In this document: positions 1 to 63,720 of the stretch, piece by piece
Layout: every line of letters starts with the position of its first letter
Position numbering within the stretch: position 1 is the first letter of the stretch
Virus record (IMG/VR): IMGVR_UViG_3300042562_000446
Span: 1 to 63,720 of that record
DNA length: 63,720 nucleotides
Origin: a virus
Direction: 5' to 3' (one strand)
Position numbers and translations under genes: made by a program
Notes under the pieces: generated by a model
What the model was told of the DNA's origin: nothing
What the model saw: only the letters and a program-made list of their open reading frames with translations
The model's database searches: none

Positions 1-1159
1 TTTTTTCAGAACCCTTAGCTGGTCCAGTTGCTGTTGATATTGAACCACTAGCAGCCACAGGAGTAGGAGCAGCAGCCGCAGGAGCAGCAGCCGCAGGAGC
101 AGCAGCCGCAGGAGCAGCAGCCGCAGGAGCAGCAGCCGCAGGAGCAGCAGCCGCAGGAGCAGCAGCCGCAGGAGTAGGAGCAGCGGCAGCAGCCGTAGTA
201 GTAGAAGCAGCAGAAACTGTAGGAGCAGCAGCCGCAGGAGTAGGAGCAGCAGCCGCAGAGACTGGATTTCCCTTCACAGCCTGAGCAGGATATTCATTAG
301 TGACAACAGGTGGTGTTGGGGGATTTGAAGACACAGGAGACGTAGAGCTGGATTCATCTTTCTGTGCTTGTGAAAATAAAGACATTCCCATTTTTTTTGC
401 AGATTTCAACGCATCAGTTAATGGATTTAATTTATCACCAATTGTTCCAAAATTTTTTGCTGCGGCTTTTACTGCTGGTTTGGCCGCTTTAACAACGCTC
501 ATCAATCCAGATATTATATTTTTACCAATACCATATTCCGGTATTTTTAATGTATATTCGTTGTTCTTCGTCTTTATAATCTTATTAGTAATCTGATTTG
601 TTAATGATAGATCTACTAACTTCTTTACATCTGTTTTTGGTAAAGATATAAGCTTATTACCACCAGACATAACTCTAGGAGTATCGGTTGGTTTTAAATA
701 CGAATATGGAATTACAGAATTTGATTTTTCATGAGGAGATATAAGCTTATTACCACCAGACATAACTCTAGGAGTATCGGTTGGTTTTAAATACGAATAT
801 GGAATTACAGAATCTGATCCTCCAGAAAGAGTTCTTACGATAGTTTCTGGACCATCACCCTTTACTTCTCCAGTTAAAGCTGCTTCTTTCTTATTGCCAG
901 ACCTCAATATAGTTACAATCGGAGATTTTGCAAAACCACCAGAAACTTTAGCAGTTGGATCATATTTTGCAGCAAGCTTGGCAATACCTGTATTATCTTC
1001 TTCTGAAATCCGATCAATACTAGGTAAAATCTCTACCATTGGCTTACCCACAGCTTCTGTGCTAGGTTCGCCGAAAAACTTGTTCATGAATGGAAGTTTT
1101 AGTACAGATTTGTACTTCTTGATGAATTTTTTTATGTTCTTGGTATGTTCTGGTTTCAT
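1..1159 (-). CDS. Repeat-rich Ala/Pro structural protein (partial, runs off left edge)
   Basis: This minus-strand frame opens with ATG at 1159 and stays open for 386 codons to the window edge, so the C-terminus is missing. The N-terminal ~25 residues are Lys-rich. Residues ~115-175 hold a near-perfect tandem copy of a 31-residue unit (SVIPYSYLKPTDTPRVMSGG and flank). Around residues 225-255 lies an Ala/Lys-rich helix, followed by a Ser/Thr/Pro linker and then at least seven perfect AAAAP pentapeptides. The start lies 3 bases after the stop of the frameshifted gp26-like product, so the two are probably translated together. I do not recognise the family. By position, directly behind a tail-chaperone-like frameshift gene, it could be a tape-measure or hub-associated protein, but that is inference. 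The plus-strand frames over it are shadows. Confidence 0.75.
   Translation of the reverse strand, partial: MKPEHTKNIKKFIKKYKSVLKLPFMNKFFGEPSTEAVGKPMVEILPSIDRISEEDNTGIAKLAAKYDPTAKVSGGFAKSPIVTILRSGNKKEAALTGEVKGDGPETIVRTLSGGSDSVIPYSYLKPTDTPRVMSGGNKLISPHEKSNSVIPYSYLKPTDTPRVMSGGNKLISLPKTDVKKLVDLSLTNQITNKIIKTKNNEYTLKIPEYGIGKNIISGLMSVVKAAKPAVKAAAKNFGTIGDKLNPLTDALKSAKKMGMSLFSQAQKDESSSTSPVSSNPPTPPVVTNEYPAQAVKGNPVSAAAAPTPAAAAPTVSAASTTTAAAAAPTPAAAAPAAAAPAAAAPAAAAPAAAAPAAAAPAAAAPTPVAASGSISTATGPAKGSEK
66..170 (-). repeat. 15-bp tandem repeat, seven perfect units
   Basis: Seven identical copies of a 15-base unit (plus strand ggagcagcagccgca) lie head to tail, and degenerate copies continue to about 270. 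In the minus-strand gene each unit encodes AAAAP. The period is a multiple of three, so copy-number change keeps the frame. Perfect DNA identity, not just protein identity, points to recent slippage expansion. Confidence 0.95.
645..813 (-). repeat. 76-bp direct repeat with 93-bp period
   Basis: Bases 645-720 and 738-813 are identical over 76 bases. The 93-base period equals 31 codons, so the protein gains one complete extra unit with no frame change. The 17 bases between the copies differ. This is a recent in-frame duplication inside the Ala/Pro-rich protein. Confidence 0.95.
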
Positions 1160-1162
1160 GGG

Positions 1163-2049
1163 TTATTTTCTCATAGCTTCATTTTGTTTTTCGATATAAT
1201 CTTTCATCATATCCATAAAGATATTTCGTTCCCACGGCAGCATTCTTTCAACCCCATCAATCGGTAACTTGTGTTCAAATATCAATTGAAAGTTTAACTG
1301 CAAAATAACACTCAGAGATGCATAACCAAGAATAATTCTAAAAAATCGGTAAATCCTCGCAATATAATTGACCGTTTTACCTTATCAGATGTCACATAAT
1401 CTATTGATACTTCTATTGTTGGAATATTTTTTATAAAATTCAACAGTATTGAGAATTGTTTTGCAGTTAACGACTCAACAAACTGAAGAACTTCTGTGTG
1501 TGGTAGATCTTTTGTGTAATAAATCTCGTCACTTGAATGAATTTCAGAGATACACAGAGCCAATAACTCTAAAACACCATCTTCTTCCTGTTTAACTTCA
1601 TACTTATTGAGAGTCAAGTATGTTTGCATTGTTGGTTGCTGTAGAACTACAGAAATATTTGAATCAATTCGTAGTTTGCTTTCCGATTTCTTGCTAGTGA
1701 TTTTTACTTTTTGCAAATCCATCGTAGTCTGCACCACTTCTTTGGTTACTGGACAGGTGATGTTGCAAACAACAGACTCTCCTACAGATTTTTCTCTAAT
1801 TTTTATAAAAAGATACTCCAAATCACAAAATGGCAAGTTTTTGCAATCGTCATTTGGTAGATTTGTCGTGCAATTATTGATGACATTTCGTATTGTCATC
1901 ATTAAGTCTTCAAATCCTGCAGTTTCCTTAGAAATCATCAAACTTTTTTCTTCACGGACTACAAATGGACGATATGTCACTCTTGTCTGAGAAAATGGTA
2001 AAATCTGAGTGTACTTTGGGGTATTTTCAATCAATAATTCTTTTAACAT
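1163..2049 (-). CDS. 26: gp26-like baseplate/tail assembly protein, -1 frameshift product (295 aa)
   Basis: The zero-frame ORF starts at 2049 and stops at 1312 (245 aa, ending ...FLVMHL). The sequence reads GAT TTT TTA at codons 235-237, a T_TTT_TTA slippery heptamer at 1345-1339. Slipping back one base after codon 237 gives 58 more residues to a stop at 1163. This extension contains LPIDGVERMLPWERNIF and an amphipathic helical tail, which resembles the C-terminus of T4-type gp26/gp51 baseplate-hub assembly proteins (pattern ...LxxxExMxPWExxIY...). The protein would therefore be whole only by frameshift, like lambda G/GT tail chaperones. The shorter 245-residue form would be made as well. A one-base assembly error in the T6 run would also explain the sequence. 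The family call is moderate; the frame relationship is seen directly. Confidence 0.65.
1339..1345 (-). promoter_or_regulatory. Candidate -1 ribosomal frameshift site (U UUU UUA)
   Basis: The minus strand reads T TTT TTA in the correct zero-frame phase for tandem -1 slippage, the same heptamer as in HIV-1 gag-pol. The zero frame stops 24 bases further on (TGA at 1314-1312), while the -1 frame stays open for 58 codons with family-like sequence. I saw no strong stem-loop or pseudoknot directly downstream. Confidence 0.6.
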
Positions 2050-2063
2050 AAGCTAATTCACTT

Positions 2064-2660
2064 TCAATCTGAGGTTTTTTGTTCTTTTTGTACTTTATAG
2101 TAACGATAAATCATATTAACACTAAATTTTAACACATTGTTGAATCCGTTTAATGATTCAAATTGAGTTGGGACAATTTCCATTGGTATGCAGCCATATA
2201 ATTCATATTTGAGTGGTGTTGTATCTATGTTGTTAGCAATAGATATTGCTTCTATTTCCACTTTTCCAATAACATCTTCATAAAATCTAACTCTATTGTT
2301 GAATACTGGTACTGGATCAATTATACCACCAGATTTTGCAAATATAGAAGATTGCCAGTCTTCGAAGTAACGTCTGCTTGCCCAAGATTCTTCTATCATA
2401 AATTCTAGGAGATTTCCTGAGTATTCAATGCCATATGGAATTGGAATTATCGAAGCAGATCCAGATAATACATCTTGGTATATTTTAATCTTAGCAGTGG
2501 GAACCTGAGCAAGTCCACATAAAAATATGTGCGGTTCATCTATCTGTTCTCCATTTCTTTGTATTGACACTCTAAAACGAGAGGCATGCTGTAGCCCATT
2601 ATTTTTGCTGATATATTCCATCAATCCCGCTGGAGTTCCGTCATGTAGGGGACTAGCCAT
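2064..2660 (-). CDS. Tail-tube-fold protein (gp19/gp54-like)
   Basis: 198 residues. The opening MEYISKNNGLQHASRFRV, the PIPYGIEYSGN segment, the 'FEDWQSSIF' helix and the final 'LKFSVNMIYRYYKV' strand follow the layout of T4-type tail tube (gp19) and tube-initiator (gp54) proteins: N-terminal strand, central loop with IPIPYG, and C-terminal beta strand. A separate canonical tube gene lies at 41644, so this paralogue more likely acts at the baseplate as tube initiator (gp54 role). It starts right after the gp4 stop and ends 14 bases before the gp26-like start, within one minus-strand operon. An AAAGGAAAG Shine-Dalgarno precedes the ATG. The gp54 role is inference from family and position. Confidence 0.6.
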   Translation of the reverse strand: MASPLHDGTPAGLMEYISKNNGLQHASRFRVSIQRNGEQIDEPHIFLCGLAQVPTAKIKIYQDVLSGSASIIPIPYGIEYSGNLLEFMIEESWASRRYFEDWQSSIFAKSGGIIDPVPVFNNRVRFYEDVIGKVEIEAISIANNIDTTPLKYELYGCIPMEIVPTQFESLNGFNNVLKFSVNMIYRYYKVQKEQKTSD

Positions 2661-3101
2661 TTATTTCTTTCCTTTGAATAAGTCTTTTTCCGTCAAAACC
2701 ACAAATTTCCACCCATTCGCATGACATAATTTTTTTGCTGATTCCCACTTAGACTTATTTATCTGAAATTGCACAGTCTCTGTGAGGAATGTTTTTTTAC
2801 TCTTTTTTCCTCTTATTGGTTCTTCTGTTTGCTTTGCTGGTTTAATTTCAACTACCAGAGTTTCTACCATATTGTTCTTTTTCATCTCAAACAGGAAATC
2901 TGGATAATATCTGTGTATTTTGTCATCAATGGGGGAAACATAGGGAATAACCAATTCTTCACTAGACCATCTCAAAATATTTTGGTTTTCGTCTAAATAT
3001 TTACAGAAAGTTCTTTCCCAAAGTGATCTACATATGATGTTGGCAGAATTGCCAATATATTTTTGTGGGTTTTTGGGATTAAACTTACTCTTATAAGGCA
3101 T
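2661..3101 (-). CDS. 4: Head completion protein gp4 (nuclease-like)
   Basis: 146 residues, from the ATG at 3101 (MPYKSKFNPKNPQKYIG). The longer in-frame start at 3167 would run into the opposite-strand gene and adds a non-conserved tail. The residues RSLWERTF, a DxxxxILRWSSEE stretch, YPDFLFEM (Asp of the nuclease core) and VVEIKPAKQT (E-x-K) follow the T4 gp4 / TnsA-like endonuclease pattern. T4 gp4 (also called gp50/65) completes the filled head before tail joining. It is first in the minus-strand operon, and its start codon lies only 9 bases from the divergent gp48 start. Confidence 0.85.
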   Translation of the reverse strand: MPYKSKFNPKNPQKYIGNSANIICRSLWERTFCKYLDENQNILRWSSEELVIPYVSPIDDKIHRYYPDFLFEMKKNNMVETLVVEIKPAKQTEEPIRGKKSKKTFLTETVQFQINKSKWESAKKLCHANGWKFVVLTEKDLFKGKK

Positions 3102-3110
3102 AAATTTTAA

Positions 3111-3929
3111 ATGGCTATACAGTTTCCAGATCCAAATTCGTCTGATATTGCTATTTATGACAAACAAGTTGCTGCTTGGGTAAGATTTAGGTGTACTTCA
3201 TTTAATACTCTAGCAAAATACCGAGTTAATTTCGAAGAATCTAAAGATCCTAACGATAACTATATCCTCCCTCTTCAAAGATATGCTGCACCAAACGTAG
3301 CAAGTTATGAAGATGCTGAACCAAGCAAAAGTGATATGATATTCGGTGGAATACGAGATGCTTTAACTGGAGATTTTCAAAAAATAAGAAGTATAGGTTC
3401 TAGTTTGGGTGGGAATATTATAGCTGATACAATAGCTGGAGCTATGGGTGAGGGCATGGTACAAACTTCATTGAGTGATCTTGGTTTCAAAAACACAGCA
3501 AAACGTGTACACAGTTTTGGATTTAGTTTATATGCAAAAAATGCTAAAGATGCAATAAATTTAGATACAATAGCAAATGGATTCCAAACCAGATTATATC
3601 CTTTTCTTTTCTCGGACGTTCAGACAAAACCACCACCGATGTGGGATATTAAAATTGTTCCTAATGGTGGAAAAGGAAACTCTAAAGTGCTTAGTAATAA
3701 TATAGGATTATCTGTTTTAAGTAATGTGTCTATAAATCGATTAGATAAACTTGGTCCAGTTTTAACAACCAATGATTACTTTTTGGGATTAGATATCACT
3801 GTATCTTTTACCGAAATAGAACCATCAATGAGAACATGGTCATTGATGGAAGGTTCTGATCACGAAAGTATCGTAAGTCGAAGTAGAGCATCATATACTA
3901 GCGGTGGTAAACCCAACAAAGAACTATAA
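3111..3929 (+). CDS. 48: Baseplate tail tube cap gp48
   Basis: 272 residues, starting MAIQFPDPNSSD. The layout fits T4-type gp48, the protein that caps the central baseplate and seeds the tail tube: short N-terminus, a Gly-rich middle (IADTIAGAMGEG, residues ~105-118), then a tube-like beta domain with KRVHSFGFSLYAKN, RLYPFLFSDVQ and a final LDITVSFTEIEP strand. T4 gp48 is longer (364 aa). The stop overlaps the next start (TAATG at 3927-3931), so gp53 is translationally coupled. The call rests on motif pattern and position beside gp53. Confidence 0.65.
   Translation: MAIQFPDPNSSDIAIYDKQVAAWVRFRCTSFNTLAKYRVNFEESKDPNDNYILPLQRYAAPNVASYEDAEPSKSDMIFGGIRDALTGDFQKIRSIGSSLGGNIIADTIAGAMGEGMVQTSLSDLGFKNTAKRVHSFGFSLYAKNAKDAINLDTIANGFQTRLYPFLFSDVQTKPPPMWDIKIVPNGGKGNSKVLSNNIGLSVLSNVSINRLDKLGPVLTTNDYFLGLDITVSFTEIEPSMRTWSLMEGSDHESIVSRSRASYTSGGKPNKEL
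3152..3159 (-). promoter_or_regulatory. Late-promoter-like box CATAAATA facing gp4
   Basis: On the minus strand bases 3159-3152 read CATAAATA, one mismatch from the T4 late consensus TATAAATA. It lies inside the gp48 coding region, antisense, about 50 bases before the gp4 start. This is the only visible room for a promoter of the minus-strand operon, because the two divergent start codons are 9 bases apart. Confidence 0.45.
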
Positions 3930-4870
3930 TGACATATTTTGAAAAATTACCTACCATAATATACCCGTTTTCTACTGGAGAACGCTCTGTGATTGACATT
4001 TTTTCTAGAATTGCAATCAAACCATCTTTTTTTGCAAATACTAGTTTCTACACAACACAGCAATTTGAAACCGTTTTAAGACCAGATCAGTTATCATACG
4101 AAATCTATAAAGAATTTAAATACTACTGGTTATTGTTATTAGTAAATAAAATATATGATGTTAACAGAGACTGGCCAATTCAACAAGAAGCATTTGGATC
4201 TGCATTAGAAAAACTACAGAATAAAAAAGTATATTACATTTATGAAAATGTAGAAATAGTACCAAATGATATCTTATACTTCTCAGAGAACTCATATGGT
4301 GTTATTGAGTCGTGGGATCCTTTCTATAAAGAAATCGTAATTAAAGAAAATTACGATTTACCAATTGTTAATGCATTCACTGCTAATCAAGTGTGGCCTA
4401 CTGCTGAAATACGCAGAATAACTTCTGCTTCTAGTGGTAGTTTCATCAAATTAACTAATTATTGTGATCCATTAACAACATCAACAACCACAATTAATAT
4501 TATTGGATATTCTCCATTTTTACAAGCACCAGCGCAGTTTATAGATGGATCAAATAGAGCAGTGAATCCTTTTACTAAAACAACTGGAGAAGCCGATGGA
4601 ACTCCGATTCTTGGTACATTGATAATGGATACTTGTAATGAAGATGACAAAACATCATTTCAATTAACAATACTAAGTAGAATTATAAACAATTTAGCGG
4701 TAACAGGTATTAGAGTTAAGAATAAAGAAGATGTGTTTATTTCAGAATATTACAACAAGATTAAATTGAATATTATAAACTCAGAAACTGTCCCATTTGT
4801 GATAAATAAAGCTAATATCTTACTTGGAGATACAATAGAGACAGCTAATACCTTAATGAGAATTGATTAA
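3929..4870 (+). CDS. 53: Baseplate wedge gp53 with C-terminal extension
   Basis: 313 residues. The first ~100 match the gp53 wedge family: FSTGERSVIDIFSRIAIKPS, then LRPDQLSYEIYKEFKYYWLL, a Tyr/Leu-rich helix and VNKIYDVNRDWP. T4 gp53 has 196 residues and joins baseplate wedges into the hexagonal dome. Here about 110 extra residues follow, with a Ser/Thr-rich stretch near residues 165-230 and a beta-like end. The ATG overlaps the gp48 stop, and the next gene starts 2 bases after the stop. Confidence 0.8.
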   Translation: MTYFEKLPTIIYPFSTGERSVIDIFSRIAIKPSFFANTSFYTTQQFETVLRPDQLSYEIYKEFKYYWLLLLVNKIYDVNRDWPIQQEAFGSALEKLQNKKVYYIYENVEIVPNDILYFSENSYGVIESWDPFYKEIVIKENYDLPIVNAFTANQVWPTAEIRRITSASSGSFIKLTNYCDPLTTSTTTINIIGYSPFLQAPAQFIDGSNRAVNPFTKTTGEADGTPILGTLIMDTCNEDDKTSFQLTILSRIINNLAVTGIRVKNKEDVFISEYYNKIKLNIINSETVPFVINKANILLGDTIETANTLMRID

Positions 4871-4872
4871 TT

Positions 4873-7800
4873 ATGGCAAATATTACTGATATAACACCAC
4901 AGATATCTAATTTACTGATACACGAAATAACAATAATAGGAAAATCTGGCGAAATATACAAAATTTGGCCAAATTTAAATGTATTTTCTTTTGTGTCGTT
5001 ATCAATAACAGAAGGAATGTTTGAAGCTTCTGTTTCTGGTCAATTAACAATACGAGATCTTAGCTCAACAGCAGAACAGATAAATTTTAGTGGTTTTGAA
5101 GATTTAATTATTAGAGTTGAAAACCCAGACATTAGTAAATCGTATAAATCTTTACGGTTTAAAATCTATAATGTTCAAGCTGAATCAGATCAAGCAGATT
5201 CTAATAAATATGATCCAGATACTCATATTACTAAGAATGCTTTAATTGTTCAGTTTTTATCATATGAACATTATTTATTAAATCATCGAGATTTTTCTGA
5301 ATTAGCTGGATCAACTGGATCTGATATTATTACTACAATAGCTAGCAGTAGCAACGATGTTTTTAAAAGAGCATTAGATAAATTTGCAAGAGAAGCAATT
5401 AAGATGAGTAGAAATGCACTCATAGCAGCAGGTTATGCATCCGGTCTAAACGCTGCAAGCCGAGGAGCTGTAGGCACAATAATTGCTGCACTTAATAAAA
5501 AACTTAATTCTAAGCCAAAACCTATAGGTTTAGTCAATTTAATAGAAAGCAAGTTTTTTAAAACTGGCAGATCTATGCAGGGTACTACTCAAAAAAGTAT
5601 GTTTATCGAACCAACAAAAAATTGGATTTGGTATAAACAAAACCAATTGATGTACCCTTGGAGTAAATTAAATAGACCAATTAAACCACTTCAACTTATG
5701 CAGTATTTGGCAGAATATGCAGTAGCTGAAAGCAATCCATATGTTTGTAATTTTCTGTTTTGGCAAGATTTAGATAGGTGGAATTTTAGAAGTATTGAAT
5801 CGCTGTTGCAGGAAGAACAGAAGTATAGGGAATACTCAATTACTGTAAATCAAATATTACAGCTTGGTTATATCATTGATTTGAGAATCTTAAATGAATC
5901 CAATTCTCTGAGATTATTTGAGGCAAATGCTCTAGCTGCAAAATATCAATTAGTTGAACCAGCATGGAATGAACCATATAGAAAATATTTAGATTATAAT
6001 GAATCACATACTATAACAGAAATTAAATATGACTATTTTAAGGATTATAATAAATGGTCTAAAGTTGAAAGATATCCACTTATACCTTCTGATGTGTCTA
6101 CGGTTCCTACTGTAGTTAATGTGGTACAAGACAATATATCTGGTTATTTTTCTCCAAATTATAGCAACAAAGAGAAATCAGTTAGTTGGGAGCATCATGG
6201 ATATACTCATGGAAATCGTGATAGCTCCATCACATGGCAACCAATGTTTGATCAGATTGAATTAAGCGGAGCAACATGCTCTATAATTCAAAGAGAAATC
6301 AAGAACAAAATTAAAGATAAAAAAGTTGAATATGCTCAGAAGAAAAACTTAAAAGAAAAGTGGAAAGTATATCGATATAGTATTTGCTGTGATTATACTG
6401 TTTTAGACGAAGATCAAGAGGCTGCTATACTCACCGATGAATATAAAGTTGTTTCTGCTGGTGGCTTTAGTGATTTAGTTAATTATAAAAGATCTGGATT
6501 TACAGCTGGACTTACAGCTGGGTTTACATTAGAAACTGACGAAGTTCCAACATTCCCAAACGGATTAACACTAAGTTATGACTTTGGAATAACTGGACCA
6601 TTCAGTAAAACAATTGGTGAATTGATGTATCTGAGAGAAACTCCAGATATACAAACAAAATACTTATATGATTTAGAAGTGAAACGCATAGACATAGCAG
6701 AAGATGTTATAAGGAATTCAATAACGAGATTAGAAACTGGTAAATCCATTGTTGAAAGTTATCCACTCTGTAGTGAAATACTAGAACCGACAACTGGCCG
6801 TCCACTATCTGATTACTATTGTGATGAATCTTCCGGGGGTGGTACAGGATTTGTAGCCAATTGTTTTTGCACGAATGAAGAAAAACAAACTTTTATAAAA
6901 AGTACATACACAGATCCAATTACTAACCGTAAGGAACTATTAGCTTCTCCATATTTTAATAATATGAGAAACATAATAGAGATAGAAAAAACAAGGTTTG
7001 CAACTGTATATGAAGAATACACAAAAAGAAAAGCATTCTTTGTTTCTAAAGAAGTAGGGTTTACTGCAAATTCTGCTCCATTGAATCTGTTTAATGTTAA
7101 AAGCATTACTCGTATTCCTATTCGTGGTAGTAAGTATGAAAAATTAGCACACAAAGAAGTTCTTAAACAATTACTATATGGATTATCAGGTGCCACTGCT
7201 AATTTGGGATTATCAGGTGTCACTGCTAATTTTAAGGGGTTTTCTGCTGGTGTGACTTCGTATTACCCTTATGATATATTTTATGATAATGATAAATCTA
7301 TAAATCCTAAAATTAAACATCCATATTATGATTCTGGATATAATTTTGATTTAGGAGCTGGAGCCAATGCTTTCTTCTCTTCATTTGATCCAGCTGGTGG
7401 GCCAGACTCAGGTGCAGCAGGAAATCCAACAGGAGTGTTTGAATACTTTATAGCATTCCAAGCAAAGGTAAAAAGAGTAACAAATACGTTGCAACACATA
7501 GCAGTTTATGATCCAGGTATCGATGGTAACGGCCCCGGCAATGATGGCGGAGTTGACGAATTCGGCACCGATGGCGTTGACATCCCCCCCAGTTTTACAT
7601 GTGAACCTCGAAGACAAATTACAACAATAGAAGAGAATAAAAATTTCACACAAAAAGATATTTTAGTAGAAAATTTAGAACAAAATAAATTAATAAAAAA
7701 TATATTAGTTAATGAAGTTTCTGGTATCAATTTAACATCAGACAGATATTCTAGCACCAATGTTGAATACATTGGTAATAATACAGTAGTTGTAACTTTA

Positions 7801-10056
7801 ATTTCTCCACCTTTAGATCCTTTAAATTGTAATAATCGAGAAGATATAACAACCATCACAATAACTTGTGATATTGCAGAGATATACAGCGACAATAAAA
7901 ATAGTACTCAATTACCAACTGGTATTTGTGTTGTCCAACCATTTGGATTAGAGAGAATTCCTGATTTCAATCCAATTGAGTATTTGAATTCTAGAAATTT
8001 TACAAACATTCAAGAACCAGATGCGGGTGACGAAGCAAAACGTCCAATAGAGAACGTATTAGAAGAGCTTGAAAGTTTTGTTCGAATTGAGTTTATTCAA
8101 CCAATTGGTGCAAATACTTTATACGATTTCCCAAAGGGATTCTATGATACTCCGGGATCTGAATACTATTTGCCATATCATGTAATGTTAACTACAGGTC
8201 CATTCGGAGCAAAGTCTGCAGATTATAATATCTCAGTACTAGGACAAGATCCATATGGATTTGACGTTGCTGTTAAACGAATCCGTAAAAAGAAACAAAG
8301 TCTAAAACCAGAAAATAAAGCACTAGTAAACAGTACAGATTATCACACGGTTACTGCTGGATATTTAAAAGGAATCAACACCTATGATAGAAACGCGACT
8401 TCTACTTCAACAAACGATATAAACGATCAAAAGCAAGTATTAGATTCTCCAATATCGTATGGTGAAAATGCCAGAATTTCCAACACTGTTCGAAACGGTG
8501 TAATTTTCAATAATATAGTATCTAATTATGGAGTATTGGGAGCTATCAATACGGGAACTTCGCTCAACAATACATTTTATCTAAGCCAAACTTCTATTGC
8601 GAATTCTGATCAAACTTTAATAGTAAAAGATAATGTTGGAAATGTAAGAACATACACTCCTAATCTTTCCGAAAGAATTTTTAATCCTGGAACTTTAAAT
8701 GAAATATTTTATCACGATTTAATAAAAAGAGCTACTAGAATAAATCCACTAGCATTACCCAATTCATATTTTGAATTTAATAATGTAAGACCATATGGAG
8801 CAGTTGGTCAGTCATCTTTCGTAGGAGGATCGTACGAAGGAACTTGGATAACTAATCCATATAGTTCTACAAGTAGTAGCACAGGTTATTACGGAGATGG
8901 ATCTAGTTCTTCTATTGATGCTACAGTAAGAAATGATATTTACGATTTATTAATTCCCGGAAATGTCTTTATGTATGTGCAAACAGTAGGTGTGCAGGCA
9001 CTTCCTATCGACACCGAATATTTTAAGTCTTATGCGTCGTATGATCCTGGAGCTGAAAGAACAGGTTCATGGGGAGCATTCTTTGAGGTAGATTTACGGA
9101 ATAGAAATGCTAGAATTAAACCAGAAGATGAAACTACATTCTTTGGCTATTATTATGGAGTATCTGCCTGGAAACATCCAGCAGTACCAACTGCATTACT
9201 ATCAACAGAAATACAGAAAGCCGTATGGAAAAATGATATTTCGGGAGAAACTGAATATGGAATAGTTGGACCAGAGTTGGACGAAGAGTTTTCTACTTTC
9301 GATAGAAACTTTGCAGCACAATTCATTGTTATGTCACGACAAAATGGTATCCAGAGTTTTAGTTCTAATTATCCTTGTGCAAATCCATTTCCTCCGGATA
9401 ACTCATCATGTCCTCCATCGAACCCACTATGTAATTGCCCATGCCCGGAACTTAGACCGGATAAGCTGCTGGTTGGGATTACCGGACCAGAACCAACAAA
9501 TGAAGAATTAATTCAACTAGAAAAAGATATTAAGGAATGTGATCTTATTGAAAAAGTTCTAGGAGAAGATTGGTTAGGATGTGTTTGGGCAGAACCAAAG
9601 AGTAATTTAAACTGTAGTTGTCCTTGTTTGGGTGAAAATTTCTTGAATTACTTAAAGTATTCTCAAACATATTGTTCTTTCTGGGAAACACCACCAGAAA
9701 GACCACTTCTTCGAAATGCTCAAATGATGCAAATTCTTTCAAATAAAATTATGATAACTGTCAATGGCGATCTTACTTTACGACCCGGTAATAAAATTAG
9801 AATAAATGTACCAGGCAAGAGGTATTCTGGTTATTGGTTGGTTTCTGCAATTAACCATAATATGGGAATGCTTAGACATCGAATGACAATAACATTAATT
9901 AGAGACTCTGAATCTTCAAACCCCGATATAAGATCCAAAGAATTACAACTAAATACATCTAAGGATGATGGTGGAGTTTCATCGCTTGCTCAAATAGTTG
10001 CACAAGAACGGGCGCGTAGTGAAGATAATAGACGATTCGGAAAATTCAAACAATGA
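4873..10056 (+). CDS. 27: Giant baseplate hub protein, gp27-like with ~1,000-residue insertion
   Basis: 1,727 residues, more than four times T4 gp27 (391 aa). The N-terminal ~115 residues (ITIIGKSGEIYKIWPNL..., then a strand reading SVSGQLTIRDLS) and the LNRPIKPLQLMQYLAEYAVA / FLFWQDLDRWNFRS stretch near 270-315 look like the tail-tube-like halves of a gp27 hub. The last ~120 residues (MITVNGDLTLRPGNKIRINV, GYWLVSAINHNMG) match the closing barrel of gp27, where T4 has NFNLTPGVKIIF and YVDEVIHELS. Between them lie Gly/Thr-rich beta segments, a nine-residue tandem GLSGATANL/GLSGVTANF, and a Cys cluster (NCPCPE near 1535, NCSCPC near 1585). The insertion is probably surface-exposed or trimeric beta structure. 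The hub assignment is inference from both ends and position. Confidence 0.55.
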   Translation: MANITDITPQISNLLIHEITIIGKSGEIYKIWPNLNVFSFVSLSITEGMFEASVSGQLTIRDLSSTAEQINFSGFEDLIIRVENPDISKSYKSLRFKIYNVQAESDQADSNKYDPDTHITKNALIVQFLSYEHYLLNHRDFSELAGSTGSDIITTIASSSNDVFKRALDKFAREAIKMSRNALIAAGYASGLNAASRGAVGTIIAALNKKLNSKPKPIGLVNLIESKFFKTGRSMQGTTQKSMFIEPTKNWIWYKQNQLMYPWSKLNRPIKPLQLMQYLAEYAVAESNPYVCNFLFWQDLDRWNFRSIESLLQEEQKYREYSITVNQILQLGYIIDLRILNESNSLRLFEANALAAKYQLVEPAWNEPYRKYLDYNESHTITEIKYDYFKDYNKWSKVERYPLIPSDVSTVPTVVNVVQDNISGYFSPNYSNKEKSVSWEHHGYTHGNRDSSITWQPMFDQIELSGATCSIIQREIKNKIKDKKVEYAQKKNLKEKWKVYRYSICCDYTVLDEDQEAAILTDEYKVVSAGGFSDLVNYKRSGFTAGLTAGFTLETDEVPTFPNGLTLSYDFGITGPFSKTIGELMYLRETPDIQTKYLYDLEVKRIDIAEDVIRNSITRLETGKSIVESYPLCSEILEPTTGRPLSDYYCDESSGGGTGFVANCFCTNEEKQTFIKSTYTDPITNRKELLASPYFNNMRNIIEIEKTRFATVYEEYTKRKAFFVSKEVGFTANSAPLNLFNVKSITRIPIRGSKYEKLAHKEVLKQLLYGLSGATANLGLSGVTANFKGFSAGVTSYYPYDIFYDNDKSINPKIKHPYYDSGYNFDLGAGANAFFSSFDPAGGPDSGAAGNPTGVFEYFIAFQAKVKRVTNTLQHIAVYDPGIDGNGPGNDGGVDEFGTDGVDIPPSFTCEPRRQITTIEENKNFTQKDILVENLEQNKLIKNILVNEVSGINLTSDRYSSTNVEYIGNNTVVVTLISPPLDPLNCNNREDITTITITCDIAEIYSDNKNSTQLPTGICVVQPFGLERIPDFNPIEYLNSRNFTNIQEPDAGDEAKRPIENVLEELESFVRIEFIQPIGANTLYDFPKGFYDTPGSEYYLPYHVMLTTGPFGAKSADYNISVLGQDPYGFDVAVKRIRKKKQSLKPENKALVNSTDYHTVTAGYLKGINTYDRNATSTSTNDINDQKQVLDSPISYGENARISNTVRNGVIFNNIVSNYGVLGAINTGTSLNNTFYLSQTSIANSDQTLIVKDNVGNVRTYTPNLSERIFNPGTLNEIFYHDLIKRATRINPLALPNSYFEFNNVRPYGAVGQSSFVGGSYEGTWITNPYSSTSSSTGYYGDGSSSSIDATVRNDIYDLLIPGNVFMYVQTVGVQALPIDTEYFKSYASYDPGAERTGSWGAFFEVDLRNRNARIKPEDETTFFGYYYGVSAWKHPAVPTALLSTEIQKAVWKNDISGETEYGIVGPELDEEFSTFDRNFAAQFIVMSRQNGIQSFSSNYPCANPFPPDNSSCPPSNPLCNCPCPELRPDKLLVGITGPEPTNEELIQLEKDIKECDLIEKVLGEDWLGCVWAEPKSNLNCSCPCLGENFLNYLKYSQTYCSFWETPPERPLLRNAQMMQILSNKIMITVNGDLTLRPGNKIRINVPGKRYSGYWLVSAINHNMGMLRHRMTITLIRDSESSNPDIRSKELQLNTSKDDGGVSSLAQIVAQERARSEDNRRFGKFKQ
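7180..7233 (+). repeat. 27-bp tandem duplication in the hub gene
   Basis: Two 27-base units (7180-7206 and 7207-7233) differ at only a few bases and encode GLSGATANL and GLSGVTANF. This is an in-frame tandem duplication within the inserted part of the giant hub. Confidence 0.85.
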
Positions 10057-10442
10057 AAAACAGAGATCTCAATATATTCTTTACTAAAAATACAGACACG
10101 GGGGACATAACCCTCGCCACCGGAAATGCAGCCATTATTCAGTCAATTAAAAATATAATACTGACTAGATTGGGTGAAAGACCGTTTAATTATTATTTTG
10201 GAACTGGTATATTGGACTTATTGTTTGATCAACCATCTTCGGCTTCTTTGTCGTTTTTACAGAGTGACGTAGCAGAAAAATTACGCACTCTAGAACCCAG
10301 AATAACTATAAGAGACGTTGAAATAGAATACCCAGTTCTAAATGAGATAAATACTGATGCCAGAGTGAATATAAGATTTATTTTGAACAATTCACAAACA
10401 AACGCACAGGAACAAACCGTATCAATAGCGGTAAATCTATAA
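10053..10442 (+). CDS. 25: Baseplate wedge gp25
   Basis: 129 residues, the usual size for T4 gp25 (132 aa), the conserved sheath-nucleating protein of contractile injection systems. Seen: DITLATGNAAIIQSIKNIIL, the signature GERPFNYYFGTGILDLLF (T4 type RxxxP..GxG...LF) and a C-terminal VRDVEIEYP-like strand pair. The ATG overlaps the stop of the hub gene by 4 bases (ATGA), and gp6 follows with no gap. Confidence 0.93.
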   Translation: MKNRDLNIFFTKNTDTGDITLATGNAAIIQSIKNIILTRLGERPFNYYFGTGILDLLFDQPSSASLSFLQSDVAEKLRTLEPRITIRDVEIEYPVLNEINTDARVNIRFILNNSQTNAQEQTVSIAVNL

Positions 10443-12161
10443 ATGGCACAAATTAATTTAACAGAACTAGACTTTGAACAAATACGAACATCTCTTCGCA
10501 CATCTGCTGTCAATTTTCTTTTAGATCTTTTGGCATACAATACTTTATATTATGCACATTATGCCAATATGATCTCTGGTGAATGCTTCTTAGACTCTGC
10601 ACAGCTAGAAAAGTCGATCATCTCATTAGTAAAGCCACTTGGGTATGTTGTTCCAACTAAGACTAGTGCAAGAACTAGAATACAGCTACAGAATGTTACA
10701 GATCCTGATATATTAACCATACCATACTCTGTGAGTGTTCGTGGTAAAACTCCAGAAGGAGTTGATTATCAGTTTTGGAATATTGACAGCATTTCATTAC
10801 TTGATGGTGTCCCTAATACTACTGAGTATTTTTCGATGTATGAAGGATCATATGTGTCACTTAGTTATGGTGGTGATGGTTTTGATTTTCCAGATCAAAA
10901 AATTCTAATTGCAGACTTAAATATGGATATACAGACTCTTAGAGTTTCTGTGAGTAGACAAAATGCTAATTTTGTCTATTGGAAATTATTAGATACTTAT
11001 GGTGGATCTTTTGTAAGCGATTCTTCCAATCTTTACTCAATAGAAAGAACTTCTTCTGGTTTTGTTATCAAATTCCAGACTACTTCCAGCAACACTGCGA
11101 ACTTAATAGGAGGAGATATAGTAAATATTGAATATCTTTCATCTAATGGTTCTAATGCTAATGGAACATCAATATTTACTCCGATTCAAACTCCTGATTC
11201 TAGTATTATAGTAAATAATCAACCATCATTTGGTGGATTAGATGCTCCAGATTTAGATGAAGCTAAACGTGTTGCACCATTAGTATTTTCTGCACAACAA
11301 AGACTTGTTACTAAATCTGATTATTATGGATTTCTTGCTCAGCTAGGCTATTCCGACAATGTTAATGTTTGGGGTGGTGAAGATAATTCTCCTCCAATGT
11401 ATGGAAGAGTATTATTTTCAATTGCAGCAATAGGAACAGACGATAATACCGAAATTCAAAATATTATATCTTTAATTAAAGAGAGATCTATTATAACCGT
11501 ATTGCCAGAATATATTCCACCAAGAGCGGTGGTTGTATCTTTAAAATTAAATGTAAACTTCAATAAAGACACTGTAGTTTCCGATCCAGTAACAACAGTT
11601 GAATTGATAAAATCTAAACTTAAAGAAGCATATTCAACCGGTGGATATAATAATTCTTTAACAACTTCGGCAATAAAGACAGTGGTTGAGTCATTTCCTG
11701 GATACAGTTTGAATACAGATATCGAGAATGACTTAAAGTTAGTTGTATTGGTAGCTCCATCTACCGTTATATCTACTATAAATTTAAAAAATAGAATTAC
11801 ACAAGGACCCACTACAAATTCTAATGGTACTGGATTATTTTCTTCTGAATTTACTAGCCCATATTACACACAAGGTTTAGTTAGTATTCGAGATAAACCA
11901 ATTAAATTTCCGGGAGCAGCGAATCCACCACTAATTGGTAAACTAAAATTATACACAATAAATTCTGATGGAGAATATTTAGATTTAGATGCTATTGTTG
12001 GAGATATAAATTATAAGACAGGTGTAGTTACATTAATTCCAAATATAACATCAGAAGTATTTACTTTAAACGTAAATCCACTTAATCCTGGGAAAATAGA
12101 AGCAAAAGATGAAATTTATCTAAGTCTCGATATTACCACAACAAAACCAATATCCATATAA
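10443..12161 (+). CDS. 6: Baseplate wedge gp6
   Basis: 572 residues (T4 gp6 has 660). The N-terminal LDFEQIRTSL...FLLDLLAYNTLYYAHYAN matches the gp6/J-protein family, followed by the helical LEKSIISLVKPLGYVVPT that is very conserved in marine T4-like phages. A DAPDLDEAKRVAPLVFSAQQ segment near residue 265 is the gp6 core. gp6 dimers form the inner iris of the baseplate and connect wedges. The stop overlaps the next ATG (TAATG). Confidence 0.92.
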   Translation: MAQINLTELDFEQIRTSLRTSAVNFLLDLLAYNTLYYAHYANMISGECFLDSAQLEKSIISLVKPLGYVVPTKTSARTRIQLQNVTDPDILTIPYSVSVRGKTPEGVDYQFWNIDSISLLDGVPNTTEYFSMYEGSYVSLSYGGDGFDFPDQKILIADLNMDIQTLRVSVSRQNANFVYWKLLDTYGGSFVSDSSNLYSIERTSSGFVIKFQTTSSNTANLIGGDIVNIEYLSSNGSNANGTSIFTPIQTPDSSIIVNNQPSFGGLDAPDLDEAKRVAPLVFSAQQRLVTKSDYYGFLAQLGYSDNVNVWGGEDNSPPMYGRVLFSIAAIGTDDNTEIQNIISLIKERSIITVLPEYIPPRAVVVSLKLNVNFNKDTVVSDPVTTVELIKSKLKEAYSTGGYNNSLTTSAIKTVVESFPGYSLNTDIENDLKLVVLVAPSTVISTINLKNRITQGPTTNSNGTGLFSSEFTSPYYTQGLVSIRDKPIKFPGAANPPLIGKLKLYTINSDGEYLDLDAIVGDINYKTGVVTLIPNITSEVFTLNVNPLNPGKIEAKDEIYLSLDITTTKPISI

Positions 12162-15100
12162 TGCTATTACCGTTTATAAAACAACCTCAAACTGCACCAA
12201 CTGAAGAAGTCAATCAGTCAGTCGTTCCTTTTTTAAAGCTTCTTCAGGGGTTACCAACAGAAACTGTAGGAGAATCATATTGCACTTCTCCGCTTGACAT
12301 ACAGAGTCAACTTCCATTTTGGATAAATCAAAATTATGGATCAAATATTGGTGAGCAGTATTTAGTATCATTTTTACAAGCATATTACAATTGGATGTAT
12401 TGTGGATTTAAAAAAGAAGACATAAATCTAACTCCATATGATATAGAAGAATTATTAAATATTGATTCGGTTCCGGATATATTTCTAGATGAGTATGTAA
12501 AAGTATACGCTCCATTTATTACCCCCGCTGCAATTAGCTCAGAAGATAGACAAAATCTTAGAAAGTTTTTGCGTTCTATCAAGACAGACTTCTTAATTAG
12601 TAAAGGCACAGAAAATTCATATCGCTATTTATTAAAAATTCTGTTTAATGTCTCGAATGTTACTATTGATTATCCTAAAAAATACTTAATGAGAATGAAT
12701 GGTGGTAAGTATATTGATATATCTTGGGATATTTCTGGAGAAACTGGAATAATTGATCTACCATTTGGATTTAATCCAGATTCACCTGTTGATACTGCTG
12801 GTATTATTGCCGGGGGTGTTGGTTATAATATAGAAAGTCGCCCCAATCTATTTGGTGCAGCATTAAATGAAGCAGTTCTGCCTGATGATTATTTTTGGCA
12901 AGAATACTCATATCTTTTAACATCAGATGCACCAAATACTGGTGATATAACATACAAAGACACATTATTAGCAGGAGCACACCCTGCAGGTATGTTAGGA
13001 TTCTTCGAGCAATATATTCCATTAGTTGACACTGACACTGGAGTGGATAATAACGGAGATGGTGTTATTACTAGTGAAGCTTCAGAATTGCCTGTGATTG
13101 GAAGATATTTATTAATGAATCCGGGAATTACTTTTTCGGCAAATCCAGCATCTGATGTTTTAAATTCTGCGTTTTATAATCAATTTGATTTTAGCGATGC
13201 GTGCGATGCTTCAAAAAATTATTCATGCTATTGCTGCACACACGAGTGTGATCCATACGGAGTTGCTGTTGCAGTTCCCCAACATAAAGTTCCGTCGTGG
13301 GATCCAGATGTTAGTACTGATGTAATTAATTCTAGTCTGGCTCATATGAAAATTGGAAGTTTTTATGAGCTAGATTCGACAAATGGAATAAGTCCAAATA
13401 TTTTATACGCATCCTGCAATAGTGGTGGGTGTGCGTTTTGTTCTCCTGGCCCGGAAAATCCTGTGGGAATGACTGCATATCAATCTGATCTTAATCTGTT
13501 GAGATTTACCGATCAGGACACATACGGATTTATGATTGAACGAAATGAAAATATTGATGCAATAGATTCAAGATATCCAGAATTTCCTTATGTTTCTAGT
13601 TCTAATGGATTTACTGCGTTTGGAAATTTATTCGAAATTGAAGCTCTTTCTTCGGATATATCAAACTGGAATAGTAACTTAGAATCATTTCCTTTTTTGG
13701 GGGGAGCTGCTGGCAAAGGGACAGATAAATCTGGAGCTATTCAATTCAGAGATACTATAGACTTAAATACCCCAAGGGGTATAAGTATGGCTAAGTATGT
13801 TAGTAATTGGATTCAAACTGCACCAACTGTCTCTGGTGGTCCTTTAAATTCATACTATGATGTTGGAGATACCCAAAGACGAGGGGGAACTTCTTTCAAA
13901 ATTCAAAAATCAAACATTAAAAAATATCAATGGTTTGATTTCGGAACAAACGAAGTTAAGGGATCTAATGAATATTCAATAGCAGCTGGATATATTAGTG
14001 GTACTTTTATAACACAAAATACTAAAAAAATTAGTGTACCAAGAACAGCATATACCGATAATCCAGACAGTCCTACAGCTTCCATTTATAAACTTATTCT
14101 AAATCGACCAACACAAAATGACATTAATACTACACAACCGACTCTAGGAAATGTCCGAGAAATATTTGATACTGCTAGTCCAATTCAATATAAATCAATA
14201 GACCAAAGTAATGATCAAACATTAGTAATGTTAAGCACGACTGGTTCGGTTAGTATATTGTTTTCTTGTGATTTTAATGCAGAGTCAATTATTTCACAGG
14301 CCGATGGACCTGGAAATACCTATTTACAGCGTTTAGTATATTTTGATGCAGATTATGTTGGTGATGGACTTCTTACTGACGATTCGGGAGAAGCAGTCTT
14401 TATTGAGAATAAAGATTTTGTTGACATTGCTGCTTCCGGTGGATTATTATCTCCAAGCGAAGACATAATTGTTTGGTGTTTACACAAATCCGGAAAACTA
14501 TATGGAGTTAGTTTGTATGGCGCTGTTAATGCTGAAGGTAGTAATATTGCAGTACCAAGACAAAAGTTCATAACAGGCACTAAAAACCGACATCCTCTTT
14601 TTGGTACAATTGACGGAAAGGATGCTGCAGTCGTTCCAAACTCCAATGGTGCAGACAGAAAACTTAGTTTGGGGGCTGATGAATTTAAACAAAAATACAT
14701 ATGGAATGGTCTTATTAATACTGGAATACCTGTTACAAACGGTATGTGTAAAGAAGTGGCATATGCATTGAATTTAATACCAAAAGTTTTAACTGGGCCT
14801 TTAGCCGGAAGAAGATTTCCGGTTATTAATATGCGTGGTGGTTATCAGAGTGGAGGAGTTGCTGTATGTGTAGATCCTAATTACACTGGATATTTACCAA
14901 CCAATGCTGATAATTTTGCACACCCAACTCAGATGTGTGAAGTGGTAAAATTTATGGATTATAATTCTTCTGTGCCATATTTGAGAGATAAGTTAAAAAA
15001 GATACAAAGATATTCTGCAGTATATAATTCAGTTTCTGGTACTTGGTCGTACAGTGCTAATACAGATTTTGATAAAGAATTATATGATGTAATTTTTGGT

Positions 15101-16246
15101 GTAACTATAGTAGTAGATGGTGTGCGGGAATTGATGTATGTTCCGCCTAGATGTGTTTCTATTCTCAGATTCTTTAAAGGTCTTCCTAACACTGAAATAT
15201 CAGGCAACGCACTGGGAAGTGGAACAATCTCTATATTAGGAAACAATGGTAATTGGACTCCAATATCTGCAAATGAAACTTTACTTCCTTGTGGATTTAG
15301 TGCTGCTCATGCAGTTACTGCTAGTAATGAAAATTTATCTATTGGCGCTCAGCTTGCAAAAAATAAAATAAATTTACTTGGGGACTTTGGATTAACTGCT
15401 GCAAAATGGAATTATAGCCTATATGGAAATAGCCCATTATTTAATGGCAACTATGGATCTGCTTCAAGCGCAAGGTTTAAGTTTGGTGCAACTGGTGGAT
15501 TAGTTTCAACTACATCTGGAAATACATATGCAGGATTTTTCACTCCAAAACTGGTTCCCGGATTTGGTGACAATATTAGTATGTTTGATGACAATATACA
15601 TTATGTACCACCTTCAGCGCATATAGTAGGAACTCAGATGGGTTGGGGAAATCCTATAAAGCTTAATGGATTTTATCATCCAGAATATAATATACCAAAA
15701 GAAAATCCTGGCAATACGTTCGATATATACAGCTTTTCCCCATTCGAGTATTTTGGAAATACTGCTAGTGACCTTCAGGCACCTTCATATTTGTTATATG
15801 AAAGTAATTATATAAATAATAACCATATTGTAAAAACTATTGGTTATAAAGATCTTGCGCTCAAATTACCTGTTAATCCTGCTGGTGTTCCTGTTACCGA
15901 TTATGATATGAATGCAACAATAACTGTAATGGGTATTGCAGACGAACAAAAACTAGAAAATCACTTTGCATGGATTCATGCTTTTGCTGACACTGTTATT
16001 GGAATTCGATCTAATGGTACTATTGATGTAATTTCCGCCAGATCTGCTGATTATGATGGTTTTGTTTTTGATCCATTTGTTGGTCCTTGTTTTCCCACCA
16101 ACAGACAAGGTCCTAATGGCATCACTTATCAGGTACCAGCTGGCTACACTGCTAACATCGATACAATGAAAAAAGTAGGATCTTATGTAAATGGGACATA
16201 CGAGACATACAATTATAATCTTCCGTTTATTTTTGGATCAGCATAA
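12161..16246 (+). CDS. 7: Baseplate wedge gp7-like protein, enlarged
   Basis: 1,361 residues (T4 gp7 has 1,032). It follows gp6 with an overlapping start, as gp7 does in T4. The N-terminal 190 residues are the best-conserved part: an all-helical stretch with LPFWINQNYGSNIG, FLQAYYNWMY and FLISKGTENSYRYLLKILFN, typical of the wedge protein that follows gp6/gpJ. After this come a Cys cluster (YSCYCCTHEC near 352-361) and segments reminiscent of RCC1 beta-propeller blades, such as DIIVWCLHKSGKLYGVSLYG near 768 and TVIGIRSNGTIDVISA near 1285. The wedge role is well supported by context; the propeller reading is weak. Confidence 0.65.
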   Translation: MLLPFIKQPQTAPTEEVNQSVVPFLKLLQGLPTETVGESYCTSPLDIQSQLPFWINQNYGSNIGEQYLVSFLQAYYNWMYCGFKKEDINLTPYDIEELLNIDSVPDIFLDEYVKVYAPFITPAAISSEDRQNLRKFLRSIKTDFLISKGTENSYRYLLKILFNVSNVTIDYPKKYLMRMNGGKYIDISWDISGETGIIDLPFGFNPDSPVDTAGIIAGGVGYNIESRPNLFGAALNEAVLPDDYFWQEYSYLLTSDAPNTGDITYKDTLLAGAHPAGMLGFFEQYIPLVDTDTGVDNNGDGVITSEASELPVIGRYLLMNPGITFSANPASDVLNSAFYNQFDFSDACDASKNYSCYCCTHECDPYGVAVAVPQHKVPSWDPDVSTDVINSSLAHMKIGSFYELDSTNGISPNILYASCNSGGCAFCSPGPENPVGMTAYQSDLNLLRFTDQDTYGFMIERNENIDAIDSRYPEFPYVSSSNGFTAFGNLFEIEALSSDISNWNSNLESFPFLGGAAGKGTDKSGAIQFRDTIDLNTPRGISMAKYVSNWIQTAPTVSGGPLNSYYDVGDTQRRGGTSFKIQKSNIKKYQWFDFGTNEVKGSNEYSIAAGYISGTFITQNTKKISVPRTAYTDNPDSPTASIYKLILNRPTQNDINTTQPTLGNVREIFDTASPIQYKSIDQSNDQTLVMLSTTGSVSILFSCDFNAESIISQADGPGNTYLQRLVYFDADYVGDGLLTDDSGEAVFIENKDFVDIAASGGLLSPSEDIIVWCLHKSGKLYGVSLYGAVNAEGSNIAVPRQKFITGTKNRHPLFGTIDGKDAAVVPNSNGADRKLSLGADEFKQKYIWNGLINTGIPVTNGMCKEVAYALNLIPKVLTGPLAGRRFPVINMRGGYQSGGVAVCVDPNYTGYLPTNADNFAHPTQMCEVVKFMDYNSSVPYLRDKLKKIQRYSAVYNSVSGTWSYSANTDFDKELYDVIFGVTIVVDGVRELMYVPPRCVSILRFFKGLPNTEISGNALGSGTISILGNNGNWTPISANETLLPCGFSAAHAVTASNENLSIGAQLAKNKINLLGDFGLTAAKWNYSLYGNSPLFNGNYGSASSARFKFGATGGLVSTTSGNTYAGFFTPKLVPGFGDNISMFDDNIHYVPPSAHIVGTQMGWGNPIKLNGFYHPEYNIPKENPGNTFDIYSFSPFEYFGNTASDLQAPSYLLYESNYINNNHIVKTIGYKDLALKLPVNPAGVPVTDYDMNATITVMGIADEQKLENHFAWIHAFADTVIGIRSNGTIDVISARSADYDGFVFDPFVGPCFPTNRQGPNGITYQVPAGYTANIDTMKKVGSYVNGTYETYNYNLPFIFGSA

Positions 16247-16325
16247 AATTTAAATGGTATATAAACCACACAATAAAGTATCTACATATTTAACCGTGTA
16301 TTAATTATTATCGGTAAACACTACA

Positions 16326-18062
16326 ATGACTACAAAAAATCAAATAAAATCATATACAGCTGCAGCCACGAAAAAAGAGATGACTAATTTTTTTGTATTT
16401 ATGGGTGGTGTTTCTAACGCAAGTGATGCGGTAGATGATACTGACATTTCCCTCATAAGTAGAATTACCCAAGATGAGGTTTCTATAGTAATTCCACGAG
16501 TAAATTGGTCGTATAATGGACAATTTGAACCGTATTATTTTAATTCGTCCGGAGAAAACACATATTGTTACAACAGCACAACTGATTTAGTATATTTGTG
16601 TGTTGGAAAAAATCAACCAATAGGGTTACTTGGAGAAGCTCAATTTCTATCCACCCAACAACCATCACATTATACTGGAATACAGGCATACTCTGACGGT
16701 TATGTTTGGATGGCTTTATATAAGATTGATTTTTCTTTGAGTAAGTTTTTAACCGAGAGCACTCTACCAGTTAATAACTTATACGAATTCACCACACAGA
16801 CAACATCTGGCTCTTATGCTTCAAGGTATAATTCAGTATGTTCTGGTGGAGCAGGTATATCTGGTTCTTGTTTTTTCTACTATAACGAAGACACCATTGA
16901 TCCATTAACAGCAACTGTACGTTCTAAAGGAGATTTAGTCTCTGGAATTGGTTCATCAGATTGGCTCTGTTCATATTGCCATTCCGTTGGAGATTCACTT
17001 GGGTATAAAGCTGTGCATGTAGATTACTTATCATCTTCTTCAGTTACAGTAAAAAATCCAATAGATGAATTAACCACTAAATTTTATGCTGGAGCTTTAG
17101 ACACAAATAACAAATATTTTATTCAGTATAATAATTACATCTATGCTCAGAATTTAAATAAAGGTATTGTTTATCTTCATCTGGATGTTTCTTCTCTTTC
17201 TATAGAAGATAGAGTACTTCCAACTCAAACTGCCGAAATAACAATTTTAGATCCATTGGGCATTGGTGCTCTTGCAAACATTACAACCTATTTTGATATA
17301 CGAAGAAATGCATTTATTGCAAATGGTGTTACACTTAGAGCATCTGGTTCTAGCTATGTAAATCCCAGCTTTAATATACCAGCTGCAGTCAACACCAATT
17401 TAAGAAATGCTTTGAAAACAGTTTTAATACCAGACATAGCAGATCCTTCATCTTTCTTGCCGGCACCAAAAGTGTTAGTAATTAAACAATTAACTAAATC
17501 TACATTGGATACTATTGGAACAAATCAAACTTCATTTGCCAAGGTTGGAATAGTAAAAAATATTACTAATATCGATAGTGTAAATCCACTTATTAATAGT
17601 CAACCAAATCAAACTATAAATGGAAGAATGACTACGAAGATTCGTTTGCTTCCCGACACTGGTGCAGTACCAGCTCCCGTTATAGATGAAATAGCTGAAG
17701 GCACAGTATATATTGATACTAAAACAACTACAATTGTAATATCCGAGAATCAAACTACTGCAACTTCGAGTGATTATGAATCAAATGTTGTGTCACTATT
17801 AGAAGTATATGATGAAGAAACCGGAGATCTACTCGGAACAGATTTAGAAATTGCTGGAGTAGATGAACTGCTGTTTGATGAATTAACTACTGCACAATTT
17901 ATTTCTATAAATTTAGTAAATTATGAAGTAGATACTATATCGCTTCCTCAATTTAAGATAAATACCATTGACTATGTTACCACAAAAATATTAAGTAGTA
18001 ACATAGTATTTGATACTAGTACTGGCTCAGAACCTTCAACCAAGATTTCATTCTTATTATAA
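16326..18062 (+). CDS. 8: Baseplate wedge gp8
   Basis: 578 residues against 334 in T4 gp8. The first ~190 residues hold the gp8 signature: a first helix ending in MTNFFVFMGG, then VSIVIPRVNWSYN, a polar beta strand with VYLCVGKN and the well-conserved SDGYVWMALYKID. T4 gp8 has VIPRRDW and GDGYVWEYLFEI in matching places. The C-terminal ~380 residues exceed T4 gp8 and are Ser/Thr/Asn-rich beta sequence. The 79 bases between gp7 and this gene carry TATATAAA at 16258-16265 and no obvious Shine-Dalgarno. gp8 forms the outer wedge that binds gp7, gp10 and gp6. Confidence 0.8.
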   Translation: MTTKNQIKSYTAAATKKEMTNFFVFMGGVSNASDAVDDTDISLISRITQDEVSIVIPRVNWSYNGQFEPYYFNSSGENTYCYNSTTDLVYLCVGKNQPIGLLGEAQFLSTQQPSHYTGIQAYSDGYVWMALYKIDFSLSKFLTESTLPVNNLYEFTTQTTSGSYASRYNSVCSGGAGISGSCFFYYNEDTIDPLTATVRSKGDLVSGIGSSDWLCSYCHSVGDSLGYKAVHVDYLSSSSVTVKNPIDELTTKFYAGALDTNNKYFIQYNNYIYAQNLNKGIVYLHLDVSSLSIEDRVLPTQTAEITILDPLGIGALANITTYFDIRRNAFIANGVTLRASGSSYVNPSFNIPAAVNTNLRNALKTVLIPDIADPSSFLPAPKVLVIKQLTKSTLDTIGTNQTSFAKVGIVKNITNIDSVNPLINSQPNQTINGRMTTKIRLLPDTGAVPAPVIDEIAEGTVYIDTKTTTIVISENQTTATSSDYESNVVSLLEVYDEETGDLLGTDLEIAGVDELLFDELTTAQFISINLVNYEVDTISLPQFKINTIDYVTTKILSSNIVFDTSTGSEPSTKISFLL

Positions 18063-18063
18063 A

Positions 18064-18798
18064 ATGGCAACATACACTATATCATATTCACAAACCCATC
18101 CAGATTTTTCTGTGCCTGGTTTTGGTAAAATAGATTTTGGTTCTGCTTCTGACGGAGTATATTCTGATGGCTATAAAATGGTTGCATTTGAACCCGGAAA
18201 GATTTTACAAGCTCAAGAACTGAATGAAATTCAGTTTCGAATGAACGTACATCAAACATTGACTATGAGAATGATATCCAATTGGTTGAGTACTATTGTA
18301 TTTGCTGGTACAGAAAATTCTTCTGGTCCTGGTTGGGATGGCGCAACGCCACTAGATCCTAACATGATAACTGTAACTTCTGATACTATTAATATAGAAA
18401 GAAACAATTGGTTTTTATGTAAAGCACAATCTTCTGGATTGTTCTTTTGGTTATATTTCAAAGTAAATGGTCTTCCTGGTCCAATTCCTATTGAGCTGAG
18501 TTCTATTCCAGAAAATTCTTATATTGGTTTTGCACTAAACACCAGCGCAAATGGAGAATTTACCGGGCAAATTGTTGACTGTAATACTATTACAGATGAT
18601 GCACAACAAAAGCATGAGTTGCAAGTTAAAGGAACATCAGTATGTGGTTCCTCTAGATATTACCTAAGAATAGTAGACATTGTAATCACCGATGATCTTA
18701 CCACAGCGGCTAATGTTAATAGTTTTGTTCCAATTGCACAAAAAAGAGCTGATGGTATGTACTTCTTAAATAACATAAAAATAGAAAGCGTAGTCTAA
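18064..18798 (+). CDS. Baseplate/fibre structural protein, DUF4815-like N-terminus
   Basis: 244 residues from the ATG at 18064; an in-frame codon 54 bases earlier lies inside gp8 and adds no family-like sequence. The motif AFEPGKILQAQELNEIQ near residues 41-57 matches the conserved phage pattern PGxxxQAxELNxxQ seen in DUF4815-type structural proteins located between baseplate wedges and fibres. The remainder is beta-rich, with FFWLYFKVNGLPG and an RYYLRIVDIVITDD strand. Its last codons are followed one base later by the next start. The exact virion position is not known. Confidence 0.55.
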   Translation: MATYTISYSQTHPDFSVPGFGKIDFGSASDGVYSDGYKMVAFEPGKILQAQELNEIQFRMNVHQTLTMRMISNWLSTIVFAGTENSSGPGWDGATPLDPNMITVTSDTINIERNNWFLCKAQSSGLFFWLYFKVNGLPGPIPIELSSIPENSYIGFALNTSANGEFTGQIVDCNTITDDAQQKHELQVKGTSVCGSSRYYLRIVDIVITDDLTTAANVNSFVPIAQKRADGMYFLNNIKIESVV

Positions 18799-18799
18799 A

Positions 18800-20734
18800 A
18801 TGGCAGATTTTGTTGATATAACCGAATTAAGTTTAGGAACCACATTTGGTGGTTGGTATGCTAAAAATAATATCATGATTCAACGGCTCAATGCGCTGAA
18901 TGTTGCAAACATTGTTGGTGGAGACGGAATAACCGCATCACCATTTGCTGCTGCAAATGGTGGTTATACATTAAGCCTATCAGGCAATGTTACCAGAGAT
19001 ATGGTATTTAACAATGTTACGGTTAATGGTACTCTGACTTCTAACTTCGCAGGTGATATTTCTGGAACAACTATAGTTCTGCCTGCAAACACTGGGGTTA
19101 CTGTTGGAAATATCGTATATGTCGATTCTACTGGTAAAGCACAAAAGGCATTAGCAGACGATGAATGCACAGCTGAAGTTGTTGGTATTGTTACAGGATT
19201 TACTGGTAGCAATGTTCAAGTTGCCACTACTGGTAGAATCAGTGGTTCATCCATCATTTCGTCATTTACTGGTACTCCCGGTGCTACTCTACAGAAGGGT
19301 GTAGTTTACTTTCTGAGTGGTGGTGTTTCTGGTGCGGGTACAACGCTCGAACCTGATGTAACTTTATATGTTTCTAAACCAATGCTTCTCGGATTAACGG
19401 GAGACAGTGGTTTAATTCTTCCATACCGTGGATTTATTGCAACAGAGGGTACTCTCGGAAACACTACAATAGTACAAGGTGTGTCTGGTGGTTCTTTTGA
19501 TGGAGTCTTTGATGGAGTCTTGAGCGTTAACGGATTGACTGCTTCTATATTTGGCCCGGATAATTTAAGGAAAAAAACTGGGAATATACATGCAATTAAT
19601 TATATAATATTTTCATCAAATACTAATATGCCTAGACACACGCAGGAAATGTTAGCAGATTTTAATTATGTACAGTCTGACATTAATTTAAATCGTAACA
19701 GCACTGTATACACTTCTAATACTAAACAAAAAGCTGAAACGACCGTGTTGGGTGGTGGAATATTTGATAACGTCTTAACAACAAAACTAGTAGAATATCC
19801 AAGTAATACAATATTTTTATCAACACTTGGAACTAGTGATGATATTTATAAATTACACAGGATAAGAATAATTAGTGTATATGGTAATTATCAAATTCCT
19901 GTTAATTTTGCAATTACACGATCATATAATAATGTAGGAGCGACAAATATTGAAACTGTCAGTGGATTGACTTCTGGTAGTGGTACGTTTACGCAACCAT
20001 ATGTTGAATATAGAATGAAAAATTATTCAATAATGAGAAAAATTAATCGCAACACGATTGTAACCAATATTGCAGCTGGACTGGCCAGTCCAGATCTTGC
20101 GGCATTGGTAACTGAAGAAACTTTTAGCACTCCATTCATGACTCCTATATTAAGAACTTTACCTACTTTTCCAATTGGAATTACAGCCAACGCTGGAGCT
20201 ACGGCGAGTACATTTGATGGAACAGTAACTTCTGCTGGAACATATCCAGTAATATACAAATGTCCAACTGATATTCAAAATCATAAATCACTATTTGATC
20301 ATAGGGTATATGCCTGGAATTTAAATTCAGTTCTGATGAACAGTACCGCTGTCTCTGGTTATATAAACACTACCAAAACTGGTGAACTATTTGATGTTAA
20401 CCATGCTGGTGGTCATACACTAGACAGTTCCGTCTTGGGTTGGAATGCTCAAGCTGGTCCTATACCAGAAACAATTGGTATTATACTTCCATCGGTAAAT
20501 ATACAATACTCTGTTGATGATTTGAGTGCAGCAAATGAAGCACTTGGTCTTTTGACTAATTTAGATAGTAACAAATCTATACCTCAAACTTTTAATATTG
20601 CATTAGAGTTATACAAATATAATCCAACTACAGGAGCTACTGGATCTATAATGATGATTTCTAAAGATTTACAGTATAACATCACTTCTACTAGAGTTGC
20701 TGGTAGTATTGCTAATCAGAATGGGGCTGCTTAA
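18800..20734 (+). CDS. Baseplate-associated fibre protein with trimeric-beta repeats
   Basis: 644 residues. The N-terminus (TFGGWYAKNNIMIQRLNAL) is a short helix of the kind that anchors fibre proteins to the baseplate. Next comes a Thr/Gly-rich triple-beta type stretch (residues 40-90). A module near 105-150 reads GNIVYVDSTGKAQKALADDE and continues AEVVGIVTG; the same module recurs in the protein at 21849 (AGNVIRYDVDAG, then AEVVGIVES). The rest is Asn/Thr-rich beta with little recognisable. I call it a fibre or wedge-pin protein from composition and context between gp8 and collar-like genes. Confidence 0.55.
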   Translation: MADFVDITELSLGTTFGGWYAKNNIMIQRLNALNVANIVGGDGITASPFAAANGGYTLSLSGNVTRDMVFNNVTVNGTLTSNFAGDISGTTIVLPANTGVTVGNIVYVDSTGKAQKALADDECTAEVVGIVTGFTGSNVQVATTGRISGSSIISSFTGTPGATLQKGVVYFLSGGVSGAGTTLEPDVTLYVSKPMLLGLTGDSGLILPYRGFIATEGTLGNTTIVQGVSGGSFDGVFDGVLSVNGLTASIFGPDNLRKKTGNIHAINYIIFSSNTNMPRHTQEMLADFNYVQSDINLNRNSTVYTSNTKQKAETTVLGGGIFDNVLTTKLVEYPSNTIFLSTLGTSDDIYKLHRIRIISVYGNYQIPVNFAITRSYNNVGATNIETVSGLTSGSGTFTQPYVEYRMKNYSIMRKINRNTIVTNIAAGLASPDLAALVTEETFSTPFMTPILRTLPTFPIGITANAGATASTFDGTVTSAGTYPVIYKCPTDIQNHKSLFDHRVYAWNLNSVLMNSTAVSGYINTTKTGELFDVNHAGGHTLDSSVLGWNAQAGPIPETIGIILPSVNIQYSVDDLSAANEALGLLTNLDSNKSIPQTFNIALELYKYNPTTGATGSIMMISKDLQYNITSTRVAGSIANQNGAA

Positions 20735-20735
20735 T

Positions 20736-21839
20736 ATGACAACTAATAATCTAATTATAAACGGTAATTTTGATCTCTGGCAAAGAGGCACTACATTTTC
20801 TATTCCATATAATGCTGACTACTCAAATGTAGGAAAAGATGGAACAACCTTTACTGCCGAGAGTAAAAAAATAGCAGATAGATGGTATGTTATTGATACT
20901 CAAAAACGATCAGAGGAAAGTGGTGGTGTAATATCAATATATCGAGAAGCATTCAATTCAACAGAACCAGAATTTGCACGTTCTTTGTATTACTTAACAG
21001 TAGCTAATAATATTACAGCTGTAACAAGTGGTTATTGCTATATTGAAAATAAACAAGCAAATTGTAATATAGTCGGTGGTAGTACTTTACGTCTTTCTTT
21101 CTCTGCAAAGACCACCGGAATAACTGGAACAACTATGGCTTGTTATTTTAGACAAGCTGTGAATCCAGGAATTTATGAATTCTCTAATACTAATGAAATA
21201 GTAACAGTATATGAAACTTGGCAAAATTATTCAGTAACTTTAAATCCACAGTTTGTTGGTAACTTAGGAGTTTCTGGTGATCATTACTTCTCTGTTGGTT
21301 TTAAAGTATTACCAAACACTCAAATTAGCATTGCCAAAGTTGGTTTGAATTTTTCTGGTGTTTCTAGCCAAACACTCACAACCCCCGAAGAAGAAAAGAA
21401 ATTACAAGAAAAGTATTACTATACCTCATATACACATCAGACTTCTCCCGGTAATACTACTCTATCTTCTGGAAATGATGTTACAGCAATTAACTTTACA
21501 GTAACTCCAAGTTATAGCTACACCCATAAGTTTAGCATTCCGCAATATAAAACTCCAACAATCACTCTATATTCACCAAAGAGTGGAACTGCCAATGATG
21601 GATATAATAAATCTGCAGATAGGGATATGAGGCTAACATCTGGCACTCGTGGGTGGAATACTACTGCTAGATTTTCTCCAACTGGAGCTGCTACTATAAC
21701 AACTAGTGGCAATACATATGGTGTGATATTTAGTGTTGCCAGCGGTGCAGTAATTTTTGATGATATTTTAGTTCACATGGTAGCAGACGCAGACATAGAC
21801 CCTAGTCCATACGACAGAGGTCTAGAAACAACGACATAA
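20736..21839 (+). CDS. Tail fibre protein with carbohydrate-binding-like domain
   Basis: 367 residues from the ATG at 20736, one base after the previous stop. The opening LIINGNFDLWQRGTTF is a widespread phage-fibre signature (NGxFDxWQRGT) that begins a jelly-roll, carbohydrate-binding-module-like domain. The following residues fit that fold: ADRWYVID, YCYIENKQANC, LRLSFSAKT and the Trp-containing VYETWQNYSVTL. The C-terminal part repeats YYTSYTHQTSPG-type beta strands. It probably contributes to surface-sugar recognition, but the ligand is unknown. The overlapping longer frame into the upstream gene is not needed. Confidence 0.6.
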   Translation: MTTNNLIINGNFDLWQRGTTFSIPYNADYSNVGKDGTTFTAESKKIADRWYVIDTQKRSEESGGVISIYREAFNSTEPEFARSLYYLTVANNITAVTSGYCYIENKQANCNIVGGSTLRLSFSAKTTGITGTTMACYFRQAVNPGIYEFSNTNEIVTVYETWQNYSVTLNPQFVGNLGVSGDHYFSVGFKVLPNTQISIAKVGLNFSGVSSQTLTTPEEEKKLQEKYYYTSYTHQTSPGNTTLSSGNDVTAINFTVTPSYSYTHKFSIPQYKTPTITLYSPKSGTANDGYNKSADRDMRLTSGTRGWNTTARFSPTGAATITTSGNTYGVIFSVASGAVIFDDILVHMVADADIDPSPYDRGLETTT

Positions 21840-21848
21840 GGAACATAG

Positions 21849-23060
21849 ATGCCATCTTGCACGAATAACTCCATAATCTCAGGAATAATTGTTGGTTCTG
21901 TTGATTCGATCAATGGAAGACGATTATCATTTCAACAAAAGACGGACACTAATTGGGATCCAACTATTATTGCAGGAAATGTTATTCGTTATGATGTTGA
22001 TGCTGGTGTATTTACTCAATCTATTGCAGACCCAAACTTTGAAGGCGCTGCAACAGATATGTCATTGGCTGAAGTTGTTGGAATTGTAGAATCTATCGCT
22101 GTTACTGATGGTATTACATACGCAACTGTGGTGACACATGGATTAATTAATTATCCAAATTTGATGTCAACTATAGCTGGAATTTCTGCTACTAGTGGAG
22201 GTGACGGTGGTACTGATATATTCTTCCTAAGCCCAGATATTCTTGGCGGCATCACATACGGTTTGATTGAAGATAATGGTTATATTGTAAAACCTATTCT
22301 TCAGGTATGCCCAATTTCGGGTGGTGACTTCAATTCAATCGTTGTAAACTATATTGGATATGAATCCTCATCATCCGCTAATGCATCATTTAGATCTTCT
22401 GAGGTTAATATAGGCGAGATAAGAGTTGTTGATGCAGCTTCTGTTGTTCCCGATGGTTGGGTTGATACTAGTTCTCCAAAATTTTTATCAATAACCGAGT
22501 ACCCAGAAGCATATGCAACTTATGGAAATTCATATGGAACTCTTGAGAAATTATATGTAAATGGTTCTTTTTCTTTTGTTGATGCTCTTGCCCAAAAATC
22601 AATAAGACCAATAAACCCACAAACAAATAAAGGAATTGGTTTATATTCTTCTATTGTGTCTGTCGATACAACAGATAATTCTATTATTGTAGAACATACG
22701 GATGGCAATCCTACATTATGGAAATCTAATTATACAACTTATCAGATATCTGAAGCTGTATTGGGTCTTAGTAAAGTAACAGTTACATCGGGAGCAGTAA
22801 CCGAGTTTAAAACTCCACAGATTCAGACAAACATTCAAGCTACTGCTAACGTCAAAGATCAAATATCAACATTTGCAACCAAAACAATAATCAGAGTGAA
22901 GAAGGATAATGTAGTATCATACTTGCCGCAATATATCTCATTCGCTAATGCAACAGTAAATGGAGTATTAGCCACTCCGAACTTTGTAAATGTTGATAGC
23001 ACATTGGTTTCTCTGGAGTCTAGAATACAAGCACTAGAGCAAATATTAGGAATTAGTTAA
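21849..23060 (+). CDS. Tail fibre protein with collar-like domain
   Basis: 403 residues. The first half shares the AGNVIRYD...AEVVGIVES module with the protein at 18800. Around residues 193-235, the sequence VPDGWVDTSSPKFLSITEYP followed by YATYGNSYG resembles the phage tail-collar domain (P-x-GW ... YPxLYxxxGxxYG) found in T4 short fibre gp12. The C-terminus ends in a coiled-coil-like LVSLESRIQALEQILG, fit for trimerisation. A GGAA Shine-Dalgarno-like sequence precedes the ATG. Confidence 0.6.
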   Translation: MPSCTNNSIISGIIVGSVDSINGRRLSFQQKTDTNWDPTIIAGNVIRYDVDAGVFTQSIADPNFEGAATDMSLAEVVGIVESIAVTDGITYATVVTHGLINYPNLMSTIAGISATSGGDGGTDIFFLSPDILGGITYGLIEDNGYIVKPILQVCPISGGDFNSIVVNYIGYESSSSANASFRSSEVNIGEIRVVDAASVVPDGWVDTSSPKFLSITEYPEAYATYGNSYGTLEKLYVNGSFSFVDALAQKSIRPINPQTNKGIGLYSSIVSVDTTDNSIIVEHTDGNPTLWKSNYTTYQISEAVLGLSKVTVTSGAVTEFKTPQIQTNIQATANVKDQISTFATKTIIRVKKDNVVSYLPQYISFANATVNGVLATPNFVNVDSTLVSLESRIQALEQILGIS

Positions 23061-23061
23061 C

Positions 23062-25905
23062 ATGCCTTCAATTCGTGGTACTAGCCAATTTAAGGCAATA
23101 AAAGGAATTACCATATACGGAGTTATTGGTAATACTGGACCACAAGGACCCCGTGGTGATGATTTCTACGGCAATACTGGTGCTACCGCATCTTTTAGAA
23201 TAACCGGAATTACGCTTTCTGGATATACTCTTATATCATCATTCAGTAATGGAATAACTCGCGCTGCTTCCGGAAAACTGTTAGGCATAACAGGAAATAC
23301 AACTGTACTGGTTGGTGGTATAACTGGTTCTACTGGAACTGGTTTTGTCTTTGTTGGATCTACTGATGAGAGAAACATCACTCTCAGAAAACTTCGTGGT
23401 AGCACTGGGTTTAAATCATTGGTAGGAATTACTAGCGATGCTGACACTATAACAATAACTGTCGATAGGTATGATGGTGGTTTTACACTTAGCGTCGGAG
23501 AGCTGAGTGAAATCATTGCGACAGATTCATCTGGAAATCTTGTTGGTGCTACATTAGGATCTGCTAAATATGGAAATGTAACTGATACTGTTAGAATCAA
23601 CAAAGCAAATGTCTTTGAGCATGTTCGAGGAGCCAATCAGATTAACGATGTTGTGAGTGCTGGTGGGTCGGTTTCTGGCTCTGGAGGTCAGAGCGCACAA
23701 CTTCTAATGTTCATACAGGCATCTATTGAATTTACAGATTCTAATAACAGATCAAAAACTAAGACACTTGTTCTAGATGTTTCTAGTTTTAAACCTGATC
23801 TAGTAGACCCCGTAAAATATAATATAAGCCTTAGCCCCCCACCGAAATATCAGACTGCATTTAGTTTGTTTGTAACTGGAGCAACAGGAGATGGTACATT
23901 TTCTAACGCCCGCTGGGGCAATGTAAAATGGCCATTAGGCAAAATACCATGTTTAAGAACTGGTGAATCTCATCTTATACATTTTATATCAGGAAATGAT
24001 TTTTGGTATGGATATATTTTTGGTCAAGGTACTGGATCTACTGGAAAATATTTCTGTGATGTTGATATTCCACAGTTCAGCACAACGTCAGAAGGACAGA
24101 TTGCATTAGATTTTTTCTCAGGATTGACTGGAGCTTGTTGTTTAGATAATAATTCTTGCACTCTTTCTACACAAGAAATATGCACACAAAAATCTGGATT
24201 TTTCTCTGGTGTTGGTACTACTTGCGGCACAATTGGTTCTACTAGTGTATGTACAGAGTCATTTGGAACATGCTGTATTAAAAACACAATTGATGGTAAA
24301 ATAACAACTTCATGTTTAGAAAATATTTCTCCGATAGATTGTCTATCTCTAAATAATGATTCAATAGAATCTATATTTTCTGGATTTAATACCACATGTG
24401 ACGAGGTTGATTGCAATAATTCATTCAATGCTCTTGGTGCATGTTGTGATGGTGCTGGAAATTGTGAACAAGTAACAAAAGAAGATTGTATTCTTGGTGG
24501 TGGCAGTTTTAATGGAAGAGGCATATTATGCTTTTCTGATAATAGTAATCCAATATGTTCTACAGGAACTGGTGCGTGCTGCACACCAAGTGGAATATGC
24601 ACACAAACCACTGCTGAAGTTTGTTTGAGTTCTGGATCATATTATCATGGTAATGCAACAACATGCGCTGGTATCACTTGTTCTTCATATCTCAAGTGTG
24701 GTGGGTTCCTTGGAGTCTCATTACGACCAGGAGATATAATTGGCGGTGGAATGGTTGTTGGCGTATATAATCCCAAGTCATCTAAACTTCTTGGCGGCTC
24801 TCATGCATTTTCTAGACACGGAAGCACTGCAGACTTCATATATGGTGGAGAAACATTAGCAAACTATTATCAGAGTGAAACTGATTATGTTGGTTATGGA
24901 ATCACTGGAGAAAGCTGCGAAGTGCTACTCAATAACGATGTAGATTCATATTACATTATAGTTTCTCTATATCCATCATCAATAAATGACGCTGGAAAGT
25001 TTGTAAATCCAACAGAAGAACTTGCAAAGAAAGATACCTTTCCTTGGTATGGACCTGGAATAGCATGGGGTCCACTTTTGGATTTAACCAAATACAAATA
25101 CTCAGATTTTACATATTTGGATAAACGATATGATTCATCATATTTACAATATGGTGAAGGATACTACGGTGTAACTGGAGAGTCGTTAGATAACATTAAA
25201 TCTGTTACATTCCAAACATGTTATTCCTCCAGACTAAATGGAAAAGATCCTGTTGCTAGATTATTTACTAGAAGTGTAAAAGCATCAAATGGTTTGTGGA
25301 ATAGAAATTGGGGAATATACAACACCATTCGTATGATTTCCGCAGACAATGCTCACTATATTAAATTGTCGGTTTCTCCATATTTTACATACAGTGAATT
25401 TAATTCAGGTATAACTATGTCTGCTGTTCGCGCTCTGTTTGCATTTAATAATAATGATTTCACAAACACACACGGATTGACTGCAAATCCAACTGCATTA
25501 TCTGATTGGTTTATTCCTAGCCACGACGAGTTGGCTTTCTTAGCAGCAAATTCTATAACAGACTCTACAAATCCCTATTATGGATTTGATATGAATGCTG
25601 CATTACTTAGTAATAGCGGAATACCATTATATGATTGGCACTGGTCATCAACTGGATCTTTTGATACCACCACGGATCAAGGGGTTTATACTTCAGGAAA
25701 GCCAGAACATGGATCTGTTACTTGGGCAATATACTTTGATCCAAATGGAGAATCTTCGCAGTTTACGGTGAAGAAAGAAAATCGATCTGCAGAACTAAAG
25801 GTTAGACCTATCAGACTTATGCGATGTGATGGTAAAACTCCACCGATTAATTCAGAACAATATAAATTATGGAAGACACCAAAGCTTTTAAGGAATAGTC
25901 AATAA
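23062..25905 (+). CDS. Large adhesin: collagen-like, Cys-rich modules, DUF1566-like C-terminus
   Basis: 947 residues. Order seen: a collagen-like triplet run (GNTGPQGPRGDD, residues 23-34), a beta-rich shaft (35-350), and at least four Cys-rich modules (~354-550) of pattern GACC-x-C-x-C-x-GG-x-F-x-G-x-T-x-C. The C-terminal ~390 residues end in a domain with DWFIPSHDELAFLA, HWSSTGS and KVRPIRLMR, the W-x-P-S/T-x-x-EL ... WSS ... VRxxR skeleton of DUF1566/lectin-like (FGE-type) folds. This predicts a surface-exposed, host-recognition fibre. It is the first of four related genes in tandem; start and stop are separated from its neighbours by one base or overlap. Confidence 0.6.
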   Translation: MPSIRGTSQFKAIKGITIYGVIGNTGPQGPRGDDFYGNTGATASFRITGITLSGYTLISSFSNGITRAASGKLLGITGNTTVLVGGITGSTGTGFVFVGSTDERNITLRKLRGSTGFKSLVGITSDADTITITVDRYDGGFTLSVGELSEIIATDSSGNLVGATLGSAKYGNVTDTVRINKANVFEHVRGANQINDVVSAGGSVSGSGGQSAQLLMFIQASIEFTDSNNRSKTKTLVLDVSSFKPDLVDPVKYNISLSPPPKYQTAFSLFVTGATGDGTFSNARWGNVKWPLGKIPCLRTGESHLIHFISGNDFWYGYIFGQGTGSTGKYFCDVDIPQFSTTSEGQIALDFFSGLTGACCLDNNSCTLSTQEICTQKSGFFSGVGTTCGTIGSTSVCTESFGTCCIKNTIDGKITTSCLENISPIDCLSLNNDSIESIFSGFNTTCDEVDCNNSFNALGACCDGAGNCEQVTKEDCILGGGSFNGRGILCFSDNSNPICSTGTGACCTPSGICTQTTAEVCLSSGSYYHGNATTCAGITCSSYLKCGGFLGVSLRPGDIIGGGMVVGVYNPKSSKLLGGSHAFSRHGSTADFIYGGETLANYYQSETDYVGYGITGESCEVLLNNDVDSYYIIVSLYPSSINDAGKFVNPTEELAKKDTFPWYGPGIAWGPLLDLTKYKYSDFTYLDKRYDSSYLQYGEGYYGVTGESLDNIKSVTFQTCYSSRLNGKDPVARLFTRSVKASNGLWNRNWGIYNTIRMISADNAHYIKLSVSPYFTYSEFNSGITMSAVRALFAFNNNDFTNTHGLTANPTALSDWFIPSHDELAFLAANSITDSTNPYYGFDMNAALLSNSGIPLYDWHWSSTGSFDTTTDQGVYTSGKPEHGSVTWAIYFDPNGESSQFTVKKENRSAELKVRPIRLMRCDGKTPPINSEQYKLWKTPKLLRNSQ

Positions 25906-28814
25906 TGTCATTCGGTTCATCAAATATACCAAGTATTCTAATTACCGCCGGTGTGAATTCTGTAACAGGATCTACAGGGGCAACTGGACCTGAAGGTATT
26001 ATTGGATTTTCTCTTACTGGCCCAACTGGATCTGATGGTATTCAGTTTGTTTCAACACAAATTGTTGGAGCTATATTAGGAATCACCTATGAGAATAATA
26101 CTGGATTCTTCTTAACTACTACATCACCTGCTGGAAGTAGTTCACGAGATCCTTTCCCAAACTTTACAGTTGGAGAAACTGGCAGCGCAGAAGATACTAG
26201 CATTTATGGTGGATTCACTGCTGACCCTTATATGTTTATGTTTAAGACTATAAAGTTAGTTGGAGAAGTTACTGGTGGAATTAGTCTATCTTCTTTTTAC
26301 ATTTCAAGTCCGGGTACTACTAATTCTGCAGTAGGAACCACAGGAAGTTTGATGTATGTTACTGTTGGAGCTAATAACTTTGGAACAGCTATTGATGGGA
26401 CTAACGATGCAAACACAAAATATTTTAGATCTATAATTACTCCAACAGCTGGAAGTTTTAAAGGAATAACATTAGATACATTTAAATTCAAAATTAATCA
26501 ACACTTTGATACTGAATTTAAAAAGGGATACACCGGAAATATAAACTGGATAAATGCACTTACTGACAATGTATCTAATGTATTAAATGAAATAACAGTT
26601 AAATCTTCACTTGTGTCTGGTGGTTCCGGAATAACCAGAACAGATCAATCTGTTTTTATAACAGTTACTGACGAAAATCGTAACTTATACCCAAAGGTGT
26701 CGTTTAGAACTGAAGGTATCACATATGCTGTGGATGGAAGTGGGGGACGTACTGGTTCATTTGAAATGAATATTATAGGAAAAGGAATTACATATTCCAA
26801 CGAAACCTATAAAAATCAAATAATTGGTTCTTGCTGTTATTGCAGCACAGGTACTTCTTCAATAGTAAACCGTAAATGTTTAGACTATGCTACCAAATCT
26901 TTCTGCGATTCTATCGGTGGAAACTTTAATTTCAAATCATGCAATATTAGATATTTGTCTGATGATTGTTATTCTGGTGGTGCATGTTGTGCCAATGGCA
27001 CTTGTTTTGAAACTAATGATGAATTGTGCGATAAAGCTCATGGATCTTTTTATCCAAATCTTAGATGTAGTGAATTAGAAGATGGTTGCCCTAGTAATTG
27101 TCCAATCGCTGCATCATGCTGTGTTAATGGTGATTGTTATGATCTTTCTGCCAGTGATGCTTCAGAAGAGTTATGCAAAGAACTTGGGGGAAGATATAAA
27201 GGAGTAACTTGTGGTGAAAGAAATTGCTGTGTGGAAGGATTTATAGGAGCTTGTTGTTTTGGAGTCGATAATTGCAAGGATGATACAACACCAACAGAAT
27301 GTGCGGCTGATGGTGGTGTATATCAAGGACCAACTAGTTTGTGCTCAGCGTCAATATGCTGTAAAGATTCTGACACATCTCCTTCATTAAAATTTGCGGC
27401 AATAAGAACAGACAACACAGAAGAAATTCCAACAGATCTTAAAATTGGAGATTCGTTTGGTGGTGGAATTGTTGCTGGATTTGTTGGTTATCCCCCTGCT
27501 GCGTTTGACAATGATGGTTACTTTGCTAAAGGAGAAGTAATCTCCGAAATTGAAAATAACACAATCAATTCTGTAAAAAGATATGTCGCTGTTAACGGCA
27601 CATACAATGGATCATTGAGATGCAACTGCTCTAACTTCTCACCATCCAGATATGTGACTATGAATGAATTAGGAAAGAGTAATGGTAGAGTATTAACAAC
27701 AGATATTAAATCTCTTTCTGGTGTTCGTGATTACTTGGATCTAACTTTCTACAATCGACTCTCTGACACTTGTCTGACAACAGAAAATAAGCCTTGTAAT
27801 GAGAAATCCGCTGAGAATAAAAAGTACGGATATAACTCAGTGTTGGCGTATAAACAACTCTCGAAACAGATTCATGGAGATAACATTCCAAACGCCTGGG
27901 TTCTAATTGTAGCTGCTGAAGATTTTAATACAACTAATGTTTCGTTTGGTATGAGTATGTCCGTAAATGCATTTACTGTTTCTTCGGAAATGAGTAACTA
28001 TAGTAACACACTATGGCAGAATAATATATTGACTCCATACGGAACAACGGTGTTTGATGGATTACTAAACACTAGAATGTTTGATGACACTTCTATTGAA
28101 CGTAATACTTGGTTCATACCAAATACCTATACAATAGCTGGCAAGCTTGAAACAATTGATCCTCTTGCGTATGATAGATTTAAACACAGTCGAGTTAGCT
28201 ACTGGCAATCTGATATTGATCGAACTCAGATCTCCACAAGCAGCGATTACTTCAAATCTAAGTACAAGGAAATGTGGAATGCTATAAACACATCTTCGAC
28301 TGCTTTATATCACATTAGCGAGAAAAATAAAGAATCATATAATGGTTATTCGGATTGGTATATTCCCAGTGCTTTGGAATTGAATATAGTATATTACAAT
28401 ATTGATGCCATTAATACTGGTATAATATATCACTCTACTGGTTCCTCCGTTACGCTTTCTATAGATTCCTCATATTGGTCTTCTACTACTGGCGGAAAAA
28501 TGGTAGATTCTAGGGCAGCAGGAACTAGTGGTGGTAGTGTTAAAACCTATCAACAACAGAACTATAGTTTAGAAGCTCCAATATCACTATCTGATGCATC
28601 AACAGATTCGTGGAAGAGTTATAAATTAGCTCAGGCACATCGTGCATATGCACAAGATTTTGGCACAGGAAAGATGATATCATCTCTTAAGACTGACAAA
28701 GTGGCTAAAGTTAGAGCATGTCGTATGGTTCCTATATATTTTAAAGCTAAAGATCAGCAGAATCAATTTGAATTTAGCTTTAAGTCTTTAAACACATGCA
28801 CTTCCTGCAGATAA
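25905..28814 (+). CDS. Large adhesin: collagen-like, Cys-rich modules, DUF1566-like C-terminus (second copy)
   Basis: 969 residues. It has the same architecture as the gene at 23062: a collagen-like start (GSTGATGPEG, GPTGSDG), a beta shaft, five or more Cys-rich modules between about 307 and 490 (e.g. GGACCANGTCFETNDELC), and a C-terminal domain with YSDWYIPSALELNIVYYN, SSYWSSTTGG and KVRACRMVP. The closing Cys pair (CTSCR) may cross-link chains. The ATG overlaps the upstream stop (TAATG). Sequence identity with the first copy is low outside the motifs, so the duplication is old. Ligand unknown. Confidence 0.6.
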   Translation: MSFGSSNIPSILITAGVNSVTGSTGATGPEGIIGFSLTGPTGSDGIQFVSTQIVGAILGITYENNTGFFLTTTSPAGSSSRDPFPNFTVGETGSAEDTSIYGGFTADPYMFMFKTIKLVGEVTGGISLSSFYISSPGTTNSAVGTTGSLMYVTVGANNFGTAIDGTNDANTKYFRSIITPTAGSFKGITLDTFKFKINQHFDTEFKKGYTGNINWINALTDNVSNVLNEITVKSSLVSGGSGITRTDQSVFITVTDENRNLYPKVSFRTEGITYAVDGSGGRTGSFEMNIIGKGITYSNETYKNQIIGSCCYCSTGTSSIVNRKCLDYATKSFCDSIGGNFNFKSCNIRYLSDDCYSGGACCANGTCFETNDELCDKAHGSFYPNLRCSELEDGCPSNCPIAASCCVNGDCYDLSASDASEELCKELGGRYKGVTCGERNCCVEGFIGACCFGVDNCKDDTTPTECAADGGVYQGPTSLCSASICCKDSDTSPSLKFAAIRTDNTEEIPTDLKIGDSFGGGIVAGFVGYPPAAFDNDGYFAKGEVISEIENNTINSVKRYVAVNGTYNGSLRCNCSNFSPSRYVTMNELGKSNGRVLTTDIKSLSGVRDYLDLTFYNRLSDTCLTTENKPCNEKSAENKKYGYNSVLAYKQLSKQIHGDNIPNAWVLIVAAEDFNTTNVSFGMSMSVNAFTVSSEMSNYSNTLWQNNILTPYGTTVFDGLLNTRMFDDTSIERNTWFIPNTYTIAGKLETIDPLAYDRFKHSRVSYWQSDIDRTQISTSSDYFKSKYKEMWNAINTSSTALYHISEKNKESYNGYSDWYIPSALELNIVYYNIDAINTGIIYHSTGSSVTLSIDSSYWSSTTGGKMVDSRAAGTSGGSVKTYQQQNYSLEAPISLSDASTDSWKSYKLAQAHRAYAQDFGTGKMISSLKTDKVAKVRACRMVPIYFKAKDQQNQFEFSFKSLNTCTSCR

Positions 28815-28825
28815 GAGAATAACTA

Positions 28826-31800
28826 ATGGCAAATGAGATTGGCTTCAGTACAATATATCCAGGCAGCGGGTTAGGTTCAGCTGGACCCATAGGAGCAACT
28901 GGTGCCACTGGAGCAAATCAAACTGTTCGTGGATCTACTGGAGCCACTGGTTTAAATTCTAATTATATTACTTCTGTACTTGTAACGGAAGAAGGAGTAG
29001 TAGAATTTGGTTTATCTGATGGAACTAACGTAAGCCCAGGAATTCTTAAAGGAGTAACTGGAGTATATGCAGGAGTAACAGCATTTTCTCTTGGTTCAGG
29101 AACATCTGTTCTAAAAGGTGTGTGTGGTGGTATTACTTTAGATTTTTATAACTTTAGAACTGATGGTTTATTGGGAATTACATACAGCACAGATGGTGCT
29201 TTGGTGTTTACAATATCTGCCAATAGTGGAGCTGGTGGAATTTCTGAATTTGCAGAGAATAATAGAATTGTGTATGCACAATCTAAAACAGCAATCATGT
29301 CTACGGATTTGATTCCTGAAGCTTCCCTTGGAACAAATCGAGTTGAACACATTACTACCTCCAATTATGGATATGTAAATTTTGGAGAAGAAACAGCTGG
29401 AAGAAATATAGTTGCTGATATTATTGAATCATCACTCTCTGTTGGTCCAATAGAACGTGGTGAATTTACAGTAAATCTTTCTAATTTCTATACTACTGGA
29501 GCGGAAGGAATTATTCTGGATGTTTCTAGAGCAACAGTCTATAATTTAATCACTCCACTCGGAATTAAAGAATTCACTACAAGTAATATTATTACAATTC
29601 CCGAAGGACAGATCATGTCTGTCACCTTGATTGTTCATGGAGAGGATATTTGGAACTTCCCAGAAGATGTTGTATTTGATGCAGAAAGTAAACCAATATT
29701 TTATCCTGGCGTTAATATTCTTCATATGTGGAGAACGAGTGAAGACGAAGTTTGGCGTGCAAGTTTTACTGCAAGAGGAATTGGCGCAGAAAATATTAAA
29801 AATCCTGGTGTTCGTGGTTCCTGCTGCTACTTCGATGTAGATGGAACAAAACACTGCGATGATTATGTCACACAGACATACTGCACAGAACGAGATGGAA
29901 ACTTTGAAGGAATAGTTCCTTGCGATAAAAATTCATGCATAGTAGGAGAAGAAAAAGACTTTGATGGAGTTTGTTGCACAGAAGGAAAATGTGTTTCTGA
30001 TATAGATCCAACTCTGTGTCAAATTATTGGTGGCTATTTTATCTCAGGTATAACATGTGGTCAAGTTGGATTTTTTCCAGAAACTGACAACACGGATAAT
30101 ATAGGAAAACCCGCAGCAGTTCCTCCTGAACCTTCTGGTCTATGTTTTAATAAATGTAAGACTCCTACAATATGCTGCAAAAATGGAACATGCCTAGGAC
30201 AACTCACAGAAGCGCATTGTGACTTCTTAGGAGGAACTACTGTTCTTGCTCCTAATTGCACCAGTGCAAATTGCTGTGATCATATCATTGCTCCGGGAGC
30301 ATGTTGCATACAAGAAGAAGGTAATATTTATAGATGCGAAAATGTAGATACACCATTCGCATGCAATGATGCGGTTGATGGGCTTAATGGAATTTATATG
30401 GGTAAGAATACAAAATGCCCAATTGATGTGAATTTAGAGAAAGATATTTGCTGCACAGTTCAAAATCAATTAACTTGCTATGAATGTAACCCAAATGGCT
30501 CACCATGTGGTTGTACTGAAATTATTACTACTGGAAATTCTTGTTCCGAAGTTAATATAAACTTTTATGAATTTCAGAATACTTGTGATACTAAGTGCAT
30601 ATCTAAAACATGTCATAGGTGTGACGGAACACAATGTTTACAAGAAACAACACTTTGTGGTGCTGAATGTTCCGAAGGATTTGAACTAGGACCTTGTATT
30701 GCTGATCAAACATGCCTAACCAAGCCTTGTTTCAAAACGTGTGTAGATAATAGCTGCGGAACACCTTTTGATTTTGAACTTACTAATGGTGATAATAGCT
30801 GTGCTACACTCGGTGCTGGAACTGAGTTTACTCTTGATAAATGTGATTGCATAGAACTACCACCAGAAGACCCTGAGTTTGCTGCATGTTTTTGGTGTTT
30901 TCCTATAATAGTGAATTCAGATCCAACTGTATTAAATACCGATGGAAATCGTAGCATAATACCTCCTAACGCTCCCCCATCACCGTCTAATAGCGAGTTT
31001 GCCGAACAAGTAGCAGGATCGTCTCAAGCTCCATTTAGATCTGTATTTTCAGTACCACAATCTAAAGCTATATTATTAGATGCTGCAGCTGGGTATGTAG
31101 AAAACGATTTTAGTATACTACCACTATTTAATGCTAATGCTTCTATTATTGGTATTACATTACCGGCTGGATTAAATCCTGCTGGGTATGCTTTATCGCG
31201 TGATAATAATATATTATACTATGATGAAACTAATACAAGTGCATTCGCTCCTTCCTTTATCGGAACAGCGGTTCCAAATAACGTAGGAGAAGTATTAAAT
31301 GCTACTGTTGGTTTAGTTACCTCTGCTCCTAGTACACTTATTAGTACAGATATTAATTTTAGATGTAATTATGTTGGTTCATATAAAACAAGTAGCAATA
31401 AAGTAGAAACTAGAGAAAACTGTTTAAAAAGATATGGATATACAACATCAGAACAATTAACTAATTGTTTACTATGTGATCCAGTTAACGATAACATTCC
31501 ATATACAGATTTGTCAAACGAGGTACCAAAATCTGTAACTAAAATAGAGCCATATCAAGATAGAATCAAAGCTGGATTATATGCGCCATTCCCACCTCTT
31601 TGGGGAAGAATAACATACAAATATGGCCAATCTACTTGCACTAAAGCTTTATATAAGAAAAATACTTATAATCTGAACCTTTTTAAAAATTCTAATATAA
31701 AGGACATAGTTCATGAATTTTTATTACAACGAGGAAAGACTTGGTTAAAGACATTTTTAGACAGGTATGATAGTACACCCATAGCGAACAGAGAATTACA

Positions 31801-32686
31801 GGATGGATTGGCTGCAAGTATAGACAGTAACTTTATTGGCTCAATAAGAAATAATCCAGTAAGTCCAAATGAATTTTGTATGGGAGGCCAAAATAATCCT
31901 ATTGTCTTTACTTACGATCCATATCAACTAGGTGGTTTAATAAATTACGGCACTGCATATGTGTGGCCATCTCCTATAGGGGACGGATGTTGTAATAATA
32001 CTACATCATCATGGGCTTTACCAGAACCAAGTTTTGATCCGATAGGACCTCCAGCACAGGGAGGTGGTCCTCCAGATATGTACTACCCACCAAATAATAT
32101 AAATGGTATTCAAAAACTTGGAGAAAGATATTTGAAAAAACTCGCTAGTGATACTACTACACAGATACAGTATGTTAGAGGAATTTTTGGTAGAAATCTT
32201 CGATATAATCTAGATTCATTTAGAACATCTACTGTATTTTATCATGATGATGGTTCTGGCACATTCACCACTACTATGAAAACTGATGATACTATAAAGA
32301 TTCCATTAGCTTATCAGAATGGATTTGAAGGTCCTGATTCGTGTGCTCCTACTGGTGGTGGGGGTTCAGTAGATGCTCCGTTGTGTATTCCGCAAGACAC
32401 AGAATGTGAGGGTTTGTGTGGTTGTGGAGGAGGGTGTGTAGAAACATCTCCAGGTGTCTGTTCAGGTCAGCAGTTATGCCCCAAGTATAATGATAGTAGT
32501 GGTGGTGATCCTAATAATTGGCAAGGATCTGGTGGTCTTATTGCTCCATCCACGGTAGAAACACCATCTCTATTTACAGCACAAGTAGTAAACAAATCTC
32601 AAATAACTAGTAAGAGAGTTTATATAATTCCGGGTGTTTGTGTTGATATGCTATGCCCTAATTGTAATTCATACGAAAGCTGCTAA
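28826..32686 (+). CDS. Very large Cys-rich adhesin with collagen-like start
   Basis: 1,286 residues. It starts with GPIGATGATGANQTVRGSTG, then a beta shaft to ~330. An unusually long Cys-rich region (~330-690) follows, holding several GxCC...C...C...G..C modules and denser CxxC pairs (TCHRCDGTQC, KPCFKTCVD). The C-terminal half differs from the sister genes: a helical stretch (FLLQRGKTWLKTFLDRYD near 970), a Gly/Pro-rich loop (PPAQGGGPPDMYYPP) and further Cys pairs up to the terminal CPNCNSYESC. No DUF1566 motif is visible. It probably encodes a disulphide-rich or metal-binding fibre component; function inferred from composition and context. Confidence 0.5.
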   Translation: MANEIGFSTIYPGSGLGSAGPIGATGATGANQTVRGSTGATGLNSNYITSVLVTEEGVVEFGLSDGTNVSPGILKGVTGVYAGVTAFSLGSGTSVLKGVCGGITLDFYNFRTDGLLGITYSTDGALVFTISANSGAGGISEFAENNRIVYAQSKTAIMSTDLIPEASLGTNRVEHITTSNYGYVNFGEETAGRNIVADIIESSLSVGPIERGEFTVNLSNFYTTGAEGIILDVSRATVYNLITPLGIKEFTTSNIITIPEGQIMSVTLIVHGEDIWNFPEDVVFDAESKPIFYPGVNILHMWRTSEDEVWRASFTARGIGAENIKNPGVRGSCCYFDVDGTKHCDDYVTQTYCTERDGNFEGIVPCDKNSCIVGEEKDFDGVCCTEGKCVSDIDPTLCQIIGGYFISGITCGQVGFFPETDNTDNIGKPAAVPPEPSGLCFNKCKTPTICCKNGTCLGQLTEAHCDFLGGTTVLAPNCTSANCCDHIIAPGACCIQEEGNIYRCENVDTPFACNDAVDGLNGIYMGKNTKCPIDVNLEKDICCTVQNQLTCYECNPNGSPCGCTEIITTGNSCSEVNINFYEFQNTCDTKCISKTCHRCDGTQCLQETTLCGAECSEGFELGPCIADQTCLTKPCFKTCVDNSCGTPFDFELTNGDNSCATLGAGTEFTLDKCDCIELPPEDPEFAACFWCFPIIVNSDPTVLNTDGNRSIIPPNAPPSPSNSEFAEQVAGSSQAPFRSVFSVPQSKAILLDAAAGYVENDFSILPLFNANASIIGITLPAGLNPAGYALSRDNNILYYDETNTSAFAPSFIGTAVPNNVGEVLNATVGLVTSAPSTLISTDINFRCNYVGSYKTSSNKVETRENCLKRYGYTTSEQLTNCLLCDPVNDNIPYTDLSNEVPKSVTKIEPYQDRIKAGLYAPFPPLWGRITYKYGQSTCTKALYKKNTYNLNLFKNSNIKDIVHEFLLQRGKTWLKTFLDRYDSTPIANRELQDGLAASIDSNFIGSIRNNPVSPNEFCMGGQNNPIVFTYDPYQLGGLINYGTAYVWPSPIGDGCCNNTTSSWALPEPSFDPIGPPAQGGGPPDMYYPPNNINGIQKLGERYLKKLASDTTTQIQYVRGIFGRNLRYNLDSFRTSTVFYHDDGSGTFTTTMKTDDTIKIPLAYQNGFEGPDSCAPTGGGGSVDAPLCIPQDTECEGLCGCGGGCVETSPGVCSGQQLCPKYNDSSGGDPNNWQGSGGLIAPSTVETPSLFTAQVVNKSQITSKRVYIIPGVCVDMLCPNCNSYESC

Positions 32687-32687
32687 T

Positions 32688-35264
32688 ATGTCGGTTCAAT
32701 TTAGAACAAGATCACAAACATCAGTTGATTATTCTCAGTATATTACAAATTCTGGAATAACTGGATGTTGTCACGTTATAACCGAAGGAACAGTTAATCG
32801 TACCGCCAACACAAGTTTAACCGAATGTAATAGTTCAGGTGGACACTTTATTGCAGGAGAATGTGATGCATCAATAACTCCTTCGACGCTTGGATGCTGC
32901 TGTGCGTGTAAGTCAACAACATCAAGCAAGTTACAAAAAACAACATTGTGTGAATGCGAATCTCTTAGTGGATTATGGAAAGCAGGAGATTTAGCAACTT
33001 GTACTGAAACTCAAACAGATTTAGGTATAAAAGATGGTTGGTGCATTTCTGGATCTGCTAGTAAGTCTAATCAAATAGATTTTAGAAAAAAGAGAGCATG
33101 TTGCCATCCAGAGTTTTTAGATGATGGTACAGTAGTTTCTAATTGCACCGATTTATGTTCAGAAAAAGAATGTGCTGAATTGGCTGCATTTCCATACACA
33201 TCAATCTTCTACACAAACGGAAGACAGTGTGATACTCAAGTAGGAGCAGCATTTCCTGTTCGAGATGAATGTGCGCTCTCTATAAGTAATGATAATGTAA
33301 TGAATTCGTGTAGCAATGGTACTAATTTGTTTTGTTGGAATCTTCCAGATTCCAACAGATGCGGAACAAAGTCTTGGTATGACTCAAGATTCATGGGCAA
33401 GTTTATTCAATCAGTAAATCAATTTGCTTTTCAAATAAGAAACGAAACTGTTCCATTTTTATATGATGTTATATTAGCTCCAAGACACGAAAATCAAACT
33501 TCTATAGACATCACAAATGAAGCAAAATCATTAGTTGGTGTTGGAGTAACAAAACTATGTCCTGGTGCATATTCAATGAATTTTGATTTACCAGAAAATG
33601 AAATATGGTCTAATGGATATTTTGCAATACTAAATGAAAATTCAGTACCTGTATATTTTGCCTCTCCTAAATTCAGTGAAAGTTTTACAAATGCATCAGA
33701 TTCACCAGTACCAGTAACACCACCAACTCTTCCTGTAAAAGATCTAATAGCAACCAGAACATTCAGTGCTAGTATAAACAATACAAGTGAGAGAGTAAAA
33801 ATAACTGGTAGATTCTATAATGGAAAAACTAATCAGTATAGAACTTTCAACAATAATACACTACCAATTGATCAATTAATTAAATTATATCAACATAATG
33901 TTTATGATTTTAAGGTAACATCTTTGCTAACAGATCCTACTGGTGGTGTTTTATTTAGCGTATCAACTCTAGGATTTGCTGTGCAAAAAAAGGATAAAAG
34001 TTTTGACTATTATTCTCCATTTAATACCGCAACCGTTAATAGAATTAAATCAATAGTAAGAAGCTTACCTGCAAAGGATTATGTTAGAGTTTCATTGGGT
34101 GCTTATACAATATGCGGAATTGAAAGTAATGGAACCATGACATGCAGTTCTGAAAATTCTGAGTTAAATATTCCTGTTAAAAAATATAAACTAGTTTCGT
34201 GTTCTAATTCTTTATTTGATACTGAAATTAATGATTACGATCCAAGTAAAGAATTTTGTTTTGCTGTAGATGAAAATAATGGTATTGTCAAAATTTCTAG
34301 CGATTCTGCTGATTTTGATAATCAACCAACTAGATCAATTACAGATATAATAGATTTATCGTGCATCAATACTAGGTGTTTAGCTGTAACAGAGCCAGAT
34401 GAAGTCATTTGCAATTCTCAAATTCTTGGAAGTTGTTGTGTAGATTCAGATACTCGTAATTGTATTCAAACCACCGAAGGTGTCTGCAGACAAGCAAGAG
34501 GATTTTTTCAGGAGGGTCGTATATGTTGCATAGACTCCCCAGATTTGGAAAATTGCGTCAATTGTGATGAAATATCAAATAGAAGTCTTCGAGTAAATGC
34601 CTTTACTGCTCCAGAAAATACATTACCAACCTCTGATTTAACTTACTACAAGAATGGATTATATGTTGGAATATTTGAACCAGGCAATCCTGTAAATACC
34701 ATAGGTTCAACAGTAACAGGTAATCCTACAACTGGTAGTGCTTTTGCATACAAACCATCTGTGGTTGGATATGGTACTACTAATAAGAAATGGGCAATTG
34801 TTGTTGCATCAAATGATTACACTATGGATTTCTTAAATGATGAATTTGAAAGCACCGAGGTAATTCCACCATCAATGTATGATGGTATGTGGAATACATT
34901 TGGAGATAGCAATGTATACTATGGCATACAATCTAAAGCCATGGAAAAACTAAGAGAGCATTCCAGACTTTCTGGTTGGTATTTGCCATCAAAGAATGAG
35001 CTTGAATTTGTTAATAACAAATTGAATCATGGATTTTTCATTCCAGAAGCATTCAAATCTATGAATAGCGGCATATATTTGACATCTACACCATATTTTA
35101 AAATACAATCTAGCACCAAATTTGATTTAGATTCTCAGATATTTAAAAACCAAGCATTTATGTTTGGACAGAGTTACAGCAAGAAAGATTATGGATCTAT
35201 ATACTTAGTACCAAGAAGAACTAAAGTTAATGTTCGTCTTATTCGAAGGATTGAACTGGAGTAA
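32688..35264 (+). CDS. Cys-rich adhesin with RCC1-like and DUF1566-like parts
   Basis: 858 residues from the ATG at 32688; the upstream in-frame start lies inside the preceding gene. Cys-rich modules occupy residues ~25-230 (TGCCHVIT, LGCCCACKS, RACCHPEF). Residues ~460-560 contain SLGAYTICGIESNGTMTCSS and FCFAVDENNGIVKIS, which resemble RCC1/BLIP-II propeller blades (xxGxxxxCxIxxxGxxxCxG). One more Cys module (GSCCVDSDTRNCIQ) precedes a C-terminal DUF1566-like domain with SGWYLPSKNELEFVNNKL and VNVRLIRRIELE. It lacks the collagen-like start of its sisters. Probably a distal receptor-binding protein. Confidence 0.55.
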   Translation: MSVQFRTRSQTSVDYSQYITNSGITGCCHVITEGTVNRTANTSLTECNSSGGHFIAGECDASITPSTLGCCCACKSTTSSKLQKTTLCECESLSGLWKAGDLATCTETQTDLGIKDGWCISGSASKSNQIDFRKKRACCHPEFLDDGTVVSNCTDLCSEKECAELAAFPYTSIFYTNGRQCDTQVGAAFPVRDECALSISNDNVMNSCSNGTNLFCWNLPDSNRCGTKSWYDSRFMGKFIQSVNQFAFQIRNETVPFLYDVILAPRHENQTSIDITNEAKSLVGVGVTKLCPGAYSMNFDLPENEIWSNGYFAILNENSVPVYFASPKFSESFTNASDSPVPVTPPTLPVKDLIATRTFSASINNTSERVKITGRFYNGKTNQYRTFNNNTLPIDQLIKLYQHNVYDFKVTSLLTDPTGGVLFSVSTLGFAVQKKDKSFDYYSPFNTATVNRIKSIVRSLPAKDYVRVSLGAYTICGIESNGTMTCSSENSELNIPVKKYKLVSCSNSLFDTEINDYDPSKEFCFAVDENNGIVKISSDSADFDNQPTRSITDIIDLSCINTRCLAVTEPDEVICNSQILGSCCVDSDTRNCIQTTEGVCRQARGFFQEGRICCIDSPDLENCVNCDEISNRSLRVNAFTAPENTLPTSDLTYYKNGLYVGIFEPGNPVNTIGSTVTGNPTTGSAFAYKPSVVGYGTTNKKWAIVVASNDYTMDFLNDEFESTEVIPPSMYDGMWNTFGDSNVYYGIQSKAMEKLREHSRLSGWYLPSKNELEFVNNKLNHGFFIPEAFKSMNSGIYLTSTPYFKIQSSTKFDLDSQIFKNQAFMFGQSYSKKDYGSIYLVPRRTKVNVRLIRRIELE

Positions 35265-35269
35265 TTATT

Positions 35270-35860
35270 ATGAGTGATGAAAAAACGTGTTCTAGTAAGC
35301 CAGACCCAATAAAATTCAGAACAGTGACTGTACCAGATACTAAAAATATTATTTCTAGAAAAATAGGAATGATACAGAGTTTTGCTATGTCTCTTACTTC
35401 TAAGGGTCTAAACGAAAAGAAGATAAACAGAGCAACAAAGCAATTGAGAGTTCTCAGCTGCTTCGGAGATAAGCACCTGAACGGCGTGGTTCCTCCCTGC
35501 GAGCATTTGAAGGAAAGTAAGACAGATGGACAGTATTTCTGTGGCGGATGTGGCTGTGGGGATCGTGCTGGTACTTGGTTGGTTGCAAATGGTAATGATT
35601 ACAGCAAGCTAGACTACCCAAAGCTGAACTGCCCAATCACCATGCCTGGGTTTACCAACTATGTCGCTAGTAAACCAGACGAAGCTATATCACCGATCAC
35701 TCGAAAGTATTATCTTGAGAATATAGCGTTTGATGATCTAAATAAGATGCCAGTGACTCTTCCAGACATGCCTGAAGCTATGCAGAAAGCTATGGATGAA
35801 AGAGATGCAAAGATGTTACCTAAAGACGAAACAACATTAAACACACAACAATTAGGGTAA
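35270..35860 (+). CDS. Cys-rich protein of unknown function between fibres and neck
   Basis: 196 residues; not recognised. Seen: a Lys-rich N-terminal half (TSKGLNEKKINRATKQLRVL) and a compact Cys cluster near residues 64-122 (LSCFGD, PPCEHL, YFCGGCGCGDRAG, LNCPITMP) that could bind zinc or an iron-sulphur centre. A polar, acidic tail follows, with repeated Met-Pro (MPVTLPDMPEAMQKAMDERD). It starts 5 bases after the last adhesin and ends 35 bases before gp13, where T4 keeps its whisker gene. Base composition from 35450 to 35640 is less AT-rich than the adhesin genes. Metal binding is inference. Confidence 0.6.
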   Translation: MSDEKTCSSKPDPIKFRTVTVPDTKNIISRKIGMIQSFAMSLTSKGLNEKKINRATKQLRVLSCFGDKHLNGVVPPCEHLKESKTDGQYFCGGCGCGDRAGTWLVANGNDYSKLDYPKLNCPITMPGFTNYVASKPDEAISPITRKYYLENIAFDDLNKMPVTLPDMPEAMQKAMDERDAKMLPKDETTLNTQQLG

Positions 35861-35871
35861 TTGGTTAATGC

Positions 35872-35879
35872 CATAAATA
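35872..35879 (+). promoter_or_regulatory. Late-promoter-like box CATAAATA before gp13
   Basis: One mismatch from T4 late consensus TATAAATA, 17 bases before the gp13 ATG. A start about 6 bases downstream would put the AAGGAG Shine-Dalgarno (35885-35890) at the very 5' end of the mRNA. It opens the neck-terminase cluster. Confidence 0.6.
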
Positions 35880-35895
35880 CCTTTAAGGAGATTTT

Positions 35896-36702
35896 ATGGC
35901 AGCACCTAATTCACGACAAACTCTTATCGAATACTCATTGAGACAGCTGGGAGCACCAGTTGTTGATATTAATGTAGATTGGCAGCAATGTGAAGACCGT
36001 TTAGATGATGCTTTGCAACAGTTCTCTGAAAGACACTTTGACGGCGTAGAGAAAGCTTTCTTTCTTTATCCCGTTACTGCACAAGATATAGCCAATGAAT
36101 ATATCAACACCGACACTCTTGGTCCGGTAAATGGGTTTGGTGGCGATGGACCAACCGGGGTGGATATAGTCACCGTAGTCAAACTATTCCAGTTTGGCCC
36201 ATTTGGTAATTTGTCTATGTTCGATGTTAGATACCAAATGGCTCTTACCGATTACTTTGGTATTAATACCAACCTCATGTCTAGTAGAAATATGGGATTA
36301 GCTCAATATGATAGCACCAAGCGTTATATTAATCTTATTTCAGATATGTTCCAACCAGAAAAAACTATACGGTTTAGTAAGGTAACAAATAAGCTACATG
36401 TTGAAATGAATTGGCAACAGGAATTAGTTCCAGGCGCGAATATCATGATCGAAGCTTACGTTCTTCTAAACCCAGACAAATTTACGGAAATCTACAACGA
36501 CAGATTACTCAAGAAGTATCTGACTGCTCTGATCAAAAGACAATGGGGAATGAATATGGCTAAATTTGGTGGAGTTGTTCTGCCAGGTGGAGTCACTCTT
36601 CGAGGTCCAGAGATTGTAGCAGAAGCTCAGAACGAAATTGCTCTCATCGAACAACAGATCCAGCTAGAGTACGAACTCCCCATAAATTTCATGATCGGTT
36701 AA
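35896..36702 (+). CDS. 13: Neck protein gp13
   Basis: 268 residues (T4 gp13 has 309). The N-terminal segment SRQTLIEYSLRQLGAPVVDI, then WQQCEDRLDDALQQFSERHF and GVEKAFFLYPVT, is the signature of gp13, which with gp14 closes the packaged head and forms the connector for the tail. A C-terminal KRQWGMNMAKFGGVVLPGGV block is likewise typical. A strong AAGGAG lies 5 bases before the ATG, and a late box lies upstream. gp14 follows with one base in between. Confidence 0.95.
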   Translation: MAAPNSRQTLIEYSLRQLGAPVVDINVDWQQCEDRLDDALQQFSERHFDGVEKAFFLYPVTAQDIANEYINTDTLGPVNGFGGDGPTGVDIVTVVKLFQFGPFGNLSMFDVRYQMALTDYFGINTNLMSSRNMGLAQYDSTKRYINLISDMFQPEKTIRFSKVTNKLHVEMNWQQELVPGANIMIEAYVLLNPDKFTEIYNDRLLKKYLTALIKRQWGMNMAKFGGVVLPGGVTLRGPEIVAEAQNEIALIEQQIQLEYELPINFMIG

Positions 36703-36703
36703 T

Positions 36704-37630
36704 ATGGCAAAGAATCCCTACTTCAAAGACTACTCAGGCGAGCAAAACATAATTGAAGATCTCTCTATAGAGATCATCAAAGCTATGGGTAGGGATATGC
36801 TTTATATTCCCCGTGAACAGTATAACAAAAATGTTGAATTCGGAGAAGCTCAATATAGATTTAGTAAATCGTTTCCTTTAGAAATGTATATTCAATCTGT
36901 TTCTGGTTTCGAGGGAGAGGGAGATATCATCTCGAAGTTTGGATTAGAGGTAAGAGATAAAATTACTCTTATTATTTCTAAGAAACGATTTAATAAAGAA
37001 ATAGCAGAAAAGTACGATGGAATAACAAGACCAAGAGAAGGAGATTTAATTTATTTTCCTCTCAGTAGTGGATTGTTTGAAATTAACTTTGTAGAACACG
37101 AAAATCCGTTTTATCAAGCCGGTAAGTTATATACATATTCACTAATCTGCGAACTAACTACACTAGAAGATGGTGATGAGTTTGCAACAGGTGAAACCGA
37201 TGTTGATGTAGTAACAACAGAAAATAGAGCAGAAGTAGATTTGTTTAGCATATCTACTCAAATTTCTACTGGTAAAATTTTCTACGATGGAGAAATGGTA
37301 TATCAGGTACGCGGAATCACTGGTGCTACTGGAGGAGCATATGCAAATGCAACTGCAGAAGCTCATTGTGTTAAATTCTATCCAACTAGTAACACAATGG
37401 AAGTATATGGAATTAGTGGTTCGTTCCTATACAACTCACAAAGTATTCGAGGAAAAGAGTCTGGTGCCGAATATTATGTTACAGGTATAACTGGAACTAA
37501 TCTCATAATTCCAATATCTCCGATAGATTCTCTCTCCACAGGTGATAATGAATCCATTAAATATACTGAAGATTCACTTGATGTATACAACTTTACCGAT
37601 ATTGATCCATTTTCTGAAGGAATATACTAA
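36704..37630 (+). CDS. 14: Neck protein gp14
   Basis: 308 residues (T4 gp14 has 256). The start MAKNPYFKDYSGEQNIIEDL, then EIIKAMGRDMLYIPRE and VSGFEGEGDIISKFGLEVRD, is diagnostic for gp14 of T4-like phages. Near residues 195-260 a Gly-rich insertion (VRGITGATGGAYANATAE) has a collagen-like flavour and probably loops outward. It ends with the usual DIDPFSEGIY. It forms the neck ring with gp13 below the portal. The stop overlaps the gp15 ATG (TAATG). Confidence 0.95.
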   Translation: MAKNPYFKDYSGEQNIIEDLSIEIIKAMGRDMLYIPREQYNKNVEFGEAQYRFSKSFPLEMYIQSVSGFEGEGDIISKFGLEVRDKITLIISKKRFNKEIAEKYDGITRPREGDLIYFPLSSGLFEINFVEHENPFYQAGKLYTYSLICELTTLEDGDEFATGETDVDVVTTENRAEVDLFSISTQISTGKIFYDGEMVYQVRGITGATGGAYANATAEAHCVKFYPTSNTMEVYGISGSFLYNSQSIRGKESGAEYYVTGITGTNLIIPISPIDSLSTGDNESIKYTEDSLDVYNFTDIDPFSEGIY

Positions 37631-38289
37631 TGTTTCAATACTTTTATAATCAAACATTAAGAAAATTAACATTAGCGTTTGGTGGATTGTTTGATGAAAT
37701 TTATATTTCAAAAGACACATCAGATGGCAAAATAGAAAGAACAAGAGTTCCTCTTACATATTCTGGTAAAGAAAAATTTATCAGAAGAATTAACGAATCA
37801 AGTTCTATTTCTAGTAATGTTAAAATCGAAACTTTGCTTCCTAAAATGGCATTTGAGATGACAACTCTTCAATATGATCCCACTAGAAAAATAAACAAAA
37901 TAAACAAAAAGTTTAAGAGTTCATTAGTAAACGGAGAAACGTATACACAACAAGCATATTCAGAAGTTCCATATAATGTGCAATTTTCTTTATATTGTTT
38001 TACAAGAACCGTCGATGATAATCTACAAATAATGGAACAAATACTTCCATACTTCTCTCCAGAATTTATAGTTACTCTTAAGATGAATGACGTAGATACT
38101 AATGTTGATGTTCCAATAATACTCAATACAACAAACATGACAGAACAGTATGAAGGAGATATGACAACAAGAAGATCTGTTATTTCTTCTTTCTCATTCA
38201 CTGCTAAAGCACATATATTCAGTAGAGTAAGTGACTTTGGGATTATTAAAGAAATTGATGTCAATATACTTGAGGACAATACCCTATGA
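37630..38289 (+). CDS. 15: Tail sheath stabiliser gp15 (tail terminator/connector)
   Basis: 219 residues (T4 gp15 has 272). The opening MFQYFYNQTLRKLTLAFGGL with the following FDEIYISK is the gp15 signature; the RTRVPLTYSGKEKFIRR strand and PKMAFEMTTLQYDPTRK are also conserved. gp15 forms the ring at the end of the finished tail that binds sheath and neck. Its stop overlaps the gp16 start by four bases (ATGA at 38286-38289). Confidence 0.93.
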   Translation: MFQYFYNQTLRKLTLAFGGLFDEIYISKDTSDGKIERTRVPLTYSGKEKFIRRINESSSISSNVKIETLLPKMAFEMTTLQYDPTRKINKINKKFKSSLVNGETYTQQAYSEVPYNVQFSLYCFTRTVDDNLQIMEQILPYFSPEFIVTLKMNDVDTNVDVPIILNTTNMTEQYEGDMTTRRSVISSFSFTAKAHIFSRVSDFGIIKEIDVNILEDNTL

Positions 38290-38747
38290 AAGAAAATATT
38301 CCAAAAGTGTTTGATACTATATCCGAAAGTCTTGGAGTTGATTTTTCTGCTCCAAAGAAAGAATTAAGACAAGTAAAAGTAGCAGAAGGAATTCCTGCAG
38401 ACAAAAGAATGGATACTGATTTTGAATATGCAAGACTTAATCTGAAAGAATTAATAGACAAGGGTAAAGATAGCCTAGAAAATGCAATATCACTGGCAGA
38501 AAGTCTAGATTCTCCTCGTGGATTCGAAGTTGTTTCTAACTTTGCAAAACAGCTAGCTGAGATGAACAAAGATCTAATGGGTCTATATCAGCAAAAAAAA
38601 GAGATTGAAAAAGAAAAAATCACAGTGAATAATAACACAACAAATGCGATATATGTTGGTTCTACGAGTGATCTGCAAGATCTTGTAAATCAAAGTCGAA
38701 GCAGAAGAAAGGCATTGGATAATAATGAGGAACAACAATCCAAGTAA
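38286..38747 (+). CDS. 16: Small terminase subunit gp16
   Basis: 153 residues (T4 gp16 has 164). The central region DFEYARLNLKELIDKGKDSL and the following ENAISLAESLDSPRGFEVVS are the family's helical oligomerisation core; a coiled coil (LYQQKKEIEKEK) follows. gp16 forms the ring that helps recognise DNA ends and stimulates gp17 ATPase. The large-subunit gene starts 23 bases before this stop, in another frame. Confidence 0.92.
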   Translation: MKENIPKVFDTISESLGVDFSAPKKELRQVKVAEGIPADKRMDTDFEYARLNLKELIDKGKDSLENAISLAESLDSPRGFEVVSNFAKQLAEMNKDLMGLYQQKKEIEKEKITVNNNTTNAIYVGSTSDLQDLVNQSRSRRKALDNNEEQQSK

Positions 38748-40404
38748 GAGTTACCTCGGTAATCCCAATCTAAAGGGACCTGGTGTAAAAATTGAATTCA
38801 CCAAGGAACAAGTTGAAGAATATGTAAAGTGTGCAAATGATCCAATTTATTTTATCAAGCATTATATAAAAATTGTAACTCTAGATAAGGGACTTGTTCC
38901 CTTTGAGTTATACGATTATCAAGAAGACATCATTGATAAGATACACAACAATCGATATGTGATTGCTAAACTTCCAAGACAGTCTGGAAAGTCTACTACA
39001 GTTATTGCATACATTCTTCATTACATTCTGTTTAATCAAAACATGAGTGTTGCTATTCTAGCGAATAAACAAACAACTGCTAGAGAAATGTTGTCTCGTT
39101 TAAAGCTAGCATATGAATATTTGCCAACATGGTTACAACAAGGAATTCTGGAATGGAATAAAGGATCAATTCAATTAGAGAACGGTTCTAAAATTCTTGC
39201 ATCATCTACTTCTGCATCTGCAGTCCGTGGTGGTTCTTATAACATGTTGTTCCTCGATGAATTTGCATTCGTTCCGGGAAATATCGCAGAAGAGTTCTTC
39301 AGTTCCGTGTTCCCTACAATCACCTCCGGTGTGAGTACTAAAGTGCTGCTGATCTCCACTCCAAATGGTTTGAACATGTTTTATAAACTATGGAAGGGTG
39401 CCACAAAGAAAGAAGGAGATCCGGGTAAGAATGAATACATTCCCATAGAAGTACATTGGACAAAAGTTCCAACCACTTCGGGTGGTATGCTGAGAGATCA
39501 AAAGTGGAAAGAGGAGATGATCAAGCAGACATCGGAAAAGCAATTCGAGTCTGAGTTTGAGTGTAACTTCTTAGGATCTTCTAATACTTTAATATCAACT
39601 TCTAAACTAAATGTAATGGCATGGAAAGAACCTCTATATTTAACAAGAGAGGGTCTTACTGTATATGAAGAACCAATAGAAGATCATTTATATTTTATTA
39701 CAGTTGATACCGCAAGAGGACAGGGAAAAGACTATAGCGCATTTTCGGTAATTGACTCAACCGCATCTCCATACCGATTGGTGTGTAAGTTTAGGAATAA
39801 TCTTATATCTCCCATGCTTTTTCCTACAGTCATAGAAAAAGCCGGATACAAATACAATAAAGCATATCTGTTTATTGAGATCAATGACATTGGTGGACAG
39901 GTTGCAGATATTCTACATTCTGATCTTGAGTACGAGCATGTCCTGATGTCTTCTATGAAGGGTAGGAAGGGTCAGGTTGTCACCGGAGGGTTCGGTAGGG
40001 GTGAAAGCACCTTTGGTATCAGAACCACTAGTCAGGTTAAAAGAATTGGGTGTTCGGTTCTCAAAAACCTAATAGAACAGGATAAGTTACTGTTGGAAGA
40101 CTATGACATTCTGACAGAGCTAATGTCGTTTGTTAGCAAGTCTCAAAGCTTTGCTGCAGAAGATGGACACACAGACGATCTTGTCATGTCTTTGGTGATG
40201 TTTGCATGGCTTTCTTGTCAACCATATTTCAAGGAATTGACTAATTTGGATACTCGACTTGCTCTATATAAAAACGAGATACAACAGCTTGAAGAAGATT
40301 TGGCTCCGTTTGGGTTTCTTACCACCCACGATGAGGACAGCATGAAGACATTTACTGACGGAAATGACTTGTGGAACGTAGATTCTTCTAAAAATCTATT
40401 TTGA
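38725..40404 (+). CDS. 17: Large terminase subunit gp17
   Basis: 559 residues (T4 gp17 has 610). ATPase half: Walker A-like LPRQSGKST at 83-91 and Walker B MLFLDEF at 174-180 with Asp178/Glu179. Nuclease half: first acidic motif TVDTARG with Asp328, second IEINDIG (Glu385/Asp387), third HTDDLVMSL (Asp484/Asp485). These residues make a complete packaging motor and headful nuclease, so the protein should be active. The ATG overlaps gp16. The stop TGA overlaps the late box in front of gp18. Confidence 0.97.
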   Translation: MRNNNPSKSYLGNPNLKGPGVKIEFTKEQVEEYVKCANDPIYFIKHYIKIVTLDKGLVPFELYDYQEDIIDKIHNNRYVIAKLPRQSGKSTTVIAYILHYILFNQNMSVAILANKQTTAREMLSRLKLAYEYLPTWLQQGILEWNKGSIQLENGSKILASSTSASAVRGGSYNMLFLDEFAFVPGNIAEEFFSSVFPTITSGVSTKVLLISTPNGLNMFYKLWKGATKKEGDPGKNEYIPIEVHWTKVPTTSGGMLRDQKWKEEMIKQTSEKQFESEFECNFLGSSNTLISTSKLNVMAWKEPLYLTREGLTVYEEPIEDHLYFITVDTARGQGKDYSAFSVIDSTASPYRLVCKFRNNLISPMLFPTVIEKAGYKYNKAYLFIEINDIGGQVADILHSDLEYEHVLMSSMKGRKGQVVTGGFGRGESTFGIRTTSQVKRIGCSVLKNLIEQDKLLLEDYDILTELMSFVSKSQSFAAEDGHTDDLVMSLVMFAWLSCQPYFKELTNLDTRLALYKNEIQQLEEDLAPFGFLTTHDEDSMKTFTDGNDLWNVDSSKNLF

Positions 40405-40410
40405 TAAATA
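40403..40410 (+). promoter_or_regulatory. Late-promoter-like box GATAAATA before gp18
   Basis: One mismatch from TATAAATA, overlapping the gp17 stop codon. A predicted start near 40416 would give a leader of about 30 bases containing a hairpin (40413-40436) just before the gp18 ATG at 40448. Confidence 0.6.
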
Positions 40411-40412
40411 AC

Positions 40413-40436
40413 CCTAGAGCAAACCACATCTCTAGG
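40413..40436 (+). promoter_or_regulatory. 5'-leader hairpin overlapping the gp18 Shine-Dalgarno
   Basis: CCTAGAG (40413-40419) can pair with CTCTAGG (40430-40436) around a 10-base loop. The 3' arm includes the AGG of the AGGAGA Shine-Dalgarno (40434-40439). The structure could tune initiation or protect the 5' end of the tail-sheath message. Confidence 0.45.
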
Positions 40437-40447
40437 AGAATAAAAAA

Positions 40448-41623
40448 ATGGCACTAAGACCAAATGTTACAGTAAGCGTAGTTGACAATTCATTCATAGT
40501 TGCGACTGGAGAAGATTCTGGAAGCCATGTTTCTGCAATATATAACACTGGCTTATCCGGTGATAATTTAGTTGATATATTTGGAGTAACTTTAGAAAAA
40601 AGTAATGGGTACATGACAATAGAATCTGCTGGTGCTTGGGTTTCTAGACTCAATGGAACCACTTTATATGGTGGTGTAAGCGGATCAGGTCCAACTGGTA
40701 CTTGGAAAACTGACTGGTATTCTGCTTATAATTACCTTCTCTATGGTGGTTTACTACGCATTACTAATAGTCTCACTAATCTATATGACGAAAATCTAGT
40801 TCTAGATTCCGTATTCACCTCAAATATAAGCACAACTCAAGTTAGTTGGGTTGAAGCTATGTGTACCCAAAGAACTGATTTAGTTGGTATTGTCGGTGTA
40901 ACTTATGAAGGTTACACCGGTGGAAGTGTTCCATCTGGATTGGCTGGAATAACTGGCATATATCCAATATCCGCAAACAGTCTTTCATCAAGTAATATAA
41001 TGTTAGTTGGTGGTGAAAAAGTATCACTAGCACTTTCAAACACCGGCGTGGAGAATTATGTTGACATTCCACTAGCATCAGATGTTGCTGGTTGTTTTGT
41101 TAGAACCGATAGAGAAACACAAAGATGGTTCTCTCCTGCAGGAGTTCGCAGAGGTCGTGTCTTAAATATCATAAGACTCAAAAAGAATCCATCTGCAACA
41201 GAGCAAGATAATTTATATACCGCAAAAATCAATTACATGCTTGGTGTTCCGGGATCTGGTACATTCTTGTTCGGAGACATAACCAAAGAAGCTAGAGATA
41301 CTTCTACTCTCACGAGAATTAATGTTGTTCGTCTAATCAACTACATCAAGAAAACTGTTAGCAGAACTGCTCAGAGTGTTCTTTTTGAACTTAATGATGA
41401 GCTAACCAGATCATTGTTCACCAATGCTGCTGTGGGTTTCTTACAAAACATTCAAGATGGTCGTGGTTTATATGGGTTTAAAGTTGTATGCGATGCATCA
41501 AATAATCCAGCTGCAATAGTTGATTCAAATCAATTTGTTGCAGATTTGTATATTAAACCAACCAAATCTATTAATTATGTTAAAATTGTCATCACCAACG
41601 TAAATACAGACACCGTATTATAA
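40448..41623 (+). CDS. 18: Tail sheath protein gp18 (short form)
   Basis: 391 residues, well short of T4 gp18 (659). The C-terminal half is clear sheath: WFSPAGVRRGRVLNI, TAKINYMLGVPGSGTFLFGD, INVVRLINYIKKTVS and the closing YIKPTKSINYVKIVITN strand that donates to neighbouring subunits. The N-terminus (RPNVTVSVVDNSFIVA) is short. What is missing relative to T4 is chiefly the outer protruding domains, so this is a minimal contractile sheath. Strong expression is expected: late box, AGGAGA, and the tail-tube gene 20 bases downstream. Confidence 0.93.
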   Translation: MALRPNVTVSVVDNSFIVATGEDSGSHVSAIYNTGLSGDNLVDIFGVTLEKSNGYMTIESAGAWVSRLNGTTLYGGVSGSGPTGTWKTDWYSAYNYLLYGGLLRITNSLTNLYDENLVLDSVFTSNISTTQVSWVEAMCTQRTDLVGIVGVTYEGYTGGSVPSGLAGITGIYPISANSLSSSNIMLVGGEKVSLALSNTGVENYVDIPLASDVAGCFVRTDRETQRWFSPAGVRRGRVLNIIRLKKNPSATEQDNLYTAKINYMLGVPGSGTFLFGDITKEARDTSTLTRINVVRLINYIKKTVSRTAQSVLFELNDELTRSLFTNAAVGFLQNIQDGRGLYGFKVVCDASNNPAAIVDSNQFVADLYIKPTKSINYVKIVITNVNTDTVL

Positions 41624-41643
41624 CAAATTAGGAGAATTATCAC

Positions 41644-42222
41644 ATGCCAATTCATAAGCTTTCAACATTTATTGACGCATTTAGAGGCGGAACTCGTCCA
41701 AATCGATTTAGAATTTTCGGAACTAGTACAGTTCCGGGTACAGCTTCCCCCCTCGGTTTGTTTCGCGAAACTCATTGTACTGCCGCAACTCTTCCAGAAA
41801 GCATAGTTGGAATTATTCCAATTCCTTTCCGTGGCCGCGTTTATAAATTTCCAGGCGATAGAACATATAATGAGTGGAATGTAACGGTGTTGGATGATGT
41901 TTTAGGGTCGGCCACATGGGAGTTTTTCCATAACTGGTCGAATCAATTTAATAACCATGATACAAATGTAAGTGTAAGCAGAGAACAGAAGGATCAGTTT
42001 TGTCAAGATCTTACAGTTCAGCTGTTAGATCACCAAACTGATAATGTTATTAGAACGATGCAGCTTCTAAATGCATGGCCTGTGCAGGTTGGTCCAGTAA
42101 CCCTAGATATGAATGCAGCAAATCAACTTGGATCATTCCAAGTTCAAATTGCATATTCACATTTCCTTTTAGGAGCTAAGGTAGTCGCTCCTCCTCCTCC
42201 GACACTTCTTGCACGGCCGTAA
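41644..42222 (+). CDS. 19: Tail tube protein gp19
   Basis: 192 residues (T4 gp19 has 163). Seen: LSTFIDAFRGGTRPNRFRIF, TAATLPESIVGIIPIPFRGR, VYKFPGDRTYNEWNVTVLDD and the closing strand QVQIAYSHFLLGA, all family hallmarks. It polymerises inside the sheath to form the DNA channel. TTAGGAGA lies 9 bases before the ATG. The tail ends in VAPPPPPTLLARP, a short proline-rich extension. The paralogue at 2064 is more divergent. Confidence 0.95.
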   Translation: MPIHKLSTFIDAFRGGTRPNRFRIFGTSTVPGTASPLGLFRETHCTAATLPESIVGIIPIPFRGRVYKFPGDRTYNEWNVTVLDDVLGSATWEFFHNWSNQFNNHDTNVSVSREQKDQFCQDLTVQLLDHQTDNVIRTMQLLNAWPVQVGPVTLDMNAANQLGSFQVQIAYSHFLLGAKVVAPPPPTLLARP

Positions 42223-42256
42223 CAAGTAACACCTTAACAGAAACGATAATTATATT

Positions 42257-43840
42257 ATGGCAATTGAAGTCTTTGGTTTTAGTTTTGGTAAGAAAAAAGA
42301 TCAGGATGAAAAAACTCTGGAATCATCACAGATTCCAGTAACTCCTGAGCCGTACGATGGTTCATATACATTTGAAACCGGAGGAGTCTTTGGCACGTCC
42401 ATTGACTTCTCCGGTTCCATTAGGGATGAGAATCAATTAATTGGTCAGTATCGCGGCATGGTTTTACACTCGGAAGTTGATGCTGCGGTAGAAGATATAG
42501 TAAACGAAACAATTGTAATGGGCGAAGACAGAAAACCTGTTAAATTGAATCTCGATTATGTCAATCTACCAGACACAATTAAAACAAAAATGTATTATGA
42601 ATACAACCATGTTTTAAAGCTGCTAGACTTTACCAACAAATGCCATGAGATTTTTCGCCGTTGGTATGTTGATAGCAAAGTGTTTTACTATAAAGAGATT
42701 GATAAACAGAACCCACAACGTGGATTGATTTCTCTTATACCGATTGATCCTATAAAGATCAAGAAGGTTCGTAAGATAGAAAAGGATAGAACTAGAGTTG
42801 TTGGTGGTCAGATTATTCCTTTTATCAAGAAGATAGAAGAATACTATGTCTATGTCGATACCGACAAAGAAGCAATGTATCCAACCACGCCTTCTGGCTA
42901 TAAATTTACAATAGATAGCGTTACATATGCACACTCCGGGGTTGTTGATTCTGTGACTAAGCGTGTCGTTGGTTATCTTCAAAAAGCCATACGTCCGCTT
43001 AACATGTTGCGACAGATTGAAGACGCAGTAGTAATCTATAGAATCTCTCGCGCTCCTGAGCGTAGAATCTTCTATATCGATGTTGGTAATTTGCCAAAGC
43101 AAAAAGCAGAACAATATCTTCGAGAGATCATGAATCGCTATCGTAACAAGATTACATACGATTCTGCAACTGGTCAAATTCGAGACGATAGAAGTCATCA
43201 ACACATGCTTGAAGACTTCTGGTTACCTCGTAGAGAAGGTGGAAGAGGAACTGAGATTCAAACGCTCGACGGGGGACAAAACCTCGGAGAGATGGAAGAT
43301 GTTATGTACCTACAGAAGAAACTCTATAGGTCTCTTAATGTTCCAATTTCTAGATTGGAAGCCGAATCTGGTTTCAATATGGGAAGATCTGCTGAGATCA
43401 CAAGAGATGAAGTTAAGTTCTATAAGTTCGTAGAACGTCTTCGTCTTCGTTTTGCATCTATGTTAGTAGACATGCTCAAGACTCAAGTGATTCTCAAAGG
43501 AATCATGACAGAGGATGAGTGGAGTAAGATTCAGCACGACATTACTTTCAAGTTTAATAAAGACTCATACTTTAATGAATTGAAAGAAAATGACATTATG
43601 CGTGACAGAATGGATATGCTAAATAATCTTACGCCGTATGTTGGCAGATATTATTCAGATGAATACATTCGTAAATCTATACTTAAGCAAACTGATGAAG
43701 AAATTATTGAAATCAATGCTCAAATTGCAACCGAACAGCAGGAAGCTTTAATTAAGCAAGTAGAGCAACAGCAACAGATGATGTCTCTTGGAATTCAACC
43801 GGAACAACAGGATGGTGGTCAACCCCCACCGCAGCAATAA
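42257..43840 (+). CDS. 20: Portal vertex protein gp20
   Basis: 527 residues (T4 gp20 has 524). Conserved blocks: MVLHSEVDAAVEDIVNETIV, the WYVDSKVFYYKEID strand, QIEDAVVIYRISRAPERRIF and DVGNLPKQKAEQYLREIMNR, then the channel region with MLEDFWLPRREGGRGTEI and FNMGRSAEITRDEVKFYKFV. It ends in a Gln/Pro-rich tail (QQQQMMSLGIQPEQQDGGQ). It forms the dodecameric DNA portal and nucleates the prohead. The stop overlaps the next ATG (TAATG). Confidence 0.97.
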   Translation: MAIEVFGFSFGKKKDQDEKTLESSQIPVTPEPYDGSYTFETGGVFGTSIDFSGSIRDENQLIGQYRGMVLHSEVDAAVEDIVNETIVMGEDRKPVKLNLDYVNLPDTIKTKMYYEYNHVLKLLDFTNKCHEIFRRWYVDSKVFYYKEIDKQNPQRGLISLIPIDPIKIKKVRKIEKDRTRVVGGQIIPFIKKIEEYYVYVDTDKEAMYPTTPSGYKFTIDSVTYAHSGVVDSVTKRVVGYLQKAIRPLNMLRQIEDAVVIYRISRAPERRIFYIDVGNLPKQKAEQYLREIMNRYRNKITYDSATGQIRDDRSHQHMLEDFWLPRREGGRGTEIQTLDGGQNLGEMEDVMYLQKKLYRSLNVPISRLEAESGFNMGRSAEITRDEVKFYKFVERLRLRFASMLVDMLKTQVILKGIMTEDEWSKIQHDITFKFNKDSYFNELKENDIMRDRMDMLNNLTPYVGRYYSDEYIRKSILKQTDEEIIEINAQIATEQQEALIKQVEQQQQMMSLGIQPEQQDGGQPPPQQ

Positions 43841-44277
43841 TGAGCATTAAACCAGAATTTGTAGCACTCATGATGAGCGACAAGGAGTTATTCAAGAAGG
43901 AACTATATTCCATTCTTGAAGACAAGATGTCCATTCAAGTCAGCAACAAATACATTGATGAATCAGAAAAATTGTTTGAACACACTAAGATTGAACCAAA
44001 ACCAGTAATCATTAAAGAAGCAGTTATAGAACCTAGCAAAAAGGTCTATATGCCAATTAATGAGGTAAATAGTGCAATAACCACCAATAGAACTCATTGG
44101 ATGACAGCAAGAGATGGTTCTAGTTTAGAACTAACTCCACAAATGGCTAAATACCTAGCAGAACTATATAATTCTCTAAATAGTTTACACAAAGACAAAT
44201 TAGTAAATCTAATTCAGGAATCTGAATATGGGTTTAAAAAAGCAGTTCAAACTGCAGAAAAGTTATACGGGAGATAA
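43840..44277 (+). CDS. Small prohead-region protein of unknown function
   Basis: 145 residues, not firmly recognised. It sits where T4 has its small prohead core genes (67, 68) between portal and protease, and it is translationally coupled to gp20. Seen: an N-terminal amphipathic helix (MSDKELFKKELYSILEDKMS), a Pro/Glu/Lys linker (TKIEPKPVIIKEAVIEP), then a C-terminal helical domain (LTPQMAKYLAELYNSLN, YGFKKAVQTAEKLYGR). A core or scaffold accessory role (gp68-like) is plausible from position only. Confidence 0.65.
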   Translation: MSIKPEFVALMMSDKELFKKELYSILEDKMSIQVSNKYIDESEKLFEHTKIEPKPVIIKEAVIEPSKKVYMPINEVNSAITTNRTHWMTARDGSSLELTPQMAKYLAELYNSLNSLHKDKLVNLIQESEYGFKKAVQTAEKLYGR

Positions 44278-44279
44278 AA

Positions 44280-44771
44280 ATGGATACAAACAAACTAATT
44301 AAGAGCGTCATTCAAGAAAACATAATTGAATCCAAGAAGATTGCTACCGAGATTCTTCTACAGAAGCTATCTGAGCGTCTTCAGTCTAAGTTCCAAGAGT
44401 ATGCTCCTGAGACTTTTCTAGACGAAAAAAAGGATGAAGAACTTGATCCAGTAGGCGAAGAAGATGAAGATGTTGACAACGACGGAGATTCAGATGAGAG
44501 TGATGATTACATAAAGAATCGTCGATCTGCTGTTGCTCGTGCTATGAAGGATGAAGATGAAGGTGACGAAGAAGAGGAAGAGGAGGAAGAAGAAGAGGAA
44601 GAAGAGGATGAAGGCGACGAGGGTGACGAAGATGATGGCGAAGAAAAAGGCGAATATGGTCGTTCACCCGAAGAAGCTGGAGAAAATGATGCCGAGACAA
44701 TGAATAGAAAAGCATTCTTTCCGACCAGCATGAGCGAAAGCAAGAAGTTCAAAGGAAGAAAAGCCAACTAA
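44280..44771 (+). CDS. 67: Acidic prohead core protein, gp67-like
   Basis: 163 residues (T4 gp67 has 80). The N-terminus (LIKSVIQENIIESKKIATEI, then LQSKFQEYAPETFL) parallels the T4 gp67 start, and both continue into a long acidic tail. Here the tail has an almost pure run of Glu/Asp at residues ~95-122, encoded by gaagaggaagagg repeats. A short basic C-terminus (SESKKFKGRKAN) may be a protease-processing or DNA-contact end. It is expected to be a scaffold component cleaved by gp21. The next start overlaps the stop. Confidence 0.6.
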   Translation: MDTNKLIKSVIQENIIESKKIATEILLQKLSERLQSKFQEYAPETFLDEKKDEELDPVGEEDEDVDNDGDSDESDDYIKNRRSAVARAMKDEDEGDEEEEEEEEEEEEEDEGDEGDEDDGEEKGEYGRSPEEAGENDAETMNRKAFFPTSMSESKKFKGRKAN

Positions 44772-45415
44772 TGAAACTTATCACCGAAACTATAGAAGAC
44801 ATTAAGTACATTACCGAAGGCACCGATGATAAAAAATCGATGTTTATCGAGGGTGTGTTCATGGTATCGGATGAGATGAACCGCAATGGTCGAGTATATC
44901 CATTCGATACTCTAAACAAAGAAGTCGGTAGATACATTACCGAGTTTGTGAATAACAATAGAGCATTCGGTGAACTTGGACATCCAACTGGTCCAACGAT
45001 CAATCTCGATAGAGTTAGCCATAGAATTACCATGTTAGAATTTCGTGGCCCAAAGTGCTACGGAAAAGCAAAAATCATGGAAAGCACTCCTATGGGCAAA
45101 ATTACTGCAGAACTCATTAGAGAGGGTGCTAAGCTCGGTGTAAGCTCTCGTGCGATGGGTTCCCTCATCGAACAAAATGGTAAGAAGATCGTTCAACCAG
45201 ATTTAATGTTATCTGCGATTGATATCGTTGCAGATCCTTCTGCTCCCGGTGCTTTTGTAAATGGCATTATGGAAGGTAAAGAATGGGTTTGGAATAATGG
45301 TTCATGGTACGAACAAGATTTGATGGAAGCAAAACGCATCATAAAGAAATCATCTACCAGAAATCTAGAGAAAAAAGCACTAACCCTATTTGAGAATTTC
45401 TTTAGAAAGCTTTAA
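44771..45415 (+). CDS. 21: Prohead protease gp21
   Basis: 214 residues (T4 gp21 has 212). It has the S77-type assemblin fold with FGELGHPT holding the catalytic His71 and LGVSSRAMG holding the nucleophile Ser125/Ser126, plus LSAIDIVADPSAPGAFV. It cleaves scaffold and capsid N-termini during head maturation. Start and stop overlap their neighbours by one base, as in a tightly coupled head operon. Confidence 0.96.
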   Translation: MKLITETIEDIKYITEGTDDKKSMFIEGVFMVSDEMNRNGRVYPFDTLNKEVGRYITEFVNNNRAFGELGHPTGPTINLDRVSHRITMLEFRGPKCYGKAKIMESTPMGKITAELIREGAKLGVSSRAMGSLIEQNGKKIVQPDLMLSAIDIVADPSAPGAFVNGIMEGKEWVWNNGSWYEQDLMEAKRIIKKSSTRNLEKKALTLFENFFRKL

Positions 45416-46299
45416 TGTTTAGATTCAATCCATACAATTTCACTATAACAATAGACGAAGCTATACAGCCGCCTGGAATCCCTCAGAATTACATACAAGT
45501 AAAAAATGCTGCTGGTCAAAGCGTATGGGCGGCTCCGGGTTCGAGGATGTTGAATACGCAGGGCAGAAGCCCTAGAGTTATTAATAAAAACGCAGCTGGA
45601 AAAACTACTACATTAAATTTTGCTAAAACATATGCAAGTCAACAAGCACCAATTCAGCAGAATGTGCGTGCAAATATATTAGCAAGTCAACAAGCTAGTC
45701 CTCCACTGACTCCCGGAGCCATGACTCCGATACAAAAACAAGCAATTCTGGCAGCAGCTCTTGCAAAACGTGCAGCTCGAAATAAAGGAACTAACACACC
45801 ACCTGTTATTCCACCACCTCCACCACCTCCAACTGGATCACCACCACCTCCACCACCTCCAGCTGCAACTTCAACTGGGATTTCAGCTAGAAGACAAAAA
45901 ACCGATACGGTTGTCGGTGGCCTTGCTAGTGCCTTTAGTTCAATTGGAGGCAGTACAAATAGAAGACCAGATCGATTTGGTGATCCCGGACGACTTATTC
46001 AAGGTTTATATGATGCTGGAAAAGTTGCATACGATGCCATGAAAACACAGGGAACTCCAGGATCTGCTGCAACAGCAACATCACCAGCAGTTGCTGCAAC
46101 ACCGGGTAGATTTGATCCACGGGGAGGAAGTAGAATGGCACGAGCAGGTGTTGGAGCAATAGCTGGGACTATGGTTGGTGGCCCAGTTGGTGGACTTATA
46201 GGTGCTGGTATTGGTGCTCTTACAGGAAGAAGAAAACCAATTCCAGAAGAGAGATACTATAGAGTGTATAAAATGATATCACAGCATGACCATCGGTAA
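45415..46299 (+). CDS. Proline-rich, glycine-zipper protein between protease and scaffold
   Basis: 294 residues, no family recognised. Order: a short N-terminus (FRFNPYNFTITIDEAIQPP), an Ala/Gln-rich region, two polyproline blocks of seven Pro separated by TGS (residues ~133-149), a Ser/Thr/Ala-rich linker, a Gly-zipper segment near 240-268 (GVGAIAGTMVGGPVGGLIGA) that could insert in or perturb a membrane, and a basic end. It starts inside the gp21 stop (TAATG), so it belongs to the head operon. T4 has gene 22 directly here. A decoration, internal or ejected protein is conceivable; nothing proves it. Confidence 0.65.
   Translation: MFRFNPYNFTITIDEAIQPPGIPQNYIQVKNAAGQSVWAAPGSRMLNTQGRSPRVINKNAAGKTTTLNFAKTYASQQAPIQQNVRANILASQQASPPLTPGAMTPIQKQAILAAALAKRAARNKGTNTPPVIPPPPPPPTGSPPPPPPPAATSTGISARRQKTDTVVGGLASAFSSIGGSTNRRPDRFGDPGRLIQGLYDAGKVAYDAMKTQGTPGSAATATSPAVAATPGRFDPRGGSRMARAGVGAIAGTMVGGPVGGLIGAGIGALTGRRKPIPEERYYRVYKMISQHDHR
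45811..45861 (+). repeat. 21-bp polyproline-coding repeat
   Basis: The same 21 bases (ccaccacctccaccacctcca) occur at 45811-45831 and 45841-45861 with a 30-base period. Each encodes seven prolines, split by a TGS turn. Identity at the DNA level indicates duplication. Confidence 0.9.
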
Positions 46300-46320
46300 A
46301 CGACCTAAAAACAAACTTTT

Positions 46321-46328
46321 ACTAAATA
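46321..46328 (+). promoter_or_regulatory. Weak late-promoter-like box ACTAAATA before gp22
   Basis: It matches the late consensus at the last six positions (TAAATA). It lies in the 61-base gap before gp22, followed by an AGAGGATAGG Shine-Dalgarno region. Weaker than the other late boxes. Confidence 0.35.
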
Positions 46329-46360
46329 ACTTTAGCTCTTAATAAGAGGATAGGAAAAAT

Positions 46361-47320
46361 ATGGAACAGAAAAACAATATGGCTATGGACGCAATGACTT
46401 ACACCAAAGATGCATCTGGAAAAGGTGTTCAAGTAAATCCTTTTCAGAACTTCAATCCAAATCCTGCTGCCAATCAAGGCACACTTCGTCCCGGTAGCGT
46501 TGCTCCAGGACCAGGTGGTGAAGGCAACTCACTAGGAGGTGCTAAACCAGCAATGGCTGAAGAAGGTGATGAAGAAGAAGAAGACGGTCAAAAAGAGATG
46601 CAAGAGCATCTCGAAGCTCTCTTCGATGGTGAATCATTGTCTGAAGAATTCATGACCAAAGCTACCACCATCTTTGAAGCAGCTATTAATCAGCGCGTCA
46701 ATGTTCTTCGCGAACAAGTAGTTGCTGAAGCCGCTGCTGTTGTTCAAGAAGAAGTCGAGACTGCAGTCAATGAACTAGCTTCTCGTCTTGATGACTACCT
46801 AGGGTATGTCGTTGAAGAGTGGATGGAAGACAACAAACTCGCAGTCGAGAATGGTGTTCGTACCGAGATCGCAGAGAACTTCATGGCTGGACTCAAGGAA
46901 CTCTTTGAGACTCACTACATCGAAGTTCCAGAAGAGAAGTATGATGTTATCGATGGCCTCTTCGAAGAAAACGAACAACTCGAAACCAATCTCAATGAGC
47001 AGATTCAGTCAAACATCGAACTCAAGAAACAACTATTGGCATACGAAGCTGGTAACATCTTCGCTAATGTCTCAGAAGGTTTATCTGATGTCGAGGTTTC
47101 AAAATTCGCATCTCTCGCTGAAGGCGTAGACTTCGAAAGTCTCGATCAGTATCAAGAGAAACTCAACATTCTAAAGGGCAGTTATTTCAACACTGTTCCT
47201 ACCACAAATAATATGCTTGTCGAAGAGACAACAAACAAACAAATCACTCAGAATATTAGTTCAAGTATGAACGCATACATGAGTACTTTGGATCGTATTG
47301 CTAAACAGAACAAAATCTAA
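46361..47320 (+). CDS. 22: Prohead core scaffold protein gp22
   Basis: 319 residues (T4 gp22 has 269). After a Gly/Pro/Asn-rich start and an acidic patch (EEGDEEEEDGQ) the protein is almost wholly helical, with LFDGESLSEEFMTKATTIFE and NQRVNVLREQVVAEAA as the gp22 signature. Further coiled-coil segments (LEENEQLETNLNEQIQ-type heptads) follow. It is the main internal scaffold, degraded by gp21. It sits directly before the capsid gene with a 29-base gap. Confidence 0.95.
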   Translation: MEQKNNMAMDAMTYTKDASGKGVQVNPFQNFNPNPAANQGTLRPGSVAPGPGGEGNSLGGAKPAMAEEGDEEEEDGQKEMQEHLEALFDGESLSEEFMTKATTIFEAAINQRVNVLREQVVAEAAAVVQEEVETAVNELASRLDDYLGYVVEEWMEDNKLAVENGVRTEIAENFMAGLKELFETHYIEVPEEKYDVIDGLFEENEQLETNLNEQIQSNIELKKQLLAYEAGNIFANVSEGLSDVEVSKFASLAEGVDFESLDQYQEKLNILKGSYFNTVPTTNNMLVEETTNKQITQNISSSMNAYMSTLDRIAKQNKI

Positions 47321-47349
47321 TTCCACACAAATAATAAGGAGATACAGAA

Positions 47350-48756
47350 ATGGATTTTTCAACTACATCGTCGTATGACGTACTTACCGAGAAGTGGGAA
47401 CCCCTACTTTCACATGACGCACTTCCCGTAATCGGGGATAGCTACAAGCGCAAAGTTACCGCTGTACTATTAGAGAATCAAGAGAAGGCTCTTCGCGAGC
47501 AATATCTTGTTGAAGCACCTGCCAATGCAATGGGTGGTAATTTTTCCGCTGGTCAAGTTGGTACAGCAAATTCAAACCTCGCTGGTTATGATCCAATCTT
47601 AATTAGCTTGGTTCGTCGTTCAATGCCAAATCTGATTGCTTATGATATCGCAGGTGTGCAGCCGATGACTGCTCCAACCGGTCTTATCTTTGCAATGCGT
47701 AGCAAATATAACTCCCAAGGTGGTCCAGAAGCTCTGTACGCAGAAGCCTTCTCTAAGTTCGGTGGTTCTGGTAGTACTTCTACTAACGCACCTTTCTCTG
47801 CAACAGGTGGTATTAATCCTGTTGGTACATCTGGTGGTGTTCAAGATGCAAATACCAGCCCAGTTGCAGGTATTCGCGAAAGTACCTATGACATCAGTGC
47901 ATTCCGTGGAATGTTGACTAGTACTGGTGAAAATCTTGGTACTGTTCCTGGAAGCTTCCAGGAAATGGCATTTAGCATTGAGCGCATTGCAGTCGAAGCA
48001 AAGACTCGCGCTCTCAAGGCTGAGTACACAACCGAGTTGGCGCAAGATCTCAAGGCCGTTCACGGACTTGACGCTGAGAGTGAACTTGCTAATATTCTTA
48101 GCACCGAAATTCTCAACGAAATCAATCGCGAACTAATTCACACCATCTACCGTGTTGCTAAGACTGGTGCAACTCAGTCAGATCTGACTGCTGCTTCAAC
48201 TGGTGGCGTTTACGATCTCAACACCGATTCTGATGGTCGTTGGAGTGCTGAGCGTTTCCGTGGTCTCATGTTCCAAATCGAACGTGAATGCAACGTAATC
48301 GCTAAGGAAACTCGTCGTGGTAAGGGTAACTTCATGATCTGCTCAAGTGACGTTGCAAGCGCACTCACAATGGGTGGTTTTATGAATCTTGCTCCTGCTG
48401 TGACTGCAAATCTTGATGTTGATGATACTGGTAACACCTTTGTCGGTGTTCTCAATAACAAAATCAAGGTTTACATTGATCCGTATGCCAAGCTTGGCGT
48501 TAACTACTGCGTAGTTGGTTATCGTGGTACATCACCATACGATGCTGGTATTTTCTATTGCCCATACGTTCCGCTCCAAATGGTTCGTGCAGTCGATCAG
48601 AATACCTTCCAGCCAAAGATCGGGTTCAAGACCCGTTACGGTATGGTAGCCAATCCGTTCGCAGAGAGCACCAACATCAATGCTCTAGCTTCTAATCAGT
48701 ACTACCGTATTTTCCAAGTAACTAACCTACATGGTAATACCGGTTTCGGACTCTGA
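47350..48756 (+). CDS. 23: Major capsid protein gp23
   Basis: 468 residues (T4 gp23 has 521). Highly conserved blocks: KVTAVLLENQEKALREQYL, GYDPILISLVRRSMPNLIAY, GVQPMTAPTGLIFAMRSKYN, and near the C-terminus DPYAKLGVNYCVVGYRG and FYCPYVPLQMVRAVD followed by KIGFKTRYGMVANPFAE. TAAGGAG lies 10 bases before the ATG. Codons are visibly more C/G-ending here than in the fibre genes, as expected for a very highly expressed protein. A hairpin terminator follows within 30 bases. Confidence 0.98.
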   Translation: MDFSTTSSYDVLTEKWEPLLSHDALPVIGDSYKRKVTAVLLENQEKALREQYLVEAPANAMGGNFSAGQVGTANSNLAGYDPILISLVRRSMPNLIAYDIAGVQPMTAPTGLIFAMRSKYNSQGGPEALYAEAFSKFGGSGSTSTNAPFSATGGINPVGTSGGVQDANTSPVAGIRESTYDISAFRGMLTSTGENLGTVPGSFQEMAFSIERIAVEAKTRALKAEYTTELAQDLKAVHGLDAESELANILSTEILNEINRELIHTIYRVAKTGATQSDLTAASTGGVYDLNTDSDGRWSAERFRGLMFQIERECNVIAKETRRGKGNFMICSSDVASALTMGGFMNLAPAVTANLDVDDTGNTFVGVLNNKIKVYIDPYAKLGVNYCVVGYRGTSPYDAGIFYCPYVPLQMVRAVDQNTFQPKIGFKTRYGMVANPFAESTNINALASNQYYRIFQVTNLHGNTGFGL

Positions 48757-48785
48757 TTTTAAGTAACTAAACTGGGGAGAAGATT

Positions 48786-48818
48786 GGGGAGAGTCGAAAG
48801 ACTCTCCCCTTTCTATTT
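48786..48818 (+). terminator. Intrinsic terminator after gp23
   Basis: GGGGAGAGTC (48786-48795) pairs perfectly with GACTCTCCCC (48800-48809) around a GAAA tetraloop (GNRA type), followed by a T-rich TTTCTATTT. It closes the head operon and lies immediately before the late box of the next gene. Confidence 0.93.
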
Positions 48819-48819
48819 G

Positions 48820-48827
48820 GATAAATA
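48820..48827 (+). promoter_or_regulatory. Late-promoter-like box GATAAATA abutting the gp3 ATG
   Basis: One mismatch from TATAAATA, ending 5 bases before the ATG at 48833. With the T4 spacing (start about 6 bases after the box) the RNA would begin at or next to the A of the ATG. No Shine-Dalgarno is visible. Confidence 0.6.
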
Positions 48828-48832
48828 CTAAT

Positions 48833-49360
48833 ATGACAATAGATACCGATTTTCTAACAGACACAAGTAGACCAGCTACACATAATTACCTTAGCACTAA
48901 TTATTTTAGATTGGCAATTAGTAGAGCACCAACGGTATCATACTTTGCTCAAGCAGTATCTCTTCCTTCTATTAATATCGCAGAACTAAGACAACCGACA
49001 ATATTAAGTACCAATATTCCAGTTCCCGGAAATGCTTATACGTTTCAGCCATTACGAGTGCAGTTTTTAGTAGACGAGAGTATGCGAAGTTGGCAAGAAA
49101 TCTATAATTGGATTAAAGCGTTAGGCAACTACACAGATTCTACTAATCATTTACCACATCATGACAAATATTCTGATATAACTTTAAGCATAACAAACAG
49201 TGCATATAAAGCTAAATTTGAAGTAGTATTTAAAAATGGATACCCATCAGCTTTATCTGAACTTCCATTTTCAATAACGGCAGTAGACAATGTTCCAGTA
49301 TTAGCAACTGTAGATTTTACATACACATATTATGAATTCAAGGTATTGACTTCTTCTTAA
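48833..49360 (+). CDS. 3: Tail tube terminator / tail completion protein gp3
   Basis: 175 residues, the same size as T4 gp3 (176). Seen: a beta-rich start (YLSTNYFRLAISRAPTVSYF), AVSLPSINIAELRQPTI, VPGNAYTFQPLRVQFLVDE and SWQEIYNWIKALGNYTD, a pattern shared with tube-related proteins in which a strand and helix pack on the last tube ring. In marine T4-like phages gp3 commonly follows gp23. It is transcribed separately from gp23 (terminator and late box between them). Assignment is by pattern, size and position. Confidence 0.6.
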   Translation: MTIDTDFLTDTSRPATHNYLSTNYFRLAISRAPTVSYFAQAVSLPSINIAELRQPTILSTNIPVPGNAYTFQPLRVQFLVDESMRSWQEIYNWIKALGNYTDSTNHLPHHDKYSDITLSITNSAYKAKFEVVFKNGYPSALSELPFSITAVDNVPVLATVDFTYTYYEFKVLTSS

Positions 49361-49373
49361 TTTGTGATATGAT
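49346..49373 (+). promoter_or_regulatory. Sigma70-like promoter before uvsY
   Basis: TTGACT (49346-49351), 16-base spacer, TATGAT (49368-49373). It overlaps the gp3 stop. The predicted RNA start near 49380 is within a couple of bases of the uvsY ATG at 49382. Confidence 0.55.
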
Positions 49374-49381
49374 TGAATATT

Positions 49382-49816
49382 ATGACATTTGATGAATTAA
49401 AAGAAATGATTAAGAAAGACATTTCTCTAGACGAGACTCAACTCGATAGGGAATCTGTACGAACACCTCAAATTCATAATAAGTATCTAATTTTCTTTAT
49501 GGAAGAGAAGCTGTCTTTAACTCGAATGAATACAGAACTAGATAGTCTGAAGACTAAAAAGTGGCTATATTACAGTGGAAGAATGAGTGCAGATGAACTC
49601 AAAGAAAATGAATGGGAGCAGTTTGATCTACACGTTCTAAAGCAAGACTTAGATCGTTTAATCGAATCCGATAGCGCAGTGATTCGTCAAAAGATGAAAG
49701 TAGAATACCAAAAAGAAAAGGTAAGCTACTTAGAAAATGTTATCAAGATAATCAACAATCGACAATGGACAATTCGCTCCATTATCGACTGGACAAAGTT
49801 CACTAGTGGTCAGTAA
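49382..49816 (+). CDS. uvsY: Recombination mediator UvsY
   Basis: 144 residues (T4 UvsY has 137), from the ATG at 49382; a TTG nine bases earlier is an unlikely start because it overlaps the -10 box. MTFDELKEMIKKDISLDETQ, then a helical core and WLYYSGRMSADELKENEWEQ, match UvsY (T4: RLDYYSGRGDGDEF). The rest is coiled-coil-like and ends ...WTIRSIIDWTKFTSGQ (T4: IKHIQDMRAFEAGK). It loads UvsX recombinase onto gp32-covered ssDNA. uvsX itself is outside the window. Confidence 0.9.
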   Translation: MTFDELKEMIKKDISLDETQLDRESVRTPQIHNKYLIFFMEEKLSLTRMNTELDSLKTKKWLYYSGRMSADELKENEWEQFDLHVLKQDLDRLIESDSAVIRQKMKVEYQKEKVSYLENVIKIINNRQWTIRSIIDWTKFTSGQ

Positions 49817-49822
49817 TAAATA
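49815..49822 (+). promoter_or_regulatory. Late-promoter-like box AATAAATA abutting the uvsW ATG
   Basis: One mismatch from TATAAATA. It ends 5 bases before the uvsW ATG (49828), the same geometry and nearly the same following bases (CTAGT versus CTAAT) as the box before gp3. No Shine-Dalgarno is visible. T4 uvsW is also a late gene. Confidence 0.55.
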
Positions 49823-49827
49823 CTAGT

Positions 49828-51327
49828 ATGTCCGATCTGGTAATTGAAGATCTAAATTCGGTTTACGTTAAAATAACATGCGAACGTGGTATTGCTAAGG
49901 AATTGAATCAATACTTCACGTTCGCTGTTCCGAATCATCAATTTACACCAGCATATAAAAACAAAATCTGGGATGGTCAAATACGGCTATTCAATCTATT
50001 CACGCATACGATATATGCTGGGTTGGTTGATTATGTTGTTAAATTTGCTAACGATAGAAACTACTCAGTTGAGCATCCAAACCGAGTAGATAAGGACTAC
50101 ACCGAAGATCAGATAGCAAAATACGTTGAAGAGTTTATAAAACCAACTGCGTTGGGAAAACGAATATCTGCACATGATTATCAAATACGAGCGATAACAG
50201 AAGCGATACAGAAGGAAAGAACTCTTCTTCTTTGTCCTACTGGCAGTGGTAAATCTTTAATAATATATTGCCTTAGTCGTTTCTTTTTGGATCACATAAA
50301 GCCAGAAAAGAAAATACTCATAGTCGTCCCAACAGTCGGTCTTGTCTCTCAGATGTATAGTGACTTCGAAGACTATTCAAAAGAAAACAAATGGTCGGTT
50401 GGTAGACACTGCTATACTATATCATCAGGCAAAGAAAAAGACACGCATAAGCGTGTTGTTATTTCTACTTGGCAAAGCATCTATAAAATGCCTAAAGAAT
50501 TCTTTGATCAATTTGAAATGGTTGTCGGAGATGAATGTCATTTATTCAAAGCAAAGTCATTATCATCACTCATGTCGAAGCTGACTGATTGTCCTATTCG
50601 TATAGGAACAACAGGCACACTAGATGGAACACATACGCATAAATTAGTCATCGAAGGACTATTTGGAAGGGTACTTAATGTTACAACAACCTCTACACTC
50701 ATTAAAAAGAATTTGCTGTCAGATCTCTCTATTGACTGTCTTCTATTGCAATACACTCCTGCAGATATTGAAGAGTCAAAGAGGATGTTATACAAAGAAG
50801 AAATCAAATGGCTAGTTTTAAACCGGAAAAGAAATGCATTTATTAAAAATCTTTGTGCAGGGCTTAAAGGAAATACTCTATTACTGTTCAACTTTGTAGA
50901 GCTTCATGGTAAGCCATTATATGAAACATTCAAACGTGATATAACTGACAAAGATATATTCTTTATTCATGGAGGAACAGATGCTCAGCAGAGAGAAGAA
51001 ATTAGAAATGTTGTAGACAAACAAACTAATAGTATTCTAATTGCTTCGTATGGAACATGTTCTACTGGAATAAACATAAGAAATATTCACAATATTGTAT
51101 TTGCCTCTCCTTCTAAATCCGTAATACGAGTGCTACAGTCTATCGGAAGAGGGTTGCGTAAGAGTGAAACTAAAACAGGGGTTCATGTATACGATATTGG
51201 GGATGATTTACGTCATAAAAAGTATCGAAATCATTCGTTGAATCATATGGACGAACGCATAAGAATATATACTAGAGAGAAGTTTAAGTACCGAGTAGTA
51301 TCTCTCCAACTCAAGGAAAATAAATGA
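49828..51327 (+). CDS. uvsW: RNA-DNA / branched-DNA helicase UvsW
   Basis: 499 residues (T4 UvsW has 503). The N-terminal ~110 residues form the small substrate-binding domain. Motif I is CPTGSGKS (136-143), motif II is DECH (235-238), motif III is TGT near 261, and motif VI is QSIGRGLRK (437-445). It unwinds R-loops and Holliday-type junctions, switching replication from origin to recombination mode. It lies between uvsY and an Sm-like protein gene whose start overlaps its stop. Confidence 0.96.
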   Translation: MSDLVIEDLNSVYVKITCERGIAKELNQYFTFAVPNHQFTPAYKNKIWDGQIRLFNLFTHTIYAGLVDYVVKFANDRNYSVEHPNRVDKDYTEDQIAKYVEEFIKPTALGKRISAHDYQIRAITEAIQKERTLLLCPTGSGKSLIIYCLSRFFLDHIKPEKKILIVVPTVGLVSQMYSDFEDYSKENKWSVGRHCYTISSGKEKDTHKRVVISTWQSIYKMPKEFFDQFEMVVGDECHLFKAKSLSSLMSKLTDCPIRIGTTGTLDGTHTHKLVIEGLFGRVLNVTTTSTLIKKNLLSDLSIDCLLLQYTPADIEESKRMLYKEEIKWLVLNRKRNAFIKNLCAGLKGNTLLLFNFVELHGKPLYETFKRDITDKDIFFIHGGTDAQQREEIRNVVDKQTNSILIASYGTCSTGINIRNIHNIVFASPSKSVIRVLQSIGRGLRKSETKTGVHVYDIGDDLRHKKYRNHSLNHMDERIRIYTREKFKYRVVSLQLKENK

Positions 51328-52058
51328 CACAAATTTTCAGAGTAATAAAATTAAGAAGCGGCGAAGAATTAATCGCTGAAATTGCTGGTTCAGAAAATGG
51401 TAAGGTTACTTTAAGTAAACCTATGATATTTAAGACCATTTCTATTCCTGATTCTTACGGCAATATCAAAGAGGGTGTAATTCTTAAGAATTGGTTATCA
51501 TTTGGTAAGCAGAGTGAAACTACCATTCCTACTGATTTTATAGCCACTACTCTAGAACCAACTCCTGATGTCATGTCGTATTATCTGTCTGAACAAGATA
51601 GAGAAAATCTTCCAATGTATGAGAAGACTCCATTAGCTGATCTGGTCAATCCTAAAGTTACTGATGATCAAGATTTAAATGCTGCTGAATATGAAAATAT
51701 GATTCAGGATATGTTTGAAAATCTTTTTAACGAAGTAGAGAAAACCAAACTTCCAAAGACTCCTAAGCCTAATAAAAGAAAGCCAAAGAGTAAGGAAATG
51801 GAAAACGTAATACACATGAGTCTGGTTTTTTCTCCTCAAGTATTAGCCAATATGATTAATGACGGGTTGATTGACCCCCGCGATATTATGGATATGATTA
51901 ATCACTTCAATCTTTCTCAATCTAAGAAGAAGAAGAAAAGAAAGACTGGCGAATCGATTAATGAACACCGATACACTGGAGACGAAAAGGATCGGGATGG
52001 TTTTGGTAATAAGTGGACAGACTGGAACCCAGACCCACTCTCAGATGAATATCAGTAA
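51324..52058 (+). CDS. Conserved protein with Sm/Hfq-like N-terminus
   Basis: 244 residues. Residues 5-75 (VIKLRSGEELIAEIAG, then KVTLSKPMIF) have the length and strand pattern of an Sm/LSm fold (hydrophobic strand, xSGExxxG-like turn, strand). The middle is acidic (TDDQDLNAAEYENMIQDMFE), followed by a Lys/Pro-rich linker, a short helix with LVFSPQVLANMINDGLIDPR, and a basic KKKKKRK patch near 205. No enzymatic motif is seen. Its place between uvsW and gp55 suggests a regulator or RNA-binding partner in late expression, but that is inference. Confidence 0.6.
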   Translation: MTQIFRVIKLRSGEELIAEIAGSENGKVTLSKPMIFKTISIPDSYGNIKEGVILKNWLSFGKQSETTIPTDFIATTLEPTPDVMSYYLSEQDRENLPMYEKTPLADLVNPKVTDDQDLNAAEYENMIQDMFENLFNEVEKTKLPKTPKPNKRKPKSKEMENVIHMSLVFSPQVLANMINDGLIDPRDIMDMINHFNLSQSKKKKKRKTGESINEHRYTGDEKDRDGFGNKWTDWNPDPLSDEYQ

Positions 52059-52074
52059 TACTTAGAGTATATTT

Positions 52075-52090
52075 AAGATACTAATATCTT
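52075..52090 (+). other. Small stem-loop in the 139-base gap before gp55
   Basis: AAGATA (52075-52080) pairs with TATCTT (52085-52090) around CTAA, followed by a short pyrimidine run. Weak as a terminator. The gap 52059-52197 also holds the gp55 promoter and nothing else I can identify. Confidence 0.35.
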
Positions 52091-52148
52091 TCTCATACCA
52101 TACACAGACAGTGTAATCATGGTGTCAAGAGAAATCAACATAATTCTT

Positions 52149-52176
52149 TTGGATTTACCATATTAGTGGTTATACT
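52149..52176 (+). promoter_or_regulatory. Sigma70-like promoter before gp55
   Basis: TTGGAT (52149-52154), 16-base spacer, TATACT (52171-52176). Predicted RNA start ~52183, then TAGGAG at 52184-52189, 8 bases before the ATG at 52198. It drives the late sigma gene by host-type polymerase, as expected for a middle/early gene. Confidence 0.6.
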
Positions 52177-52197
52177 AGTGACGTAGGAGTTTATACA

Positions 52198-52770
52198 ATG
52201 GCTAAAAAGAAAAAGAAGAAGTCTGTTACATCGGATCCCCCACTAATAAAACGAATAGAAAAGCCAGTAGATCACTACGTTGATAACAAGCTATTCTATA
52301 TCGATATGGTCGAATGGAAGAAGCTCTGCAAAGAAGCAGAAGAGTCTGACGAGAAGCGACCACCAATAACCAATTACATAGGCGAATGTTTTATGAACAT
52401 TGCTGAGCATCTATCCCGAAAGGGTAATTTTGTCAATTACCCATATAGAGAAGAGATGGTATCAGACGGCATAGAGAATTGCCTAATGTATGCTCATAAC
52501 TTCGACCCAGAAAAATCAAAGAATCCATTTTCATATTTCACTCAAATCATATATTATGCTTTCTTGCGGAGAATTGAAAAGGAAAAGAAACAGTCATACA
52601 TTAAACTTAAAATGACAGAGCTAATGGATGATGGTTCTGTTCATAGGTGGTTCAAAGAGAACTACTTTGAAAAAGACACAGTACAACAAGCCATATCTGA
52701 TCATTTCCAAATTTCTGATAATGACATAAAGAAGTTTGAACCAAAGAAGAAGAAAAAAAGAAAATCGTAA
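52198..52770 (+). CDS. 55: Late sigma factor gp55
   Basis: 190 residues (T4 gp55 has 185). The hallmark block NPFSYFTQIIYYAFLRRIEK is present, together with ISHxNF-like upstream helices (GDNxxx replaced by HLSRKGNFVNYPYREEMVSD). Basic ends (MAKKKKKKS, KKKKKRKS) flank it. gp55 directs RNA polymerase to TATAAATA boxes, with gp45 and gp33 as activators; the boxes listed here are its expected targets. The next gene starts on the stop codon (TAATG). Confidence 0.95.
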   Translation: MAKKKKKKSVTSDPPLIKRIEKPVDHYVDNKLFYIDMVEWKKLCKEAEESDEKRPPITNYIGECFMNIAEHLSRKGNFVNYPYREEMVSDGIENCLMYAHNFDPEKSKNPFSYFTQIIYYAFLRRIEKEKKQSYIKLKMTELMDDGSVHRWFKENYFEKDTVQQAISDHFQISDNDIKKFEPKKKKKRKS

Positions 52771-53060
52771 TGGTAAAGAAATTCAAATCTAGGTATGGGG
52801 ATGACCGAATCATAACAAAGCGCGATGATGGAACATACACCATCGAAGGACGTACTTTGTTCAGCAGAGGGGGCGAAGGGATGTTTGACTTCGAAGGCGG
52901 TCCATGTATTATGGTTGGAGATAGACTGCTTGATACTGTTAATGATGTAGATGATGTAATCGTAGAATCAATTACGATTGACAGCACTGTAGTAGAAGAA
53001 AACTATGCTCGTATTATCATTACTACAAAGAACATTAAACGAGGAAAGAATAAGAAGTGA
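52770..53060 (+). CDS. Small conserved hypothetical between gp55 and gp47
   Basis: 96 residues, no family recognised. Seen: a basic start (MVKKFKSRYGDDRIITKRDD), a central Gly-rich EGRTLFSRGGEGMFDFEG, an acidic middle (DVDDVIVES) and a basic end (IKRGKNKK), all predicted beta. It starts in the gp55 stop and overlaps the gp47 GTG start, so it is a coupled member of the operon. No function offered. Confidence 0.6.
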   Translation: MVKKFKSRYGDDRIITKRDDGTYTIEGRTLFSRGGEGMFDFEGGPCIMVGDRLLDTVNDVDDVIVESITIDSTVVEENYARIIITTKNIKRGKNKK

Positions 53061-54094
53061 AAATTGCAATCATCAATGATACGCATTTTGGAGCAAGAAA
53101 CGATTCACCATTATTTCTTGATTACTTTATGCGATTTTTCAATGATCAGTTTTTTCCATATTGCAAAGAACATAAGATAGACACAGTATTACACTTGGGA
53201 GATCTTTTAGATCGCCGTAAGTTTGTAAATTTCAACACACTGTCTATTGTTCGAACTCAGTTCATTGAGTGGTTCGAAAACAATAATGTAAGGTTACATT
53301 GTATCTTAGGCAATCATGACACATTCTTTAAGAACACAAATGAAGTCAATTCCATCAAGGAATTGTTTTGCACTAAGTACAAATCAATAACTCTACACGA
53401 GAAACCAACGATTCTTGACTTTGATGGTGTCAAGATTGCTATGGTTCCGTGGATTAATAAAGAGAATGAACAAGAGTTTCATACATTTATTAAAAACTGT
53501 TCTACCTCAATTATTTGTGGTCATTTTGAATTAAACGGTTATGAAGTAATTCATGGAGTTAACTTCGAGGGAGGAATGGATGATACTATTCTCTCTTGTT
53601 ATGAAATGGTCATATCCGGGCATTTTCATGGTAAGACTTCTAAGAAAAATGTTCACTACTTAGGAACCCAGTATCAAATTACATTCTCTGACGCAAGACA
53701 AGTCAAGGGATTTCATGTATTTGATACGGACACACGAGAGTTAGAATTCGTGGAGAACCCAGAAAGAATGTATCATGTAATAATGTACAATGATGCAACT
53801 GATGTTCTTTCTACTAAGTTTGATCTCTATAAGAACACATATGTGAAGATTATTGTTGTTAAGAAAACTAAGCCAGTAGTATTTGATGAATACATTGATA
53901 AGATGGTACAAGCTGGCGTTATCAATATTAATATCATCGAAGACCAAATAGAAACGTCTGAAGAAGTAATTGATATGGCTCAAGATACCATTACAATTAT
54001 TAATGATGAGATAGATAAACTTGAAATCTCAGAAGATAAAGATAAACTAAAAATGTTGATTCATGAACTGTATATCGAAAGCATTTCTATATGA
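53057..54094 (+). CDS. 47: Recombination endonuclease subunit gp47 (SbcD/Mre11 type)
   Basis: 345 residues (T4 gp47 has 339). It starts with GTG at 53057 inside the previous stop (GTGA). Metallophosphoesterase motifs in order: NDTHFG (7-12), LGDLLDRRK (47-55), LGNHD (84-88), CGHFE (154-158) and SGHFHGK (187-193). With gp46 it resects dsDNA ends and degrades host DNA. gp46 overlaps the stop by 4 bases. Confidence 0.96.
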   Translation: MKIAIINDTHFGARNDSPLFLDYFMRFFNDQFFPYCKEHKIDTVLHLGDLLDRRKFVNFNTLSIVRTQFIEWFENNNVRLHCILGNHDTFFKNTNEVNSIKELFCTKYKSITLHEKPTILDFDGVKIAMVPWINKENEQEFHTFIKNCSTSIICGHFELNGYEVIHGVNFEGGMDDTILSCYEMVISGHFHGKTSKKNVHYLGTQYQITFSDARQVKGFHVFDTDTRELEFVENPERMYHVIMYNDATDVLSTKFDLYKNTYVKIIVVKKTKPVVFDEYIDKMVQAGVININIIEDQIETSEEVIDMAQDTITIINDEIDKLEISEDKDKLKMLIHELYIESISI

Positions 54095-55812
54095 TTATAT
54101 TTCAAAAAGTAAAATTTAAAAACTTTGGTTCGTTTGGAAACAATTTTACTGAAATAGTACTAGACGCTAGAAAGAATACTCTTGTCTCAGGAATCAATGG
54201 CAATGGTAAATCTTTTGCGTTTCTAGATTCCATTACATTTGCGCTATTCGGTAAACCATTCCGAAAAATCAACATACCTCAATTAGTCAACTCGATCAAT
54301 AAGAAAGACTGTATTGTTGAGTTGTCGTTTCAGATTGGAATGGATAAGTATGTTGTTAAACGAGGATTGGCTCCAAAGCTATTTGAGATTTATAAAAATG
54401 GAGAAATGATCAACCAATCTGCAAAGAATAAAGATTATCAGGATTTCTTCGAAGAACAGATTCTAAGAATGAATTACAAGTCATTTACTCAAGTAGTAAT
54501 TCTTGGTCGTTCTTCGTTTGTTCCATTCATGCAGCTACCTGCAGCGGATAGACGAAACGTCATTGAAGACATTCTTGACATTAATGTGTTTACAACAATG
54601 AACACCATACTAAAGAGTAGAATGTCTCTGACTAAAAGTATGATTCACACATACGATACTGAAATTTCTTTATTGGGTGAAAAGATAAACCTAAAGAAGA
54701 AGTTTATCAAATCAATACAGGCAAAGAGTAAAGAGTCTGTTGAGAAAATTAATGAAAAGCTAAAGTCACTAAACGTATCCTGTGAAGAAATAACTCAGAA
54801 GAAAGAGACTCATGTTAATTCTCTTTCGTCTATTGTGTTAGATGAAACTGTAAAATCAAAGACAGATAAGACCATTAAGACACTAGAGAAGTTGAAGACT
54901 CAAATTCAACAAAACTCAGACAACTGCAAAAAGGAAATTGGTTTTTTCCACGACAATGATTCCTGCCCTGTGTGTAAACAGGCAATTACAGATTCTTTTA
55001 AGAAAACACAGATTGAACAAAAGGAAATAAAGGAAACAGAATACGTCAAAGCCATTACTGACATTGATGTCAAATTAGAATCAGCAGAAGAGATTCGAAG
55101 CATTCATGAAAAGACATTAGAAGAAATTCGTTCTATTAAATTATCAATCTCACAGTTGAATATTTCATACGATGCTGTGATGAAGAATATAAAGGAACTC
55201 ACTTCTGAATTGAGCCAATCTAATACAACGGAAGATGGTGTCGCTACAGAAACAATAGAGCTAGAAGCTATAGAGAATCAGTTGATTGATATCAATGCAG
55301 GAAGAAAGCAACTACAAGATGGTATTCGCCATATGGAGATAGCGGGAATTCTTCTTCGTGATTCTGGCATCAAGGGAAAGATCATAAAGAACTATCTTCC
55401 AATTATTAATAAGACAGTTAATAAGTTTCTATCGGCTATGGATTTCTTTGCACAGTTTAGTCTAGATGAAGAATTCAACGAGACGATTAAAAGCCGTAGT
55501 CGAGATAGCTTTAGTTACATGAGCTTCAGTGAGGGAGAAAAGATGAGAATAGATCTATCTCTATTACTGGCATGGAGAGAAGTTGCCAGAGTCAAGAACA
55601 GCGCAAACTGTAACCTGTTGATTCTAGACGAGATATTTGATTCCTCTCTAGATGCCGTTGGAGCAGAAGAGTTCATGAAACTCTTGACAGGATTAGATTC
55701 CAAAACTAACATATTCGTAATATCACACCGCGCAGACACTCTTGTGGATAAGTTTAGCACGGTTATTAGTCTAGAGAAGAAAAAGAACTTTAGCAAGCTG
55801 AGCGTATCATGA
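54091..55812 (+). CDS. 46: Recombination endonuclease subunit gp46 (SbcC/Rad50 type)
   Basis: 573 residues (T4 gp46 has 560). Walker A SGINGNGKS (33-41). A long coiled coil has a CPVC zinc hook at 292-295, then the ABC signature SFSEGEK (478-484) and Walker B LLILDEIFD (509-517). All motifs are intact. It powers gp47 resection and recombination-dependent replication. Its stop is overlapped by the PLP-enzyme start (ATGA), so the cargo segment is read with the 47/46 operon. Confidence 0.96.
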   Translation: MIIFQKVKFKNFGSFGNNFTEIVLDARKNTLVSGINGNGKSFAFLDSITFALFGKPFRKINIPQLVNSINKKDCIVELSFQIGMDKYVVKRGLAPKLFEIYKNGEMINQSAKNKDYQDFFEEQILRMNYKSFTQVVILGRSSFVPFMQLPAADRRNVIEDILDINVFTTMNTILKSRMSLTKSMIHTYDTEISLLGEKINLKKKFIKSIQAKSKESVEKINEKLKSLNVSCEEITQKKETHVNSLSSIVLDETVKSKTDKTIKTLEKLKTQIQQNSDNCKKEIGFFHDNDSCPVCKQAITDSFKKTQIEQKEIKETEYVKAITDIDVKLESAEEIRSIHEKTLEEIRSIKLSISQLNISYDAVMKNIKELTSELSQSNTTEDGVATETIELEAIENQLIDINAGRKQLQDGIRHMEIAGILLRDSGIKGKIIKNYLPIINKTVNKFLSAMDFFAQFSLDEEFNETIKSRSRDSFSYMSFSEGEKMRIDLSLLLAWREVARVKNSANCNLLILDEIFDSSLDAVGAEEFMKLLTGLDSKTNIFVISHRADTLVDKFSTVISLEKKKNFSKLSVS

Positions 55813-56573
55813 GCCTAATGACAACTGATGATTATTTGGAGTTGATAGCAGATTGGAACGATCCAAACGCTGCTCCTATCGTTCGTAGACACGATAAGTT
55901 CTTTGTTGTCCGAGATGACTACATTGGAGGGGGGTCGAAGATGCGCTTCATTGATTATATGGTGTCTAGGCTCCCCTATACGGAGTTTGTTTACGGAAGT
56001 TCCCCCGCGACAGGTTATGCTCAAATAAGTATCGCTAAAGTCGCTTCTAAGTATGGTAAAAAAGCAGTAATCTTTATGGCTGAGCGTTCTATGGATAAGC
56101 TGCATGAGTACCAACAAATGGCTATTGATTCTGGTGCAGACATGAGATTTGTGCCTAATGGTATGCTTAGTGTCACGGAAAAGCGAGCCAAAGATTATGT
56201 TAAGAAATCGCCTTCTACCAGATGCCTAATACCAATTGGTGGTGAGGATGAGACAGTACTTGCTTCTATAGTTAAGGTTGCTCGGTATATGACAATGCGA
56301 CCTAAAGAAGTATGGAGCGTAGGTTCAAGTGGAGTTCTGACAAGAGGATTACAGATGGCCTGGCCAGATGCTAACTTTCATGTCGTGGCTGTTGGACATA
56401 AGGGAGATTATGGTAGAGCTAAGGTATATCAGTGTGATATTCCTTTTAACAAACCAATAAAGCCTGAGAATGCTCCGCCATTTCCTTCTGCTCCAACATA
56501 CGATGCAAAGGCATGGGAGTTTATGAAAAAGTATGGCTCTGCAGATGCATTGTTTTGGAATGTTGGTGCTTGA
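55809..56573 (+). CDS. Fold-type II PLP-dependent enzyme
   Basis: 254 residues, a short member of the tryptophan-synthase-beta superfamily, nearest in pattern to ACC deaminase / D-cysteine desulfhydrase. VVRDDYIGGGSKMRFIDY places Lys44 as the PLP Schiff-base residue (family: RxDxxxxxGGNKxR). SSPATGY at 64-70 takes the place of SNH. IPIGGEDETVLASI near 141-154 is the substrate-side loop, and VGSSGVLTRGL (171-181) is the Gly-rich PLP-phosphate loop. It is shorter than cellular homologues (~330 aa). It is translationally coupled to gp46 and precedes a DNA methyltransferase by 30 bases. The reaction and substrate are unknown; an amino-acid lyase or ligase-like step in DNA-base modification or metabolism is possible. 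Confidence 0.75.
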   Translation: MSLMTTDDYLELIADWNDPNAAPIVRRHDKFFVVRDDYIGGGSKMRFIDYMVSRLPYTEFVYGSSPATGYAQISIAKVASKYGKKAVIFMAERSMDKLHEYQQMAIDSGADMRFVPNGMLSVTEKRAKDYVKKSPSTRCLIPIGGEDETVLASIVKVARYMTMRPKEVWSVGSSGVLTRGLQMAWPDANFHVVAVGHKGDYGRAKVYQCDIPFNKPIKPENAPPFPSAPTYDAKAWEFMKKYGSADALFWNVGA

Positions 56574-56597
56574 TGTTTTCAACAAACACGGTATACT
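56570..56597 (+). promoter_or_regulatory. Sigma70-like promoter before the methyltransferase
   Basis: TTGATG (56570-56575), 16-base spacer, TATACT (56592-56597). The -10 ends 6 bases before the ATG at 56604, so the RNA would start at or beside the ATG. No Shine-Dalgarno is visible. Confidence 0.5.
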
Positions 56598-56603
56598 AAT
56601 ATC

Positions 56604-58202
56604 ATGAGCAGTAATTTCTATGTGAGAAATGATTATGTTATTTCTTCCAATGTTAATGTTTTATTCGAAGATCTTTTAAATAAGACTCCAATAGAATTTG
56701 AACAGTGGGTTAAAGAAATGCGTAAAGAAATTCTTTATGCATGGGATACTTTTGGCTGCCCTCCTCGCACTGGCAAAAGTGAAGCGGATGTAATTGATCA
56801 GTTTAACAAGATGATGAACTATCCAGTTTCTCAGTTTACTCACACAGATGAGTTGAATACTGACGGAACTGTGAATGACGTTATAATCAATAAAGCCAGA
56901 ATTGGTGGAGAAGCAGATCAGTGGTTCTCCAACATGATGAAGACTCGAATCAACTACACAGAAAAAGATACTGGTCATTCTGTCTATGATCTATTTGCAG
57001 ATGACGCATATCTTGGTCGAGTAGTTAAAGGTGCAACTAGGCATCTTCGTCGTGATTCTTTTTATCGTCATGCTTTATCTGGCATAAAGAACAACACAAA
57101 GTATGGAATCATAGAATCAAATTCCGGTGAAGAATGGATTCAAGCTTTTTTTGAGAATCCTTCTATATTTGAAGGATATGATTTCATGCTTGAAGAAGTA
57201 ATGCTGCGAACCGGATTGAATAGTGGATACTTTCAAATTCAACAGAGTGACATACTTCAGATCACTAAAGATGAATTTCTAAAGTGGAAACCTAAAATGT
57301 CCTACAGGCATTATTCTACATTTGATCATACTACCACAAACACAAAAGATGACAGAGTTTACTCTATAAGAATATATAAAAAAGGAGAACGAGTATTTCC
57401 AGCCGGATTTGCTTCGTTTCGAATTGGTTATATTCAAGTAGCAGTTAACTTTCCTCCACTAACAGCAAAGTACATTTATGAAAGATTTACGGAACATATT
57501 GAAGGACATGATCGATTGGTTATTTATGATCCCTCTAGCGGTTGGGGTGGCCGTATTCTTGGCGCTATGTCTTTTAGTGATGCTCGTAGTGTGCATTATG
57601 TGGGCACTGATCCTAACTCTGAGAACTGGGTTGCTGATGGTTATCCATCAAAGTACCATGCTCTTGCAGATTTTTACAACACCAAAACATACAGATCAAA
57701 CACATTCTTCTCCAACACAAACACATACGATGTATACTCATCCGGTTCTGAAGAAATTCATAAGTTGGAGTCCTTTCAGGCATACAAGGGCAAGTTAGAT
57801 TTAGTCTTTACTTCTCCTCCGTATTTTAATAGAGAAGCCTATTCGGAAGATGCAGAGCAATCGTATAAGAAGTTTAGTACATACGAATCTTGGAGAGATG
57901 GTTTTTTACGACCAACTCTAGAAACCTGTGTATCATATCTAAAGGCAGATCGTTATCTGTTGTGGAATATAGCAGACTTGTTAATTTCTGGAGAATATCT
58001 GCCATTAGAACAAGATTCTAAAGATATATTAGAAAGCCTTGGTATGAAGTTTAAAGGCGTATTGAAAATGGGTCTTGAATCCATGCCTGGTCAAAATCGG
58101 TTAGACGAAAATGGTGTGCCTAAGTGTAAAAACTATTGCAAAGTCAACGGAAGTTATGTAAAATACGAACCTATCCTCATATTCTATAAACCAAATGATT
58201 AA
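56604..58202 (+). CDS. DNA methyltransferase-like protein (TSPPY type)
   Basis: 532 residues. The catalytic motif IV FTSPPYFNRE is at 402-411 and a motif-I-like segment YDPSSGWGGRILGAM at 308-322, with GTDPN at 334-338 as the cofactor-side strand end. This fits the amino-methyltransferase fold (N4-cytosine or N6-adenine class; TSPPY is commonest in N4-C enzymes). The N-terminal ~250 residues are not typical of a methyltransferase and may bind DNA or a partner. The ending ESMPGQNRLDENGVPK is conserved-looking. It lies between the PLP enzyme and a conserved unknown; no restriction nuclease is beside it. It may protect phage DNA or take part in a multi-step modification. Confidence 0.75.
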   Translation: MSSNFYVRNDYVISSNVNVLFEDLLNKTPIEFEQWVKEMRKEILYAWDTFGCPPRTGKSEADVIDQFNKMMNYPVSQFTHTDELNTDGTVNDVIINKARIGGEADQWFSNMMKTRINYTEKDTGHSVYDLFADDAYLGRVVKGATRHLRRDSFYRHALSGIKNNTKYGIIESNSGEEWIQAFFENPSIFEGYDFMLEEVMLRTGLNSGYFQIQQSDILQITKDEFLKWKPKMSYRHYSTFDHTTTNTKDDRVYSIRIYKKGERVFPAGFASFRIGYIQVAVNFPPLTAKYIYERFTEHIEGHDRLVIYDPSSGWGGRILGAMSFSDARSVHYVGTDPNSENWVADGYPSKYHALADFYNTKTYRSNTFFSNTNTYDVYSSGSEEIHKLESFQAYKGKLDLVFTSPPYFNREAYSEDAEQSYKKFSTYESWRDGFLRPTLETCVSYLKADRYLLWNIADLLISGEYLPLEQDSKDILESLGMKFKGVLKMGLESMPGQNRLDENGVPKCKNYCKVNGSYVKYEPILIFYKPND

Positions 58203-59322
58203 ACAAAACGCTGAAGACATTTTCTACGGTAAAGAACCAAACTGGAAGCACTGGACACCGGAAGACTTTAAAGATACCGATAAGGTAACTTGGTCTATCG
58301 CTCTTGCTGCCAATTGGTATAATGTTCGCTATACTGAACGCGACTATCGCATTGCTGTGTTAGAGTACGTTGATCGACTCAAGATCGAAGAAGGAGAGTA
58401 TGTTCATAGGCTAAACACAGACAACTATGAATTTAGAAGCATTGGCGGAAAATGCCAAGCAGCTAATAAAGGTTGTATTCTTCCTGAGCAATTCCAAGAC
58501 ATAGTAGATTCTACTATTCTCACATTGATTGCTCGTGGTAAGTGTATTTCTGTTGAAGAAAAAACAGATGAACCTATCTCCGTGAGAAGCCGTGTTATGA
58601 AGCAATCTTGTATATTGGCTTCTGAATTGGAAGAAGAGATCGATGACTATATGGAATATATTCTAGGATCTCGTGATTCCTATAAGAAGTTTGATATGGA
58701 ACAATGGATCAAATCTGCTGAACCAAGCGGAATGCATTGTGAATTTATGCTTCAGACATTTGATCATCGGACAGAAGAATTGAAGATGGCTCTTCTTGGC
58801 GAAAATGAACAATTGCTTGAAGGATATAATTACCTAAGCAAAGCTCAGCTCAGAAAGTTCTACGACTTTAACAAACTAATCTGCGATCAACTAAAACTTC
58901 ATATGTCAATTATGAAAAGTAATCGTAAGCCGCGCAAGAAGAAAAAGAAGAAGCCAGAACAAGTTGTCAAGAAGCTGAAGTATTTGGTAAAAGATACTGC
59001 AAGTGGTGCTGAGTCAATTCTTCCGGAAGAGATTATCGGAGCGTCTACGGTTATTGTATATAATACAAAGACACATAAGGCATCTATTTTCTACGCAGAC
59101 ACAAGCACTTCAGGAATTTCTGTGAAGGGTTCCACCATTATTGGATTTGATGCTGCTCTATCTAAAGAAAAGTCTATTCGTAAGCCAACAGAATTTATTA
59201 AGATAGCGAAGAAAGATGGTATTCGTTCTATAAATAATACATGGAAGTCGATAAAGGCAAAAGAATCTATTCCTACTGGTCGAATTAATACCAACACTCT
59301 TATTCTACGATCCATTAAATGA
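58195..59322 (+). CDS. Conserved protein of unknown function
   Basis: 375 residues. The N-terminal ~250 are helical and acidic/basic mixed (e.g. VTWSIALAANWYNVRYTERD), followed by a Lys-rich bridge (KPRKKKKKKPEQVVKK near 245-260). A C-terminal ~110-residue domain has ILPEEIIGASTVIVYNTKTH, SVKGSTIIGFDAALSKEKS and RKPTEFIKIAKKDG, a pattern I associate with conserved hypothetical proteins of marine T4-like phages. No catalytic motif. It overlaps the methyltransferase stop by 8 bases and the next start by 4, so it is co-expressed with both. Confidence 0.65.
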   Translation: MIKQNAEDIFYGKEPNWKHWTPEDFKDTDKVTWSIALAANWYNVRYTERDYRIAVLEYVDRLKIEEGEYVHRLNTDNYEFRSIGGKCQAANKGCILPEQFQDIVDSTILTLIARGKCISVEEKTDEPISVRSRVMKQSCILASELEEEIDDYMEYILGSRDSYKKFDMEQWIKSAEPSGMHCEFMLQTFDHRTEELKMALLGENEQLLEGYNYLSKAQLRKFYDFNKLICDQLKLHMSIMKSNRKPRKKKKKKPEQVVKKLKYLVKDTASGAESILPEEIIGASTVIVYNTKTHKASIFYADTSTSGISVKGSTIIGFDAALSKEKSIRKPTEFIKIAKKDGIRSINNTWKSIKAKESIPTGRINTNTLILRSIK

Positions 59323-59651
59323 CATCAATTGATAATTTAAATTTTAAAGGTGCTTATCGCGCATACGATGCCGATGGCAAACTTGTTAAATATAAAATTG
59401 GAGATTCTGTAACTTATAAGGGTAGCACATATGTGGCAAACCGTATGGTTACAGAAACTTCTCCTGCTCACGGAGAGGTTGGTGGTTGGACTTCTCTACA
59501 GGGTGGAGGAGTTGCGGGTGTTCGCTTTTATTGGGGTGGCACACGACCAATAAAGGCTAATGTTGGTGATGAGTGGTTTGATCTTGCTACTGCAAAGACA
59601 TACAAGTATCTCAGCGACGGTAACAGTGAACAATGGGTTAATATCTATTGA
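59319..59651 (+). CDS. Small fibre-like / carbohydrate-binding-like protein
   Basis: 110 residues. The first half (YKIGDSVTYKGSTYVANR, then Trp in GGWTSL) follows the CBM5/12-like pattern GDxVxYxGxxYxA...W. The second half (VGDEWFDLATAKTYKYLSDG, then QWVNIY) is a motif repeated in phage fibre proteins. It is odd to find it inside the replication cluster and not with the fibres. No signal peptide. It could be a displaced virion component or a secreted/capsid sugar binder. Overlaps the upstream stop by 4 bases. Confidence 0.55.
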   Translation: MTSIDNLNFKGAYRAYDADGKLVKYKIGDSVTYKGSTYVANRMVTETSPAHGEVGGWTSLQGGGVAGVRFYWGGTRPIKANVGDEWFDLATAKTYKYLSDGNSEQWVNIY

Positions 59652-59675
59652 CATTAGTTTGTGTCTTGCTATACT
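59648..59675 (+). promoter_or_regulatory. Consensus sigma70-like promoter before RNase H
   Basis: TTGACA (59648-59653), 16-base spacer, TATACT (59670-59675), overlapping the stop of the upstream gene. RNA start is predicted near 59682, just before an AAGAGG Shine-Dalgarno (59683-59688). It is the best host-type promoter in the window. Confidence 0.7.
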
Positions 59676-59694
59676 ATGAACAAAGAGGTGCAAC

Positions 59695-60534
59695 ATTATA
59701 CTTTTAGATAACAATCAGATCATTCTCGCAAGTATCTTTCAATCAATGAAGGAATTTCCAGAACTAAATGAAGATGCCATTAGGCATATGGTTCTCAATA
59801 CCTACCGAAAATACAATTCAGAATTTCGTGGAAAGTATGGACAGCTTGTAATCTGTAACGATTCTAGTAATTGTTGGAGAAAGAAAAGCTTTCAACAATA
59901 CAAGCAAAACCGAAAAAACAATCAGAAGAAATCTGATATAGATTGGGATGCTGTATATTCTAGTCTTCATAAGATTCGTGAAGAAATTCGTGAAGTCTTT
60001 CCGTATAAAAGCATAACTGTTGAAACCACAGAAGCAGATGATATTGTTTTTGTGTTGGCAAAGCATTATCATAAACTTGAAGAGATTCTAATTTTGTCTA
60101 ACGACAAAGACTTTATGCAGCTTGGTATATTTGACAATGTTGTTCAATATAGTCCGCTAAAGAAGTCTTACATTAAGACAGAGAATCCAAAGATGTTTCT
60201 CTTAGAACACATTATTCGTGGGGATGTTTCTGATGGAGTGCCAAACATTCTTTCAGATGATGACACATTTGTTAATGTTGATAAGTCTCAAACAAGACTA
60301 ACAACTAAAGTCATGTCTAAAGCAATGGATGACATCATGAATGACCGCATTCAGGAACTTCCATTCTACGACAGAAATAAAACTGTTATCGATCTATCTT
60401 GTATCCCATCTGATCTTGAAGATAAGATTATCAGCGAATTTGAAAAACCAATTGTTGGTTCTAAGTCTAAGGTTATGACATATATGATTGAAAAGAAACT
60501 CAAAAGCTTAATGGAAAACATCGAGGATTTTTAA
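59695..60534 (+). CDS. rnh: RNase H / 5'-3' exonuclease, probable AUU start
   Basis: 279 residues if started at ATT 59695. The first ATG (59746) would delete the conserved first strand IILLDNNQIILASIF, which matches T4 RNase H (ICLIDFSQIALST). AAGAGG at 59683-59688 sits 6 bases before ATT, and an in-frame TGA at 59677 excludes a longer form. FEN1-type metal ligands follow: ND (55-56), TEADD (112-116), SNDKDF (135-140) and RGDVSD (175-180). It removes Okazaki primers and flaps during lagging-strand synthesis (T4 type). The non-ATG start is the only codon choice consistent with homology. Confidence 0.85.
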   Translation: MILLDNNQIILASIFQSMKEFPELNEDAIRHMVLNTYRKYNSEFRGKYGQLVICNDSSNCWRKKSFQQYKQNRKNNQKKSDIDWDAVYSSLHKIREEIREVFPYKSITVETTEADDIVFVLAKHYHKLEEILILSNDKDFMQLGIFDNVVQYSPLKKSYIKTENPKMFLLEHIIRGDVSDGVPNILSDDDTFVNVDKSQTRLTTKVMSKAMDDIMNDRIQELPFYDRNKTVIDLSCIPSDLEDKIISEFEKPIVGSKSKVMTYMIEKKLKSLMENIEDF

Positions 60535-60719
60535 TGTCAGACTTTTACAAAGGAAAACAACCGGATAATAGCGACTTTCGCCGAACTGTGAAAAAGACAA
60601 GAGTGAAGAAAGCTCGTGGAGATAGGCACGACACTCGTCGGCTTATGGATGATTTTAAGCATGGAACTATTGACATTGAAGATATTATGGATAAAATGGA
60701 AACTGAGGATGAAACATGA
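60534..60719 (+). CDS. Small basic protein in the gp33 neighbourhood
   Basis: 61 residues. The N-terminal half is Arg/Lys-rich (FRRTVKKTRVKKARGDRHDT), the C-terminal half acidic (HGTIDIEDIMDKMETEDE). It is coupled to RNase H (TAATG) and overlaps the gp45 start by 4 bases. T4 has late co-activator gp33 close to rnh, but gp33 is 112 residues and I cannot show homology. It could be a very short gp33-like clamp-binding protein or something else. Confidence 0.55.
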   Translation: MSDFYKGKQPDNSDFRRTVKKTRVKKARGDRHDTRRLMDDFKHGTIDIEDIMDKMETEDET

Positions 60720-61417
60720 CAACTACTAAAAACATTATGAAAATTTCAAAACAAACACTGGCGATTCTTAAGAACTTCACTTCAATCAATTCTAACATTC
60801 TTGTTAAGCCAGGAAGTAGCATTGCAACCGTTGCTCCTGCTAAGAACATTATGGCAGAAGCAAATCTCTCGGAAATCTTTGATATTGAGTTTGGTATCTG
60901 GGATATGAATAAGTTCCTAGGAACTGTATCCTTGTTCAAAGATCCGGAATTTGAATTCCACAATAAGTTTCTGACATTGTGTGGTAGCAGTAACAAGTCT
61001 GTTCTGAAGTATTATTATTCAGAACCGAAGCTTCTTACGGTTCCTACTAAGAAAATTACTATGCCAGATGCTGCGATCACATTTGATCTAACAGAAGCAC
61101 TGTTCGATGAGATCGTTCGAGCATCATCTGTTCTACAACTTCCGCATCTTTCCATTACTAAGAATGAAGATGGTGATAAGATCATCGGAGTTGTTCGTGA
61201 TCTTATGGATCCAACCTGCAATAGTTATACAGTATCTCTTGGTGACTGCTCAACTAGTGCAACATTCAAGTTCGATTTCCGCATCGAAAATCTCAAGTTC
61301 ATGACTGGCGAATATGAAGTCAAGATTGCAAAGTCTGCTATTAGCCAATTTACTCATAAGGATATTCCTTTGAAGTATTGGGTTGCACTTGAAACCTCTA
61401 GTTCGTATACTGCTTAA
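60716..61417 (+). CDS. 45: Sliding clamp gp45
   Basis: 233 residues (T4 gp45 has 228). Seen: MKISKQTLAILKNFTSINSN, ILVKPGSSIATVAPAKNI, IWDMNKFLGTVSLFKDPEFE, DLTEALFDEIVRASSVLQLP and the interdomain ending IPLKYWVALETSSSYTA. It encircles DNA for the polymerase and also activates late transcription with gp55/gp33. It is followed by a strong terminator, separating it from the clamp-loader genes, as if the clamp needs higher dosage. Confidence 0.96.
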   Translation: MTTTKNIMKISKQTLAILKNFTSINSNILVKPGSSIATVAPAKNIMAEANLSEIFDIEFGIWDMNKFLGTVSLFKDPEFEFHNKFLTLCGSSNKSVLKYYYSEPKLLTVPTKKITMPDAAITFDLTEALFDEIVRASSVLQLPHLSITKNEDGDKIIGVVRDLMDPTCNSYTVSLGDCSTSATFKFDFRIENLKFMTGEYEVKIAKSAISQFTHKDIPLKYWVALETSSSYTA

Positions 61418-61438
61418 CTAGGAAACTTTGTCTTAAAG

Positions 61439-61468
61439 GGACGATTGGGTTTCCAATCGTCCTTTTTT
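61439..61468 (+). terminator. Intrinsic terminator after gp45
   Basis: GGACGATTGG (61439-61448) pairs perfectly with CCAATCGTCC (61453-61462) around GTTT, followed by six Ts (61463-61468). Ten base pairs without mismatch and a T-run are textbook rho-independent features. Confidence 0.93.
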
Positions 61469-61482
61469 ATTGGAGATTTATT

Positions 61483-62421
61483 ATGAGTGAAATTAATCTA
61501 TTTGTAGAAAAATATCGTCCAAAGACCATTGATGAATGCGTTCTTCCATTGTCTCTTAAAAAGACATTCAAGGAGATCGCTACTAGTGGTGAATGTCCAA
61601 ATCTTTTGCTTTCTGGCAAAGCAGGAACGGGAAAGACGAGTGTTGCTCGTGCCTTATGCAATGAGCTTGGTGCTGATTGGATTATTATCAATTGCTCCGA
61701 GGATGGTAATATCGACACACTCCGAACAAAGATTCGGCAGTTTGCTTCTACCATCTCTTTGTCTAGCAATACCAAAGTAGTAATTCTTGATGAGTTCGAC
61801 TATTCAAATGCTCAGTCCATTCAACCAGCTCTTCGTGGAGCGATTGAGGAATTTGCAAAGAACTGCCGATTCATCATTACTTGTAACTACAAGAATCGAA
61901 TCATCGAGCCGATTCATTCTCGATGCACCTGCATTGACTTCAATATTCCAGTCAAGGAAAAGCCAGAGATGGCAAAGCAGTTCTTGTCTCGTTGTGAGTA
62001 TATTCTCAACAAAGAGAAGATTACATTCGACAAGAAGGTACTACCACAATTGATTATAAAGCACTTTCCTGACTTCAGGAGGACTTTGAACGAACTTCAG
62101 CGATATTCTGCTGCAGGAACAATTGATATTGGTATTCTGAGCGAAGCAGGAGAGTTGCGAGTCAAGGATCTTATGACTCACATGAAGGATAAGAACTTCA
62201 GTTCTGTTCGTTCTTGGGTGGTGTCTAATCTAGACAACGATCCTCAACACATATTCCGAAAACTGTATGATGGTTTGTATGAGCATCTAAAGTCTGCTTC
62301 TATTCCAAATGCCATTCTGGTTATAGCAGAGTATCAATACAAATCGGCTTTTGTTGCAGATCAGGAGATTAATCTAATGGCTTGTGTTGTAGAACTAATG
62401 ATGGGGTGTGAGTTCAAATGA
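61483..62421 (+). CDS. 44: Clamp loader large subunit gp44
   Basis: 312 residues (T4 gp44 has 319). AAA+ motifs: LLLSGKAGTGKTS (41-53) Walker A, VVILDEFDY (99-107) Walker B, and SRC (146-148), the arginine finger of clamp loaders. The C-terminal collar domain follows. GGAG lies before the ATG. It forms the 4:1 ATPase with gp62 that opens gp45. Its stop overlaps the gp62 ATG (ATGA). Confidence 0.96.
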   Translation: MSEINLFVEKYRPKTIDECVLPLSLKKTFKEIATSGECPNLLLSGKAGTGKTSVARALCNELGADWIIINCSEDGNIDTLRTKIRQFASTISLSSNTKVVILDEFDYSNAQSIQPALRGAIEEFAKNCRFIITCNYKNRIIEPIHSRCTCIDFNIPVKEKPEMAKQFLSRCEYILNKEKITFDKKVLPQLIIKHFPDFRRTLNELQRYSAAGTIDIGILSEAGELRVKDLMTHMKDKNFSSVRSWVVSNLDNDPQHIFRKLYDGLYEHLKSASIPNAILVIAEYQYKSAFVADQEINLMACVVELMMGCEFK

Positions 62422-62804
62422 AACTGACAGACTACCTGACAGCAATCAATTACTCAAAGGAAAGCCTATTGGAGGGGGAAAACAACCCCAACGAAAAGGA
62501 GTATACACCGTATATCATAAATCGGTGTCTGTCGTACTTTCCAGATACGGTTATGCAATGCAATCAGATGAATGAACTTCCTTCCATTGGAAAGAGAATG
62601 CATTTCGACTACCTGCGTCTGTCGGTTCGTCAGCGTAAGCGATATAGCAAGTGGTTGAAAGACGAAGAGAACGAGTTGTTGGATATGCTAAAACTTGCAT
62701 ATGACTATTCGCACATTCGAGCTAAGGAAGTACTACCTCTTTTATCAGCAGAGGACATAGAACTGCTCAAAAGTCAGACATTCAAAGGTGGCATCCAAAA
62801 GTAG
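62418..62804 (+). CDS. 62: Clamp loader small subunit gp62 (short)
   Basis: 128 residues against 187 in T4 gp62. Seen: KLTDYLTAINYSKESLLEGE, YTPYIINRCLSYFPDTVMQC and DYLRLSVRQRKRYSKWLKDE, the conserved N-terminal domain that clamps the gp44 ring. The remaining part (ALLSAEDIELLKSQ-like) is short. Expressed by overlap with gp44. A short gp62 is the usual form in marine T4-like phages. No frameshift seen in this stretch. Confidence 0.9.
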   Translation: MKLTDYLTAINYSKESLLEGENNPNEKEYTPYIINRCLSYFPDTVMQCNQMNELPSIGKRMHFDYLRLSVRQRKRYSKWLKDEENELLDMLKLAYDYSHIRAKEVLPLLSAEDIELLKSQTFKGGIQK

Positions 62805-62866
62805 CCATTTTCTACATATCTGTGCCTGGAATGAAAGGGTCAGATTATTATAGAAATGGTTTTACT

Positions 62867-63268
62867 ATGGAACACACGGAAGATATTTTTGAGGGGTATG
62901 GAGTAGAAATCAGTTTAGCGCACGAGGATGACTTTCTTAAAGTCAAAGAAACTCTCACGCGCATTGGTGTCTCTTCTCGTGTAGAAAAAAAACTATATCA
63001 AAGCTGCCATATCTTGCATAAGCGGGGAAGGTATGTTATACTTCACTTCAAGGAGCTTTTAGCTCTTGATGGGTTGGAGACTGATACTAGCGAAAGCGAT
63101 ATCGGAAGACGAAATACAATTGTAAAACTTTTAACAGAATGGGGATTGCTCACCCCATTGACAGATAAATACAAAGACAATCAGCTTAGTATTGCACAGT
63201 TGAAAATCATTCCTTATAAGGAAAAAAAGGAATGGGAATTAATTCCTAAGTATCATATCGGAAAGTAA
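62867..63268 (+). CDS. regA: Translational repressor RegA
   Basis: 133 residues from ATG 62867 (T4 RegA has 122). DFLKVKETLTRIGVSS, LYQSCHILHKRGRYVILHFK, the RRNTIVKLLTEWGLL helix and KKEWELIPKYHIGK match T4 RegA closely. RegA binds near the start of gp44, gp45 and gp62-type messages and represses their translation, so it self-limits the cluster. Start is uncertain: T4 begins at the residue aligned with Gly12 here, GAGGGG at 62891-62896 is the only strong Shine-Dalgarno, and GTG 62822 and ATG 62831 are longer in-frame options (148 and 145 aa). Confidence 0.93.
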   Translation: MEHTEDIFEGYGVEISLAHEDDFLKVKETLTRIGVSSRVEKKLYQSCHILHKRGRYVILHFKELLALDGLETDTSESDIGRRNTIVKLLTEWGLLTPLTDKYKDNQLSIAQLKIIPYKEKKEWELIPKYHIGK

Positions 63269-63278
63269 TCTTTATATT

Positions 63279-63720
63279 ATGCAAACTCAAGTGATAAGTT
63301 ATTTTTGTGATGTAGACGAAAAAACATACTACAGCGACCATGCAAAGCGATTCATTGAAGAATGTACTCGTTTTTCTTTGCCATATGATGTGGTGCATCT
63401 CGAATCGCAAGGTAGTTATCAAAGTAATTGCCTAATTAAACCTAGCTTCATATACTCAAAGTTAATGGAACATAAGAAACCACTAATGTGGTTAGATATC
63501 GACACTTACATATGCAAACCACCTGTTGCATTTGAGAACTTGAGTACTTTGGGTGTAAACATTGCAGTTGCATCTACTGATGTAAACAATTTAGTGCGAA
63601 TCAAAGCATCTCCTATTTGGTTCAATTATAATATTGAGACTTTACAATTTGTTAAAACATGGATAGATGAATGTCAAAAAGTCAAAACACTTAAGGGCAA
63701 TCTATTTGATCATGAAACTT
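63279..63720 (+). CDS. Glycosyltransferase-like protein (partial, runs off right edge)
   Basis: 147 codons, open at the window edge. The start MQTQVISYFCDVDEKTYYSD, the central KPSFIYSKLMEHKKPLMWLD, then IDTYI, look like a GT-A nucleotide-sugar transferase: LMWLDIDTYI carries the D-x-D motif for metal and sugar-nucleotide binding. KPLxxLDxDxxI-type sequences are typical. It starts 10 bases after regA. It may modify phage DNA, virion or host surface; substrate unknown. No Shine-Dalgarno is obvious; TTTATATT directly precedes the ATG. Confidence 0.6.
   Translation, partial: MQTQVISYFCDVDEKTYYSDHAKRFIEECTRFSLPYDVVHLESQGSYQSNCLIKPSFIYSKLMEHKKPLMWLDIDTYICKPPVAFENLSTLGVNIAVASTDVNNLVRIKASPIWFNYNIETLQFVKTWIDECQKVKTLKGNLFDHET

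Follow-up and report, generated by a model that had tools for sequence, protein, structure and literature searches.

A probable programmed −1 frameshift in the tail assembly chaperone gene of a T4-superfamily myophage

In virus record IMGVR_UViG_3300042562_000446, from a T4-superfamily myophage, one gene very probably encodes a tail assembly chaperone (TAC) of the lambda G/GT type, whose two products, judging from sequence, are made by programmed −1 frameshifting. The window is the whole stretch of DNA analysed, 63,720 nt, positions 1 to 63,720 of that record. A frameshift of this kind, yielding a short and a long chaperone, had been proposed in the initial annotation, and the slippery heptamer, the −1 gp51 frame and an upstream Shine-Dalgarno-like (SD-like) element were all found conserved in very distant relatives.

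Slip site, products and gene neighbourhood

The features of the locus are listed here in order of transcription.

2064..2660, minus strand: upstream gene for a tail-tube-like protein (phrog_45 tail tube, E 4e-14; PF23849 at 2e-4, below its cut-off)
1312..2049, minus strand: zero-frame gene for the gp26-type short tail assembly chaperone (TAC-N), 245 aa (open reading frame, PF12322, phrog_150, predicted fold)
1354..1358, minus strand: SD-like GAGGA, putative stimulator (GAGG ends 9 nt upstream of the heptamer; anti-SD duplex −5.9 kcal/mol)
1339..1345, minus strand: slippery heptamer T_TTT_TTA, in phase (relatives have T_TTT_TT[C/T/A] at the corresponding position)
1163..1342, minus strand: gp51-type C-terminal extension of the predicted long product TAC-NC, 58 residues and stop (phrog_634; same −1 frame in relatives; alignment with T4 gp51)
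1312..1314, minus strand: zero-frame stop TGA, end of the short product
2..1159, minus strand: downstream open reading frame (ORF), open at the window end, candidate tape measure gene

The gene begins with the ATG at 2049, and its zero frame ends with TGA at 1314-1312. The heptamer lies at 1345-1339 in the X_XXY_YYZ phase (codons ...GAT TTT TTA GAA...), exactly 24 nt before that stop. The −1 frame is open from 1342 to a stop at 1165-1163, so that 58 residues follow the slip site and the long product would reach 237 + 58 = 295 aa. The early end of the zero frame at 1312, the in-phase U_UUU_UUA 24 bases 5′ of it, the 58-residue continuation and the product lengths of 245 and 295 aa had all been given in the initial annotation, and every number agrees.

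Since blastn with the region found no match among isolate phages, we used protein searches instead. The zero frame matched PF12322 (T4_baseplate) at E 5e-42 and 144.5 bits (curated cut-off 24.5) across profile positions 2-218 of 219, and phrog_150 at E 9e-43. Searched alone, the −1 extension matched phrog_634, ‘baseplate hub assembly catalyst’ (gp51), at E 6.4e-13 over positions 58-113 of 121, and also the last 43 positions, the C-terminus, of phrog_23772; the long product would therefore be a gp26-gp51 fusion. The extension had earlier been described as family-like: the family match is real, but the family is gp51, other than gp26.

The predicted structure of the window gp26 (pLDDT 90.6) was compared with 998 re-aligned chains. 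The HK97 tail assembly chaperone 2ob9 ranked first, 83 of its 104 residues aligning within model residues 1-94 at Z 7.2 and rmsd 3.8; 3fgx came second (Z 6.9), and the next row reached only 2.7. Given this gap and the independent context, the model makes a TAC fold likely for the N-terminal 94 residues, with moderate support at Z below 8. Identity to the HK97 chaperone is only 6%, and the match leaves the remainder of gp26 uncovered, a large extra C-terminal part beyond the HK97-like segment. A profile of gp26 had no significant match among PDB sequences. As a stand-in for the 295-residue product we folded a T4-type gp51, which is read in one frame; the model (pLDDT 82.8) has a similar order of elements and three additional C-terminal helices, and it found no PDB match at E <= 0.001, the best Z of 4.9 being to unrelated proteins.

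The downstream ORF (2-1159) matched no tape measure or other family, and is a candidate for its position after gp51 and its Ala/Pro-rich and Gly-rich hydrophobic segments. Among near relatives it encodes 611-708 aa. One cause of this length variation is a 30-residue unit (VIPYSYLKPTDTPRVMSGGNKLIS...) present in two copies in the window and three in the near relative L001 (3891-5804; relatives L001-L006), and such repeat-driven change could alter tail length. In Pelagibacter phage HTVC008M the large gene that comes after gp51 and one small ORF clearly matches tape measure families; in phiM12 the neighbours on either side are annotated as tail tube and tape measure genes. With the tail-tube-like gene upstream in the window and the tape measure genes of relatives, the order tube, chaperone, tape measure is likely in the window, if not proven there. 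Beyond the tail-tube-like gene, the product of 2661-3167 (minus strand) is a head-closure protein of gp4 type with an additional match (E 1e-19) to PF08722, a TnsA-like endonuclease domain.

Conservation of the site in relatives

Relatives were collected by similarity to the gp26 protein, the heptamer playing no part in their selection. The comparison covered 100 loci (the window, 19 isolate genomes and 80 IMG/VR loci), or 70 non-redundant sequences at 80% amino acid identity. The isolates were cyanophages, Pelagibacter phages Mosig and HTVC008M, phiM12, OLIVR6, ORM_20, PhiW-14, SRB7757, Aeh1, AS-szw and KVP40, so that cyanophages and Pelagibacter, rhizobial, Delftia, Aeromonas and Vibrio phages are represented. 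The 80 IMG/VR loci scored highest among at least 597, which biases them toward window-like and cyanophage-like members.

All 100 loci carry T_TTT_TT followed by C, T or A, with gp51 in the −1 frame and 3-27 nt from the heptamer to the end of the zero-frame stop. Conservation of the heptamer in relatives was a check suggested in the initial annotation, which had also named two findings that would speak against a frameshift, a run of seven Ts in the reads, or relatives in which the frame is unbroken and the slippery site is missing. Neither was encountered: none of the 100 frameshift-type loci has such an unbroken frame, and six further IMG/VR contigs from other metagenomes (95-100% protein identity) keep both the T6 run and the TGA exactly.

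These contigs also bear on the simplest alternative, a sequencing or assembly error in which one T was lost from a seven-T run in a single open frame. The site is indeed a homopolymer, and one extra T would join the frames, but the six contigs have exactly six Ts, and the same frame break stands in the same place in 19 isolate genomes that different groups sequenced and in 80 further contigs. We have rejected homopolymer error on this conservation of the frame break and the T6 run; its probability is close to nil.

Within the same genes the heptamer is specific to this place. It occurs at the site in 70/70 non-redundant relatives, against 10 of 230 other Phe-Phe or Phe-Leu dipeptides, and its background elsewhere in these genes is 0.00065 per codon. 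In all 70 a T precedes the Phe-Phe (or Phe-Leu) codons, as the third base of one of six codons (AGT, GAT, TCT, GCT, AAT and ACT). From synonymous codon usage the log10 P of this is about −27.6 assuming independence, a value that is overstated because the sequences are related, though the direction is clear. The window is at the tail of the spacing distribution, with 27 nt from the heptamer to the end of the stop (1338-1312, minus strand) as in 4/70 relatives, 6 nt being the spacing in most; the last slip codon TTA, as in the window, is likewise found in only 4/70.

The residues encoded in the −1 frame directly 3′ of the slip site are conserved (Leu in 66/70, His in 60/70), and in most genes they come ahead of any ATG. 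By this residue conservation, the −1 frame past the stop is under selection as protein. The same residues weigh on a second alternative, that gp51 is a separate gene with its own start after the gp26 stop, translated by re-initiation or coupling, with the heptamer incidental. Most deposited records treat gp51 in this way, many with a separate CDS of 134-189 nt, and two Ackermannviridae phages, Ds20CZ and EspM4VN, lack the heptamer and have a stop that overlaps a −1 ATG (TAATG). However, half of the 70 relatives lack an ATG among codons 1-15 of the −1 frame, where residues 1-12 are nevertheless conserved, and in the window the extension has its first TTG at codon 13 and its first ATG at codon 33, both beyond the conserved residues. 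As the early −1 codons are conserved and an ATG is often absent, independent initiation fails to explain the conserved part. The heptamer is, moreover, kept in 70/70 across differing amino acids, and T4 gp51 is a full gp26-plus-extension protein. We therefore hold a separate gp51 gene to be very unlikely.

Five Ackermannviridae relatives (L104, 2720-2902; L122-L125) have gp51 in the −1 frame and no heptamer, with A_ATT_TTC_ATY_TAA instead and, in two of them, TAATG. A slip site of another kind, or initiation coupled to the gp26 stop, may operate in these phages.

For the programmed frameshift, the putative stimulator appears to lie upstream. A purine-rich, SD-like stretch forms an anti-SD duplex of −5 kcal/mol or stronger at 77% of the 70 sites, against an in-gene background of 9%. 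The stretch encodes a Glu-Gly (or Lys/Arg-Gly) pair, yet its codon choice is skewed as well: GAG is the Glu codon in 38 of 47 Glu-Gly pairs at the site, compared with 33% GAG overall and 5/31 before GG elsewhere. A similar SD element lies 5′ of the frameshift site in dnaX. Downstream of the site the window shows no stable RNA structure (z about 0), and across the family the signal is weak (mean z −1.35 vs −0.45 in the control); a 3′ stem-loop or pseudoknot was rejected as the main stimulator. Against the frameshift reading stand this structural result, the unmatched downstream ORF, the gp51 model with no PDB match, the five Ackermannviridae relatives lacking the heptamer, and the slip site itself: U_UUU_UUA slips less well in Escherichia coli than A_AAA_AAG (PMC5009743).

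A third alternative places the slip in transcription, with RNA polymerase slipping on the T6 run so that some of the mRNA gains one base. A homopolymer is a possible polymerase slip site, but usual transcriptional slippage sites are longer than six or seven Ts, and a ribosomal mechanism suits both the strict codon phase and the constant spacing of the SD-like element. Polymerase slippage is in our estimate very improbable, and we retain ribosomal frameshifting as the reading of the site.

T4 and other phages with separate gp26 and gp51

T4 gp26 (208 aa) aligns to the short form over 203 columns and ends at the slippery Phe-Phe, whereas T4 gp51 (249 aa) aligns across the whole long form over 228 columns (hhalign probability 97; hmmsearch 1e-14 in a two-sequence search). 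The phrog_150 alignment agrees, gp26 extending to 235 and gp51 to 280 of its 282 positions, and both T4 proteins belong to PF12322. With gp26 matching the short and gp51 the whole long product, T4 and its close kin have a separate gene for each form.

Two separate genes, gp26 and gp51, were found in T4, 44RR, Henu6, EC-F2 and three further IMG/VR phages, and the gp26 of T4, 44RR and Henu6 has neither the heptamer nor a gp51 frame. The earlier remark that T4 does without this mechanism is thus borne out, and extends to 44RR, Henu6 and EC-F2. Conversely, T4 gp51 as a query found no second, independent gp51 in the frameshift-type genomes apart from one chance-level place in phiM12. In Enterobacter phage EC-F2 (L108, 2001-3294) gp51 and the gp26 homologue are neighbours on one strand and overlap by 8 nt; in T4 the two genes are on opposite strands. 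The EC-F2 pair may preserve a tandem duplication. In locus L120 (2501-3246), a T4-type gp51 has an internal frame break near residue 120, away from the position of the slip site, which is probably a sequencing error or a sign of a decayed gene.

In a tree, the frameshift-type proteins split from the gp26 and gp51 of the separate-gene phages (support 98/95) and gp51 forms one clade (100/99); gp26 itself does not resolve, and some branches are very long. The pattern fits one duplication on the T4 line, its direction unproven. We consider it probable that the ancestor of the T4 superfamily already had the −1 frameshift, boosted by a conserved SD-like element, and that a single replacement took place on the T4 line, where duplication of the chaperone gene gave gp26 (short) and gp51 (long). 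Some of this history may have been described before by Vladimirov, Gautam and Davidson (Virology 2022, 566:9-15), whose title, as cited in PMC12846349, announces that TAC genes of T4-like phages were identified and suggests a non-frameshift mechanism; from that title, the genes concerned may be gp26 and gp51.

Proposed mechanism and relation to known systems

In the mechanism we propose, most ribosomes would stop at the gp26 stop and release TAC-N of 245 aa, while a minority would slip back one base on T_TTT_TTA, enter the gp51 frame and complete TAC-NC of 295 aa. Pairing of GAGG with the anti-Shine-Dalgarno of the translating ribosome is a probable aid to this slippage. The last gp26 helix would lead, in TAC-NC, into gp51 as a small helical domain. 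If the proteins act as lambda gpG/gpGT do, the tape measure protein would be coated by numerous short copies and a few long ones, with the gp51 portion bringing in the subunits of the tail tube. The frameshift is absent from T4 and its nearest relatives, in which the diverged homologous genes gp26 (short) and gp51 (long) provide the two forms.

The predicted arrangement is like that of lambda gpG/gpGT and P2 E/E+E′, where one gene near the tape measure gene carries a −1 slip near its 3′ end and gives products with a shared N-terminus. The slip site and the protein size differ; the likeness is one of gene arrangement, with no sequence relation claimed. T4 itself shares the window's families, PF12322/phrog_150 corresponding to the short product and gp51 to the long one, but in two separate genes without a frameshift, where the window has one gene and a −1 site. 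The Pakpunavirus/Vandenendeviridae TAC (PMC12846349) is like the window's in belonging to myophages, in its conserved poly-T −1 site and in a −1 frame usually annotated as hypothetical; its motif is GTTTTT and its virus family is other than the window's. The same 2025 paper, in citing earlier work, refers to poly-T frameshift signals as known in TAC-N genes of T4-like phages. As far as these sources go, the frameshift in T4-like chaperone genes has been largely described before, and its principle is not new.

The review by Atkins et al. (2016) describes the G-T frameshift as conserved in long-tailed phages ‘except T4’ (PMC5009743). The window locus and its relatives indicate that most of T4's superfamily keeps the frameshift; as far as sequence can tell, this arrangement is the rule there. 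By tblastn the family is present in more than 500 deposited phage genomes. Among 18 annotated frameshift-type records, the long product is annotated in none, gp51 being either given an artificial start or missed. Sullivan et al. (2010) reported that cyanophage gp51 has only about 20% of the length of T4 gp51 and that gp51 is missing in Aeh1 (PMC3037559). Both observations are explained by gp51 being read in the −1 frame, and in Aeh1 the gp51 frame is present and unannotated.

For a long time T4 gp26 and gp51 were listed as hub components or a ‘hub assembly catalyst’ of unexplained action. Correct annotation would give the chaperone pair and pointers to candidate tape measure genes in cyanophages, and the result is of use for annotation and T4 hub genetics. 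If the frameshift is ancestral, T4 would be the derived exception.

Follow-up and report, generated by a model that had tools for sequence, protein, structure and literature searches.

Downstream of a gp46-like recombination gene in a marine phage, a PLP enzyme is encoded next to a methyltransferase-like protein. The locus raises the question of whether the two proteins work together, and whether their joint substrate is phage DNA, as a preliminary description of the sequence had proposed in calling them a possible base-modification module. We addressed this question in the window (the whole stretch of DNA analysed, a 63.7-kb fragment) and in related phage loci.

Results

Both genes of the pair are real. 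As described earlier, the PLP reading frame begins within the stop codon of the gp46 gene, through an ATGA at 55809–55812. The features of the locus are as follows.

54091–55812, + strand: gp46-like recombination subunit, with a stop codon that overlaps the PLP start codon
55809–56573, + strand: PLP gene, 254-aa fold-type II enzyme, D-cysteine desulfhydrase/ACC deaminase-like
55938–55940, + strand: codon, from the sequence, of K44, the predicted Schiff-base lysine (motif VxRDDxxGGGxKxR)
56322–56333, + strand: GSSG loop, residues 172–175, predicted PLP phosphate-binding loop
56604–58202, + strand: methyltransferase-fold gene, 532 aa, with TSPPY
56604–57428, + strand: N-terminal region of the methyltransferase, approximately residues 1–275, conserved in relatives
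57528–57563, + strand: methyltransferase motif I, DPSSGWGGRILG (D309–G320), with the Arg317 codon at 57552–57554
57810–57845, + strand: methyltransferase motif IV, TSPPYFNREAYS, whose Glu411 and Tyr413 are common to the ParB-methyltransferase family
58195–59322, + strand: 375-aa gene, phrog_11903 (function unknown), overlapping the methyltransferase stop

The phrog_11903 gene was present in relatives both with and without the PLP gene and is therefore probably not a member of the module.

The PLP protein matched phrog_7093 (3.8e-36); the Pfam PALP match was weak for the window protein (0.015) and reached 4.6e-12 for one homologue. Its predicted structure (pLDDT 93.4) gave D-cysteine desulfhydrase and an ACC-deaminase homologue as top PDB matches (TM 0.79; 4d8w, E 1.3e-10, TM 0.79). 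K44 was kept in 160/160 distinct homologues covering that position, G175 and D/E232 were each found in 161/161, and residue 173 of the glycine loop was S or G. The fold match and these counts bore out the earlier assignment of a fold-type II enzyme with an intact Lys44 and glycine loop, and, judged from its sequence, the enzyme looks catalytically intact. With D-cysteine desulfhydrase and ACC deaminase it has in common the fold, the RDD..G.K.R lysine motif and a Y-[DE]-x-K segment in the C-terminal part, which in 1j0a reads YTGK. It differs from them in being 70–100 residues shorter, in its PPFPS...YDAKAW...FWN C-terminus, and in carrying P-x-x-G-x-A in place of the canonical SxNH/SGNH substrate loop. 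Thus, the fold is shared, but by this last feature the window enzyme is a member of neither family.

The neighbouring protein matched N6_N4_Mtase (PF01555) at residues 399–530 (3.4e-6; 27.6 bits against a cut-off of 26.7), with TSPPY at residues 403–407. A SAM-binding motif I (DPSSGWGG) and a motif IV of the form [DNST]PP[YFW] (TSPPY) would class it as a DNA amino-methyltransferase of the N4C/N6A type. Motif I was recognised in 53 of 54 representatives, all of which have its Arg; Arg317 was invariant in A3, and this residue may bind the SAM carboxylate. The N-terminal region of approximately 275 residues received no Pfam or PHROG assignment, and its PDB matches were to generic methyltransferases; the unusual N-terminal domain noted at the outset (then put at about 250 residues) held up. 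Uncharacterised methyltransferases from pithovirus and other viruses align across most of the length of the window protein. An hhalign comparison relates the window family to the ParB-methyltransferases (97.6%, 3e-12, spanning PPYxxxExYS), and a Foldseek search with the window methyltransferase found the enzyme of Mycobacterium phage Vincenzo. Phage ParB-DNA methyltransferases (phrog_498/12517; phrog_498 carries no annotation beyond DNA methyltransferase) share with it a methyltransferase core containing PPYxxxExYS and, at the equivalent motif I position, an Arg; unlike them, the window enzyme has no ParB and carries its own N-domain.

The pairing is no local accident. At T4-like-type loci, a methyltransferase lay within 2 kb of the PLP gene in 102 of 115 cases, and wherever a methyltransferase was found at PLP-fetched loci of this type, the PLP gene adjoined it (71/71). 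A second PLP group (PLPa), mostly from alphaproteobacterial phages, was accompanied by a related 'PPYxxxExYS' methyltransferase at 86/86 loci, within 2 kb at 85 of them. Erythrobacter phages have the PLP domain within the ParB-methyltransferase itself, between motifs I and IV. Pseudanabaena phage Pam4 has a different PALP-family domain at the equivalent position, and Vincenzo has a third PALP type 3' of its ParB-methyltransferase. The statement that T4-like core genomes do not carry the pair was correct for cultured phages (no T4-like PLP match in 50,697 records, and methyltransferase matches of less than 50% coverage) and incorrect for uncultured marine T4-like phages, where the pair is common. 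Independent occurrence of the two genes, which the preliminary description had named as evidence against a module, proved one-sided: the PLP gene was nearly always with a methyltransferase, one clade excepted, whereas the methyltransferase often occurred without the PLP gene, usually then with a GNAT or glutamine-synthetase-like gene adjoining.

A GNAT occupies the PLP slot in T4-like relatives, and in other phages the partner slot holds an S-adenosylmethionine (AdoMet) decarboxylase. The decarboxylase of Croceibacter phage P2559S has proven activity and was read as polyamine metabolism in a report whose text contains neither 'methyltransferase' nor 'ParB' (PMC9992855); its gene is the one that overlaps a ParB-methyltransferase. 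No spermidine synthase was found in 10/10 decarboxylase-carrying phage records, which argues against spermidine synthesis as the purpose of the decarboxylase, although the host may have a synthase. Beside the decarboxylase, methyltransferase motif I reads FAGD[ST]VF, and other methyltransferases have Arg at that place. The motif co-varied with the decarboxylase (39/40 decarboxylase-linked versus 0/60 Arg-type, de-duplicated), a correlation that comes from one main clade with at most 4 independent pairs and a sign-test floor of p 0.125. At the three losses on the tree motif I departs too; at L290, FAGD..F is kept without the decarboxylase. The window methyltransferase is of the Arg type with a PLP partner, lacking both FAGD[ST]VF and an overlapping decarboxylase gene. 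Motif I stayed the same whether the PLP gene was gained or lost, and so nothing in the methyltransferase itself indicates another product when the PLP enzyme is present.

Other neighbours were an Asp/Asn-hydroxylase-like dioxygenase, a GS-like ligase and, between the methyltransferase and PLP gene of L255, a Mom-like protein (PF25680 4e-4, below its cut-off). Together with the GNAT, these neighbours fit a side chain with an amine or acid. Mom of phage Mu is a GNAT-fold DNA modifier. Kinship of the T4-like GNAT with Mom was rejected (hhalign 0.4%), and the Mom family (PF25680) was absent from 16 PLP-bearing records, including the near-identical contig of L004. Many Arg-type methyltransferases are partnerless and could be plain methylases.

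Discussion

A role for the PLP enzyme and the methyltransferase in phage DNA modification is likely because the genes adjoin in unrelated phages, because the PLP domain is fused inside the methyltransferase, and because it is exchanged with AdoMet decarboxylase and GNAT. To this extent the base-modification module stands, as a conserved unit. The analogy proposed for it is not supported. Thymidine hypermodification in phages ViI, M6, phiW-14 and SP10 resembles the proposed module in that phage DNA is modified and an amino-acid side chain can be the substrate of a PLP enzyme, but the partner here is an amino-methyltransferase-fold enzyme, and both the neighbouring genes and the exchanged partners suggest S-adenosylmethionine instead. 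The classical thymidine route likewise lacks support in the window, a 63.7-kb fragment in which neither a thymidylate-synthase homologue (PF00303) nor a supporting neighbour was found. In the library of papers searched, none linked these genes to DNA modification.

A comparable scheme is that of the tRNA aminocarboxypropyl/wybutosine enzymes (TYW2/TapT, TYW5), in which a methyltransferase-fold enzyme transfers acp from SAM and hydroxylation or other tailoring follows, although their target is RNA and that of the proposed module would be DNA. That relatives have an acetyltransferase or a SAM decarboxylase in place of the PLP partner suggests that decoration of DNA with SAM-derived amino-acid-like groups may replace plain methyl. 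The best explanation, to which we assign a probability of slightly less than one half, has the methyltransferase-fold enzyme attach a side chain made from the SAM tail, for the PLP enzyme to tailor; for SAM-tail chemistry as such, the odds are even or slightly less. The methyltransferase-fold enzyme would flip adenine or cytosine and transfer to the exocyclic amine the SAM amino-acid tail (3-amino-3-carboxypropyl), and not, or not only, methyl; in the decarboxylase-linked clade, aminopropyl would be transferred from decarboxylated SAM. The PLP enzyme would then work on the alpha-amino acid of the side chain, for example by deamination, decarboxylation or elimination, to yield the final base, which would shield phage DNA from nucleases. 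This step order and this product are a proposal only.

The PLP enzyme might instead act before transfer, making an unusual donor for the methyltransferase-fold enzyme out of free SAM or a different amino acid, much as the AdoMet decarboxylase would supply decarboxylated SAM to its neighbour. The proven activity of that swapped partner is indeed on free SAM (PMC9992855), and the adjoining motif I changes with it. However, motif I is indifferent to the presence of the PLP gene, and GNAT, hydroxylase and Mom-like neighbours better suit tailoring after transfer, which makes a pre-transfer role unlikely. We give slightly less credence to ordinary N4-methylcytosine or N6-methyladenine protection with the PLP enzyme as a metabolic helper (for example, in by-product removal). 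TSPPY and PPY are amino-methyltransferase motifs, and many relatives stand alone, adjoining terminase genes; yet neither the PLP insertion inside a methyltransferase nor the exchange for a decarboxylase, an enzyme that normally yields an aminopropyl donor, is accounted for in this way.

An auxiliary metabolic function for the PLP enzyme, without relation to the methyltransferase, would suit the excepted clade, L020. Six records of this clade, up to 165 kb long, contained no N6_N4 methyltransferase, and its PLP gene lies close to genes for DNA polymerase and ribonucleotide reductase; searches with the two genes upstream of this PLP gene against Pfam, NCBIfam, PHROG, PDB and phage sequences gave nothing significant. 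The fusion, and the fact that the genes adjoin in independent phage groups, make this reading improbable. SAM-cleaving anti-restriction enzymes exist in other phages, and both the PLP enzyme and the decarboxylase could use SAM, but their pairing with a SAM-using enzyme whose motif I changes with the decarboxylase renders it still more improbable that they use up SAM as a means of countering host restriction or methylation. Least probable of all is a PLP fold serving merely as a specificity or scaffold domain: by motif order, the rule for alpha-class methyltransferases places the target-recognition domain between motifs I and IV, where the fused PLP domain sits, but K44 and D/E232 are retained without exception.

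More broadly, we tentatively suggest, at somewhat lower confidence than for tail transfer followed by tailoring, a phage family of DNA acp/aminopropyl transferases descended from amino-methyltransferases, which would use the tail of SAM or decarboxylated SAM and, together with PLP, GNAT, dioxygenase or amidoligase partners that can be exchanged for one another, make a range of undescribed base modifications. Cultured phages carrying the genes exist, and the module is therefore testable at once. If true, hypermodified DNA would be made directly from SAM, without a pool of modified nucleotides, in marine T4-like phages, alphaproteobacterial phages and mycobacteriophages, and some phage AdoMet decarboxylases so far read as polyamine genes would have a second possible role.

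Genomic context and the PLP protein

The 63.7-kb virus record has a T4-like gene order, comprising in sequence a major head protein, a uvsW-like helicase, a gp55-like sigma factor, gp47, gp46, RNase H and the clamp, with uvsW and the clamp named from position and sequence features. The PLP and methyltransferase genes are placed between gp46 and a gene for a 375-aa protein:

55809-56573 (+), PLP gene, 254 aa, starting within the stop codon of gp46
56604-58202 (+), methyltransferase gene, 532 aa, starting 30 bases past the PLP stop
58195-59322, 375-aa gene (phrog_11903), overlapping the methyltransferase stop; present in relatives with and without PLP
59319-59651, small gene flanked by the 375-aa gene and RNase H; it weakly matches a carbohydrate-binding module (PF02839, 0.0018)

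The PLP protein matched Pfam PALP weakly (0.015; its homologues scored 3.5e-10 and 4.6e-12) and phrog_7093 strongly (3.8e-36), and its AlphaFold2 model (mean pLDDT 93.4) had as top PDB matches D-cysteine desulfhydrase and the ACC-deaminase homologue 1j0a (TM 0.79, from the predicted structure). Among 161 distinct homologues, R35, D37, G42, K44 (the predicted Schiff-base lysine), G69 and G144 were kept in 160/160 covering sequences and G175, Y231 and K234 in 161/161; position 232 was D or E. These results bear out the preliminary description of a fold-type II PLP enzyme with an intact Lys44. Enzymes of the D-cysteine desulfhydrase/ACC deaminase type usually carry an SxNH/SGNH substrate loop, whereas this family has PxxGxA at that place. 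Because the invariant residues are kept and the substrate loop is changed, the protein looks like an active PLP enzyme with no substrate assigned, and not all of its features fit either named family.

The methyltransferase

The methyltransferase has DPSSGWGGR as motif I and TSPPYFNREAYS as motif IV. Its N-terminal region, described earlier as an unusual domain of ~250 residues, proved to span about 275, conserved among relatives and assigned to no family. The catalytic half resembles the phage ParB-methyltransferases phrog_498/12517 (hhalign profile comparison, 97.6%, 3e-12), with which it has the PPYxxxExYS signature in common, and, independently of that comparison, the ParB-methyltransferase of Mycobacterium phage Vincenzo was among its best viral structure matches (2e-10). 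The Arg of the ParB group's motif I is also found in the family of the window's enzyme (R317).

Conservation of the pair

IMG/VR yielded 39 PLP relatives by single sequence and 537 and 574 by alignments, and the best 80 were used each time, so the frequencies describe these sampled nearest matches. A methyltransferase gene lay within 2 kb in 102/115 loci of the window's own T4-like type; the other 13 include contigs ending near the PLP gene and one genome (L019) in which the methyltransferase is present, but elsewhere. In a second, mostly alphaproteobacterial group, a ParB-type methyltransferase accompanied the PLP gene in 86/86 loci (85 within 2 kb), the two genes nearly always overlapping or nearly abutting. 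A matching arrangement occurs in bacterial genomes, those of Rhizobium, Rhodobacter, Devosia, Pannonibacter (two copies) and a Flavobacteriaceae bin; in the last, the methyltransferase gene behind the PLP gene is broken by a frame change (L129:6709-8300).

No N6_N4 methyltransferase was found in six records of one PLP clade (the L020 group). In this clade (L020-L041, L122, L123) two conserved proteins lie directly upstream (e.g. L020:2878-5236; 408 and 379 aa), and neither had a significant match in the libraries searched; L020 additionally encodes a SLOG-type protein that separates them from the PLP gene.

Outside this clade, the pairing proposed earlier nearly always holds from the side of the PLP gene, but the reverse association fails: the methyltransferase is frequently without it.

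Partner exchange

In 27 non-redundant T4-like-type loci fetched by methyltransferase alone, the slot held a GNAT gene in 12, PLP in 9, nothing in 3 and other or unresolved content in 3. Where gp46 abutted the methyltransferase, a glutamine-synthetase-like gene lay alongside in 6/7 sampled loci. Such a gene adjoins the T4-like-type methyltransferase in L088, L094-L098, L104, L108, L109, L111, L118, L155, L156, L160, L162, L177, L178 and L195, and in T4-like-type phages it sits between the PLP gene and the methyltransferase or just downstream. Asp/Asn-hydroxylase-like dioxygenases were neighbours in L040, L121, L188, L196-L198 and L345, and a Mom-like protein in L255.

Other neighbours were seen singly. 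Beside the PLP gene are a glycosyltransferase-like protein in L019 (6774-8147; PF00534, 3.5e-5) and proteins without family assignment in L012 (6714-7772) and L191 (5388-6167). A PAPS-reductase-family gene (L121:3716-4396; PF01507, 7e-40) lies between PLP gene and methyltransferase, and in L277, which also has the pair, a protein encoded on the minus strand matches phage Mu Mom (phmmer, 3.6e-13).

Within the ParB group, the methyltransferase gene of Pseudomonas phage ZRG1, Croceibacter phage P2559S and many IMG/VR contigs has an AdoMet decarboxylase gene overlapping or directly adjoining it. The P2559S enzyme makes decarboxylated SAM, since it restored spermidine synthesis in an E. coli speD mutant (PMC9992855). 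The activity of each phage decarboxylase is not assured, because certain SpeD homologues of phages decarboxylate ornithine or arginine (PMC10407285). No spermidine synthase was found in 10 decarboxylase-methyltransferase records. In L368, a close P2559S relative, the decarboxylase gene after the methyltransferase has lost the ESH catalytic segment through an in-frame deletion.

A motif search linked this partner to motif I. Methyltransferases with D at +5 and F at +8 had the decarboxylase in 49/49 cases, and those with G and R there in 0/116; with near copies removed the figures were 39/40 (D at +5) versus 0/60 (Fisher 4e-27, a figure inflated by relatedness). On a tree that left out the motif columns, and also L290, whose motif was not recognised, the decarboxylase was gained once and lost three times (L289, L334, L364), with motif I altered at each loss; four independent pairs put the floor of a sign test at 0.125. 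L362 has the decarboxylase with MAGD..L, and L290 (NPFAGD..F, decarboxylase absent) is an exception. The PLP partner was gained or lost in 10 changes on a methyltransferase motif I (GGSVR) that stayed essentially constant, showing no motif link like that of the decarboxylase.

Proposed chemistry

Decarboxylated SAM is the aminopropyl donor in spermidine synthesis (PMC9992855). From aminopropyl transfer onward, we infer the mechanism. For a methyltransferase-fold enzyme dependent on decarboxylated SAM, the simplest reaction would be aminopropyl transfer; by extension, the Arg-type sisters would transfer SAM's aminocarboxypropyl group, with the Arg of motif I perhaps holding the SAM carboxylate. 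The PLP enzyme would then act on the amino-acid side chain formed on DNA, and the GNAT, dioxygenase, glutamine-synthetase-like ligases and Mom-like protein may be other tailoring enzymes. It is also possible that the PLP enzyme makes the donor, or that the locus performs plain methylation with the PLP enzyme as helper.

In Erythrobacter phages ZS04 and R6L (full sequence read for ZS04), the PLP domain lies inside a ParB-methyltransferase between motifs I and IV; near the ZS04 fusion is a gene recorded as resembling PAPS reductase. At the corresponding position Pseudanabaena phage Pam4 carries another kind of PALP-family domain, and the ParB-methyltransferase gene of Vincenzo is overlapped by one for an ACC-deaminase-like protein. 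Because different PLP lineages recur in one place, these arrangements suggest that the chemistry itself may be what is selected.
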